DNA from: a virus
Length of the DNA: 42,249 bases
IMG/VR virus record: IMGVR_UViG_3300038309_000005
Coordinates: 1-42,249 of that record
Direction: 5' to 3' (one strand)
In this document: positions 1 to 42,249 of the stretch, piece by piece
Layout of the letters: each line of letters opens with the position of its first letter
Position numbering within the stretch: the stretch's first letter is position 1
Made by a program: the position numbers and the translations under genes
The notes under the pieces: model-generated
What the model saw: the letters and a program-made list of their open reading frames with translations, nothing else
What the model was told of the DNA's origin: nothing
Database searches by the model: none

Positions 1-73
1 TGGCGATGGTGTTATGAAGCTTGTTATCGAGTACATCGAAACTGAGCTTACTAACGGTCAGTACACTGACTAA
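1..73 (+). CDS. Small head protein, 3' fragment (duplicate of the end of 41834-42223)
   Basis: This is the last 24 codons plus the stop (TAA at 71-73) of the gene that is complete at 41834-42223. It appears here only because the contig ends overlap, so it is not an independent gene. See the complete copy for function. Confidence 0.9.
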   Translation, partial: GDGVMKLVIEYIETELTNGQYTD

Positions 74-98
74 GTGTTTCTAGAGCTTACTTAGGTAG
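1..98. repeat. Terminal direct repeat, left copy (contig overlap)
   Basis: Bases 1-98 are identical to 42151-42248; the next base differs (G at 99, T at 42249). This is the signature of a circular or terminally redundant genome assembled as a linear contig with an overlap. The overlap covers the 3' end of the small head-protein gene and most of the downstream hairpin. It could in principle be a short physical terminal repeat, but it starts mid-gene, which favours an assembly overlap of a circularly permuted genome. Confidence 0.9.
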
Positions 99-103
99 GC
101 TCT
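82..103 (+). terminator. Stem-loop after the capsid/head-protein genes
   Basis: The arms AGAGCTTAC and GTAGGCTCT form a 9-bp stem (one G-U pair) around a TTAG loop, 8 bases after the stop codon of the head protein. No U-tract follows, so it may attenuate transcription or protect the abundant capsid mRNA 3' end rather than terminate fully. The two contig ends diverge inside this hairpin, so the right-hand copy is incomplete. Confidence 0.45.
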
Positions 104-139
104 ATTAAGCATTTAGCCTTTCAGGAAAGGAAAACTAAT

Positions 140-895
140 ATGTCAAGAATTGAGGATGTAATTGCTAGAGCTAGACGTATTCTCGGTGATGTTGATAAAG
201 ATAGATGGGATGATGTAACCTTAGTTGATTTATATAATCAATGTTTAGTCGATATTGTTCTACAGACTAATGCTCTTCATGGTAAAGCCTTTATAGAGAT
301 TGAATCTAATATCAATACTTATAAGATGCCTGATGAAGTACTACAGATTAATAGAGTTCAGTACCTAGATACCAATATACCTGTATTTAGCCATGCTGAG
401 ATGGATAAAAAAGACTCTCTTTGGGAGACTAGAACTGGTAGTACAGCTGAGGCAGTAGTTACTAATCTCACTAATGCTGGTACATTTAAAATCTATCCTC
501 GTATTACTGACACCACAATGGATTATATTACTGCTAATAGTAACTATGGTATTATTGTAGACTTAGAAACTTTTGATGATATTTATAATCTCCCAAATAT
601 TAGTGAGATTAACGATATTCCTAAATATCTAGTAGTTTACTACACAAAAATTCCAGATACTATAACACTAGAAACACTTGACACTGATCTACAGTTTAGT
701 AAAGCTTGGGATAATGCTATTCATCACTTCATAGCTGGGTTTGCGCTCAGAAACGACGAAGATCAGCAGAATAGGGCTTTCGGAGCTGAGGAACTTCAGA
801 TTTATGCTAATAATGTTACAAATATTATTCAGCGTGAGATGCACAACTTTACAATGGACACCAATAGTACTGGTGGATATAGAGGATTTCTATAA
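140..895 (+). CDS. Head-tail adaptor protein (SU10-type)
   Basis: This 251-residue protein starts with a short helical segment followed by a W-D-D-x-x-L-V-D-L-Y-N-x-C-L pattern (about residues 28-41). That pattern is typical of podovirus adaptors that form the ring between portal and tail. The remainder is mixed helix and strand. It follows the capsid and head-protein genes and its stop overlaps the next ATG (TAATG), the place where adaptors usually sit. The start is supported by an AGGAAAGG Shine-Dalgarno. Family assignment to the SU10 adaptor group is by pattern, not by search. Confidence 0.65.
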   Translation: MSRIEDVIARARRILGDVDKDRWDDVTLVDLYNQCLVDIVLQTNALHGKAFIEIESNINTYKMPDEVLQINRVQYLDTNIPVFSHAEMDKKDSLWETRTGSTAEAVVTNLTNAGTFKIYPRITDTTMDYITANSNYGIIVDLETFDDIYNLPNISEINDIPKYLVVYYTKIPDTITLETLDTDLQFSKAWDNAIHHFIAGFALRNDEDQQNRAFGAEELQIYANNVTNIIQREMHNFTMDTNSTGGYRGFL

Positions 896-3800
896 TGAAA
901 GTAAATATTAATAGACAACTAGCTGGATTAGAGGATTTACTATTTGGTGTTGGTACTGTTACTCAAGATAGACAAGGTACTAATGTCACAGTAACCAAAA
1001 TTAATGCGGCTAATCTGCCATTTGATGAGACTCAAACATTAGCAGAAGCTATTACTGACGTACAACCATTAGTTGATAGTGTTCCTGAACTACTTACTAT
1101 CTATGCTAATCTAGCAGAAATTCTACAAACTGATGATATTTATGATCTATTTGATGATCGTTTCCTAGGTGCTAAAGCTGTAGATCCTCTTGTAGATAAT
1201 GACGGAGACCCTCTACAAGAAGGTGCAATCTACTGGAATACAGCACTAGTTCCACCTAGATTTAGGGCTTATAGTTCTACTGAGGGTTGGCAGGATGCAC
1301 TAACTTTATCAACAAATGGTGAGGCTACTCTAACTAATAAATTTTTAGATGACATTACCAATTACATTGGAGCTAATCATATTCACTATCCGGTTAGAAA
1401 TGGTTCTGATTTTACATTAGCTGAGGGTACTGTAATTACAGCACATGCTTCTCAACCTGGCACCGATTATCTTGTCATTGAGCCTATGGGAGAGCATAGT
1501 TATGACGTTGCATTAGGTGTATTGCATCAACCACTAGCTCCTAATGCTACTGGATTATGTACAAATACAGGTATGGTAGCTGATAGCGTAGATACTTCAG
1601 AATGGAATGAAGGTGATATTCTATATGCTATTACGGCTGATTATGCTGACCTTACAACTACCACATCTGATTACTCAGCAGGTGAATTTATTTTTAATAC
1701 AGAATTAGGACAAATGTATGAATGTATTCTAAATTCCACTACTGGTACGCTGCTGACTAATGCTACTTATTTTAAAGCTACTTGGTTTACCGCCACTAAA
1801 CCCACTACAGGAAAATATCAAGCATGTGCAGTTGTAACTAGAAGCCATGCAACTCAGGGTACAATTATTGCAGAGTTTACAGAACCTACTTATGTTGGCT
1901 CTACTACTCAAGCTGGTTATGTGCAGTTGGTAGATGATCTAGTGACTGACGATAACACCAAAGCTCTTACTGCTGCACAGGGGAAAGTTCTTGAAGACAC
2001 AAAAGTAACTAAAGATATTAATGGTGTTGTATCAGAGAATCTTACATTTAGTGGTACAGTCGTATTCAGTGGAGAGTCAGTAGAAGTAAACCCACAGACT
2101 GTAACTACATCTGATAATATCATTGTAATTAATGAGGGTGAAGTAGGTGCTGGTGTTACAAATGGTACTGCTGGTTTTCAGGTAGATCGTGGTTCACTTG
2201 ATGATTACTACTTCCTATTTGATGAATCTGATGATGCGTTTAAAGTAGGTGAGAATGGTAGCCTTCAAGCTGTAGCTACCAGAGAAGATATACCAACTGA
2301 TGCAGGGATTGCTGTATGGGATGCAGCTACAAGTAAATTTATTACTACTAAAAGTCCTACCGTAGATTCGATTCACTCTACTGGAGCCATTACAACTGAT
2401 AGCACTGTAGATGGTCGTGACGTAGCTGCTGATGGTGCTAAGCTTGATGCTATTCTTGCTGGTGCGGTCGGTAGAATCACGCAACCGCTCTCAAGCCTTG
2501 ACCTACAAAACGGCTTTGACTTCAAAGGCACAGGTAGTGTGACATACGACCAACCTAGCGACCTGAACTACACTGACCGTTACGGTAACTGGAAAACTGC
2601 TCCTGCAAGCGGCACTGGTGCGTTTGGCGAATATGGACTTGTGAATGCTGTTGGTAGTACGAATCTATTGACGTATAGCGAGGATTTTCAGAAGTGGACG
2701 TTAAGCGAGGCAGTGATACTGCCTGATGTAGCTACGGCAGTTGATAAATCTTATACTATGGATAAAGTTGTACCGTCTATTGTATCAACTACTCATGCAG
2801 TACGGCAAGTAGTATCCGGTGGATTAACTAGCGGTAACACTGTAACATTATCTCTGTTTGTTAAAGCAGCGGAATACGACTCTATAAAACTAAATATTTT
2901 CGGAGGAGCTTTTTCTGTAAATCCCGCAGCTAGTTTCAACCTAACTTCTGAAACAGTAGGAGACGTAGTAGGACTCATTGATGATTACTCTATTGTTAGC
3001 CATGGAGGAGGGGTATACCGAGTCAGTATTACCGCGACACCTGACGCCACTTCTACTGCTACTATACAATTGCAGCCTACTCTATCTGATTTTTCTCCAA
3101 CTTATGCAGGAGACGGTAGCTCAGGTATCTATATCTGGGGCGCACAGCTAGAAGAATCAACGTTCCCAACTCCATACATTCCTAGTGATGTAACATTCAC
3201 TTCCCGTGGAACCACTGGTACTTACTACGATGCAACTGGTACTCTGCAAACAGCCGCTATTGATGTAGCCCGTATGAGCTATAATCCTGCCGATCTGACA
3301 GCACCACCTAAGCTGTTGGTTGAGGAAGAGCGGACGAATAGAGTTCTTTATAGTGAAGATATTGATACTACACATGCTGAGTGGTCAATCTTCGTGGCAA
3401 CATGTGTTGGTTCTTCAGCTGTAGCTCCTGATGGTGCTTCTACAGCTAGTTTACTTACTACTACTGCGGATGGTTCATCTTTTGTAGCCCAATCACTTAC
3501 AAAAAATGTGAACACTAATACTTTTTCTGTATTTGTGAAGCAGGGTACTGGAGCTAATATTGCAGTATTTGAACTGTCATATACTGGTACATCTACTGAT
3601 AGATACGATTTTAAATTTGATTTTACTACAGAGTCGTTCACTGTGGTTGATGGCGATTTTGCTACCTATCAAAAATTACCTAATGGTTGGTATAGAATAA
3701 GTATTACTTCTACCGATACTTTGGCAAATACGTCTATTCGTCTTAGAGTCGGACTTGATAATCTTACCGGAGATACGCTATATATTTGGGGAGCACAGTT

Positions 3801-4383
3801 TGAAGAGGCCAGTTATGCAACAAGCTACACCCCAACCACCACAGCCGCAGTAACACGCCTAGCCGACATAACGACTTCTGCAAGTGCTACACGCTTGCCG
3901 ATGAACATTTACTACCCAGCATACGGGAATGTTCCTGACCTGACTAAAGGTGCAACGTATCTTGTGGAGTTTGTGCCGGAGTTTACTGCTACTGGTATTG
4001 CAAGATATATTATGAGTATGTATACGGATAATGCTAACGCATTTGGTGTATACGTTAACTCGACAGGAAATATTGTTGTACGGTACGAAGTGGGAAATAC
4101 TGTATACACGGGAACTTTTACTATCACAGATATATCTGGACAACTTGTTAAACTGGCGCTAAGAACATCATCTGGATTAGTTGAAGCATTTAAAGATGGT
4201 ATCTTGCTTGGCTCTTTAGTTGTGCCGACTACACTACCTACAATTGATGCTACATCAACAGTGTCTATTGGCTCTTTCTCGCCAACTGTAAGCACTGCTG
4301 ACCTACCAGCACAATTCACCAGTGACAAGTGGTATCCTAAGGCACTTACCGATGAAGAAATTCTATTAGTACATGGAGCATAA
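895..4383 (+). CDS. Giant mosaic tail/head fibre with lectin-like C-terminus
   Basis: This 1162-residue fibre is probably the receptor-binding protein. Visible parts in order: an N-terminal segment with the short-fibre motif EGAIYWNTALVPPRFRAY (about 105-122); a fibre shaft with QAGYVQLVDDLVTDDNTKAL (about 340-360) and TVDGRDVAADGAKLDAI (about 503-519); two tandem carbohydrate-binding-like 'head spike fibre' modules, each opening with TN-x(1,2)-L-Y/T-SED (about 589 and 815) and closing with YIWGAQ-E-E; and a LamG/concanavalin-like domain at about 1025-1160. Base and codon use change sharply at about nt 2460, from CTA/GGT/GAT to CTG/GGC/GAC, suggesting that the distal half was acquired by recombination. 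Confidence 0.8.
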   Translation: MKVNINRQLAGLEDLLFGVGTVTQDRQGTNVTVTKINAANLPFDETQTLAEAITDVQPLVDSVPELLTIYANLAEILQTDDIYDLFDDRFLGAKAVDPLVDNDGDPLQEGAIYWNTALVPPRFRAYSSTEGWQDALTLSTNGEATLTNKFLDDITNYIGANHIHYPVRNGSDFTLAEGTVITAHASQPGTDYLVIEPMGEHSYDVALGVLHQPLAPNATGLCTNTGMVADSVDTSEWNEGDILYAITADYADLTTTTSDYSAGEFIFNTELGQMYECILNSTTGTLLTNATYFKATWFTATKPTTGKYQACAVVTRSHATQGTIIAEFTEPTYVGSTTQAGYVQLVDDLVTDDNTKALTAAQGKVLEDTKVTKDINGVVSENLTFSGTVVFSGESVEVNPQTVTTSDNIIVINEGEVGAGVTNGTAGFQVDRGSLDDYYFLFDESDDAFKVGENGSLQAVATREDIPTDAGIAVWDAATSKFITTKSPTVDSIHSTGAITTDSTVDGRDVAADGAKLDAILAGAVGRITQPLSSLDLQNGFDFKGTGSVTYDQPSDLNYTDRYGNWKTAPASGTGAFGEYGLVNAVGSTNLLTYSEDFQKWTLSEAVILPDVATAVDKSYTMDKVVPSIVSTTHAVRQVVSGGLTSGNTVTLSLFVKAAEYDSIKLNIFGGAFSVNPAASFNLTSETVGDVVGLIDDYSIVSHGGGVYRVSITATPDATSTATIQLQPTLSDFSPTYAGDGSSGIYIWGAQLEESTFPTPYIPSDVTFTSRGTTGTYYDATGTLQTAAIDVARMSYNPADLTAPPKLLVEEERTNRVLYSEDIDTTHAEWSIFVATCVGSSAVAPDGASTASLLTTTADGSSFVAQSLTKNVNTNTFSVFVKQGTGANIAVFELSYTGTSTDRYDFKFDFTTESFTVVDGDFATYQKLPNGWYRISITSTDTLANTSIRLRVGLDNLTGDTLYIWGAQFEEASYATSYTPTTTAAVTRLADITTSASATRLPMNIYYPAYGNVPDLTKGATYLVEFVPEFTATGIARYIMSMYTDNANAFGVYVNSTGNIVVRYEVGNTVYTGTFTITDISGQLVKLALRTSSGLVEAFKDGILLGSLVVPTTLPTIDATSTVSIGSFSPTVSTADLPAQFTSDKWYPKALTDEEILLVHGA

Positions 4384-4384
4384 G

Positions 4385-4517
4385 ATGAAAGACTACTGTA
4401 CCTTTCTACAAAAGCTTCGTGAATGTAGGATGGTCTGTAGTTGTTACTATCGGCGGTGGTATTTTGTGTCTAGTAAAGTGGCCTTATTTGCTTTATAAGA
4501 AACTTAAATATAATTAA
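4385..4517 (+). CDS. Small one-TM membrane protein, reading frame broken by one base
   Basis: An ATG at 4385 with a GGAG Shine-Dalgarno six bases upstream opens a poor 37-residue frame. The +1 frame, entered right after the start codon and reading to TAA at 4515-4517, encodes a convincing peptide: TTVPFYKSFVNVGW, then the hydrophobic SVVVTIGGGILCLV, then the basic tail YLLYKKLKYN. Removing one A from the AAA at 4388-4390 would restore a single frame of about 42 residues. It lies just before the lysis cassette and resembles a holin-like or lysis accessory peptide. A sequencing error, a real mutation or a programmed shift are all possible. Confidence 0.5.
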
Positions 4518-4536
4518 AGCCTTTTGATGCTAAAAT
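4511..4536 (+). promoter_or_regulatory. Putative late promoter ahead of the lysis cassette
   Basis: The box TAATTAAAGCC (4511-4521) lies nine bases upstream of TAAAAT (4531-4536), with AAGGAATACTC following. The same arrangement occurs before the scaffold gene (39963-39988) and the cupin-SET gene (10399-10427). No TTGACA-like -35 is present, so this may be an activator-dependent or non-standard promoter class. Confidence 0.45.
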
Positions 4537-4563
4537 AAGGAATACTCATAAATAGGTAAGCAG

Positions 4564-5103
4564 ATGCAAGAAAGTCTAAGTGAGCTTGAGAGGAAACTAC
4601 TAACCTGTCAGCTAGAAGTAAGCAGAGATATTAAAGATATTAACAAAGACTTGCATAAATACGGCACTAGAGTACAGCTATTAGAAAAAGCTCATGTAAT
4701 CATTGAAGAATCTTTAGCTAGAGCTGAAACTGCTAGACAAGAAGCTAAAACTGAGCATAAAAGTTTTGCTGATTATGTTGCTAAAGAACTACGAGATATA
4801 AAGATTAGTTCTGTTTCTCGGGCTGAGGACGAGAAAATCTTTAGAGAAAAATTACTAGAATCTATAGCTGAGATAGCTAGTACTACTCAGAATAACTCAG
4901 ATTATATCTCAAAACAAGAAGCAGAGAAAAAGCAAGAAGAATATGCTAATCAGCGGATAGCTGAGATTAATAAACCTAGACAAGAGTTGTGGCATAGAGT
5001 AAAAGTAACTGCTGTTAGTGTAGTAACTGCATCTGTAGTAAGTGGTGTTATTGCAGGTATTCTGGTAGTCTATGATCTGTATAAAAAGTTAAATGGAGAA
5101 TAA
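4564..5103 (+). CDS. Coiled-coil protein with C-terminal membrane anchor, XhlA-like
   Basis: The 179-residue product is almost all charged helix (about 1-140, heptad-like, rich in E/K/A) followed by one transmembrane segment (about 146-170, VKVTAVSVVTASVVSGVIAG) and a short basic tail. This architecture matches XhlA/hemolysin-type proteins that sit beside holins. It lies immediately upstream of a holin and an endolysin, so a membrane role in lysis is likely. It could alternatively be a spanin-like inner-membrane protein, but no Rz1-like lipoprotein is visible. Confidence 0.5.
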   Translation: MQESLSELERKLLTCQLEVSRDIKDINKDLHKYGTRVQLLEKAHVIIEESLARAETARQEAKTEHKSFADYVAKELRDIKISSVSRAEDEKIFREKLLESIAEIASTTQNNSDYISKQEAEKKQEEYANQRIAEINKPRQELWHRVKVTAVSVVTASVVSGVIAGILVVYDLYKKLNGE

Positions 5104-5104
5104 C

Positions 5105-5464
5105 ATGAATATCTGGAATTTTCTGACTGGTGGTGTTGTTAATTCAGTAGAGAAAATCGCTACTGAGTGGATTGAGACAGATATGGAAGAAGCTCAGGCT
5201 AAGTCTCTATTTATTAAGACGCTAGACCCTAACGGGAAAATGAGAAGAGATTTATCTAGGTTTGCTTCTAAAGCTTATGGATTTTACTTAGTTATGACTA
5301 CTATACTAATCTTCATACAAGCTTTTGGTCTCGGAGATTCTGAAGGAGCTAAGGAAGCTTCTAAAATGATGACAGATTTATTTACACCTATTACAGCAGC
5401 TTGGGGTACTATAGTTACAGCATCTTTTGGTGTAAATGGTGTTAATGCAGTAAAGAGTCAGTAA
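5105..5464 (+). CDS. Holin, 3TM type
   Basis: The 119-residue protein has a soluble amphipathic N-terminus, then a basic segment (GKMRRDLSRFASKAYGF), a strong hydrophobic helix (YLVMTTILIFIQAFGL) and a weaker C-terminal hydrophobic segment (LFTPITAAWGTIVTASFGV). This is the pattern of the GTA_holin_3TM family. The ATG at 5105 is preferred because GGAG sits six bases upstream; an ATG at 5093 would lengthen the overlap with the preceding gene. The endolysin gene starts on its stop codon. It would make the membrane hole that releases the cytoplasmic endolysin. Confidence 0.65.
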   Translation: MNIWNFLTGGVVNSVEKIATEWIETDMEEAQAKSLFIKTLDPNGKMRRDLSRFASKAYGFYLVMTTILIFIQAFGLGDSEGAKEASKMMTDLFTPITAAWGTIVTASFGVNGVNAVKSQ

Positions 5465-5808
5465 TGAAACTTAGTGACCATCAGTGGGAATTTCTAAAGG
5501 ATGTTGCTTGGCTTATTAACTATGCTGAGGAGATGGGTTATAAGCTTACTGGTGGTGAGCTTTATAGAACTCAGATACAGCATGATTACAATTTAGCTAA
5601 TGATCTGAGTAAAGCTAAGCGTAGTAACCATCAAGATAGATTAGCTATAGATTTTAATCTATTTATTGACGGCAATCTTATTACTGATAAAACTCACAAA
5701 GCTTGGGTAGACTTAGGGAACTATTGGAAAGGTCTTAATTCACTTAATAGATGGGGTGGTAATTTTACCTCTATTAATGACCCATACCATTTTGAGAGAA
5801 ATATTTAA
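5464..5808 (+). CDS. Endolysin, M15-family peptidase
   Basis: This 114-residue zinc peptidase is predicted to cut peptidoglycan peptide cross-links. It has the M15 zinc ligands: His56 in SNHQDRLAIDF, Asp63 in the same motif, and His109 in DPYHFE near the C-terminus. The length fits the small M15C (L-Ala-D-Glu-type) phage endolysins. There is no signal peptide or SAR helix, so export depends on the holin encoded directly upstream (TAATG coupling). Confidence 0.85.
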   Translation: MKLSDHQWEFLKDVAWLINYAEEMGYKLTGGELYRTQIQHDYNLANDLSKAKRSNHQDRLAIDFNLFIDGNLITDKTHKAWVDLGNYWKGLNSLNRWGGNFTSINDPYHFERNI

Positions 5809-5819
5809 AGGATTGTTAT

Positions 5820-7652
5820 ATGCTATTATCACAATTTAATGGAGGTCTTAATACTAAGATAGCTCCTTCTCACATAGCTAATAATGAGTCTACTGTTTGT
5901 ATTAATGTGGATAATAGCTCAGTAATCCTAAAGCCTATTAAAGGTAATACTGCTACAGCACAAAACTTTGGTAGCGATGGCTCTTTCACCTATTTTGAGG
6001 GTCAGTGGATTAGTGGCCCCTTAGCTACCACTTATGTACCATTTAATAATTTTCTCTATTATTATAAGAATGGTCAACTTACTAAGAATACTGGTGTTAC
6101 TGAACTATCCGTAGGTATTGATAAACCAACTAGTACTCTGACAGTTACTAACCTAAATCTCATTTCTGTAGCTTTTTCAGATATTATTGATGTAGCATCT
6201 GATCTTGAGGTTGGTACTTATAAGTATATTCTAATGTATTTCGATGCTGATGATAACTTTAGTACTATAACTGATGAATATGCTTATACTGGTACTGATG
6301 GAATTAGACTTACAGTTACTATGCCTGCTGGTGTAGCTAGAGTAGCTGCATTTAGACTCTACGAAAATACTTATAGATTTATTGGTGATCTATTAGCTTC
6401 TGGTACGATTGATGATACAGTTATGGATATTAAAGCTGCTGATGCTATGAGTAATATTGTATTAAGTACTCCTATTGATATTCGTCAATACTGTTACACT
6501 TACTATAGAAGTACTGATGGAGCTGAGTCAGCTCCTAGTTCGCTCTCAACTGAGGTAGAAATATTAGGTAATAACGCTAGGATTGAGTCCTTTACAGCTC
6601 CTACAGATACTTCTGTTACACATATACGTTTATACAGAATTGGTGGTGTTCTTACCAACTTTACTTTAGTGGCTGAGCTAGCTAAAACTACTACAGTTTA
6701 TGATGACACTATTGATGATACAACACTAGCTGGAGCAGATATTCTATCAACTAGCGGTACAAGTACACCACCAGCTAATTTGAATTATCTAACTTTGTAT
6801 TCAGCTACTCTATTCGGAGCTACTGGAACTAAGGTATATTTTTCACAAACTGGATTAGTTGATTTATGGAGTGAGTTTAACTATCTAGAGCTAGCTGAGG
6901 AGATTACTGGATTTGGTGCCACTCAGAATGGTTTGTTAATTTTCCTTAGAAATTCTACTTATATTCTTACAGGTTATACTTCTGAGAATTTTACTCTCCA
7001 TCTACTTAGTAATTCTCAGGGGTGTATTAGTAATACATCAGTTCAGTATGCTAAGAATACACTGTTATGGCTATCATTAGATGGTGTATGTGCTTCCACT
7101 GGTGGGGATATTCAGGTAATTACTGAGATAAAACTTGGTAAATTGAATCTTGAGCCAATAGCATCAGCATTCTACGAAAATCAATATTACCTATTCCATA
7201 GTACAGGAACTTTAGTTATTGATTTTAGATTTGGTACAGTATTTAAAGAACTTGATCTAGTAGCTAATGGTGCTTACTATAGTTCAGAGTTTGATAAATT
7301 ATACTACATCGACCCAGATGATTTTGGAATGTATGAATTTGGTACTAGTGCTACAGATGTTCCATATAGCTATAAAACTGGTAGACTATTTGGTAATGGG
7401 CTAACAGTAGTTAAAAACTATAAGAATATTTATGTTTATGTTAGTGGTACTACAGATATTACAGTATACTTAGGTAAACTTGATGGAACTACAGCTAAGA
7501 TTATAGATGCTCAAGAGCTTACATCAGGATTAAATGACGTAAGACTACCTTCACAAGCAGATAAAGGATATTTTCTACAGATACAGTTTGATGGAACTGG
7601 TGAGGTACATGAGATAGAGTTTAAATCAGAAGGGAGACAGAATGGCCGGTGA
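5820..7652 (+). CDS. Tail nozzle / tail tubular protein B-like
   Basis: The 610-residue protein opens with LSQFNGGLNTKIAPSHI, the typical N-terminus of podovirus nozzle proteins. It continues with beta-rich repeats (YRSTDGAESAPSS, THIRLYRIGG, LFGATGTKVYFSQTG) like the beta-propeller of T7 gp12 and its relatives. It would form the distal tube below the adaptor. The context fits, with the tail-tip-like gene downstream overlapping by 11 bases. Its distance from the portal gene is unusual. Confidence 0.65.
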   Translation: MLLSQFNGGLNTKIAPSHIANNESTVCINVDNSSVILKPIKGNTATAQNFGSDGSFTYFEGQWISGPLATTYVPFNNFLYYYKNGQLTKNTGVTELSVGIDKPTSTLTVTNLNLISVAFSDIIDVASDLEVGTYKYILMYFDADDNFSTITDEYAYTGTDGIRLTVTMPAGVARVAAFRLYENTYRFIGDLLASGTIDDTVMDIKAADAMSNIVLSTPIDIRQYCYTYYRSTDGAESAPSSLSTEVEILGNNARIESFTAPTDTSVTHIRLYRIGGVLTNFTLVAELAKTTTVYDDTIDDTTLAGADILSTSGTSTPPANLNYLTLYSATLFGATGTKVYFSQTGLVDLWSEFNYLELAEEITGFGATQNGLLIFLRNSTYILTGYTSENFTLHLLSNSQGCISNTSVQYAKNTLLWLSLDGVCASTGGDIQVITEIKLGKLNLEPIASAFYENQYYLFHSTGTLVIDFRFGTVFKELDLVANGAYYSSEFDKLYYIDPDDFGMYEFGTSATDVPYSYKTGRLFGNGLTVVKNYKNIYVYVSGTTDITVYLGKLDGTTAKIIDAQELTSGLNDVRLPSQADKGYFLQIQFDGTGEVHEIEFKSEGRQNGR

Positions 7653-9330
7653 TGTTGTATTACCTTCTAATTTAGAAGATACTCAGGTATTAAAAAGGTT
7701 TCTTAGCGATTTAGTATTTAATCTTAATACTAATCCATTCTTTGCTAAGACTGGTACTGGTGAGCTTGCTGATTATATCGCTAATCTTAATGATGCGGCG
7801 GCTGTTAATCCTAGTTTTGCAAAAGCGGTAGCTAAGATTAGAGAATTACAAGCTGATGTTAAAGCTTATGTAGAGCAGAATATTGAGACTAAAATATTAC
7901 AAAATTCAGAGGACGTTGCATTAGTAGCAGAGCAGTTTGGAACATTCTACGATCAAGCCTTAGCAGCTGCATGGTATGGCTTAACAGTTAAAGCTGGTAA
8001 TGTAATCTCTGGATTTACTGTAGGTTCTATTGATACTGATACTACAACTCCTGGTACAGAGGGTAGTTTCTTTGCTATTAACACTGATACCTTCTCAGTT
8101 GCTAAGGCTATTGAAGATATTAGTGACCCAGCTGAATTGGCTTATTTACAAGCTAATAACTTACCATACGGTACTATGTATAATACTGATACCGGTAATA
8201 TCATACCAGCTTTCTTAGTAGAATGGAATGGAGCTAGTTATGATATTTTCTTTAACGGCATTGTTAATTTTAGCAATGTAGCTGGAACTGAAACTTTATT
8301 AACTAATGTTAATGATGCTTTAGCTAGTATTGCTGATCTTGAAGCAGCTAGGGATGGTACTGTTACTATTTTCTATGAGATTTCTACGTCTATTCCAGTA
8401 GGTATGATTTACGGAGATTACCTAGTTGATATTGATAGTTGGTCTGGTACTAAGTATGATGTGTATAGGTATGAAGACGTAGATGGCGGAAGTTCTGGAG
8501 CTTTAGCATGGAGACTGAATACTGGAGAAGTAGCTAAAACTATTTCTAGTGCTTATAGAGCTGATGTACTAGCTGATACAGCTCAATATACTGCTGATGG
8601 TAAGATGACTATTTGGTATCATAGTGGTAGTGAAGTATGGAATTACCCAAATGCTAAAACAGGTGATCTACTAATACAATACCCTAACAATGAGCCTTTT
8701 AAAGCATTGCAGGATGCGCCAAGTCTAGAAGCTCACTGGACTTCTACCAGAGATACTACTAATGATACTGCACTATCTACTGCACTACAAGATATTGCTA
8801 CATTACAGGAAACAGATGATGGTGTTGTGAATTCATTTTATCAAACTACAGCACCTTCTGGTCAGGGAGAGAGTTATGGTGATTGGTGGGTAGATACTGA
8901 TGCTATTCCTATGGTTGCTTATAGATATGAAGACATAGATGGTAAGAATGTTGGAGCATTATCTTGGGTTGATAACTCTACTTCAATTCTTGGTGCCTCA
9001 TATCTCAATGCGGCCAGTGCTCAAGCTACAGCTGATGGTAAGATTACAACTTTTTATCAAGCTAGTCCACCTACAGCAGAAGGTACTGGTGATATTTGGA
9101 TTGACACGGACGATCACAACCAACCTTATATATGGTCAGGTACTCAGTGGGTAACTATGCAAGATACTACGGTAGCTGATAATATTTACGTTAGTGGTAC
9201 TACTACAATTAATGGTGGTAGAATTGATACATCAGTTATTGGTACTGGTGTTATCTATAATACGGGTGCTAATGCTACTAACTATACAATGAAAGTAGAC
9301 CTAAATAATGGGGAGATTCATATACGATGA
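7642..9330 (+). CDS. Tail tip / fibre-like protein with repeated modules
   Basis: The 562-residue protein has an N-terminal helical part (about 1-110, including a coiled coil around 60-110). Four related modules follow, each beginning DG-x-V/M/I-T/N-x-F/W-Y (about residues 238, 319, 393 and 465) and containing GDxW/L-V/I-D-T/I-D followed by a Y-x-W-sgT-W-V element. These resemble the gpJ/DUF1983-type central tail repeats. The C-terminus (TTINGGRIDTSVIGTGVI) is a beta-helix-like tip. It probably caps or plugs the nozzle or carries side fibres. The start is fixed by GGGAGA upstream. Confidence 0.5.
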   Translation: MAGDVVLPSNLEDTQVLKRFLSDLVFNLNTNPFFAKTGTGELADYIANLNDAAAVNPSFAKAVAKIRELQADVKAYVEQNIETKILQNSEDVALVAEQFGTFYDQALAAAWYGLTVKAGNVISGFTVGSIDTDTTTPGTEGSFFAINTDTFSVAKAIEDISDPAELAYLQANNLPYGTMYNTDTGNIIPAFLVEWNGASYDIFFNGIVNFSNVAGTETLLTNVNDALASIADLEAARDGTVTIFYEISTSIPVGMIYGDYLVDIDSWSGTKYDVYRYEDVDGGSSGALAWRLNTGEVAKTISSAYRADVLADTAQYTADGKMTIWYHSGSEVWNYPNAKTGDLLIQYPNNEPFKALQDAPSLEAHWTSTRDTTNDTALSTALQDIATLQETDDGVVNSFYQTTAPSGQGESYGDWWVDTDAIPMVAYRYEDIDGKNVGALSWVDNSTSILGASYLNAASAQATADGKITTFYQASPPTAEGTGDIWIDTDDHNQPYIWSGTQWVTMQDTTVADNIYVSGTTTINGGRIDTSVIGTGVIYNTGANATNYTMKVDLNNGEIHIR

Positions 9331-10394
9331 GCCTATTTATGGGAACTGTTAGTAATACTAAGATGATGCACATTACTAAAAATGCTGTACCAGATAATGA
9401 ACTTATTACACTAACTCCTAGTAATAATAGTACATTCCATACTAGTATGGAATTTTTCAAGGTCGTTGAGAATTATGAATTAACGTATGTAGCTACCTAT
9501 ACCGGATGGAGCAGTGAGGTACTAAGTCATGAATACTCAGCATCAACTACTCTAGATGATATTACTGATGATGAGAATGATACAATTTATCTATTAGTTA
9601 CTATCTCTGGGACTACATATGTTCATATACCAGATAGTTTACTGAGACCAGCAGATTTTCAACTAGCTTATATGTTTAGAGGTTCGACTGCTTTTCTATT
9701 TACATTAGATGTGCCTGATTCAGTTAGACTGGTTAGAGTTAGAAAATATATACCTAATGCTGCAAATTTAGATATTCTTATCAGCGGCTCACATTTTAGA
9801 ATAGGTGGTACGGATTTTGGTGATGAGTTGCTATCTATCTCAGATTCAGTAATTACTTATTCTGATGATTACTATTCAACACCTGATGGAATTCTAACTA
9901 TTCTGAATTCAGCAGCAGATAACTCTGGATGGTTTTTAACTAATACTAGCTTTGGTAGAGTTACTACAGGAGGACAATTAAATTATTTTGTAAAAGGCGA
10001 TACTGCTAATTATACTAGACATAAGTTACTAGGGTTTGGCTATAATCAGATTGTTTTAGATAGTGCTGATTACCCAGTAATACAACTAACAACACTAGCT
10101 GTTGGATTAGATGCTACAAGTTCTACTGATACATCTATTGATGGTCATTGGTCAGTTTCTACCGTCTATTTAAGACAATCTGATAAAGATATTTATTTCC
10201 CACCAACACTAAATGCTTATAAAGTATTGTATCCTCTAGGCTATAGGTATTTAGCACCACTTGTTAAGTACTCTAGTAATATTATACAAGCTTATGTAGC
10301 TACGTTTTTTAAACCATCTGATTATGACCCATCTGAACCTATAGAGGAAGATACAGCAGATCGTGTTTATTTTATTGCTCATGCTGTACTATAA
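9327..10394 (+). CDS. Hypothetical virion protein, distal tail candidate
   Basis: The 355-residue protein is not recognised. It is beta-rich and acidic, without membrane segments or clear motifs; the N-terminus MSLFMGTVSNTKMMHITKNAVPDN may be an attachment segment. Its ATG overlaps the stop of the tail-tip-like gene (ATGA), so the two are translationally coupled and probably interact. A tail fibre or tip accessory role is inferred from position only. Confidence 0.5.
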   Translation: MSLFMGTVSNTKMMHITKNAVPDNELITLTPSNNSTFHTSMEFFKVVENYELTYVATYTGWSSEVLSHEYSASTTLDDITDDENDTIYLLVTISGTTYVHIPDSLLRPADFQLAYMFRGSTAFLFTLDVPDSVRLVRVRKYIPNAANLDILISGSHFRIGGTDFGDELLSISDSVITYSDDYYSTPDGILTILNSAADNSGWFLTNTSFGRVTTGGQLNYFVKGDTANYTRHKLLGFGYNQIVLDSADYPVIQLTTLAVGLDATSSTDTSIDGHWSVSTVYLRQSDKDIYFPPTLNAYKVLYPLGYRYLAPLVKYSSNIIQAYVATFFKPSDYDPSEPIEEDTADRVYFIAHAVL

Positions 10395-10398
10395 TTTA

Positions 10399-10427
10399 CC
10401 TTAATTTAAGGCTTCTTAGTATATAAT
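10399..10427 (+). promoter_or_regulatory. Putative late promoter with palindromic box before the cupin-SET gene
   Basis: CCTTAATTTAAGG (10399-10411) is a perfect 13-base odd palindrome, followed ten bases later by TATAAT (10422-10427) and a short leader to the ATG at 10448. The TTAATTTAAGG box and its spacing to the -10-like hexamer match the elements at 39963-39988 and, more loosely, 4511-4536. The palindrome could be the binding site of a dimeric activator or repressor. Confidence 0.5.
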
Positions 10428-10447
10428 GAATAACAATGAGGTGATTA

Positions 10448-11170
10448 ATGAGCGAGTTAAAACAGTTTGATGATCTTTGTGAGACAATTCTACCAATAGA
10501 GGATACATTGGTAGATGGTATCTATACACGGATTATGTATACTCCAGCAAATTGCCTAGTACTTGGTGTAGAACATAAAAAGGGTGGTACTGCTGTACTA
10601 CTAAAAGGCACTATTAGAATTATTGATGGTACTGAGAAATATGAAATCTCAGCTCCTCATATCTATAATACTGAGGCTGGTTCTCAGAAAGTCGGTTACT
10701 CACTAACTGAGGTAGCATTTGCTACAATGCACAGTGTAGAAGCTAAAACTATTGAAGAAGCTGAGAAAGAGTTGTTTGTTCATACTCCACAGATAACTAG
10801 AATCAGAAATAGTTATAAAGAACTTCTACTAGAGTATAAGACTGATAATACTACTGTATGTAAAGCTATGGACTCTCTTCCAGTATATGACGAAGACTCC
10901 GAGACATATTACATAGGTGAGTCACTAATTGATGGATATGGATGCTTTTCTAAGAAGCATATAACTAAAGGTGAAATTATAGCAATGGCTGTAGTAGATA
11001 ACAAACGTCTACCTACTGCTAGATATATTAATCACTCAGATAATCCTAATACCACTTTTATTGATTATGATGAAGGTAGTTTAGCTTTAGTAGCTACTAA
11101 AAATATCCCAGAAAGCCATGAGCTATTTGTGAATTATAAAGAAAGGACTTCGCTATGTCTGGTGCTATAG
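10448..11170 (+). CDS. Cupin-like plus SET-domain protein (putative lysine methyltransferase)
   Basis: The 240-residue product has two parts. Residues about 20-110 look like a cupin-type beta barrel (MYTPANCLVLGVEHKKGG, VLLKGTIRIIDG, EISAPHIYNTEAG). Residues about 155-232 carry SET hallmarks: GYGCFSKKHITKGEII (G-x-G-x-F with the GE turn), RYINHSDNPNT with N195-H196-S197 for S-adenosylmethionine binding, then ATKNIPESHELFVNY with the C-terminal Tyr230. No post-SET cysteine cluster is evident. It sits inside the virion gene block behind its own promoter-like element. The substrate is unknown; a virion or host protein is possible. Confidence 0.75.
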   Translation: MSELKQFDDLCETILPIEDTLVDGIYTRIMYTPANCLVLGVEHKKGGTAVLLKGTIRIIDGTEKYEISAPHIYNTEAGSQKVGYSLTEVAFATMHSVEAKTIEEAEKELFVHTPQITRIRNSYKELLLEYKTDNTTVCKAMDSLPVYDEDSETYYIGESLIDGYGCFSKKHITKGEIIAMAVVDNKRLPTARYINHSDNPNTTFIDYDEGSLALVATKNIPESHELFVNYKERTSLCLVL

Positions 11171-11925
11171 TTGGTGCAGTAATCGTAGCTGGTGGAGCTG
11201 CTTATGCCGCAAATAAGAGTAGTGAGGCATCAAAAGAGGCAGCAGAAGCACAGCGTTATGCCGTAGATGAATCTGCTGGCATTAGTCGTGCTCAACTGGA
11301 ATTTCAAATGCAGCAATATGATGATTGGCAGTCAATTTTTGGAGATATTCAGCAGAATCTTTCTAAATATTATAATACTATGACACCGCAAACTCAAGCT
11401 GCCGTAGGACTCCAGAGTATTCAGCAAGAGTATCAGAAAAGTAGAGATAATCTACAGCGTCAACTAGCACAGCGTGGTATCTCTAATAGCGGTGTTATGG
11501 CTGAGGGACTTACTCAACTAGATATGTCTAGAGCACTAGCCTCTGCGAATACTAGAGCACAAGCTCCTCAGCAGGTAGCTCAGCAACAAGCTAGTTTCTT
11601 AGGTCTTGGTCTAGGTCAGCAAGGAGCACTACAAGCTGGTATCTCATCTGCATACGGTCAGCAAGCACAACTCTTTAGCAATCAAGCTGGTATGTACGGT
11701 CAGCAAGCGGCTATGGCTGGTCAGGGTATGGGTCAAGCTATTGGAGCTATTGGTAATGTAGCTGGTCAGTTTATTGGTGCTGGTGGTTTTGGTACTTCTC
11801 CAGCCGCTAATCCAGCCTCTACCCCAGCAGCTAATACAACTTATAATCCAGTTCTAGCTAACTACCAACCTACACAATATCAATCAGTATTTGGTACGAA
11901 TACTAATTGGTATTCTGGTCTATAA
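11155..11925 (+). CDS. Internal virion / DNA ejection protein, small
   Basis: The 256-residue protein begins with a glycine/alanine-rich hydrophobic stretch (GAIVGAVIVAGGAAYAANKSSEASKEAAEAQ). It continues as a Gln-rich helical region with LQRQLAQRGISNSGVMAEGLTQL, and ends in a low-complexity G/Q/A tail. This is the usual pattern of P22/Sf6-like ejection proteins that leave the head and form the conduit across the envelope. AAAGGA upstream supports the ATG, which overlaps the SET gene. The next two large genes are probably its partners. Confidence 0.6.
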   Translation: MSGAIVGAVIVAGGAAYAANKSSEASKEAAEAQRYAVDESAGISRAQLEFQMQQYDDWQSIFGDIQQNLSKYYNTMTPQTQAAVGLQSIQQEYQKSRDNLQRQLAQRGISNSGVMAEGLTQLDMSRALASANTRAQAPQQVAQQQASFLGLGLGQQGALQAGISSAYGQQAQLFSNQAGMYGQQAAMAGQGMGQAIGAIGNVAGQFIGAGGFGTSPAANPASTPAANTTYNPVLANYQPTQYQSVFGTNTNWYSGL

Positions 11926-11938
11926 TAAGGAGCTTTAG

Positions 11939-13438
11939 ATGAATCCATATTCAGCGGCAGGTCTAGCATCAGGTATAGCTAGCGGAGTTCAGCAGTTTCA
12001 ACAGGCTAGAGCTAATGAACAAACAATGCAAAATGCTAGACGTCAACTACAGCTTCAAGAAGTTCGTGAGGATAGATTAGGGGCTGCTTTCGATCTACAG
12101 AAGCAACAACAAGAAATGCAACTACAGCAGATGCAGTTTGAGATGGAGCAAATGCGTAAATCTACTGCTAAAAAAGAAGCTGTAGATGCTCATTTAGCTG
12201 CTCTTAGAGATAAAAACCCTGAGCATTTTAATATATTGCTAAGAGAGAATAAATATTTTAAGCAAATGGCAGAGAGGGATGGTATTGCTAATTACTCCTC
12301 ATTAGATGAATTAAGTGAGGAAAAACAGAAAGCTATTGGATATGACCCAGATACTATGAAGGATATTAAAGATTTGCTATTTGTTCAGGAAAAAACTGAT
12401 GGTAGTAAAGTATTATATAGAGCTGATGGTGGTGCTATTCTTATGGGTGGTGGGAAGCTATTAAGCGATACTACACTATCTCAACTACAACAATATCAGA
12501 CTAAATTGAAACTCAGAGAACAAGAAGCTACTACGGGTCTTACTGTAGAGCAGCAAAATATTATGACCGAAGCAGTTAAAACGCAAGATGCTGATAAAGT
12601 TATGGAAGCTCTTAAACTAGTTAAACCTGAGTTATTTGTAGCAGGTAAAACCGGACGTATGGACTCACTCACACAACTTATTACAGCAGCAGCAATGGCT
12701 GGGTTATCTGATGAGGCTACTGCCATTTTAGTTGGTAATTTTGCTAAGAAACTAGCTATGGGTACATCTGTAGCTGGAGAAGATATTGAAGTTCAGCAGC
12801 TTGACGAAGCTAGAGCAGAAGCTAGAAGTATGTTTGACCAATCTACTGACTCTTTTGATATTCCTAAAGCTCAGGGAATTGAAGATAAGATTTTGTATGA
12901 TCTGCCTGATACAGCAAAACAAACTGCTAAGGATGCTAAAAAAGAGCTAGAGTCTAATCATAATACTGCTACAGAGATTGATGACCTTTTGGCTAATCCT
13001 AATACTGTTAAGATAGATAAAGATATTATAGCAGATGCTAAGACTTGGGTTGAGTCTAAGCTAGGTGTAGAATCAGCTCAATCATTAGCTAACGTAGACT
13101 TTAATACAAAAGCAGGAATGTTGCTGTATGGGTATATTCATACTATGTCAGGCTCAGCATATTCTCAGAATGAGATTAATGCTCACATGAAAACTTTAAT
13201 GTCTGGTAATCTCAATGATGAGTCATATATTAGAAGATCAATGGCTAGTTTCTCAGAGCAGATTAAACATAAAAATACTATTATGGGTAAAAAATATATT
13301 GATACTCTACCTGCTACAGTAGCTAAGACTGCTCCGTCACTTATTAAAACAAAAGAAAAACCACCACTAGAATCTTTTAATAGTGGGAAGACTACTAAAC
13401 CAGATCTTAGCTCATTCGGTACAGGGAGTGTTAAATGA
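11939..13438 (+). CDS. Internal virion / DNA ejection protein, medium
   Basis: The 499-residue protein starts MNPYSAAGLASGIASGVQQ, followed by a Gln-rich coiled coil (about 40-75) and a mostly helical acidic body. It resembles the middle-sized ejection proteins of P22-like and related podoviruses in start sequence, length and place between the small ejection protein and the portal. The specific function is inferred from these features. The stop overlaps the portal ATG (ATGA). Confidence 0.5.
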   Translation: MNPYSAAGLASGIASGVQQFQQARANEQTMQNARRQLQLQEVREDRLGAAFDLQKQQQEMQLQQMQFEMEQMRKSTAKKEAVDAHLAALRDKNPEHFNILLRENKYFKQMAERDGIANYSSLDELSEEKQKAIGYDPDTMKDIKDLLFVQEKTDGSKVLYRADGGAILMGGGKLLSDTTLSQLQQYQTKLKLREQEATTGLTVEQQNIMTEAVKTQDADKVMEALKLVKPELFVAGKTGRMDSLTQLITAAAMAGLSDEATAILVGNFAKKLAMGTSVAGEDIEVQQLDEARAEARSMFDQSTDSFDIPKAQGIEDKILYDLPDTAKQTAKDAKKELESNHNTATEIDDLLANPNTVKIDKDIIADAKTWVESKLGVESAQSLANVDFNTKAGMLLYGYIHTMSGSAYSQNEINAHMKTLMSGNLNDESYIRRSMASFSEQIKHKNTIMGKKYIDTLPATVAKTAPSLIKTKEKPPLESFNSGKTTKPDLSSFGTGSVK

Positions 13439-15276
13439 AAACAGATATTCAAACACTCCAAGACTTACTAAAGATCGGTTATGAAGCTTATGAAGATTCT
13501 CGTAATGAGACTATGAGAGTCTTTGATATGTACCACAATCGTCAGTTTACTGATGAGCAGTTAGCTGTACTTGAAATGCGTGGACAGCCTAAAGAAACAT
13601 TCAATATCATTAAGGCTTTTGGTAGAATGCTTCTAGGGTATTACTCAACTGTAGTAAATACAGTTAAAGTTGACCCAAAGAAAGAGCCTGATATTATTAC
13701 TGCTGAGGTTCTTAATGACTTAGTGGATTATGTCTTTAGAACTAACAACTTCAATTCAGAAGGAGATAAACTTAAGCTTGATATGATTCTAGCTGGGTTT
13801 ATGTGTAGTTATACTAACGTAAAGAAAACTGGGGAAACTGATGAATTTGGTAGACCTAAATACGAGATTGAAATTACTCATGTTCCAGCTCTAGAGGTTA
13901 TCCTAGACCCACTTAGTCGTAAAGATGACTACTCTGATGCTAGATATATTCACCGCTTTAAGTGGATTAGTGAGGGTGAGCTTGTTAAACGATTTGGTAG
14001 TGATAAGCTAGATAAAATTGAAGCATACCATAACCACCTAGATATTGATGAAGCAGAATTTAGCTACTCTTTCAATGCTGAATTTAGAGGTAAATATAAG
14101 CAATTTGATAATTACTTAGTAGTTCATACTATTATTACAGATGATGACGATAAAACGTGGTCTATTTTCTGGTGTGGTGACGTAGAACTTAGTAGAAAAG
14201 AAGTTACTTATAAAGAAGTTAAAAATCCTTATCGTGTCTTTAAACTTCACTCTTCTAATAAAACTGAGCATTACGGTATCTTCCGTGAGGTGATTGAAAC
14301 ACAACATGCTATTAACCAAGCTGTTATTAAAATTCAACTGATGGTTAATACTCAAAAAGCTTTTGTAGAGAAAACAGCAGTAGATGACATGGCTACTTTT
14401 GAAACTCAGTTTAATAGAGTAAATGCTATTATTCCAGTTAAGAGTCTCCAAGGTATCAGAGTTGAGAACCTAGCTAGAGAGGTACTAGATCAATATACTA
14501 TTATTGATAAAGCCCTAGATCGAGTTCAAAGAATCCTAGCTATTAATGACAGCTTCCTTGGTATGGCTTATGCTTCTGATAGTGGTTCTAAGGTTAAGTT
14601 ACAACAGAATGCTTCTGTTATTGCTCTTAGATACTTGACACTTAAAGTTGAACAATTCTATAGACTTCTGGGATGGGATATAGTTAATCTAATTAAGCAA
14701 TACTTTACAGCGCATGATGTACTTAGAGTAGTTGATACCTATGAAGGTAATCGCTGGGTAGAGATTAATAAACCACTTCTGGTTCCGTCAGGTAATATAA
14801 ACCCTATGACTGGACAGCCAGAAGCTAGAATGGTATTTGAGGAAGTGTTAAGTCCAGAAGATAATGAGCCACTAACCGATGAAATGGGTAACATTATTAT
14901 GGCCCCTATTCCTACTATGGATACTGAAATAGCATTTACACAAGCTGATGTATCAGTTAGTTCAGTAGCATACAATGATGAAGATGAGCGTAATCAGGTA
15001 ATGCTTGAGCAGTTTATCAATGGCCCTATGGGTACTACATTAAGTCAAGTTAACCCTGCTGGTTATTTCAAAGCTGGAGCATTAGCTATGAAGAATACAC
15101 GTTCTAAATATAGTATGGAGCTGTCAGCTATACTAGAGCAAACTGGGCAGATGATGCAACAAGGAGCTAACCCACAAGCACAACAGCAAATGATGATGGG
15201 TGAGGCTAGTGGACAAATGACACCAGATCAAGCTATGAATCAGCTACCTAATAGACCAAGCATGGGAGGAAGATAA
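13435..15276 (+). CDS. Portal protein (P22-like)
   Basis: This 613-residue protein forms the dodecameric DNA gateway at one capsid vertex. Diagnostic elements: an N-terminal helical segment (RNETMRVFDMYHNRQFTDEQL), PKETFNIIKAFGRMLLGYYSTV, the wing region with HVPALEVILDPLSRKDDYSD, a long alpha-helical stem around EVIETQHAINQAVIKIQLMV, and a Met/Gln-rich C-terminus (MMQQGANPQAQQQMMMG) that may be the barrel. It lies far from the terminase genes and directly between two ejection genes, whereas the portal normally follows the large terminase. Confidence 0.85.
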   Translation: MKTDIQTLQDLLKIGYEAYEDSRNETMRVFDMYHNRQFTDEQLAVLEMRGQPKETFNIIKAFGRMLLGYYSTVVNTVKVDPKKEPDIITAEVLNDLVDYVFRTNNFNSEGDKLKLDMILAGFMCSYTNVKKTGETDEFGRPKYEIEITHVPALEVILDPLSRKDDYSDARYIHRFKWISEGELVKRFGSDKLDKIEAYHNHLDIDEAEFSYSFNAEFRGKYKQFDNYLVVHTIITDDDDKTWSIFWCGDVELSRKEVTYKEVKNPYRVFKLHSSNKTEHYGIFREVIETQHAINQAVIKIQLMVNTQKAFVEKTAVDDMATFETQFNRVNAIIPVKSLQGIRVENLAREVLDQYTIIDKALDRVQRILAINDSFLGMAYASDSGSKVKLQQNASVIALRYLTLKVEQFYRLLGWDIVNLIKQYFTAHDVLRVVDTYEGNRWVEINKPLLVPSGNINPMTGQPEARMVFEEVLSPEDNEPLTDEMGNIIMAPIPTMDTEIAFTQADVSVSSVAYNDEDERNQVMLEQFINGPMGTTLSQVNPAGYFKAGALAMKNTRSKYSMELSAILEQTGQMMQQGANPQAQQQMMMGEASGQMTPDQAMNQLPNRPSMGGR

Positions 15277-17537
15277 TGGGATTTAATTTTGATGAGGCTT
15301 CTAAATATTATAGTAAGCAGGAAATTATTAATCATCTAGAATCAGCAGGTTCAGTTGATTTTGATTTTAAGGGAGCTAGAAATTCTGGGGCTAGTGATGA
15401 TGATATTTATGAGTATTTATATCAATCTAATACTAAGCAATCAGAACCTACTCAAATTCCTAAAGAATATGAAACAGCTATTAACAAGTTATCTTCTGAG
15501 CCTCAGATACAACAGCCTACAGAGCCTCAGATGCAACAGCCTACAGAGCCTCAGATGCAACAGCCTACAGAGCCTCAGATGGATTTTACAATTCTGCCAA
15601 AAGAGGAAATGTATGTATCAGATGTAACTGCTACTAAATCTAGTATGTCTATCCCTGTCTTTGATGAGCGTGGTAATGCTGAGTTTGAGACTATTAATAC
15701 TCAAGATCTACCAATGAAAATGGAGAAATTAAGAGATGAGCGTATAGAAAAAGCTCAGAAGATTGCTACTGAGTCTACTTTTCCTCAGTTAGTGGCTGAC
15801 CCTGAAACTGGCGAAATGATACCAGTACAGCCTCAAGGACTACAGACTGATATCCCATTCTTTGTAGCTGGTGGTGGAAAACTAGCTATGTTTAGTATTG
15901 AGGGAGCACTAGGTAAGCAAACTACTGGAATAGCTAAAGCTGCTTCTATTATTGAAGAAGAATTTATGAAAAATGCTAACTTAGCTGCTATTGGTGATGG
16001 ACTAACTAAGGAAGCTAAGTTGCTATTAATTAGGAATCCGCAGGTTACTAAAGAAGAAATTCAAAAATGGGTAGAAGGAGTACCTAAAGCAGATCAAGCT
16101 TATGTTATTGCTAGACGACTACGAGGTGCTGGTAGGGGTTATATACAAAAAGCTGTAGCCTCTGAGGGGGATTTAGCGGCATCATACTTGAGAGCAGACT
16201 TACAACGTGCTGGAGCTAAGGTAGAAGAAACTATAGGCTCAGTAGATGTGCAATTAGCAAAAGCTAAATATGGCGATATGATGGATGAAGTTGCTAAGGA
16301 TTATAAAAACGTTAGAGATGCTAGTGTAATTCTTAAAGATTTAGATTTTCTGGATGGATTCTATGGCGTGGCTCCTAGTGCAGGTAATACTACTATAACT
16401 AAAATGAAAGCAGTATTAGGAGAGAATCCTAAAATTTCTTTAGTAGATGCCCTAGAGTTCCGCTCAGATATTAACTATTTGTTAAGTAAAGCAGGTAGAG
16501 GTAAAGAGAAAATAAAACTTAATAATGTTAAAAATAATCTAGATAATTTTATTAATAGTGTAGCTACTCCTGAACAGAAAGTTATGATTGATGAAGCTAT
16601 AGATTTTTATAGTACAACTATGCAGAATAGAGATACTTTAGCTATCTTACAGAAACATACAAATGAGGATGGTTTAGTAGACTGGATTAAAACTGCTAAG
16701 GATTTAGAAGAAGCTGGACTAAAAACACCAGAATCTAAAGCCGCATTAGAGATTACTAAACAATTTGCTGAGAAATTCGGTAATGATATAAAACTGTATT
16801 CTGCTGCTACAACTAAAGGTGTATCTGAAGACGGCGGTGGGTGGATTTATATTTTAGGGTTAGTATCTAATACTATTAGAAATACTTTAGCTAGGGCTGG
16901 GGATTTAATTGGTGTAGAAACTAATAGGGGAGCTGGACTACGCATACAGAATGCTATTAAGAAAAGTATTCTAAAAAGCAAAACACCGCTAGATTTTGTA
17001 GATAATATAAAAGCTAGTGAATACATACCAGATACAGCTAAAGAGAAACTAACTGAGCCTGTAGTTAAGATGATCGAATATAAACCAAAACCAGTTAAGA
17101 TTAGCGATACTAGCGAATCGTGGGGTAAATCTGTACCAGCTCAACTGCCTAGAACACCAGAAAATATCCCACAAGATCAAGTATCCAATATCTCAGAAAA
17201 GATGATAGATGCTACTAAAAAATTAGAATCCACTACTATGATTAATGAAGAAACATTCTCATCTTTCATCAAAGAGCGGGAAGCTCTTAATGAGTATAAA
17301 AAATACTTAGGTAATATCTATAATGATATTATCAATGAAAGTAATATAGCAGCTAAAGCCAAAGTCCGTAATGCTGTTAGTAAATTTAGAAGTAAAGTAT
17401 CAAAAGATATGAATAGGGATGAGTTTACTAAGTATTACGATGAGTTTCTTAAATCATTAGGTAAAGCGGGTGTAGAATCTAGTAAAGTAGAGTCACCAGC
17501 AGAATTTTATAGACGGTGGAAAGCTAATAAGGAGTAA
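15276..17537 (+). CDS. Internal virion / DNA ejection protein, large
   Basis: The 753-residue protein has a short N-terminal helical domain (FDEASKYYSKQEIINHL), then a disordered Pro/Gln linker with a 24-bp tandem repeat (about residues 75-102). A helical body of 600 residues follows with no enzymatic motif that I can identify, and a basic C-terminus. Position after the portal (TAATG overlap), size and composition fit the largest ejection protein of P22-like systems. A muralytic domain was looked for and not found. Confidence 0.5.
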   Translation: MGFNFDEASKYYSKQEIINHLESAGSVDFDFKGARNSGASDDDIYEYLYQSNTKQSEPTQIPKEYETAINKLSSEPQIQQPTEPQMQQPTEPQMQQPTEPQMDFTILPKEEMYVSDVTATKSSMSIPVFDERGNAEFETINTQDLPMKMEKLRDERIEKAQKIATESTFPQLVADPETGEMIPVQPQGLQTDIPFFVAGGGKLAMFSIEGALGKQTTGIAKAASIIEEEFMKNANLAAIGDGLTKEAKLLLIRNPQVTKEEIQKWVEGVPKADQAYVIARRLRGAGRGYIQKAVASEGDLAASYLRADLQRAGAKVEETIGSVDVQLAKAKYGDMMDEVAKDYKNVRDASVILKDLDFLDGFYGVAPSAGNTTITKMKAVLGENPKISLVDALEFRSDINYLLSKAGRGKEKIKLNNVKNNLDNFINSVATPEQKVMIDEAIDFYSTTMQNRDTLAILQKHTNEDGLVDWIKTAKDLEEAGLKTPESKAALEITKQFAEKFGNDIKLYSAATTKGVSEDGGGWIYILGLVSNTIRNTLARAGDLIGVETNRGAGLRIQNAIKKSILKSKTPLDFVDNIKASEYIPDTAKEKLTEPVVKMIEYKPKPVKISDTSESWGKSVPAQLPRTPENIPQDQVSNISEKMIDATKKLESTTMINEETFSSFIKEREALNEYKKYLGNIYNDIINESNIAAKAKVRNAVSKFRSKVSKDMNRDEFTKYYDEFLKSLGKAGVESSKVESPAEFYRRWKANKE
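15498..15581 (+). repeat. 24-bp tandem repeat in the large ejection protein
   Basis: There are three full units (15498-15521, 15522-15545, 15546-15569) and a half unit (15570-15581), encoding EPQIQQPT, EPQMQQPT, EPQMQQPT and EPQM. Units two and three are identical in DNA and unit one differs by one base. This implies recent expansion of a flexible Pro/Gln linker. Copy number probably varies between relatives. Confidence 0.9.
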
Positions 17538-17539
17538 CT

Positions 17540-17689
17540 ATGCCTAAACAACAATGTACTACTAATGGTAAGTCTGGAGTAAAGTGGGGAGATAGCGGTA
17601 AGTGTTATACCGGCAAGAATAAAGAAGCTAAGATGAATCAACAGCGTAAAGCTATTGAAGCTTCTAAATATCGTAAGGAGATATACTAA
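17540..17689 (+). CDS. Small conserved phage protein with GKCYTGK motif
   Basis: The 49-residue, basic product reads MPKQQCTTNGKSGVKWGDSG followed by KCYTGKNKEAKMNQQRKAI. The GKSGxKWGxxGKCYTG pattern recurs in tiny proteins found near portal and terminase genes of many phages; the function is unknown. Both cysteines lie in the first half. GGAG precedes the ATG and the stop overlaps the next start (TAATG). Confidence 0.7.
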   Translation: MPKQQCTTNGKSGVKWGDSGKCYTGKNKEAKMNQQRKAIEASKYRKEIY

Positions 17690-17796
17690 TGAAGTATTAT
17701 CTAATTGGTGAGAAAGAGTTTACTACACTAGAGGAAGCTAAGGCTTATCAGAGCGAATTCGGAGGAATTATTATGACTAGGCATAGAACAGCTTAG
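17689..17796 (+). CDS. 35-residue hypothetical protein at the end of the rightward arm
   Basis: Starts at an ATG overlapping the preceding stop, with AAGGAG upstream. It reads MKYYLIGEKEFTTLEEAKAY, a typical short phage ORF beginning (a beta strand pair then a helix), and ends at TAG 17794-17796. The stop lies inside the hairpin shared with the convergent helicase gene. No function can be assigned. Confidence 0.6.
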   Translation: MKYYLIGEKEFTTLEEAKAYQSEFGGIIMTRHRTA

Positions 17797-17807
17797 ATAG
17801 CTGTTCT
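17785..17807. terminator. Bidirectional hairpin at the convergent gene ends
   Basis: Perfect 9-bp stem AGAACAGCT / AGCTGTTCT with a 5-base loop TAGAT. The rightward stop codon (TAG, 17794-17796) lies in the loop and the leftward stop (TAA on the minus strand, 17793-17795) overlaps the stem-loop boundary. Flanks are T/A-rich but have no long U-run (TGTATAT rightward). It probably ends or protects both converging transcripts. Confidence 0.6.
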
Positions 17808-19028
17808 TGTATATGTAGAATTATTAAAATCTTCCTTCTTAGATACCTTCTTATAGACTTGCTCAGAGATAGCACCCTTAACCAGAATGTGATGAACTTC
17901 TAATGTATTACTCCCATTAACATTAATAATTCTGTCACGACGCTGAATAAACTTAGCCCCACTATAATCAGAACTAAGGATAATAAAACTTTTGAGGTGT
18001 GATAGATCAACTCCCTCAGCATGTGATGATGACGAGTAAATCTTAGCATGTTTAAACTCCTTCTCTAATAATTTACGCTCTCCTACAAAGTGACACATAA
18101 TACCAATATCCTCAGAATCTCCAAAAGTTTCTTTGATATAATCTACTTTCTCGGTATTTCCAAGCATTAGGTACTGATCGTCTACTTTTATTACACCTGA
18201 CTCAATCATATGTAGACTAGTTCTTAGTTTCATTACTGAGTCACATACTAAGTCTTCCATACACTCAGCTGGTACTAACTCAGTATTAGGAAACATAGCT
18301 ATCTGAACTTTAGCTATCTGATGCTCTTGTAACTCATTGTATAGCAGCTTAGTAGATTCACTAAGCTCTACATAATGAACTTTATCAACTGCTTGTAACT
18401 CTTTAGAAATACCAGCATCTTCCTGAGTCATGTAGATAGTAAACTCATTGATTCTATCTAATAGCTCTGGTTTAAAGCGATCGTACTGAGCTATATCTCT
18501 GCCCTGAGCTTTAATATAGTACTTAATACCAAACTCATCATGAAATCGGTAGAAGTTTTTATGCTTAAATGGAGTATACTTACTAATAAACATCTGATGA
18601 TAAATACTGCAAGGACTCTCTACTACAGCAGTACCACTTAGATGAATGTGAGGCATGTTCCAGCAAAGCTTACGAATTGCTAAGTATCTCTTTGATGGTT
18701 TAGGAAATGCTCCGGTATTGTGTGACTCATCTATGATAACACCATCGTAATCTTCTGGATTAAGTTTATGTACTTGCTCATAGTTAGTGATATGATAGGT
18801 ATGCTTAAGTAGTGAGTTATTAACTATAAATTTTAACCACCCATCTATTGCATTTTTCTTAGTCAGCACTAGGATTCTATTCATCTTAGTGCTCAATTCA
18901 AAAGCTAGGATAGAGGTATAAGTTTTACCAGATCGAGGTTTACCAGCTAAGTAGGCATAGCCTGTTTTCTTTAGTTGTTCAAAGACAAGTTGAGAGAATT
19001 TGATCTGATGTGGTCGCGGTTCAATCAT
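17793..19028 (-). CDS. SNF2-like SF2 DNA helicase/ATPase
   Basis: The 411-residue protein has Walker A GKPRSGKT (29-36), motif II DESH (100-103), motif III LSGTAV, and C-terminal motifs around SSSSHAEGVDLSHLKSFIILS and the arginine-rich FIQRRDRIINVNG. This layout matches compact phage SNF2-type helicases of replication or recombination. It is the last gene of the leftward arm. It is coupled by ATGA to a VRR nuclease, which suggests joint action on branched or replicating DNA. Confidence 0.8.
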   Translation of the reverse strand: MIEPRPHQIKFSQLVFEQLKKTGYAYLAGKPRSGKTYTSILAFELSTKMNRILVLTKKNAIDGWLKFIVNNSLLKHTYHITNYEQVHKLNPEDYDGVIIDESHNTGAFPKPSKRYLAIRKLCWNMPHIHLSGTAVVESPCSIYHQMFISKYTPFKHKNFYRFHDEFGIKYYIKAQGRDIAQYDRFKPELLDRINEFTIYMTQEDAGISKELQAVDKVHYVELSESTKLLYNELQEHQIAKVQIAMFPNTELVPAECMEDLVCDSVMKLRTSLHMIESGVIKVDDQYLMLGNTEKVDYIKETFGDSEDIGIMCHFVGERKLLEKEFKHAKIYSSSSHAEGVDLSHLKSFIILSSDYSGAKFIQRRDRIINVNGSNTLEVHHILVKGAISEQVYKKVSKKEDFNNSTYTRTAI

Positions 19029-19306
19029 AACAATAACCCCGCTAAAAAATCTTCAACTTGATCTAAAGTCCAAGCTACAATAGCTTGACCGCCGCACTCG
19101 TGAATCTTGTCTATATTATACTGCTGTAGTTTGGAGACATTACCTTTGGTAGTTGGTGTTTTTACCTCAATAGCGGCAAATATTCCTTCATAGCAAAATA
19201 GTATATCAGGTACTCCTGACTTAGAAGCACTGATAACTTTAACTACATAAGCACCCTTAGACTCAAGATACTTAATAATTTTACGCTGTATACTTTGCTC
19301 TTTCAT
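19025..19306 (-). CDS. VRR-NUC domain endonuclease
   Basis: The 93-residue stand-alone nuclease shows the PD-(D/E)XK core: KEQSIQRKIIKYLESKGAY, then GVPDIL with Asp34, AIEVKTP with Glu47 and Lys49, and a downstream Gln (KLQQYNIDKI). Stand-alone VRR-NUC proteins act as structure-specific, Holliday-junction-like nucleases. Its gene is coupled to the adjacent SNF2-like helicase on one side and a small basic protein on the other by ATGA overlaps. Confidence 0.85.
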   Translation of the reverse strand: MKEQSIQRKIIKYLESKGAYVVKVISASKSGVPDILFCYEGIFAAIEVKTPTTKGNVSKLQQYNIDKIHECGGQAIVAWTLDQVEDFLAGLLL

Positions 19307-19476
19307 TTAGACCTCTCCCAATTTCTCTTTAGCTGAGCAACTAAAATCTCAAGGAAGTCTATCTCAGCTTTCGTTTTAGTTTCCTCAGCAAATACTAGTG
19401 TTAATCTAGCTTTAAAATACTTCCTAGCTGCCTCACGCCTAACTGCTTTACGAGAATAATGAAGTATCTTAGGCAT
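19303..19476 (-). CDS. Small basic helical protein, hypothetical
   Basis: The 57-residue product starts MPKILHYSRKAVRREAARKY and ends in an amphipathic helix (EIDFLEILVAQLKRNWERSK). It is strongly basic at the N-terminus, suggesting nucleic acid or protein binding. Its TGA overlaps the ATG of the VRR nuclease. No family was recognised. It is a real coding candidate because it fills the gap exactly and has coupled ends. Confidence 0.6.
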   Translation of the reverse strand: MPKILHYSRKAVRREAARKYFKARLTLVFAEETKTKAEIDFLEILVAQLKRNWERSK

Positions 19477-19479
19477 ATT

Positions 19480-20241
19480 TCATCCTAAGAAGTTGTATAT
19501 CATAGAAGCTATTTTTCTAGTCTCTAGTTGTGTATGCTTATCTAATGACCGCTGATTAAGAAAGTGCCCCCATGAGTTAGGGTTATTAATATAACCTCCC
19601 AAAGTATATACACGATTAGCAAGCATATCTTTACCTCTAGCATATACTTCCATACGAGTAACACCAACCTCCTTCATAAACTTCTCAAGTCCGTAAGGTG
19701 TAGTATACTCGACCATCTCATTCCAAGTTTTCTGAGCATTATTTTCAGTTTCATATAGATGCCTGGCAACTTCATCAGGCATCCAGTATCCTAGATCAGC
19801 TTTGCTATAACGTGCTGAGTGGCTTACAGAAGTAATCTGAGTATGAGTTGATAGCTGACCATAAATGAAATATGGTGCTGTTACTTTAACAGTGCGATAG
19901 AATGTGAAGTCTACCATAGGAATAATATCATTCCAGCTAAATCCCCAGTTAAGCAGTTCTCTAGCATTAGTGAAATAAGCTTCTTCAACAAAGAATCCGA
20001 AGAGTTGTTGAATATCTCCTTCTGCTAGTCCAAGCATAGGCATTGAAGCTTTAACTACACATGGAATATACTCAAATACTCTACTAGGTTTACCACCATA
20101 GCTTTCTTTCAGAAGACGCTCAAATAGCTTATCATTATCTCTAGGAGCTTTGTTGCGTACTACTGATGAGCAATCAGCTAGGTACTGTTTTAGTGACTGA
20201 TCTGTTACTACTGCTGGTAATATTACTGCTTCTACTTTCAT
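19480..20241 (-). CDS. Divergent ThyX-like thymidylate synthase
   Basis: In the 253-residue product, TAPYFIYGQLSTHTQITSVS followed by HSARYS (about 121-146) aligns with the ThyX signature region (QLxRHRxxSxNExSxRYS), and RSLDKHTQLETR (221-232) aligns with the C-terminal R-x-D-x-x-A-Q-x-E-x-R substrate motif. Both arginines of the RHR triad are Thr here (T132-H133-T134). An insertion of about 60 residues separates the FEYIP element from the core. It would make dTMP from dUMP if active. The neighbouring ligase and NTP hydrolases fit a nucleotide/DNA cluster. Confidence 0.55.
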   Translation of the reverse strand: MKVEAVILPAVVTDQSLKQYLADCSSVVRNKAPRDNDKLFERLLKESYGGKPSRVFEYIPCVVKASMPMLGLAEGDIQQLFGFFVEEAYFTNARELLNWGFSWNDIIPMVDFTFYRTVKVTAPYFIYGQLSTHTQITSVSHSARYSKADLGYWMPDEVARHLYETENNAQKTWNEMVEYTTPYGLEKFMKEVGVTRMEVYARGKDMLANRVYTLGGYINNPNSWGHFLNQRSLDKHTQLETRKIASMIYNFLG

Positions 20242-20687
20242 TCTGTTATCCCTTTATCGTATAGTACTTTATTTACTGCATTTCTGAACTTATCAGCAAC
20301 TTCATAAGTTGTTTTGTAAGCACCTGAATCTAGTTTAGTTGTCACAGAGTTTACCATCTGTTCAAGGTTACCTTTAACTGGTAGAGCATCTAGATCAGTT
20401 TTAAACTCATAGTAAAGAGACTCAATCATAGGAGGCATCCCAATATCTACTGTCTCAGCACCACCATCTATTGTTTCTTCATAGTGATCTAGTACTAAGT
20501 GCCAAGCAGTATTTCGGACTTCTTGAATCTCTTTAATTTTATCATCTTCTATCTTATTAAACACTGAGTAGATAAAATTATCCAGCTTAATAAGACAACC
20601 CTTAGATGGGTGAACCATTCTAAGGGTTAGACACATATCCTGAATAAGCCCTAGAACAGCTAATGTTCTAAGCTCAGTCCGATTCAT
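20238..20687 (-). CDS. Hypothetical helical protein between ligase and ThyX
   Basis: The 149-residue all-helical protein has no recognised family. The start MNRTELRTLAV at 20687 is chosen because it overlaps the ligase stop by only 14 bases. A longer frame from 20753 would run 80 bases into the ligase gene and add an unlikely hydrophobic stretch. It ends overlapping the ThyX-like start (ATGA-type). The function cannot be inferred beyond its DNA-metabolism neighbourhood. Confidence 0.6.
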   Translation of the reverse strand: MNRTELRTLAVLGLIQDMCLTLRMVHPSKGCLIKLDNFIYSVFNKIEDDKIKEIQEVRNTAWHLVLDHYEETIDGGAETVDIGMPPMIESLYYEFKTDLDALPVKGNLEQMVNSVTTKLDSGAYKTTYEVADKFRNAVNKVLYDKGITE

Positions 20688-21555
20688 GTTTATACTCTCG
20701 TACACATATAAATGTAGGCTGAATATAAGTGTCCATAAGTTGCTCATACTCAATCTCTATAATCTTACCCACAAAGCGTGAGATACTAGCTTCACGATCT
20801 CTGTCAGATAAACCGCTACCTACACTAACTTTACGGCCAGAAGAATCCTCAAGTATAAGAGCACCGATCATACCAGTGTACTTACCTTCTCCTTCCTCAA
20901 TACCGATACATTTAAGATCAGCAGTTTTACGGTACTTAAGTTTAATAGAGTGATTAACTCTCTTACCAATATGGTAGATAGTATCAGGCTCTACTAGCAT
21001 AGCACCCTCCCAGCCATCATTAACCAAAGACTTAGCTAGTGCTTCTGCTTGCTCACCAGTAACCAGCATAGTTTCAATAACTGATACAGTTTTAAAGATA
21101 CTAAGCAGCTGTCTAGCTCCCTCTAGACGTTTTGAGTAAGGTAGATCAGTAACAACTGACTCACCAATAATTTCTAGAAAATCAAAGACTTTAATTTTAG
21201 TCTTTGCTTCATCTTCCAGAGAGTTAGGAAGACTTTTTGAGAAGTTAGTTCTGTATGTTGTAAGCTTAGCTGATTTTCTACGATCTCCTAGCTTACCGTC
21301 ACAGCCATGCAAGTATTCACCAACTAAAATAAAACTTCCGTGTAGTGGTTCAAGCAGAGAAGCTACTGTACTAATGTAAAACTCTTTCCAGTCAGAAGTA
21401 AAGAATCTGATCTCATTCTGATGCTTAACTATAAAGATTTGATTACCGTCATACTTAGTACTCATTAAGTACTTAGTAGTTGGGAACTTATAAACTACTT
21501 TATATGGAAGTTTATCAACAGCTTTACCCTTCTGTGGTTTGAATCCGATAATCAT
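20674..21555 (-). CDS. ATP-dependent DNA ligase
   Basis: The 293-residue ligase seals nicks in replicated DNA. Visible nucleotidyltransferase motifs: I STKYDG with catalytic Lys34, III LVGEYLHG, IIIa VFDFLEI, IV WEGAMLV and V SIKLKYRK. These are followed by an OB fold (CIGIEEGEGKYTGMIGAL, IEIEYEQ). It is a compact T7-like or minimal phage ligase with no extra domains. The start overlaps the upstream MazG-like gene. Confidence 0.92.
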   Translation of the reverse strand: MIIGFKPQKGKAVDKLPYKVVYKFPTTKYLMSTKYDGNQIFIVKHQNEIRFFTSDWKEFYISTVASLLEPLHGSFILVGEYLHGCDGKLGDRRKSAKLTTYRTNFSKSLPNSLEDEAKTKIKVFDFLEIIGESVVTDLPYSKRLEGARQLLSIFKTVSVIETMLVTGEQAEALAKSLVNDGWEGAMLVEPDTIYHIGKRVNHSIKLKYRKTADLKCIGIEEGEGKYTGMIGALILEDSSGRKVSVGSGLSDRDREASISRFVGKIIEIEYEQLMDTYIQPTFICVREYKHESD

Positions 21556-21899
21556 TTCTCATCCTTTTCAAACTCAAGCTTTAGTTGTTTGTATGCCGGG
21601 TCAGACTCTTTAATAAAGATTCCATCAGCATTAAGGAACCCTTTACGATCTTTAATATCGTTATAAGCATGAGTCCAACACTCCACCAAGTTGGTATTAC
21701 TAAGTGATGCAATATTAGCAAGAACTACTAAGCAATCACCAATATCATCTTTAACGTCTTTACCTTTAGCAATATTATCACAAAGCTCACCCATTTCTGA
21801 CATAAGCTTAAGAGTCTGAGTCATAGAATTACCATTTGTGAGAATACCTCTATCGTATGACCAGTCCAGTGTTTTCTTATAAAGTTCATCTAGTGTCAT
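21552..21899 (-). CDS. MazG-like nucleotide pyrophosphohydrolase
   Basis: The 115-residue all-alpha protein has the metal-binding pattern MSEMGELCD (Glu35, Glu38) followed by VKDDIGDCLVVL (Asp52, Asp55), characteristic of MazG/all-alpha NTP pyrophosphatases. It would hydrolyse (d)NTPs or an alarmone to monophosphates. Neighbours are another predicted dNTP hydrolase and the ligase, so a role in shaping the nucleotide pool is likely. Confidence 0.85.
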   Translation of the reverse strand: MTLDELYKKTLDWSYDRGILTNGNSMTQTLKLMSEMGELCDNIAKGKDVKDDIGDCLVVLANIASLSNTNLVECWTHAYNDIKDRKGFLNADGIFIKESDPAYKQLKLEFEKDEK

Positions 21900-22132
21900 G
21901 ATTTCTTTCCTTTGTTAATTTCATATTGTAGTGACTCTTTGCTGAATGGGTGAAGGACTACTCCATCTACCTCAAAAACTCTTTTAGCTACATCAAGACT
22001 AGCTTTATAGCTAAAGTCTCTTTTGTAGACTGTTACCATAGACTGAGAGATTTGAAGCTCATCTGCAATATCTACAGGCTTATCTCCGTTGTCAATGCGA
22101 TTATTGATATAATCTTGAATGTGCTTAATCAT
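21896..22132 (-). CDS. Small HTH DNA-binding protein
   Basis: The 78-residue product has a helix-turn-helix at about residues 18-40 (KPVDIADELQISQSMVTVYK), resembling Cro/LuxR-type recognition folds, and a basic C-terminus. It overlaps the genes on both sides, so it is co-expressed with the replication genes. It could regulate late transcription, since no other dedicated activator is evident; this is inference. Confidence 0.65.
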   Translation of the reverse strand: MIKHIQDYINNRIDNGDKPVDIADELQISQSMVTVYKRDFSYKASLDVAKRVFEVDGVVLHPFSKESLQYEINKGKKS

Positions 22133-22601
22133 TTTTATCCTTAAGCTCTATATACATCATAAGAGACGTTAGTGCGTGTTCTAGGTGTAGGTTACCACTA
22201 TCCGGGTCTACTGACTCACCTGAGCAATCAGCTACTAGATGGCGTAGTGCGGCTTCTTTATATCTGTCTATATCGCTACCTTTAGCCAATCTCCAATTAT
22301 CTTTACCATACTTTTCAGCTCCGAAACTCATAACTTTAGCTACTGCCTCTAGTGCTTTTCTCATCCCTAGTGGAAATGATAGAACTGGTTTACCAGAGTC
22401 AAATTTTTTGAAAGTTTCTTTTTCTAATATAGTTATATTAAAACACTCTTTAGGTAAATCGGTAACATAGGTTTTATTACCTTTATCACTTATAATGTAG
22501 GGTTGCTCAAACTCTCGTGAAGTATATACCCTATATCTAGTTCCTTTAGTGATATGAGGCTTTAGTCCTTGTATACACTCTAGATATTGTTCGGATTCCA
22601 T
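22125..22601 (-). CDS. dATP/dGTP pyrophosphohydrolase-like protein
   Basis: The 158-residue protein has an N-terminal SH3-like part (about 10-60) fused to a helical domain of the phage dGTP/dATP diphosphohydrolase type. Visible signature: KPVLSFPLGMRKALEAVAKV, MSFGAEKYGKDNWR, ALRHLVADCSGESVDPDSG and HLEHALTSLMMY. It would turn purine dNTPs into dNMPs for the pool. Such enzymes occur in phages with modified purines, but no PurZ homologue is present here. AAAGGAG supports the start, which overlaps the exonuclease gene. Confidence 0.8.
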   Translation of the reverse strand: MESEQYLECIQGLKPHITKGTRYRVYTSREFEQPYIISDKGNKTYVTDLPKECFNITILEKETFKKFDSGKPVLSFPLGMRKALEAVAKVMSFGAEKYGKDNWRLAKGSDIDRYKEAALRHLVADCSGESVDPDSGNLHLEHALTSLMMYIELKDKND

Positions 22602-23464
22602 AGAACAATCTCCTTTCCGTTAAATTGGTGCATGTCTACTAACTGCATAGTTACGATAGCTTGAATAAAAGTTTCTCCGCTATCTTCATAAGCTTGCTTA
22701 ACTACTTCCCAACATTCTGCTGGTGTAGTGCAGTAAGATAGCATTTTAGGTGCTTTAGCTTTTCCAACACCTTTAACACCTTTAATACCATCTACTGAGT
22801 CTCCTACCAACGCTTGAATATACGGCCACTTCATCTGAGTCTCAGCATCAACATCGACAAATTTCATATCAATATTGTACTGAGAACTTTCATAGTAGTT
22901 GAAGTGTGTACCTACTACCGAATATAGCAGGTCTTTATCAACTGCTACCATCATATACTTCTCAGGATTAGACTCTTTAAGATATACTACAATATCGTCA
23001 GCTTCCCATTCAGTACTAATAGTACCTTCAAAGTTTTCGTGTAGTTTGTACTTAAGCTCTCTAAGTCCAGCAGGGCTACGACCTTTTCTATTAGCTTTGT
23101 AAGCTGGGTATACTTTGTAGCGAAAGTTATCTCTACCATCTGAGAAGTGCATCTCACAACTCCGGCATCCAGTTTTCTGATAAATACGATCAAGCTTTTC
23201 CATAGCTTTTTCATAAGCTTCTTCTAGGTTGATAGTCCAGATAGCGTGAGACTCTTCATCATAGTTAGGATTATTAATAGCCTCTTCCCACTCAGCATCA
23301 GTGTAGAATTCTCTAGGCATCATATCCTCACGTTGCTCACACAGCACACAGCTAGTATAAGCTAAGGTGTCAGCATCAATTAGTGCAACTAAGTTGTTTT
23401 CTGGTGGTAGAATCTCACCACCATAACCAAGATCAATGTCTTCTATAGTTCCGTTAATCTCCAT
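22580..23464 (-). CDS. 5'-3' exonuclease (FEN/T7 gp6-like)
   Basis: The 294-residue nuclease has VALIDADTLAYTS (Asp30, Asp32), YPAYKANRKGR, the acidic cluster WEADDIV, AVDKDLL, and the helix-hairpin-helix GDSVDGIKGVKGVGKAKAPK. These are the ordered motifs of 5' nucleases that remove RNA primers and resect DNA. It lies directly downstream of DNA polymerase, which lacks its own 5' nuclease domain. GGAG before the ATG supports this start. Confidence 0.92.
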   Translation of the reverse strand: MEINGTIEDIDLGYGGEILPPENNLVALIDADTLAYTSCVLCEQREDMMPREFYTDAEWEEAINNPNYDEESHAIWTINLEEAYEKAMEKLDRIYQKTGCRSCEMHFSDGRDNFRYKVYPAYKANRKGRSPAGLRELKYKLHENFEGTISTEWEADDIVVYLKESNPEKYMMVAVDKDLLYSVVGTHFNYYESSQYNIDMKFVDVDAETQMKWPYIQALVGDSVDGIKGVKGVGKAKAPKMLSYCTTPAECWEVVKQAYEDSGETFIQAIVTMQLVDMHQFNGKEIVLWNPNNI

Positions 23465-23696
23465 CTTCTACTCCTAGCAGTTTTATTAACTTTTCTCTAT
23501 TTTCGTCTCTACTGATAGATGCAAATGTAGGCCCGAAATAGATGCAATTTTTCACGTCTTCTTTAAGAACGTAATCACTAGCTATCTTCTGCTCTAGTTC
23601 TTCTATCTCAGTTTCTAAATCTGAGATAGAAGCATCTTTACTTAGTAGTTTCATCTTCAATGAAGCATAAGCTTCTGCCATTTCTAACATACTCAT
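23454..23696 (-). CDS. Small coiled-coil protein, hypothetical
   Basis: The 80-residue protein begins MSMLEMAEAYASLKMKLLSK, carries a heptad-type coiled coil (SDLETEIEELEQKI) and ends with an acidic tail. The start at 23696 is preferred because it follows the polymerase stop by one base. A longer frame from 23735 would run into the polymerase gene. The place between polymerase and exonuclease suggests a replication accessory; no family was recognised. Confidence 0.6.
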   Translation of the reverse strand: MSMLEMAEAYASLKMKLLSKDASISDLETEIEELEQKIASDYVLKEDVKNCIYFGPTFASISRDENREKLIKLLGVEDGD

Positions 23697-23697
23697 A

Positions 23698-25377
23698 TTA
23701 AAATACCTCCACTTTGTCAAGATACTCAACCTCAATAGGCATAGGAATATCTTTGTAATACATAATAGGACATTTACACAATTCTGTCCAACCTTTCTTC
23801 ATAGCTTTACCAAGTCTAGGAACCCATACCTCATACTCAGTTCTAGGAACTCTGAGATAGATAGCATCGTGTACTACGTTGTAGATATACTTAACTGCTT
23901 CTGGGTACTCTTGACATAGATAATGCACAGCTAGTTTAGTTGTCTCAGCAACCCCTCCTTGTGTAGCATAGTTGATAGCATCAGTACCAAGTCTAGCCAT
24001 GTTACGATGACCTAGTGGTGTAACTACTGGAACGTCTTTATAATTATTCCATTTAGTTTTATGGTACTTATAGATACCTTTATACTTGTTAATATACTTA
24101 GAGTGAATCTCTTGAGATTCTTCTAGTGTTAGTACAACACCATACTCAGTATAAGCATACTCAATAAAGCTTGCAGGAGACTGACCGAAAATCTTACCAA
24201 AGCTAATAGCCTTTCCTTTCTGTCTATTCTCTTTGTAAGGTTTAGTACCCTCTATCATAATACCTCTATCAACACCAGCCATAATAGCGGCCTCAACGTG
24301 TAGGTCTAGTCCAGCTTTAAGCTCATTATACATAGCTTCATCTTGCATAATACTAGCACCAGCTCTAAGCTCAGCTGTTGAGTAGTCTGCATGAATAACT
24401 ACTGTATCCTCTGTGTCAGAGTTAAAGATATACTGTAAATCTCTCGTGATCTGCTGAGCGTTAATACCTAGTGGGTTATCACCTCCAGTAGCAGTAAACC
24501 GTGATGTAACAGCACCATTAGGATTGAAATACGTGTAAACCTTTGGGTAGTTATAGGTATTTAGCATAGTTCTACGTTTAAGAAGTCTGCGCTGATCGAA
24601 TACCAACTTAGCTAGCTCTGCTTTAGCTCCACCTTCTGAGATTAAGTGAATTAGAGTCTTTTTGTCTGATGAGTCAACACCTAAAGCTTCTTTAACCTGC
24701 TTTGGAGAGTTTGGATTAAGTCCATTAAGCTTAGTTGTATTCTCAGCAATAACATCTTTAATCTTCTCAAGCTCTTCCTGAACTGCTTGTTGATTGACTA
24801 CTAGCCCATTATTTTGGTACTGAATAGAGTAGCCTAAGCTGAGAATATCTAGCTTATATGCAGCTGTTTCCATAGCTCTTTGAAGCTGTTTATCTTTCCA
24901 CATCAAGCTAAGAGCATATACGTCAGTGGCAGAATATCGGTACTGATTCTGAGAAAGATAGCATCCTTTTCTAAAACCTGCTTTCTGCATAGCTTTCTTA
25001 TCCAGATCACCGTAAAGCTTGTCATAACCTAGCTGAGTCATTACATCATCTAACTTATAGCTTTTCCAAGCAGGGTAAGCAATTCTAGCAGCGTATTGAA
25101 GATCATCAAATTTAGCAGTAGTATATCCCAATGTACCAAAGTCGTATGAAGCACCCCACCAAACAGTATGCAGTGGTTTGATAAATTCCTCAACCTCAGC
25201 TTCACTAACACAGTCAGCATCAATTACAAAAACCTCATCAGCTGTTTGAGGTTGATATAGCTGAACTAATCTAAGCCCAATGTAAAGCTCTTGAGTCTCA
25301 ACGTCAGCAAATACTGGATGATCTACTGAGAACTTTGGCAGTTCGTCAATAGATTCTATTACTTTGAACTTAACCAT
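23698..25377 (-). CDS. Family A DNA polymerase with 3'-5' exonuclease
   Basis: The 559-residue replicative polymerase has exonuclease residues Asp25/Glu27 (FADVETQ), Asp79 (GASYDF) and Asp152 (YSATDV). Polymerase motif A is HADYSTAELRAG (Asp331), motif B is RQKGKAISFGKIFG (Arg385, Lys389, Phe393, Phe397) and motif C is NVVHDAI (His503-Asp504-Ala505). Two departures from most relatives: the motif C Glu is Ala, and the motif B Tyr before Gly is Phe. There is no 5' nuclease domain, which is supplied by the separate exonuclease. A hairpin terminator separates it from the SSB gene. Confidence 0.95.
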   Translation of the reverse strand: MVKFKVIESIDELPKFSVDHPVFADVETQELYIGLRLVQLYQPQTADEVFVIDADCVSEAEVEEFIKPLHTVWWGASYDFGTLGYTTAKFDDLQYAARIAYPAWKSYKLDDVMTQLGYDKLYGDLDKKAMQKAGFRKGCYLSQNQYRYSATDVYALSLMWKDKQLQRAMETAAYKLDILSLGYSIQYQNNGLVVNQQAVQEELEKIKDVIAENTTKLNGLNPNSPKQVKEALGVDSSDKKTLIHLISEGGAKAELAKLVFDQRRLLKRRTMLNTYNYPKVYTYFNPNGAVTSRFTATGGDNPLGINAQQITRDLQYIFNSDTEDTVVIHADYSTAELRAGASIMQDEAMYNELKAGLDLHVEAAIMAGVDRGIMIEGTKPYKENRQKGKAISFGKIFGQSPASFIEYAYTEYGVVLTLEESQEIHSKYINKYKGIYKYHKTKWNNYKDVPVVTPLGHRNMARLGTDAINYATQGGVAETTKLAVHYLCQEYPEAVKYIYNVVHDAIYLRVPRTEYEVWVPRLGKAMKKGWTELCKCPIMYYKDIPMPIEVEYLDKVEVF

Positions 25378-25414
25378 TACTATCCTTTAGTTTAATTAAA
25401 TTGAAGTCTACGAA

Positions 25415-25443
25415 GAAATAAAAAGCACTGCCAAAGCAGTGCT
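25415..25443 (-). terminator. Rho-independent terminator between SSB and DNA polymerase
   Basis: On the minus strand, perfect 8-bp stem AGCACTGC / GCAGTGCT with a TTTG loop is followed by TTTTATTT. It lies nine bases after the SSB stop codon. Expected effect: high SSB expression with reduced read-through into polymerase and the downstream replication genes. Confidence 0.88.
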
Positions 25444-25451
25444 AATTGTTC

Positions 25452-26081
25452 TTAAAGCTCTGGGCTTTGATCGCCGTCACCGATAGCGGCGTAGAGGTCT
25501 TCACCAAGGTCTAGATCGTCAGCACCTTCGATCTCATCGGCTTCGATTACTGTACCTTCATATTTGACAAGCTTAGCAAGCTGGATAGCACTAAGGTACA
25601 GAGATACTTTGTGTTTACTTCCAGTGTTATTGCCCTCAGCTACGCCGTGGATAATGCCCTCTGAATCATTACCGATTGACCAAGGTGCTGAGTGAACAGC
25701 TTTGGTAATATCAGTACCTTTAGGGTCGAGTACTTTGATCTCTTTCTTATTACCGTCAGGCCAAGCCACATCAGTTTTGAAAGTGATAAGACGATCATCA
25801 GTCTCAGCATCAGTATCAGGGTCTTTTACTACCTTAATACCGATAGTATCAGGCTTAGATGCTGGCTTAAGGCCATTAGCAGTCTTATACTCATCCCACA
25901 CTTCCATACACTTAGCTTCCATATCTTTAACAATATCGGAATCTTTGTGAGCAACAATAGAAGCAACATACATCATGCGTGGCTCTTTGTCTGCCATTGC
26001 TTGATTCCGACCTTCACCTTCGATGAATATATACTTTAGTTTGCCAACTTTAGTTTTGACATTTTTCTTAACCTTAGCCAT
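25452..26081 (-). CDS. Single-stranded DNA-binding protein (T7 gp2.5 / DUF2815-like)
   Basis: The 209-residue protein has an OB-fold-like middle (LKYIFIEGEGRNQAMADKEP through IHGVAEGNNTGSKHKVSLYL) and a strongly acidic C-terminal tail ending DLYAAIGDGDQSPEL, typical of phage ssDNA-binding proteins whose tail recruits polymerase. The start MAKVKKNVKT at 26081 is supported by AAAGGACAC just upstream; an in-frame ATG at 26123 adds an implausible extension. It uses translation-favoured codons (CGT, GAC, AAC), consistent with abundance, and is followed by a terminator. Confidence 0.75.
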   Translation of the reverse strand: MAKVKKNVKTKVGKLKYIFIEGEGRNQAMADKEPRMMYVASIVAHKDSDIVKDMEAKCMEVWDEYKTANGLKPASKPDTIGIKVVKDPDTDAETDDRLITFKTDVAWPDGNKKEIKVLDPKGTDITKAVHSAPWSIGNDSEGIIHGVAEGNNTGSKHKVSLYLSAIQLAKLVKYEGTVIEADEIEGADDLDLGEDLYAAIGDGDQSPEL

Positions 26082-26159
26082 TGTGTGTCCTTTGTGTTGT
26101 TTGTTTTCTGTTGTTTGCATCATCTTGCATAAGTTAAGCTAACCAATTTAGACTTAGTA

Positions 26160-26418
26160 GAGCCGCTAGAGAAATACAGTCGTCACTAGTATTTTCCAGC
26201 TCATAGCGGCTCAATAAGCCTAACGCTTTAAAGGAGGAGGGAATGAAAACTTCTGGTCACCTTATAGGTCTTTATAATCTTAGCAGTTAGTTGGTACTAG
26301 TAGCGTGGTTATGCCTGTAAAATAACCACGCTCTGACCGTCTGCGATAACCAGAGTCTCATCACTCAATGATACTATTAACTATAGCATCAGTGAATGAT
26401 GAGAGGCATTAAGCCTCT
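26160..26418 (-). ncRNA. Tiled stem-loops in the intergenic region upstream of SSB
   Basis: The 285-bp gap holds consecutive stem-loops. SL1 26160-26212: GAGCCGCTA / TAGCGGCTC, 9 bp, with inner GAAATAC / GTATTTTC. SL2 26303-26331: perfect 10-bp GCGTGGTTAT / ATAACCACGC, 9-base loop. A weak 5-bp stem lies at 26331-26355. SL3 26358-26402: 17-base arms with three mismatches, 11-base loop. SL4 26402-26418: AGAGGC / GCCTCT, with the upstream gene's stop codon in and around the loop. Candidates: a regulatory RNA, RNase III processing sites, or a single-strand initiation region. Strand is assumed from the operon. Confidence 0.55.
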
Positions 26419-26870
26419 GCACCTTCTGTTGGTTTGATGATACCAACTGTTGAGTAGTCAGGAGTACCTGCACGGAGTTTAGTAACTTTCTTAGTAGCTT
26501 CTTCAGGGCTGAGTGAACCACTAAGCATATCTTCCATGATAGCTTTCTCAGAAGTAGCGACTGATTTCTCGTGAGCTTTCTTGATCTTGTCAGCTTGACG
26601 AGAGTTACGCTTAAGGCCATTAAGCTTAGACTTACCGGATTTATCAGCGTAGAAGTATTCTTCTGTAGCTGGTAGGAATACACCAGAGAGTGAACATTGA
26701 ATCTCTACAATGTTTCCTTGATCGTCTTTTTTCGTTACGGCATCAATGTCCATAACAGGACCACCGCCTTTAGGTTCGAGAATCTCGGTAAGAGCCTCTA
26801 CAAGTGCTTTAGGCGCTTTATACGTCTCACACAGTCCAATCACTGCAACAAATGTTTCTTTCTTTGTCAT
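26409..26870 (-). CDS. Abundant early protein of unknown function
   Basis: The 153-residue protein is not recognised. It has a helical N-terminus, a central beta part (VMDIDAVTKKDDQGNIVEIQ), then a long basic helical segment rich in Lys (KSGKSKLNGLKRNSRQADKIKKAH) and a disordered acidic end. Its codons (CGT arginine, CTG, GGC) resemble those of the capsid and SSB genes rather than its neighbours, suggesting strong expression. It may bind nucleic acid, judged only by charge. It has its own upstream gap with promoter-like sequence and is followed by stem-loops. Confidence 0.6.
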   Translation of the reverse strand: MTKKETFVAVIGLCETYKAPKALVEALTEILEPKGGGPVMDIDAVTKKDDQGNIVEIQCSLSGVFLPATEEYFYADKSGKSKLNGLKRNSRQADKIKKAHEKSVATSEKAIMEDMLSGSLSPEEATKKVTKLRAGTPDYSTVGIIKPTEGAEA

Positions 26871-26896
26871 TGTCTATCCTTTGTTTGGTTTTTAAA

Positions 26897-26940
26897 GTAT
26901 ACATAGTATATACGAATGTACCTTAGAGAATCCTGAATCA
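26897..26940 (-). promoter_or_regulatory. Possible promoter/operator before the abundant early gene
   Basis: On the minus strand, CTCTAAGGTACATTCG is followed by TATACT and then TATGTATAC. The hexamers are set in an imperfect dyad with arms GTATA / TATAC (26897-26913). It lies between a terminator and the early gene, where a new promoter is expected. The -35 is weak. Confidence 0.3.
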
Positions 26941-26945
26941 CTGTA

Positions 26946-26974
26946 GAAAATTCGCTCGTTCTTCGTCGGCGAAT
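26946..26974 (-). terminator. Hairpin terminator after the Dda-like helicase
   Basis: On the minus strand, ATTCGC / GCGAAT form a 6-bp stem around a 13-base loop, followed by TTTC, starting five bases after the helicase stop. The stem is short and the loop large, so termination is probably partial. Confidence 0.45.
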
Positions 26975-26978
26975 GAAC

Positions 26979-28169
26979 CTAAAGCACAAAAACCTTTCTC
27001 TTTGCTCTGCTAATAGCAACATACATCAACCGTGCATAGTTGCGGTAGTTACCACCGAAAATAGACTTCTGAATATCTTTTTTATCTATCCATACTCTAT
27101 TAAACTCTGAGCCCTGAGCTTTATGAACTGTAGAAGCAAAACTATAATCCATAGTAAAAGCTCTACCAATGGCATACACTTCTCTAAACTTCTTTTTGTC
27201 TTTTATAGCTGCTTCCTTAGCCTTTCTCCTCACTTCATAAGCAGTACCTATTCCTATAATCACTGGAATAATCTTACCTTCTGAGCTGATAAACTTAATG
27301 TGTTTATTGGTTTGTATAGCTTCTAAATTGCTTACTAAAAATTTCCTATTAATCTGACTATTTTGTAGCTTAAGTGTACCAGTCTCATACCAAGTTAATA
27401 ACTCCCGTAGCGATGGCTCTACAAAGCTATCAACTTTATATAGGTCTGGTTGACTTCCTAGCTGTACTTCCTGACCAACAAAGCTATCAATACCAAGCTT
27501 CCCTGCTATCTGCTTATTATAGTCTCCTACAGCTTTATTAGTATATGCTAATAGTCTATCGCCCTCTAGGAATCCATCTAAGTTCTCAGCATAGAGAACA
27601 TTATCTGATTCTGGTGTAGTAAGATCATCAACATTACTACCTTCTAAGTAATTTACAAACTTAGTAAACAGTTTAACTACGTCAGGACTCTCAGCTCTGT
27701 GCTGAACTGTTAAGTTAGTTGTAGTAGCTGGGTCAGTTTGTATCTGAATACCTTTAACAGGTAATAATTGATAAGGGTCTAGGAATAAGTGTAGAGTGAT
27801 GTGGTCTGTCTCGAAGTCATTAAGCTCTTCTAGTTTACCGACAATACTCATAAGCATTTCTTCGCTCATCATTCCAGCTTCATCAATAACTATATCTGTA
27901 TAACTATCAATGTCTTTTTCAAGCTTAATAACTGTATCAATATGGTTAATGTGCTGAGCATCTTCATTAATGCTAGGAATCCATCCAAGCAACGCATGAA
28001 TAGTACTAAGCTCAATAGCTGATGTAACTGCTGGTCTAAGTCTAGCTAATGCTTTATGTGTTGGAGCTAAAACTACTGAGGTAGTAGGGTCTAGCTCTTT
28101 GTTGATTAGCATTAGAAGCTTAGTAGATTTACCAGTACCAGCGTATCCTGTAGTATATAGTATTCTCAT
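26979..28169 (-). CDS. SF1B helicase, Dda/RecD-like
   Basis: The 396-residue helicase has Walker A GYAGTGKST (8-16), motif Ia APTHKAL, motif II IDEAGM, motif III LDPYQLLPV, motif V-like FASTVHKAQGSEF and motif VI YARLMYVAISRAK. This ordered set identifies the Dda/RecD2 type, a 5'-3' translocating helicase used in phage replication start and recombination. Its ATG overlaps the preceding stop (ATGA). Confidence 0.92.
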   Translation of the reverse strand: MRILYTTGYAGTGKSTKLLMLINKELDPTTSVVLAPTHKALARLRPAVTSAIELSTIHALLGWIPSINEDAQHINHIDTVIKLEKDIDSYTDIVIDEAGMMSEEMLMSIVGKLEELNDFETDHITLHLFLDPYQLLPVKGIQIQTDPATTTNLTVQHRAESPDVVKLFTKFVNYLEGSNVDDLTTPESDNVLYAENLDGFLEGDRLLAYTNKAVGDYNKQIAGKLGIDSFVGQEVQLGSQPDLYKVDSFVEPSLRELLTWYETGTLKLQNSQINRKFLVSNLEAIQTNKHIKFISSEGKIIPVIIGIGTAYEVRRKAKEAAIKDKKKFREVYAIGRAFTMDYSFASTVHKAQGSEFNRVWIDKKDIQKSIFGGNYRNYARLMYVAISRAKRKVFVL

Positions 28170-28456
28170 TTTGTACTACTTGTCGGTATGTAAGGAGTTG
28201 CAGGTAATACTTCCTCTAGCTGAACATACTTAGTCTGTTCTTCTGTAAGTCCACTAGCTTTAACTATAATACTCATAGCTATGTCCTCATTATTTAGAAT
28301 GAGATTAGCTTCTTCATCTGTTAGGGTAATATACTTCCTAGTCCAGATACTTGTTGTATACTCCTCTGGTCGCTTACCTAAGAATATTCTTTGTAGTAAA
28401 GATGGGTTAGTTTTCTCAGTCTTAGGAACTGAGTAGAAAAATGATAGAGTTTTCAT
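28166..28456 (-). CDS. Hypothetical protein upstream of the Dda-like helicase
   Basis: The 96-residue protein begins MKTLSFFYSVPKTEKTNPSL. The start at 28456 overlaps the preceding stop (TAATG), whereas a longer frame would read into that gene. It is soluble, with a central strand-helix pattern (KYITLTDEEANLILNNEDIA) and no recognised family. Co-translation with the helicase suggests a replication-phase role, but nothing more can be said. Confidence 0.6.
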   Translation of the reverse strand: MKTLSFFYSVPKTEKTNPSLLQRIFLGKRPEEYTTSIWTRKYITLTDEEANLILNNEDIAMSIIVKASGLTEEQTKYVQLEEVLPATPYIPTSSTK

Positions 28457-28761
28457 TATTTTAATCCGTCCCATACAATGACAAAAGAAGCTCCGATAGT
28501 TCCATCCTTAGTATTACCAAGCATTGTAGCTAGCATAGCAGTACCTAGAATCGCTGTAATAGTCTTAGAAGTAGAACTAAAAGTATCTGGTAACGCTTCA
28601 TAGATAACCACACTGCTTACTGTTCCTAAAGCTATATTCAGTGCTGTATTACTGCTACTGGAAGTACTATACTGAGGCTCATTTACTGGTACAAGTTGTC
28701 CTAGTGGTTCTGCGGCCTGTAGTGATAGACCTAGGACTAGACTTAGTGCTAATGTTTTCAT
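28456..28761 (-). CDS. Small exported/membrane protein with signal peptide
   Basis: The 101-residue product has a clear signal peptide (MKTLALSLVLGLSLQAAEPL, probable cut after the AA), a Ser-rich linker (YSTSSSSNTA) and two hydrophobic segments (about 40-55 and 66-82). It lies next to two other exported mini-proteins in the early arm. Candidates are superinfection exclusion or membrane remodelling; there is no sequence family that I recognise. Confidence 0.6.
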   Translation of the reverse strand: MKTLALSLVLGLSLQAAEPLGQLVPVNEPQYSTSSSSNTALNIALGTVSSVVIYEALPDTFSSTSKTITAILGTAMLATMLGNTKDGTIGASFVIVWDGLK

Positions 28762-28976
28762 TACATATCTCCTTTAGTATCAAATCTGAGAGGAATACAA
28801 CGCTCATAGTTATAGAATTTACCAGTATCTAAATCTACTATCGTTACTCCATCAACTTCGTAAGTATAAACAAGTGTTTCAGCACCGTAGCAATCTAGCG
28901 GAATTTGTGATGGTTTATCCAACATACCGCTACCAACTGCTACTGCTATTAGAGCTATAAAGACTGCGAATTTCAC
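28761..28976 (-). CDS. Small secreted protein with GTG start
   Basis: The 71-residue product starts at GTG, with AAGGA five bases upstream; no ATG fits. The N-terminal signal/anchor is KFAVFIALIAVAVGSGML. The mature part has two cysteines (PLDCYGAETL and YERCIPL) that could form a periplasmic disulfide, and a beta-rich body (YTYEVDGVTIVDLDTGKFY). It overlaps its neighbours at both ends. It may be a periplasmic exclusion factor. Confidence 0.6.
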   Translation of the reverse strand: MKFAVFIALIAVAVGSGMLDKPSQIPLDCYGAETLVYTYEVDGVTIVDLDTGKFYNYERCIPLRFDTKGDM

Positions 28977-29071
28977 TCAAATCCTTCTATCATATAGTAA
29001 TAAGTTATACTTACTACTGCTAGTGCTACTAGTATCATAACAGATACAACAACTACATCAAAATCTACCAT
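28973..29071 (-). CDS. 32-residue single-TM peptide
   Basis: ATG at 29071 to TGA at 28973-28975. It reads MVDFDVVVVSVMILVALAVV then SITYYYMIEGFE: one transmembrane helix flanked by acidic ends. Its stop overlaps the GTG of the secreted protein. Too short for most gene callers, but it fills the gap and continues the run of small membrane/exported genes. The Shine-Dalgarno (AAGGG) is rather far upstream. Confidence 0.5.
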   Translation of the reverse strand: MVDFDVVVVSVMILVALAVVSITYYYMIEGFE

Positions 29072-29075
29072 AGTA

Positions 29076-29318
29076 CTAAGCCCTTAGATCAACGTGAATC
29101 TGCTTAGACTTTTTTTCGTCTAGAAGTGCTTGTAGTAGTTCGTTATTCTGTTTTAAAGCTGTAAAGTCTGCTGTTAACTTTCTATGCTTCTTAGTCATAT
29201 CTGCTAAGCATATTTGGCATTTTTCATAAGCTAAGATATACTCTTGTAATTCTTTAGCATTAACTGTTACTGTCTCATCTTCACATATCATAAGATTTTT
29301 AAAGTCTGTGCTTGTCAT
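29076..29318 (-). CDS. Coiled-coil protein with CxxC, hypothetical
   Basis: The 80-residue product starts MTSTDFKNLMICEDETVTVN. The start at 29318 has a strong AAAGGAGATAAG directly upstream, unlike a longer frame from 29342. A CQIC pair sits in the middle and a coiled coil (TADFTALKQNNELLQALLDEK) fills the C-terminal half. The family is unknown; early expression is expected from its place. Confidence 0.6.
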   Translation of the reverse strand: MTSTDFKNLMICEDETVTVNAKELQEYILAYEKCQICLADMTKKHRKLTADFTALKQNNELLQALLDEKKSKQIHVDLRA

Positions 29319-29328
29319 CTTATCTCCT

Positions 29329-29547
29329 TTAACAGTAGTCAAGCATTGCTAAGAGTTCTTCTTTAGCATCTTGATCGTAGTATTCGCATAGTTCTTTGAA
29401 CCTAGCAACTGCATCCAAAATTCCACATTCTTCATTAGCTTCTTTAATGAAAAACTCAGTATCTTTTGATCTCATATCAGCTTCGTACTGAGCATCACGC
29501 TTAGCTTCTTCTTTTAGTTCCTGCCTTAGTTCTTCCATCTCAGTCAT
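29329..29547 (-). CDS. Acidic hypothetical protein
   Basis: The 72-residue, highly acidic helical protein starts MTEMEELRQELKEEAKRDAQ and ends YDQDAKEELLAMLDYC. AAAGGATAAGAA precedes the ATG, which overlaps the stop of the gene before it. Acidic small early proteins often inhibit host enzymes or mimic DNA, but this is not demonstrable here. Confidence 0.6.
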   Translation of the reverse strand: MTEMEELRQELKEEAKRDAQYEADMRSKDTEFFIKEANEECGILDAVARFKELCEYYDQDAKEELLAMLDYC

Positions 29548-29723
29548 TTCTTATCCTTTGTGTTTGTTATAGCTTTATGAACAAAAGCACCTGATCTACT
29601 CATTTGATAAGACTTTTGAATTTCTTTATAGTGAGCATTAAACAGTTCTCTTTCTAGCTTAGCTTCTTTCATAATAGCGGCTAGTTGTTGTATTGCTATG
29701 CCGGCTGATAAATCAACTAACAT
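29544..29723 (-). CDS. 59-residue hypothetical protein
   Basis: Starts MLVDLSAGIAIQQLAAIMKE and is helical throughout, with a basic C-terminus (HKAITNTKDKK). It overlaps the upstream gene by seven bases and the downstream start by four (ATGA), so it fits the tight packing of this early block. No family was recognised. Confidence 0.55.
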   Translation of the reverse strand: MLVDLSAGIAIQQLAAIMKEAKLERELFNAHYKEIQKSYQMSRSGAFVHKAITNTKDKK

Positions 29724-30181
29724 AGATTACCCTTTACGTCTTCAATAGCACCATCATAGTACTTAATAAGTCTTAGCAGTTCGCTATATTCGGGGTTTGT
29801 GTAATCTAGTTGCTCAGCTATAGTTTTTTTAATCTCATAGAATCTTTCTAGTTGATACTCTAGCGACTCTCTCCATGTTAGCTTATTCTGTAGATAGGCT
29901 AGAGTGAGTTGATCAATTTGCAGAAGCTCAGCTAAGGTAGGTCTTGTGATCTTAGTCTCTTTCTTAGGAGTTTCATGGAAATCTCCATCATAGCAGTAAA
30001 GTTCTATCTTATAATGTCCTGACATATTGTCAGTACCACAGATAGTAAAATCGTTAACGCATAAATAAGAAAATATTTTACTATCAAGAATATAAGGGCT
30101 AAATGTTTTAAACCCTCTATTTAGTAATAATTCCTGAGCTTCTTTTGTATTTTTAGTGTAGTGATCTTCAGTAAATTTCAT
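29717..30181 (-). CDS. Hypothetical early protein
   Basis: The 154-residue product has a beta-rich N-terminal half (GFKTFSPYILDSKIFSYLCVND, CGTDNMSGHYKIELYCYDG) and a helical C-terminal half (TLAELLQIDQLTLAYLQNKL). No catalytic motif or family is recognised. It overlaps the Ala-rich repeat gene by 14 bases. Probably a host-interaction gene by position. Confidence 0.55.
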   Translation of the reverse strand: MKFTEDHYTKNTKEAQELLLNRGFKTFSPYILDSKIFSYLCVNDFTICGTDNMSGHYKIELYCYDGDFHETPKKETKITRPTLAELLQIDQLTLAYLQNKLTWRESLEYQLERFYEIKKTIAEQLDYTNPEYSELLRLIKYYDGAIEDVKGNLC

Positions 30182-30911
30182 TGTATTTCTCTTTAAGTGA
30201 TTCTTCTATCATAGACTCTAGTAGTTTGTTAGATTCACTTAATGCTGCTGATAGTGCTGCTGACCATGCTGCTGGCTGTGCTGCTGACCATGCTGACTCT
30301 GCTGCTGACCGTGCTGCTGACCATATTGATTCTGCTGCTGCCCGTGCTGCCTCTGCTGCCTCTGCTGCTGCCCATGCTGCTGCCCATGCTGCTGACTCTG
30401 CTGCCCATTCTGCTGCTGACTCTGCTGGCCATGCTGCTGCCCATGCTGCTGGCTGTGCTGCTGACTTTGCTGACCGTGCTGCTGACTCTGCTGCTGATTC
30501 TGCTGCTGACCGTAATTGAGTATTTCCTGTAATCAGGTAATTAACTATTGTATTATACTCCTCATCGTCATTACAATAAGGCTTAATTTTCACGATGTTG
30601 ATAAGTGCTTGCTTTCTAGCAAACTCTCTTAACAATTCAGCAGCATCAAGTTCAGCTAAGTAAGTACGCTTCTCAGCACATAGTTTATCATCATCAGTTA
30701 GTATCTCACCACTAAGCTTTACGATATATAAAATACTTCCTGGAGCATATTTTAAAGCATCAAGAGCTCTTTCTGAGGCATGGAGTCCCCAGTTACAAAA
30801 TTCTAATGGGCTTTCTGTAATATCTACTGTGTGAGTCTCACCAACTACGATAGGTCTGTTATCCCTATAACGTAGTTTTCTTTTTTCTGTAGCGAAATAG
30901 TAGGCTCTCAT
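30168..30911 (-). CDS. DUF7666-type protein with Ala-rich repeat tail
   Basis: The 247-residue product has two parts. The N-terminal domain (1-130) carries NWGLHASERALDALKYAPGS and EKRTYLAELDA, the pattern of a phage domain of unknown function seen with similar tails. Residues about 132-225 are a degenerate repeat of S-A-A-x-x/W-A-A units, with Trp, Ser, Glu and Arg at regular places, suggesting an extended amphipathic helix or repeat rod. It ends in a charged helix (KLLESMIEESLKEKYNEIY). An extended -10 promoter lies upstream. Confidence 0.65.
   Translation of the reverse strand: MRAYYFATEKRKLRYRDNRPIVVGETHTVDITESPLEFCNWGLHASERALDALKYAPGSILYIVKLSGEILTDDDKLCAEKRTYLAELDAAELLREFARKQALINIVKIKPYCNDDEEYNTIVNYLITGNTQLRSAAESAAESAARSAKSAAQPAAWAAAWPAESAAEWAAESAAWAAAWAAAEAAEAARAAAESIWSAARSAAESAWSAAQPAAWSAALSAALSESNKLLESMIEESLKEKYNEIY
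30238..30518 (-). repeat. GCN-rich degenerate coding repeat
   Basis: About 280 bp of near-repetitive CTG/GCTG-rich DNA (plus-strand view) encodes the Ala-rich segment. Three- to nine-base periodicity is strong, and it opens long false frames on the other strands. Such DNA is prone to slippage, so length should vary between relatives and may be misassembled from short reads. Confidence 0.85.
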
Positions 30912-30937
30912 TCATTTCTCCTATTTAATTGTATTAA

Positions 30938-30946
30938 ATTGTATCA
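30938..30946 (-). promoter_or_regulatory. Extended -10 promoter for the early host-interaction genes
   Basis: On the minus strand TGATACAAT fits the extended -10 consensus TGnTAnAAT, 26 bases before the start codon at 30911. A second TACAAT follows ten bases later. No good -35 is present, as is usual for extended -10 promoters. Confidence 0.45.
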
Positions 30947-30960
30947 CAACTATGCTGAAA

Positions 30961-31284
30961 CTAGTCTGAAGAATCTAGACTAGCTGCAAACAGTAGAAGG
31001 TCGATCAATGTCGGAGCCGCTATAGCATTAATAAAACCTATAGGAGCATTAGGATACCATACCATAGTCCATAGCTCATCAGTCTCAATACACTTAGCTT
31101 TAGCCTCTTCTGAGCTAAATTTGTAGAAGTCTTCTATTCCTGTTAGATGCTCTTCTACAGTCTCATAGTCGTTTTTATGATAATTATGCTCAATGCTCAA
31201 GCCGCATTTATGCCTTGGTAGATTCCTTAGCAGTGTGCTAGCAGCCGTCCCTAGTTTTAGTCTTTCGTGTTCTTCGTAAGTCAT
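30961..31284 (-). CDS. Hypothetical early protein
   Basis: The 107-residue product starts MTYEEHERLKLGTAASTLLR, is acidic in the middle and ends with a hydrophobic helix (TLIDLLLFAASLDSSD). No family is recognised. Its ATG overlaps the stop of the frame-disrupted gene upstream (ATGA), and a gap with a promoter follows it. Confidence 0.55.
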   Translation of the reverse strand: MTYEEHERLKLGTAASTLLRNLPRHKCGLSIEHNYHKNDYETVEEHLTGIEDFYKFSSEEAKAKCIETDELWTMVWYPNAPIGFINAIAAPTLIDLLLFAASLDSSD

Positions 31285-31489
31285 TTGTTATCCTTTCTTA
31301 TGTCCTCTCTAAGTTTCTCCAAATATGCCCAGCTAATTTTACCATTTTTCATAGCATTTTGAAAGTGCCTAAATGCTGGAAATTCTCCCATCCAGCTTAT
31401 AGCTTCTCTCAGCTCTCTATGACCTTTTCCGTTTCTTTAAGTTTCTTATAGTCTGAGTTTTTAATCACTCTATATCCTAAAAATTTCAT
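31281..31489 (-). CDS. Small helical protein, frame broken by one base in an A-run
   Basis: The ATG at 31489 overlaps the primase stop (TGATG) and reads MKFLGYRVIKNSDYKKLKET, ending early at 31409-31411. The -1 frame past the A4 run at 31425-31428 continues convincingly as RELREAISWMGEFPAFRHF, then NGKISWAYLEKLREDIRKDNK, up to a TGA that overlaps the next ATG. One added A would give a 69-residue protein. A sequencing error, a recent mutation or a ribosomal shift are all possible. Confidence 0.55.
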
Positions 31490-33792
31490 CACTCTAATCC
31501 TTCTATTGGTGTTATCTCCATACCATCAAAACTGTCTAAGTTGTTAAACAGTTCTGTTGGAACCCTAACTACAACCTCATACACATTCTTATTGTAGTCT
31601 TTCTGCTTAGTGTTACGCTTTATGTACTTGCCTAGCCCGTGCTCCTTAGCTTCCTTCATAGTTAGTGGGGTTGTGATAGGATTCTGAGTCCTACTTACTA
31701 CAGCACCATTAGTCTGTAGAGGGATATAAACCTGTTGCCCTCTACCTAACCTAAAGTACGGGTTGTTATTGTTACAAACATTACTAAGCTGTCTGTTAAA
31801 TTCTGGCGCAGTGATATTACCTGTCTCAGCTTTAGCTATCAGCAATGCTAAGGTAGTGGCCGCATTGTCGTGATCTGACTTATCTTCTACCATCTCGTCG
31901 CTAACCTTATCTCTCCAGTGGTTTGCGTCCATATAGATACCACGATCTAGTAGCTTAACGTCTCTAAGGTGTCGGCAGAATGCTTCAAGCTCCTTAACCA
32001 CTAAGTGCTCTAGGTGAGGAATGTTAAGACGATCTGCTGTAAAGCTCATAAACATAACAATACGTCTATCATCTAATCCTTCTTTCATAACTTCCATACG
32101 GTTCGATGATACTAAGAATGTACCATAGTTGCGGTTAAAGCTGGTAGCATCCTTCCCTTTACTCTCAGCTCTAAGCGTCTTCGAGCCTGATACCTTTTTA
32201 ATGTAGTCTATCGTACTCTGTAGGATTACGTCCTCATCATGCTGAATGAACGAAGCACCTATAAACTCAGCATTAAACTGATTGTTAGAGCTGTTAATAT
32301 TACTCTTAACTACTGGGTCAATAGCTCCAAGTATCTGCTCTTGCAACACACCTTTACCAGCACCTTTAATTCCTAAGAAGTGAAATACTAGCGGGCTATA
32401 GTCAAAAGTCTTAAACTTATGGCTAAGAAACTGCTCAAATAGTGTTATTGCTTTCTTCGGGTCTTCTAGGTCTTTTACTAAGTTCTCCAGTATCTTCCTA
32501 ATAGTAGGAAAGCTCTCAGAGTCCGATGGTATCTCAGCATCCTCAAGCCCTCTAATAATGTTAAGATAGCGTGAGGGCTGAAAGGTATTATATACCAGTG
32601 TACCGTCTAAGTCCTGAGTAAGCCCTGATGAGAGGTGTTTACTGTATATAACCTCAGCTGTAGGAGTATTAGCTAACAGTAGGTCTTCCTTAATGTTACC
32701 AATATCCTTACCATCTATCATAAGCTGAAAATTCTTACTTTTCATCGCCTTAGCTAACTTAGGAAACCCTGTAAACTTCTGTAGCTTTCCACTGTTTCTG
32801 CTAGTGTAGTAAACATCGTCAGCATCTCTGCATAGCTGTTTAAAGGCGTGACCATCTATAGAAACTAGAGGGCCACTATTGTAATGCTCATTGTAGTGGA
32901 ATAGCTTCTTACCGTTAATCGTCTGAGTCGTTAAGTTTGAGAGGTGCCCTTCTAGCGTCTTAATGTCCAGAGGGTCACTCCAGAGCTCTGTTGCGATAAC
33001 TGTTATCAGCTCACGGTGCAGCTCAGGACTAATAGAAGCATCACCAGCTATCTTAGCAGTGAGAGCCTGTAGATAAGAGATTCCCTCACCCTCTGGGATA
33101 TTGTCTGGGTGGTAGTCAGGCTTAACCATTGGGCGGTAACGCTTAGGTGTTATCTGCTGCATCAGCTTTCTAAGGCTCTGGTCATAGTCCTTAGTACGAC
33201 TCCACATAGCTAAGGCATTATCTATCAGTGGTGCGCGGAATGTCCCCGAGGGCTCATAGTCTGAGCTCTGCTCTAGTATGTCCTTAGACTGGCGGCTGAT
33301 TAAAATATCTACTAACTCTTGTGGTATCGGTGTGAGGCTGTCTAGGCTACCCTGCTCTACGTTCTTAGTTAGGTTAGCTTCACATGCTGGATAAACTAAG
33401 CTATTCCCTTGTAGTATGTCGATTTTATCCGCTGTAGTTCTGCTTGCTGAGTAAAGCGGTGAATTTCTAAAATACTCAGTCGGAGCGAAGTAAAAGTGCT
33501 TAGTACCATTATCACTCTTAACTATGTAATGCTCTTCGGCGTTTTGTGTCTGGTTTAATAGAGTCTGCACTAGGTCTGTATTCTCTAATGTATCACAATC
33601 TATAACTACTAAATCATCATCTGGTCTAATAACATAACTAGGGCTAGTAACCTTAGCTGTATTATGCTTAATGTCTTTCCATGCTGGTAGCTTAGGATAG
33701 CTAAGATGTTTCTTACTACTAAGCTCAGTGTATGACTTCTTACCAGTTTTAGGGTTACGTTTAATAACTATGTTGGTTTTGATTAATAGCAT
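31489..33792 (-). CDS. Primase-helicase (AEP-like primase plus SF3 helicase)
   Basis: The 767-residue protein has an N-terminal primase/polymerase-type domain with VVIDCDT (about 62-68) and GTKHFYF (about 96-102), and a C-terminal SF3/D5-like helicase with Walker A GIKGAGKGV (474-482), an acidic FIQHDEDV and VSSNRMEV. A C-terminal winged-helix-like tail follows. It would unwind the fork and lay primers for the family A polymerase, replacing a T7 gp4-type enzyme. Codon use is less AT-biased than in its neighbours, hinting at a separate origin. Confidence 0.8.
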   Translation of the reverse strand: MLLIKTNIVIKRNPKTGKKSYTELSSKKHLSYPKLPAWKDIKHNTAKVTSPSYVIRPDDDLVVIDCDTLENTDLVQTLLNQTQNAEEHYIVKSDNGTKHFYFAPTEYFRNSPLYSASRTTADKIDILQGNSLVYPACEANLTKNVEQGSLDSLTPIPQELVDILISRQSKDILEQSSDYEPSGTFRAPLIDNALAMWSRTKDYDQSLRKLMQQITPKRYRPMVKPDYHPDNIPEGEGISYLQALTAKIAGDASISPELHRELITVIATELWSDPLDIKTLEGHLSNLTTQTINGKKLFHYNEHYNSGPLVSIDGHAFKQLCRDADDVYYTSRNSGKLQKFTGFPKLAKAMKSKNFQLMIDGKDIGNIKEDLLLANTPTAEVIYSKHLSSGLTQDLDGTLVYNTFQPSRYLNIIRGLEDAEIPSDSESFPTIRKILENLVKDLEDPKKAITLFEQFLSHKFKTFDYSPLVFHFLGIKGAGKGVLQEQILGAIDPVVKSNINSSNNQFNAEFIGASFIQHDEDVILQSTIDYIKKVSGSKTLRAESKGKDATSFNRNYGTFLVSSNRMEVMKEGLDDRRIVMFMSFTADRLNIPHLEHLVVKELEAFCRHLRDVKLLDRGIYMDANHWRDKVSDEMVEDKSDHDNAATTLALLIAKAETGNITAPEFNRQLSNVCNNNNPYFRLGRGQQVYIPLQTNGAVVSRTQNPITTPLTMKEAKEHGLGKYIKRNTKQKDYNKNVYEVVVRVPTELFNNLDSFDGMEITPIEGLE

Positions 33793-33992
33793 TTTAGATC
33801 TTTAAGGCTAAGTAGGTTTAGCAGCGAGCTAAGTTTAGAGCGACTCATGTTAAGCTTTAAGGCTACCTCTTGCTGAGTTGTGCGCTGTATATCTAATAGT
33901 ATTTCATCTTTGTGTATTACTAAGTTTGCATAGTAATCTTCTTTACTAAGCTTCTCCGTCTTTATAATGCTTAGGAATTCTTCGTAATTCAT
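33783..33992 (-). CDS. HTH regulator next to the control region
   Basis: The 69-residue product starts MNYEEFLSIIKTEKLSKEDY at 33992, with AAAGGCC upstream; a longer frame from 34025 would use the operator region. It has a helix-turn-helix around QQEVALKLNMSRSKLSSLLN. A dyad operator lies 23-45 bases upstream of its start codon, suggesting that it controls itself and perhaps replication. The stop overlaps the primase start. Confidence 0.6.
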   Translation of the reverse strand: MNYEEFLSIIKTEKLSKEDYYANLVIHKDEILLDIQRTTQQEVALKLNMSRSKLSSLLNLLSLKDLKCY

Positions 33993-34014
33993 TGGTGGCC
34001 TTTGGTGTTTGCAG

Positions 34015-34037
34015 AATGTTGACAATATGTTAACATT
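34015..34037 (-). promoter_or_regulatory. Dyad operator upstream of the HTH gene
   Basis: Arms AATGTTGACA and TGTTAACATT (9 of 10 symmetric) flank a 3-base centre. The site lies in the leader of the HTH gene, a classic place for autoregulation by a small dimeric regulator. The protein-DNA link is inferred. Confidence 0.5.
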
Positions 34038-34061
34038 TTGTCGGTAAATTTAGGCTTAGGG

Positions 34062-34120
34062 CATTTCTTAAAGAATTCTTAGAATTTTGTGTGGGAATTT
34101 TAAAAATTCTTTAAGAAATG
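34062..34120. repeat. 16-bp perfect inverted repeat in the control region
   Basis: CATTTCTTAAAGAATT (34062-34077) and its exact reverse complement AATTCTTTAAGAAATG (34105-34120) enclose 27 bases. The left arm borders a smaller palindrome, AAGAATTCTT (34071-34080). A stable hairpin or cruciform is possible. It belongs to the non-coding 34026-34447 stretch, which otherwise holds the operator, a G+C-richer core (34120-34245) and the GAGTCA arrays. I see no convincing gene in it. Confidence 0.85.
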
Positions 34121-34248
34121 TTTGCAAATACGGCCCTGTGAGGGTCGATATTTTTAGGGCTACCTTGGGTATCCTTGGGCGTAGATCGTTCGCTGTGGGC
34201 TTTGTATGGAGTTTTGAGTTTTGCGTCGGTTTGCTTCGGTGGGCCAAA

Positions 34249-34416
34249 GAGTCAGAAAGAGTCAAAGAGTCAGCTGGAGTCAGCTTTTCCATTAAATCAA
34301 AAGTTAAATTGAAAAATCGAAAAAATGCGACTTTACTGACTCTTAGACTCTTTTGACTCTTTGAATTATCTGTATTTATTGACTCTTATTATTTACTGAC
34401 TCTTTTGACTCCAGCT
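34249..34416. repeat. Opposed GAGTCA / TGACTC repeat arrays (candidate origin)
   Basis: The left array has four GAGTCA copies (34249, 34259, 34267, 34277). The right array has five exact TGACTC copies (34337, 34354, 34380, 34397, 34406) and one variant AGACTC (34345). Larger arms also pair: AGCTGGAGTCA (34272-34282) with TGACTCCAGCT (34406-34416), and CAAAGAGTCA (34263-34272) with TGACTCTTTG (34354-34363). The centre (34283-34336) is A-rich. An array of short sites around an AT-rich core fits a replication origin or a multi-site operator; the function is inference. Confidence 0.75.
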
Positions 34417-34447
34417 AACTCACTAGCGAAATAACCTTAGAATACCA

Positions 34448-34672
34448 TTAAAGTTCGTCCAATTCCTCCAGTTCAACCTTAGAAATATCAGCGAACATCT
34501 TAAAGTCTGTATCGCTTAGTTCCGCAACTGTATTAACAGCCTTAGCCATTCCACTAACTGTACCGTCATACGTCCAGCTAATTGTGTATTGCTTCTCTAG
34601 TACACGAGTGATAATTAGCTTATCCCCATCCTCAACCGTAACTACATTGTTACAAACTCTGAAAGTTAGCAT
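34448..34672 (-). CDS. Hypothetical early protein
   Basis: The 74-residue acidic product starts MLTFRVCNNVVTVEDGDKLI, beta-rich at first, then a helix, with an acidic end (KVELEELDEL). No family is recognised. Its start overlaps the stop of one copy of the duplicated gene. It is the last gene before the control region on this side. Confidence 0.55.
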   Translation of the reverse strand: MLTFRVCNNVVTVEDGDKLIITRVLEKQYTISWTYDGTVSGMAKAVNTVAELSDTDFKMFADISKVELEELDEL

Positions 34673-34854
34673 TAGTACTCCTCTCCCAAATAGTTGTATG
34701 TAGCTTGAGTTACAGCATTATTATACTGAGCTAAAGCATAACATAGATTATAGTGTGTATCTACCTCAGAACCACAAACTACGATATACTTATCACAAGT
34801 TTTATACAGTACGATATGTATATGAACAACCTTAGTTTCTATTAGAATCTGCAT
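34672..34854 (-). CDS. Duplicated small early protein, copy A
   Basis: The 60-residue protein starts MQILIETKVVHIHIVLYKTC with KYIVVCGSEVDTHYNLC next. It aligns along its length with the neighbouring 57-residue copy B: an identical first nine residues, the same VLYK, KYI-V-x-G-x-EV and a helical end. It is preceded by the same leader hairpin and Shine-Dalgarno as copy B. Role unknown. Confidence 0.65.
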   Translation of the reverse strand: MQILIETKVVHIHIVLYKTCDKYIVVCGSEVDTHYNLCYALAQYNNAVTQATYNYLGEEY

Positions 34855-34869
34855 AACACCTCCTTAATA

Positions 34870-34908
34870 GTGTTTAATAGGGCCTACCGAAGTAAACCCA
34901 ATAAGCAC
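34870..34908 (-). promoter_or_regulatory. YNCG-tetraloop hairpin and RBS stem, copy A leader
   Basis: On the minus strand GGGTTTAC and GTAGGCCC form an 8-bp stem (two G-U) closed by a TTCG tetraloop, extended by imperfect outer pairing. Just downstream AACAC and GTGTT (34857-34876) enclose the Shine-Dalgarno AAGGAG. The same two structures recur at 35097-35135. They may stall RNase, attenuate transcription or gate translation. Confidence 0.6.
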
Positions 34909-35081
34909 TAATCCTCCTCAGCACATAGCGCATGGCTGATGCACTGCTGATAGTTATTAAGCGCCATTGATTTATAATCAAAACTTTCTACCTCAGCACC
35001 ATAAACCAGAATATACTTATTTAGTGACTTATACAGCACCACAATAATCCCATTAACCTTAGTTTCTATTAGAATCTGCAT
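34908..35081 (-). CDS. Duplicated small early protein, copy B
   Basis: The 57-residue protein starts MQILIETKVNGIIVVLYKSL, with KYILVYGAEVESFDY next and a helical acidic end. It is a paralogue of the gene at 34672-34854, made by tandem duplication that included the leader. AAGGAGG precedes the ATG. It was found by reading the minus strand of the gap and is below usual length cut-offs. Function unknown. Confidence 0.65.
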   Translation of the reverse strand: MQILIETKVNGIIVVLYKSLNKYILVYGAEVESFDYKSMALNNYQQCISHALCAEED

Positions 35082-35096
35082 AACACCTCCTTAATA

Positions 35097-35135
35097 GTGT
35101 TTAAGAGGGCCTACCGAGGTAAACCCTTTAAACAC
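35097..35135 (-). promoter_or_regulatory. YNCG-tetraloop hairpin, copy B leader
   Basis: On the minus strand an outer perfect stem GTGTTTAA / TTAAACAC is joined by a small internal loop to GGGTTTAC / GTAGGCCC, closed by CTCG: about 16 paired bases. Relative to copy A the loop changes within the stable YNCG class while both 8-base inner arms are identical. The stop of the upstream gene touches the base of the stem. There is no U-run, so it may not be a simple terminator. Confidence 0.65.
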
Positions 35136-35383
35136 TAAGACTTAAACTTAGCGATATGGCCGTGACGCTTAGCACTACCGCCATTAGACTTAGCTATTTG
35201 TTTCAGATCGGAATCAATGTAATCCGGCACCAGAATTTCCAGAGTTTCTTTAGCAGCTACGATAAAATTATCTAGCTGCACACGATTTTTGTTAAAGAAT
35301 CCTGTTACCGTATGGCGTGTTTCGGTAATAGGGTTGTAAACTACTGCACCGATCCGTAGGTGTTTAAGTTCATGCTTAGTCAT
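35135..35383 (-). CDS. Small basic hypothetical protein
   Basis: The 82-residue product starts MTKHELKHLRIGAVVYNPIT at 35383; the longer frame from 35434 is discarded because it runs within the upstream gene. It has a short SH3/KOW-like beta segment (VVYNPITETRHTVTGFF) and a basic His/Lys-rich end (SAKRHGHIAKFKS), suggesting RNA or DNA binding. Function unknown. Confidence 0.55.
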   Translation of the reverse strand: MTKHELKHLRIGAVVYNPITETRHTVTGFFNKNRVQLDNFIVAAKETLEILVPDYIDSDLKQIAKSNGGSAKRHGHIAKFKS

Positions 35384-35852
35384 TGTTACCGTCCTTTGCT
35401 GCATTAGCTTTCTCGAACTCTGCCCAGTCAGCATCGTAATCGTACGTTTCAGGAGTGTTAAGAGCCTCTTTCATCTCCTTAGCCTCCTTAGCCTTAGCCA
35501 TAGCAGCCTCAGCATCGCCGCCGATCAGCAGCTCAGTAGCAGCGGCTTCCAGTGCTTTAACGGCACTGTTACGCTTGTGCCATTCACGGCTGGCAGCTTT
35601 ACAAAGTCCCTTAGACTTAGTATTATCCTCATAAAGAATCATATCAGCCGCTGGCTCATAGCGCTGATGGTAACGACACCATGCTTCTTTGATAGTTCCA
35701 TCCTCGTTAAGAATAGCGGGGTTAGAACTTCCACGGCTACCTTTAGGTTTGAGCAGGTCTGCCAACTCTTCTTTAAGCTTCTTGCTAACGTTTTTGTACT
35801 GGTCGTTGTTGAGGATAGCTTCGATAGCTTCCCATTGTTGTTGCTTAGTCAT
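35376..35852 (-). CDS. Putative zinc-finger early protein
   Basis: The 158-residue protein carries CRYHQRYEP (Cys59, His62) and GLCKAASREWHKRN (Cys84, His92), a possible zinc site resembling phage treble-clef-like proteins. It has an Ala/Glu-rich helix behind it and an acidic C-terminus. Codons are less AT-biased than in neighbours, suggesting strong expression or different origin. AAAGGAG is upstream. A nucleic-acid-binding role is plausible but not shown. Confidence 0.55.
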   Translation of the reverse strand: MTKQQQWEAIEAILNNDQYKNVSKKLKEELADLLKPKGSRGSSNPAILNEDGTIKEAWCRYHQRYEPAADMILYEDNTKSKGLCKAASREWHKRNSAVKALEAAATELLIGGDAEAAMAKAKEAKEMKEALNTPETYDYDADWAEFEKANAAKDGNND

Positions 35853-35900
35853 TGTATACTCCTTTAGGCTTACTTTGGGTTTTTGGTATAAGCCTTAATA

Positions 35901-35924
35901 GTACATGCTTAGCTTAACATGCAC
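35901..35924 (-). promoter_or_regulatory. Dyad symmetric site in an 80-bp intergenic gap
   Basis: GTACATG and CATGCAC (plus strand; one G-T mismatch) flank a centre that itself contains TTA/TAA symmetry. The site lies between two early genes and could be a hairpin in the transcript or an operator. A nearby TATACC-like hexamer is weak. Confidence 0.35.
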
Positions 35925-35932
35925 TATAAAGC

Positions 35933-36193
35933 TTAGTTTTCTACTCGCTTCATTAGTTCGCCATAAGTAGCGATTGTATAAAGTGTGTCTAGGTCGTAAG
36001 GCTTAGAGTGAGCAGTAAACGCTATTCTATCGTCCTCCTCAAAACCACCGTTTTCCAGCGCTGTAGTTTCGATAAGAATTCCAGTTATATCATAGGCAAG
36101 ATTAAAATAATCAGAGTAATAGCTAATATCCGCCGCTAGATAAATATATACCCATTCCTCGCCCTGTAAATCTTTCAGATAACATGCTTCCAT
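35933..36193 (-). CDS. Hypothetical early protein
   Basis: The 86-residue, acidic, Tyr-rich product (MEACYLKDLQGEEWVYIYLA, ISYYSDYFNLAYDITG) is not recognised. An alternating strand/helix pattern is likely. It follows the first early genes and would be among the earliest proteins made, a position often used for host take-over factors. Confidence 0.55.
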   Translation of the reverse strand: MEACYLKDLQGEEWVYIYLAADISYYSDYFNLAYDITGILIETTALENGGFEEDDRIAFTAHSKPYDLDTLYTIATYGELMKRVEN

Positions 36194-36211
36194 TTTCTAT
36201 CCTCCCTTAGA

Positions 36212-36523
36212 CTAAATCAGCTCGCCGTCTACGAACTCGCAGCGCACATCTTTATCATCTCTGTACCATGCAAAGCTACGCTGATATATTATACTTTTAG
36301 TAGCATAGCACATCTCAATAATACCATTTAGGCGTTCTTTAGTGGTATTAGTAGTATAACCACATGAGCTAAGATAGATATTCTCCCCATCACACCATGC
36401 AATCTTATTACCATGCAGATACATAGCAGTCTCAGTCTGAGAGACTTTAACTTCTGTATTATCTTTCTTAAATGGTTTATCCATTCTAAAAGCTGTTGCG
36501 GCTTCTTTTGTAATCTTTCTCAT
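36212..36523 (-). CDS. Conserved phage protein with NTTKERLNG motif
   Basis: The 103-residue product starts MRKITKEAATAFRMDKPFKK and contains TAMYLHGNKIAW, LSSCGYTTNTTKERLNGIIE and FAWYRDD. This combination is shared by small proteins in many unrelated phages (DUF8033-like pattern); the function is unknown. It is placed in the early block. Recognition is by motif memory only. Confidence 0.6.
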   Translation of the reverse strand: MRKITKEAATAFRMDKPFKKDNTEVKVSQTETAMYLHGNKIAWCDGENIYLSSCGYTTNTTKERLNGIIEMCYATKSIIYQRSFAWYRDDKDVRCEFVDGELI

Positions 36524-36556
36524 TTTTCTACCTTCCCTTGTTTGTTATTACTAATC

Positions 36557-36697
36557 TTATCTAGTCTTAGCTGAAATTCTGCTGAAATTCGCCAAGTTAG
36601 CTAAGAAGATACTAGCAACGGCGATAAATGCCGCTACCTCAAATTGTCCCGCTTTAACCGCCACTAGAGTTGCGGCTACTGTTATTAAGAGTTTCAT
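36557..36697 (-). CDS. 46-residue membrane peptide
   Basis: ATG at 36697 directly follows the preceding stop (TAA at 36698-36700). The product reads MKLLITVAATLVAVKAGQFE then VAAFIAVASIFLANLANFS and a basic end: two hydrophobic helices, probably inserted in the inner membrane. Too short for most callers. An early membrane protein of this type may protect against superinfection or depolarise the host; this is inference. Confidence 0.5.
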   Translation of the reverse strand: MKLLITVAATLVAVKAGQFEVAAFIAVASIFLANLANFSRISAKTR

Positions 36698-36922
36698 TTA
36701 ACACCATCCTTTAGAGTAGATAACGTTATAAGCATCATCTATCAGAATATTCAAGTTAACGTCACGGTCTGCACAAACTCTATAAGCATGTTTAGCTTTA
36801 TCGTATTTACAGCTAACTCCATCTAGTTGGTTAAATGCGTAGACAAAATTCATCCAGCCGCAAGTCATTCCAACTTTCTCCATAACTTCGTCTACTGATA
36901 AGTAGTGAGCTTTGCGTGCCAT
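36698..36922 (-). CDS. Hypothetical early protein, Cys-containing
   Basis: The 74-residue product starts MARKAHYLSVDEVMEKVGMT and has four cysteines (TCGWM, VSCKYD, VCADRD, terminal C), a spacing compatible with metal binding but not matching a known finger. It is followed directly by the membrane peptide gene. No family is recognised. Confidence 0.55.
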   Translation of the reverse strand: MARKAHYLSVDEVMEKVGMTCGWMNFVYAFNQLDGVSCKYDKAKHAYRVCADRDVNLNILIDDAYNVIYSKGWC

Positions 36923-36940
36923 CTCTCGACCCTCTCTTTC

Positions 36941-37171
36941 TTAGTTTAGTTCTATGCTAAAAATATCTATATTTTCTAGCATACCTTTAGCACAACCAAA
37001 TAAGCCATATTGAAAAATATTTACTGTTTGGCCCTCTATCAATATAGATATATCAGCTACTCCTGTGTCAATACGTTTATTAAACATACCATCTGCAAGC
37101 ATTGTTGCATATGCTTCTTTGACTTTCTTAGTCTGGCTCTTAGCTATAATCGGGTTTGTGTGAAGTTTCAT
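36941..37171 (-). CDS. First gene of the leftward early arm, hypothetical
   Basis: The 76-residue product starts MKLHTNPIIAKSQTKKVKEA, with a basic helical start and beta-rich end (ISILIEGQTVNIFQYGLFG). It lies 42 bases from the strongest promoter in the window and behind a purine-only leader, so it should be among the earliest and most abundant proteins. Host take-over is plausible; no family is recognised. Confidence 0.55.
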   Translation of the reverse strand: MKLHTNPIIAKSQTKKVKEAYATMLADGMFNKRIDTGVADISILIEGQTVNIFQYGLFGCAKGMLENIDIFSIELN

Positions 37172-37209
37172 CTTTCTTCCCTCTCTTTCTTTTTCTTTCT
37201 TTTTTTTTT
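37171..37209 (-). promoter_or_regulatory. Purine-only translation leader of the first early gene
   Basis: 39 consecutive pyrimidines on the plus strand give a 5' leader of only A and G before the start codon at 37171, including GAGAGGGAAGAAAG as Shine-Dalgarno. Such a leader cannot fold on itself and would load ribosomes well. The DNA could also form a triplex. Confidence 0.6.
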
Positions 37210-37213
37210 ATTT

Positions 37214-37242
37214 ATTATGACATAACTGCTAAGTAATGTCAA
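37214..37242 (-). promoter_or_regulatory. Sigma70-type early promoter
   Basis: On the minus strand the -35 is TTGACA (37237-37242), the spacer is 17 bases, and the -10 is CATAAT (37214-37219). Transcription should begin near 37207 and run leftward into the early arm. This is the best consensus promoter in the window and would be used by host RNA polymerase at once after entry. Confidence 0.85.
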
Positions 37243-37251
37243 GGGTTTTGT

Positions 37252-37284
37252 GTAGAAATTTCGATAAATTTGCAAATTTTCTAC
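37252..37284. repeat. AT-rich inverted repeat in the divergent control region
   Basis: GTAGAAATTT at the left and AAATTTTCTAC at the right pair with one bulged base. The repeat starts ten bases upstream of the early promoter -35, so it is a candidate operator or UP-like/IHF-bendable site. The whole gap 37172-37757 lacks a credible gene. Confidence 0.5.
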
Positions 37285-37310
37285 TAACTTCTTTAGGCTT
37301 ACATTATTAA

Positions 37311-37328
37311 TACGCGCACGCACGCGCG
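37311..37328. other. Alternating pyrimidine-purine tract (CG/CA)
   Basis: 18 bases strictly alternate pyrimidine and purine (TACGCGCACG then CACGCGCG), in otherwise AT-rich DNA. This is the classic composition for left-handed DNA under supercoiling, and it contains the short dyad GCGC / GCGC. Confidence 0.6.
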
Positions 37329-37397
37329 AATATCATAACAATGCTTTGAACAACCTTAAGCTTCCGAATTAATGTGTGCCAAGCCTAAGGCTGTTAG

Positions 37398-37446
37398 TTA
37401 TTGTTGTAGTACTGCTAAGTTATTTATTGTTGTAGTAATGCTTAGT
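37398..37446. repeat. Two 23-bp direct repeats in the control region
   Basis: Copies at 37398-37420 and 37424-37446 differ at two positions. They share TTATTGTTGTAGTA, then one variable base, TGCT, one variable base, and AGT. They start 26 bases apart (about 2.5 turns). They resemble iterons or paired regulator sites between the divergent arms. Confidence 0.7.
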
Positions 37447-37577
37447 GATATTATGTGATGGTTTGTGATAGAATTTTTCGGGTGCTTTTTCTGTAGTATA
37501 TACACCCCCTACCTCCAAGGGTGGGCTGTCAGCCTGAGCATCGGACACCGTTAAATACCGCCAAAATTTTCAAACTC

Positions 37578-37656
37578 CTTTTAATCCAATTAAATTAAAC
37601 ACTCAGCAGATAACTAAATAAAAATCCTACTAATACTTTTAATCCAATTAAATTAA
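37578..37656. repeat. Two identical 21-bp AT-rich direct repeats
   Basis: Identical copies at 37578-37598 and 37636-37656, containing CCAATTAAATTAA, start 58 bases apart, upstream of the rightward arm. They are candidate binding sites for a regulator of the terminase operon. Confidence 0.75.
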
Positions 37657-37721
37657 TCACTTGTAACCAACTAACCAACCACCCAATAAATATCAAAAGA
37701 ATTCTCAAAGCAAACTAACGC

Positions 37722-37727
37722 TATACT
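37722..37727 (+). promoter_or_regulatory. Possible -10 of the rightward packaging operon
   Basis: GC-TATACT lies 31 bases before the small terminase ATG (37758), in the same GC-TAnAnT context as the elements at 39983 and 4531. The upstream box of those elements is not conserved here. Confidence 0.35.
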
Positions 37728-37757
37728 CCAGAAAACTACAGATTTTAAAGGATTCCA

Positions 37758-38189
37758 ATGAACCCAATGCTCCTACAATCTTATCGAATAGAATTTGAAA
37801 CAACTCCAATAACCATCCCAGAGCTTTGCGACAAATACGACCTTACAACTAAGGATTTGAAGGGATATACTAAGTGGAAGAAGCACGCTCCTAGAAAAGA
37901 TATAATCACACCGCAGAAAACTGATATTATCACCGACTCACCCATAGAGTCAGAAGAGTCAACAGACATATCCCTAAAAGGCAAAATAGCTAGAGCTAAA
38001 GAATTAGCTGTAGATAAAGCCTTAGAGATTTTAGAGACTCCATCACGGTTCTTAGAGATCAAAGAGTTTAAAGACGTAGTATCAGTTATAGATACACTAG
38101 AAAAGAGTACTAAAGATCAGAAACCAGAGGGTAATACTACTGTTGTACTGATTCAGAACATAATGAACTCAGCTATGGATGACTGCTAA
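37758..38189 (+). CDS. terS: Terminase small subunit
   Basis: The 143-residue protein has an N-terminal HTH (TIPELCDKYDLTTKDLKGYT), a basic linker, and a helical oligomerisation part (KGKIARAKELAVDKALEIL, FKDVVSVIDTLEKST). It is placed directly before the large subunit and opens the rightward arm. It would recognise phage DNA and stimulate the large subunit. The gene itself contains two GAGTCA motifs (37947, 37956), as in the origin-like arrays. Confidence 0.75.
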   Translation: MNPMLLQSYRIEFETTPITIPELCDKYDLTTKDLKGYTKWKKHAPRKDIITPQKTDIITDSPIESEESTDISLKGKIARAKELAVDKALEILETPSRFLEIKEFKDVVSVIDTLEKSTKDQKPEGNTTVVLIQNIMNSAMDDC

Positions 38190-38326
38190 TGGTATTCTTA
38201 GATCAATTAGTATTAGCTTTAGTTGTACCAGTGGCTATTATACTATTAGCTAAACGACAGACCCAGACTGAGGCTGATAGCCCTCAACACAATCCAGATA
38301 ACAGGAAGAAGTATTATGACTACTAG
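38189..38326 (+). CDS. 45-residue single-TM protein between terminase genes
   Basis: ATG at 38189 overlaps the small terminase stop (TAATG) and the TAG at 38324-38326 overlaps the large terminase start. The product is MVFLDQLVLALVVPVAIILL then a polar tail (RQTQTEADSPQHNPDNRKKY). An N-terminal anchor and hydrophilic tail resemble small membrane proteins, perhaps spanin-like. Function unknown; coupling to both terminase genes is clear. Confidence 0.6.
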   Translation: MVFLDQLVLALVVPVAIILLAKRQTQTEADSPQHNPDNRKKYYDY

Positions 38327-39959
38327 CGAGGAGCTTAGTAAGGCTGATTTAGCTGAGCTATCGAAACTAAAGAAAGCGTATGAAGAAAGAACACTTGAGC
38401 TAACTCCTGAGCAAGAGGAGTTTGTTAAGACTAAACTTAGCTCGAAGTTCTGGCGTCTTAATAATCTGTATAAGATTAGAGATAAGGATTCAAAACTCAT
38501 CACGTTGAGGTGTAACAATGCGCAGTTTAGAGCTCTTAAGAAGTTTAATCACATTAGGAAGATTTTTCTCAAGATTAGACAGACTGGTATTTCTACGCTC
38601 TACTTAGCTTATAACTTAGACAGTTGTCTATTTAGTGACGGCCACCAAGCAGGTATTCAATCATATACACAGGCTGAGGCAGATAAACTTAGTCTTAGAG
38701 CTGAGCTGATGTGGAATGAGCTGGATGAAAATATTAAGGAGCTGATGGGGCTGAAAGTAGTATATAATAACTCTAAGGGTATTATGTTCTCAAACGGGTC
38801 TATTCTTAAAATTGGTAATTTCCGTGGTGATACACTTCAAAGTCTACACGTCTCTGAGCTTGCTAAGATTAGTAAGATTGCTCCTGAGAAAGCTAAAGAG
38901 CTTAAGACTGGTGCATTTCAGTCTGTAGGTAAGAATAACAAGATTACTATTGAGTCAACAGCTGAGGGTAAAGCTGGACTATTCTATGAAATGTGGACAA
39001 AGGCTGAGGCTAAGGTTATACAGTTAGGAGGCAAGCTTAGTAAGTTTGGCGGTCAAGATCCAGACTGTACTGTAGACTTTAGCCCATTCGACTTCCAGCC
39101 TATCTTTATTAGCTGGGTTATAGATGAGGACTGTAAGTTAGATCATCCAACACCATACGACGAAGAGCTATCAGCATACTTTAGAAAGATTGAGCAAGAA
39201 CTAGACTTAAAACTAACAGATCAGCAGAAATGGTGGTATGCTTCTAAAGCTGAGGAACTTGGCGAGGACATGAAGCAGGAGTATCCAACTACTGCTACAG
39301 AAGCTTTTGAACAATCAGTAGAAGGTACATACTACAAGAATGAGTTTAAGAAGCTGAAAGTTAAACCTGACCTATATGATCTAAACCTAAAGGTTCACTC
39401 AGCATTTGACTTAGGGTATAATGATACTTTCTCAATCGGGTTCTTTCAAGTACATCCAGATAACTCGGTTAAGATAATAGGAGAGTATCAGAACTCTGGA
39501 CATGCGCTAGAGCATTATTGGGATATTTTCTGCTATCTTAATGAGGAATTAGGGTGGGTGCATGGTACTACTTATGTACCGCACGATACTAACCAGCATG
39601 AACTAATAGCCGGAAAAACTAGATGGACTGCTATGGTAGACCTAGGATTTAATCCTGATCTAGTAGCTAAGCACTCATTACAGGATGGTATTGAGGCTAC
39701 TAGACAATTCCTAAAAACTGTAGAAATTGATAGTAAGTGTGAGACTATTATTGATGCAATTCAGAACTATCGTAAGAAGTATGATCGTAGCTTAGGAGTA
39801 TTTTTGAAATCACCAGTGCATGATGAATACTCACATACTGCTGACATGGTTAGATATATAGCTATGGGATTGAAATATAGCCCTATTAGCAGAGAAGAGA
39901 TTTATGTTAGAAGTAAAACTACACAAAAGCGTCAAAACTTTAGCGGGTATGATATTTAA
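38316..39959 (+). CDS. terL: Terminase large subunit (packaging ATPase-nuclease)
   Basis: The 547-residue motor has a variant Walker A RQTGIST (88-94), a Walker B-like region HVSELAKI, IESTAEGKAG (coupling motif), and the nuclease triad region SAFDLGYND (Asp about 365) with HDEYSHTADMVRY near the C-terminus (about 502-514). It translocates DNA into the prohead and cuts it. The type is compatible with headful packaging. The portal that it must dock with is encoded at the far end of the same arm. Confidence 0.92.
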   Translation: MTTSEELSKADLAELSKLKKAYEERTLELTPEQEEFVKTKLSSKFWRLNNLYKIRDKDSKLITLRCNNAQFRALKKFNHIRKIFLKIRQTGISTLYLAYNLDSCLFSDGHQAGIQSYTQAEADKLSLRAELMWNELDENIKELMGLKVVYNNSKGIMFSNGSILKIGNFRGDTLQSLHVSELAKISKIAPEKAKELKTGAFQSVGKNNKITIESTAEGKAGLFYEMWTKAEAKVIQLGGKLSKFGGQDPDCTVDFSPFDFQPIFISWVIDEDCKLDHPTPYDEELSAYFRKIEQELDLKLTDQQKWWYASKAEELGEDMKQEYPTTATEAFEQSVEGTYYKNEFKKLKVKPDLYDLNLKVHSAFDLGYNDTFSIGFFQVHPDNSVKIIGEYQNSGHALEHYWDIFCYLNEELGWVHGTTYVPHDTNQHELIAGKTRWTAMVDLGFNPDLVAKHSLQDGIEATRQFLKTVEIDSKCETIIDAIQNYRKKYDRSLGVFLKSPVHDEYSHTADMVRYIAMGLKYSPISREEIYVRSKTTQKRQNFSGYDI

Positions 39960-39962
39960 ACA

Positions 39963-39988
39963 TTAATTTAGGTTACATTAGCTACAAT
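39963..39988 (+). promoter_or_regulatory. Putative late promoter before scaffold and capsid genes
   Basis: ATTAATTTAGG is followed ten bases later by TACAAT (39983-39988) and AGGGAACACTC. The downstream bases resemble those at 4537 (AAGGAATACTC) and the box resembles that at 10399-10411. It lies in the 57-bp gap before the scaffold gene, where strong capsid expression must begin. Confidence 0.55.
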
Positions 39989-40016
39989 AGGGAACACTCT
40001 AAATAAAGGAACTAAC

Positions 40017-40670
40017 ATGGGTACTCCAGAAGATAACTCTGCTACCTTGGTTAATGACAATAACTCTCAGTCAACCAATGGTGACACTCAGCCTACAGTA
40101 GATTGGGAGAAGCGTTTTAAAGATACACAAGCTGCTTTTACCAAGTCTCAACAAGAGTTGAAAGCTAAAGAAGCTAAGCTAGCGGCTTTGGAAGAAATTA
40201 CAACTCCTAGAGTTGAATTGGATGCAGCTACTAAAGAGCGTCTAGAAGATCTAAAGTTTAGTGACCCTGACGCTTGGCGAGCTGAAGTGAATCGGCTAGA
40301 AGCAGAAGCTAATAAAGCTCATCGTGAGCGTTTGGCTTCTGTAGAGGCTGAGGCAACTAAGCAAGCTGAACTAGAACGTCGTGCTTCTGTATTGGCATCA
40401 TTCAATAGCTATAGTGATGTAAAAATTACTGATGAGACTATTGCTTATGATATCCCAGCGAGAATTACTAAGCGTCTAGAGAATGGTGAAGTTAGTTTTG
40501 AGCAGTTTCTAGAAGAAGCGGCTTCTTATCTAAAAGCACCTAAAGTTGTCGGTGATGGTAACAAGACTCTTGAGCAACCGAATCTTAGCGAAGTAGGTGG
40601 TAATCACTCTGCTGCTGAGTATACGGCTGAGCCTGATTCTGTAGCATCTTATAGAAATGAAATTTACTAA
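40017..40670 (+). CDS. Scaffolding protein
   Basis: The 217-residue, acidic, helical protein has a coiled coil (KRFKDTQAAFTKSQQELKAK, EVNRLEAEANKAHRERLASV) and disordered ends. It lies immediately before the major capsid gene with a gap of only ten bases. Such proteins direct prohead assembly and leave before DNA entry. Identification rests on position, size and composition, as scaffold sequences are poorly conserved. Confidence 0.75.
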   Translation: MGTPEDNSATLVNDNNSQSTNGDTQPTVDWEKRFKDTQAAFTKSQQELKAKEAKLAALEEITTPRVELDAATKERLEDLKFSDPDAWRAEVNRLEAEANKAHRERLASVEAEATKQAELERRASVLASFNSYSDVKITDETIAYDIPARITKRLENGEVSFEQFLEEAASYLKAPKVVGDGNKTLEQPNLSEVGGNHSAAEYTAEPDSVASYRNEIY

Positions 40671-40680
40671 GGAGTAAATA

Positions 40681-41823
40681 ATGGCTGATGGAACTGGTAA
40701 AGTAGCGATTACTTCTGATCTCAAACGCAAGAAATGGATGCGTGAAGGGCTGATTCAAAAATCGGCTACATCATGGTGGGCGGCTTATAAAGGTACTACT
40801 AAAGATAGTATCATTATGCAAGCTAATCTAGAGACTGCTGATACTGGACACACTGTTGTCTTTGATATGGACGGAAACCTGAGTGGTAAACCTGTTAAGG
40901 GTAACACTACTGCTAAAGGTACTGGTGAACAGAAGAAGAAATTCTCTGACAAAGTTACTGTTTCTGATTACCGCTACGTTGTAGATAACGGTACTAAATT
41001 TGACGGTAAAGACATTGGTGATCTTAGCATCAACGAACATGCGGATTCACGCTCTAAATTGGCTGATCTGTGGGTACGTTCTAGCGATCAAGCTTACTTT
41101 GACCTTGGACAGCAAGGTGCTGAGTTTGGTATTGACCTGACTACTACGTTTACATTCGATCAACTTCTCGACATTGAGAAAGTAATCAAACAAGGTCAAG
41201 GTTTTGATACAACTCCGGTTGGTATTACTAAGCGTCTACCGCTAACTCCGTTCCGCACAGCTAAAGGTAAACCTATCTGGTTGTTCGTAGTTGATGTTGC
41301 TATGAAAAATATGCTGATGAAATCTTCTGGTGCTCAGCAAGTTCTTCGTGAAGCTGATATTCGTGGTAACAACAATGCACTGTTTAGCGGTGTGCTTGGT
41401 CAGGTTGGTAACTTCGTCTTCGTAGAAGCTGGAGATTTCTTCGGTACTACTTCTGGTAGCATCCTTGATTCTGATGGTTACTACAACTACGATAATACTG
41501 GTGTTGAAATGGCCGGTATGCGTCAGTATGACTCAGTAAATGAGGTCTGGTCTGGTGAGGATGGGTTTGATATTACATCTACTATCCGCTCACGTGGTCT
41601 GATTCTTGGTGCTGGTGCATTCCAACTTGGTATGGGTAAAATGCCTGACTACAAGTACGAAGGTACTGACTTCGATAAATTCTCTGAATCTTGTATGGAG
41701 ATTTGGTGTGGTGCGAAAAATACTAAGCTGCTTGCTGAGAACTCAGATAATGCTGATGGTAAGATCGCTGGTTATAACTTCGGTTCCGTCTTTGTTGACG
41801 TTACTACACATACTGCGGCGTAA
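40681..41823 (+). CDS. Major capsid protein, N4 gp56 family
   Basis: The 380-residue protein forms the icosahedral shell. Features of the N4 gp56-like (HK97-fold) family: KWMREGLIQKSATSWWAAYK and DSIIMQANLETADTGHTVVF at the N-terminus, central NEHADSRSKLADLWVRSSDQ, then FVVDVAMKNMLMKSSGAQQV and FVFVEAGDF, and a GAGAFQLGMGK loop near the C-terminus. Codons are the most optimised in the genome (CGT, CTG, AAC). AAGGAG precedes the ATG. Confidence 0.88.
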   Translation: MADGTGKVAITSDLKRKKWMREGLIQKSATSWWAAYKGTTKDSIIMQANLETADTGHTVVFDMDGNLSGKPVKGNTTAKGTGEQKKKFSDKVTVSDYRYVVDNGTKFDGKDIGDLSINEHADSRSKLADLWVRSSDQAYFDLGQQGAEFGIDLTTTFTFDQLLDIEKVIKQGQGFDTTPVGITKRLPLTPFRTAKGKPIWLFVVDVAMKNMLMKSSGAQQVLREADIRGNNNALFSGVLGQVGNFVFVEAGDFFGTTSGSILDSDGYYNYDNTGVEMAGMRQYDSVNEVWSGEDGFDITSTIRSRGLILGAGAFQLGMGKMPDYKYEGTDFDKFSESCMEIWCGAKNTKLLAENSDNADGKIAGYNFGSVFVDVTTHTAA

Positions 41824-41833
41824 GGAGTAACTA

Positions 41834-42223
41834 ATGGCTGATGTAACTTTTGATGATAAGAATAATCAGAAAAAGACACTCAGTATTCTAGCTACCGGTG
41901 CTATTAGCACTGGAGCGAATACTATTGGAACGCTACCGGAAGCTTCTCTGGTAACTAATGTTTACGCTATTGTAACAACTGCTGATACTGACACTAACGG
42001 TTCTTGTACTGTTGATGTTAAAGTAGGCTCTACGGTAGTTGCTAATGAAGTAGCTGTCGATGCTACTGGAATTGCATCTGGTACTGTAGCACAGACATAC
42101 TTCCCTACTGGCGGTGCTATTACTGTTGTAGCAGGTGCAGTAGCTCCTGATGGCGATGGTGTTATGAAGCTTGTTATCGAGTACATCGAAACTGAGCTTA
42201 CTAACGGTCAGTACACTGACTAA
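41834..42223 (+). CDS. Small head protein, probable capsid decoration
   Basis: The 129-residue product is beta-rich with alternating Val/Thr strands (LVTNVYAIVTTADTDTNGSC, TVDVKVGSTVVANEVAVD) and no charged helical region. It lies ten bases after the capsid gene, the usual place for decoration or head-stabilising proteins. Its 3' end is the start of the contig overlap. It could alternatively be a head-completion protein. Confidence 0.55.
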   Translation: MADVTFDDKNNQKKTLSILATGAISTGANTIGTLPEASLVTNVYAIVTTADTDTNGSCTVDVKVGSTVVANEVAVDATGIASGTVAQTYFPTGGAITVVAGAVAPDGDGVMKLVIEYIETELTNGQYTD

Positions 42224-42248
42224 GTGTTTCTAGAGCTTACTTAGGTAG
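42151..42248. repeat. Terminal direct repeat, right copy (contig overlap)
   Basis: Identical to bases 1-98; it shows that the true circular or permuted sequence runs from 42150 back to base 1. The single following base (T at 42249) disagrees with G at 99 and is probably an end artefact. Confidence 0.9.
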
Positions 42249-42249
42249 T

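Follow-up and report, generated by a model that had tools for sequence, protein, structure and literature searches.

The DNA analyzed, here called the window, comes to 42249 bases and is a record of the IMG/VR virus collection, corresponding to a 42-kb podovirus. Short repeats in opposed orientation mark a gap flanked on one side by a 74-aa ORF and on the other by a small HTH gene, which is located immediately upstream of the primase-helicase gene. No convincing gene was found over 34026–34447, as the initial annotation had proposed. It had also named an HTH gene and a primase-helicase gene as neighbours; both adjoin the array, the former being recognized as HTH by sub-threshold Pfam matches only. 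The features relevant to the analysis are the following.

23698–25377, minus strand: family A DNA polymerase, the presumed primer extender.
25452–26123, minus strand: Gp2.5-like ssDNA-binding protein.
26979–28169, minus strand: Dda/RecD-like helicase of the replication operon (domain search; synteny).
31489–33792, minus strand: primase-helicase of 767 aa with AEP and SF3 motifs, the presumed reader of the iterons.
33783–33992, minus strand: small HTH protein, 69 aa from the ATG at 33992.
34021–34042: imperfect palindrome, GACAATATGTTAACATTTTGTC, just 5' of the HTH gene.
34062–34077 and 34105–34120: A/T-rich inverted repeat with perfect 16-bp arms, CATTTCTTAAAGAATT and AATTCTTTAAGAAATG.
34249–34282, plus strand: array 1, four GAGTCA iterons at 34249, 34259, 34267 and 34277.
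34283–34336: core, 54 bp (54–56 bp, depending on where the site end is set), 74% A/T with A/T tracts, similar in size to the cores of relatives; the presumed melting region.
34337–34411, minus strand: array 2, five TGACTC (34337, 34354, 34380, 34397, 34406) and the variant AGACTC (34345), opposed to array 1.

Read along the minus strand, the reading strand of the replication operon, six GAGTC-bearing sites are followed by the A/T-rich core and by four opposite sites. The sites, and the 10- and 11-bp arms able to pair, are those listed in the initial annotation. The outer spacings differ between the arrays (10, 8, 10 and 8, 9, 26, 17, 9), which are not mirror images. A longer unit, AAGAGTCA, occurs 11 times in the genome, 7 of the 11 copies lying in the array region. 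The density claimed for a 6-mer was borne out by shuffling. With 21.4 copies of GAGTCA expected, the genome contains 36, a count reached in none of 100 shuffles, and 9 of the 36 copies fall within the 163 bp of the arrays. Opposed arrays were scored by the Poisson tail of each side, for any 6- to 8-mer at any place. The window array scores 19.6, the maximum in 30 shuffles of the genome being 8.8, and 19.5 when the 6.5-kb region upstream of the primase is block-shuffled 100 times, with 7.1 as the highest shuffled score. In a genome-wide scan it ranks first among non-coding opposed arrays, and no second one was revealed. A cluster of short repeats with an A/T-rich region near a putative initiator gene is what iteron origins feature.

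No sequence matching the DnaA box TTWTNCACA with one mismatch or less is found in 34000–34600, and a DnaA-dependent origin is not indicated there. Rfam and tRNA scans gave no matches. GAGTC fits the GANTC target of CcrM-type methylation, the words found in relatives do not, and this reading was dropped. A GC-skew profile had been suggested as a check. The coding-strand skew at 4-fold degenerate sites is 0.15 left and 0.19 right of the array, with no switch, and the skew does not support an origin.

The perfect 16-bp inverted repeat noticed earlier exists at 34062–34120, and extends to 25-nt arms at 92% identity. Among 16 relatives scanned, an inverted repeat in similar position was found in G006 and G012 only. 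To judge from these sequences, the element looks peripheral and not generally conserved, and it was ruled out as a conserved part of the origin. The palindrome at 34021–34042 is inferred to be a candidate operator of the HTH gene, which probably starts at the ATG at 33992 rather than at the longest-ORF start, 34025.

Other repeats are found in the window. The short neighbouring ORFs 34672–34854 and 34908–35081 have near-identical leaders (cataacacctccttaatagtgttta...gggcctaccga), denoting a tandem duplication (34672–35110). The region 30168–30911 encodes a protein of 247 aa that includes a long tract of repeats rich in Ala, Ser, Glu and Trp; these coding repeats contain 4 of the other TGACTC copies, and similar coding tracts reside in L014, L015, L033 and L056. 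Five genomes each contain one copy of a tract of alternating CG (such as CGCGCACGCACGCGC) with (A/T)ATATCATA immediately after it: the window (37303–37341), G001 (near 2971), G003 (near 29944), G007 (near 34018) and G009 (near 266). In the window the tract lies near the start of the early operon, and is a candidate promoter, packaging or other signal.

The 767-aa protein features the motifs of archaeo-eukaryotic-type primases (AEP), namely DxD (D65, D67), H99 and D125, all invariant within the close clade in the primase alignment, and those of SF3 helicases (Walker A G474–K480, D519–E520, N564, R576–R577). DUF5906 is matched with E 2.6e-12, placing the helicase among the SF3/DUF5906 proteins. 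The Pfam Prim-Pol cut-off is not reached by the window protein itself; the nearest relative, L012, is above it (E 3.8e-5), and the N-terminal domain was counted as AEP. In a structure model with pLDDT 82, which superseded an earlier one too poor for use (6 sequences, pLDDT 54), the best PDB match by Foldseek is 6k9c, the C-terminal region of NrS-1 polymerase (E 2.3e-15). By analogy, the stretch that follows the helicase, about 640–755, is a candidate iteron-binding domain.

Along the minus strand, the primase-helicase gene is followed by those for the Dda-like helicase, the Gp2.5-like SSB, the family A polymerase and a 5'-3' exonuclease and, after ThyX-like, MazG-like and ligase-like proteins (assigned by eye), by a VRR-NUC nuclease and an SF2 helicase. 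The order is much like that in Edwardsiella phage KF-1 (Kafunavirus), Vibrio phage VPMS1, PH1, Amaethon and two Manatee Spring podoviruses. Replication gene order and capsid protein relatives in common mark the window phage as Kafunavirus-like, with no claim on genus membership. As to the host, no relative of the primase was found in the genome collection searched, and capsid relatives occur in only two metagenome bins, Micavibrio and Negativicutes, which may be mis-binned.

Relatives were analyzed at 126 loci selected by the primase alignment and the capsid protein, and at five more from a later scan, partly on the same contigs. A search for clustered 6-mers revealed arrays with a single switch of orientation and a different word in each, confirmed by reading the sequences. 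The words, given in primase orientation and pointing into the core, are the following.

G012: AAGTACA, five facing two.
G008: TAGTAG.
G010: ATACAG, degenerate, called by eye.
L222: AATACA.
L218: TATACA, degenerate, called by eye.
G003: TATTCTA, seven facing four.
G019: AACCAA.
G002: AAATC.
G004, G005: AAGAC.
G014, G020, G029, G037, VPMS1, Amaethon: AATCC.
KF-1: ATAATA.

The array of G001 is degenerate and was called by eye, and those of G006, G007 and G011 are doubtful. Most cores measure 44–77 bp. None of the named relatives carries a GAGTCA array. Conservation in relatives, which had been proposed as a check, holds for the layout and not for the word: GAGTCA is not conserved; the opposed layout, with an A/T-rich core between the arrays and in most cases a position upstream of the primase, is. 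In the Kafunavirus clade the array lies 3–6 kb from the primase. KF-1, VPMS1 and Amaethon share with the window the replication gene order and have opposed AATCC or ATAATA arrays, set about 4–6 kb upstream of the primase; the primases of the Kafunavirus-like phages, PH1 included, differ from that of the window, being only 19–20% identical to it. No description of an origin was found for any of these phages, Kafunavirus-like ones included, in the literature searched.

Since the detector postdates the first sightings of arrays, two controls were run. In the first, the 6.5 kb upstream of the primase were block-shuffled 100 times per sequence. The observed score was unreached by any shuffle in 20 of 51 sequences, among them the window, G002, G003, G008, G012, G014, G019, G020, G029, G037, KF-1 and VPMS1. 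The best match is weak or of another kind in G004, G009, G016, G044, PH1 and MW202744. The exact-word detector found no clear array in some relatives, such as G006, G015, G017 and G039, nor in PH1. In the second control, 14 fully read genomes were scanned throughout. In 11 of them the top non-coding opposed array resides no more than 3 kb upstream of the primase, and in 7 no more than 1.5 kb (p = 7e-11; 4e-6 if placement is modelled much more leniently). Once the genomes seen previously (window, G003, G008, G010, G012) are set aside, 7 of 9 are still within 3 kb upstream. All 7 top arrays scoring >10 are found 0.45–2.9 kb upstream of the primase match. The matches in G004, G005 and G009 are low-scoring, and differ from the arrays read by eye.

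Other arrays were also noted. Clusters of the palindrome GACGTC, an array of a different kind, occur in non-coding DNA of PH1 (L007 12961–13172), near the terminase genes, and of G016 (42407–42540 and 6–111), near the contig ends. In the 6.5 kb upstream of the G009 primase, a ~26-bp unit, AACAAATTCCAACGGATTATAATATAAT, is repeated in tandem about ten times and adjoins AATTTG repeats.

The word tracks the primase tree, as judged from the tree and from pairwise identities. G004 and G005 have the same word and primases 88% identical; G014, G020 and G029 share AAATCCA, with primases 53–66% identical. G037, VPMS1 and Amaethon have the word AAATCCTA in common, and the sisters G010 and L222 an AAATACA-like word. 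KF-1, with ATAATACC, is the exception. Words differ among the window, L218, G008, G012 and G010, whose primases are about 28–37% identical. These correspondences show that, as far as sequence comparison tells, the word belongs to the primase lineage. Such a pattern would be expected from co-evolution between a protein that reads DNA and its site; common descent of a linked array and gene would explain part of it too.

Among the proteins discussed, we know of published biochemistry for the PrimPol of Nitratiruptor phage NrS-1 only. DUF5906 is common to this protein and the window family, and a profile of the primase family of the window matches the C-terminal region of NrS-1 PrimPol (E 6.4e-30). 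An opposed array of GGTTACAC is found in NrS-1 at 17061–17214, directly 3' of the PrimPol gene, scoring 19.5 against 8.0 for the next-best in that genome; copies in the other orientation are few. No opposed array is described for NrS-1 in the literature searched. NrS-1 PrimPol starts synthesis at the template TTTGGTTA and at GTG motifs (PMC8718748). The sole exact TTTGGTTA counted in the genome, against two copies stated in PMC7102993, is at 17198 on the minus strand, inside the right array. Of the two template motifs published for the enzyme, each fits a different strand of the iteron, which gives no single direction of priming. The array is overlaid by NRS1_29 (L216 17055–17456), annotated as a hypothetical protein and probably not a gene. 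Several copies of the same 8-mer, TTTGGTTA, reside in the G019 array (L168 4590–4910). The primases of G019 and NrS-1 are 16% identical and the orientation of the 8-mer to the core is opposite; the occurrence may be a coincidence.

The region 34249–34411 is probably the replication origin of the phage, made by two opposed iteron arrays around an A/T-rich core. This reading is preferred because the arrays are far above chance; because relatives feature the same architecture, with lineage-specific words, near the primase; because the neighbouring gene encodes a PrimPol-SF3 enzyme whose best structural match is the NrS-1 polymerase; because the NrS-1 array, beside the PrimPol gene, holds the published template site; and because iteron binding is known from initiators of the SF3 type, in SaPI, SCCmec (Cch2) and P4. 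Counted against it were the lack of a skew switch, the relatives in which the exact-word detector found no clear array, the 3–6 kb between array and primase in the Kafunavirus clade, and the 3' position of the array in NrS-1, itself a distant relative. Of the candidate origin as first annotated, the opposed arrays stand as the best-supported reading; the 16-bp inverted repeat as a general part, and arm pairing as a conserved feature, do not.

At such an origin, the 767-aa primase-helicase would bind the iterons as double-stranded sites. The opposite arrays would seat two helicase hexamers facing the core, which would melt, and the primase domain would prime on the exposed strands. The family A polymerase, aided by the Dda-like helicase and the SSB, may then extend the primers, giving two diverging forks.

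The repeats might alternatively be an operator array, bound by the neighbouring HTH protein or another regulator, which controls transcription of the replication operon and not the start of replication. The small HTH gene directly adjoins the array, and small genes, partly HTH-like, are found there in several relatives. Some of these neighbours are not HTH-like, however, and in the Kafunavirus clade and G003 the array is 2.9–6 kb upstream of the primase, away from that gene. The separate palindrome at 34021–34042 is a better operator candidate, and two opposed clusters around an A/T-rich core of 45–75 bp are unusual for an operator. We consider this explanation unlikely.

Less likely still is a stem-loop origin of the pRN1 kind, in which what counts would be the folding of the arms into a long stem that carries a loop of some 60 nt, and not the words. 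pRN1, whose protein is of the AEP-SF3 type, needs a 21-nt stem and a 58-nt loop, the sequence of which is not conserved (PMC4234260). Folded as single-stranded DNA, the arms of the window reach z = -5.5; in VPMS1 a 52-bp core is flanked by perfect arms of 26 bp, and arms of 21–64 nt are featured by G003, G037, G012, KF-1 and Amaethon. Against this, iterons are kept in G002, G008, G010, G014, G019, G020 and G029, where the stem is absent or barely above shuffled controls. A pRN1-type stem (about 20 bp, loop about 60 nt) is not common to the members, and in the window the stem scores 14, the maximum of the shuffles being 12. The outer spacings of the window arrays are not mirror images, and since opposed iterons are bound to be complementary, the stem may be only their side effect. 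Because some relatives keep iterons without stems above chance, directional binding sites are the common denominator.

Very improbable is an element unrelated to origins, whether a signal for packaging or for genome ends, or a set of tandem repeats that slippage has expanded in non-coding, A/T-rich DNA. In its favour, the words of relatives are A/T-rich, tandem repeats occur nearby (e.g. G009, G010) and the VPMS1 record happens to end at its array. Against it, slippage yields direct repeats of one orientation and not an orderly switch at an A/T-rich core, the window array is 3.3 kb from the small ORF preceding the terminase-like gene, the arrays are repeatedly found near the primase, and members of a primase clade keep the same word.

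The origin reading may be extended, tentatively, to a general scheme that we hold possible, although the odds are rather against it. Opposed iteron arrays would be the common origin type of PrimPol-SF3 replicons. The word would serve both as the duplex dock of the helicase and as the template start of its own primase domain, as TTTGGTTA does in NrS-1; word and protein would co-evolve into many mutually private replicons, and the pRN1 stem-loop would represent a reduction of this design to one or two sites on each side. The array could account for the odd 8-nt site at which NrS-1 PrimPol starts on its template. The finding gives an exact test site in dozens of genomes, turns stem-loop versus iterons in AEP-SF3 replicons into a testable question, and points to an initiator family whose private short words could supply private replication systems.

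As an origin, the element would be a variant of the known iteron origin with an SF3 initiator. The iterons bound by SaPI Rep and by SCCmec Cch2 are located near the respective genes, and priming by CCPol-MP takes place at an iteron (PMC7581432). As in the window, short iterons lie near the gene of a ring helicase, which reads them in SaPI and SCCmec and presumably does so here. Unlike in the window, the origin is downstream of the gene and the primase is separate. In P4 alpha, primase and helicase make one protein that, as described in PMC4234260, uses a winged-helix domain to bind the origin repeats and carries out unwinding and priming. The window protein likewise joins the two activities, but the primase of alpha is of the bacterial (Toprim) type. 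To our knowledge, the P4 origin repeats are not of opposed design. pRN1 resembles the window in having an AEP primase-SF3 helicase protein, with the element beside its gene; its stem-loop, conserved in geometry (PMC4234260), is similar in size to window-type arrays. It differs as an archaeal plasmid described as devoid of iterons, with a single stem and no iterated words. NrS-1 differs from the window in being a temperate siphovirus, in its word, in the position of the array (3' and not 5' of the gene) and in the protein, a distant relative (14–19% identity) 14% identical to that of the window; its PrimPol serves as the replicase, whereas the window phage also has a family A polymerase. The two share a PrimPol-SF3 protein with DUF5906, and beside its gene an opposed array with an A/T-rich core.
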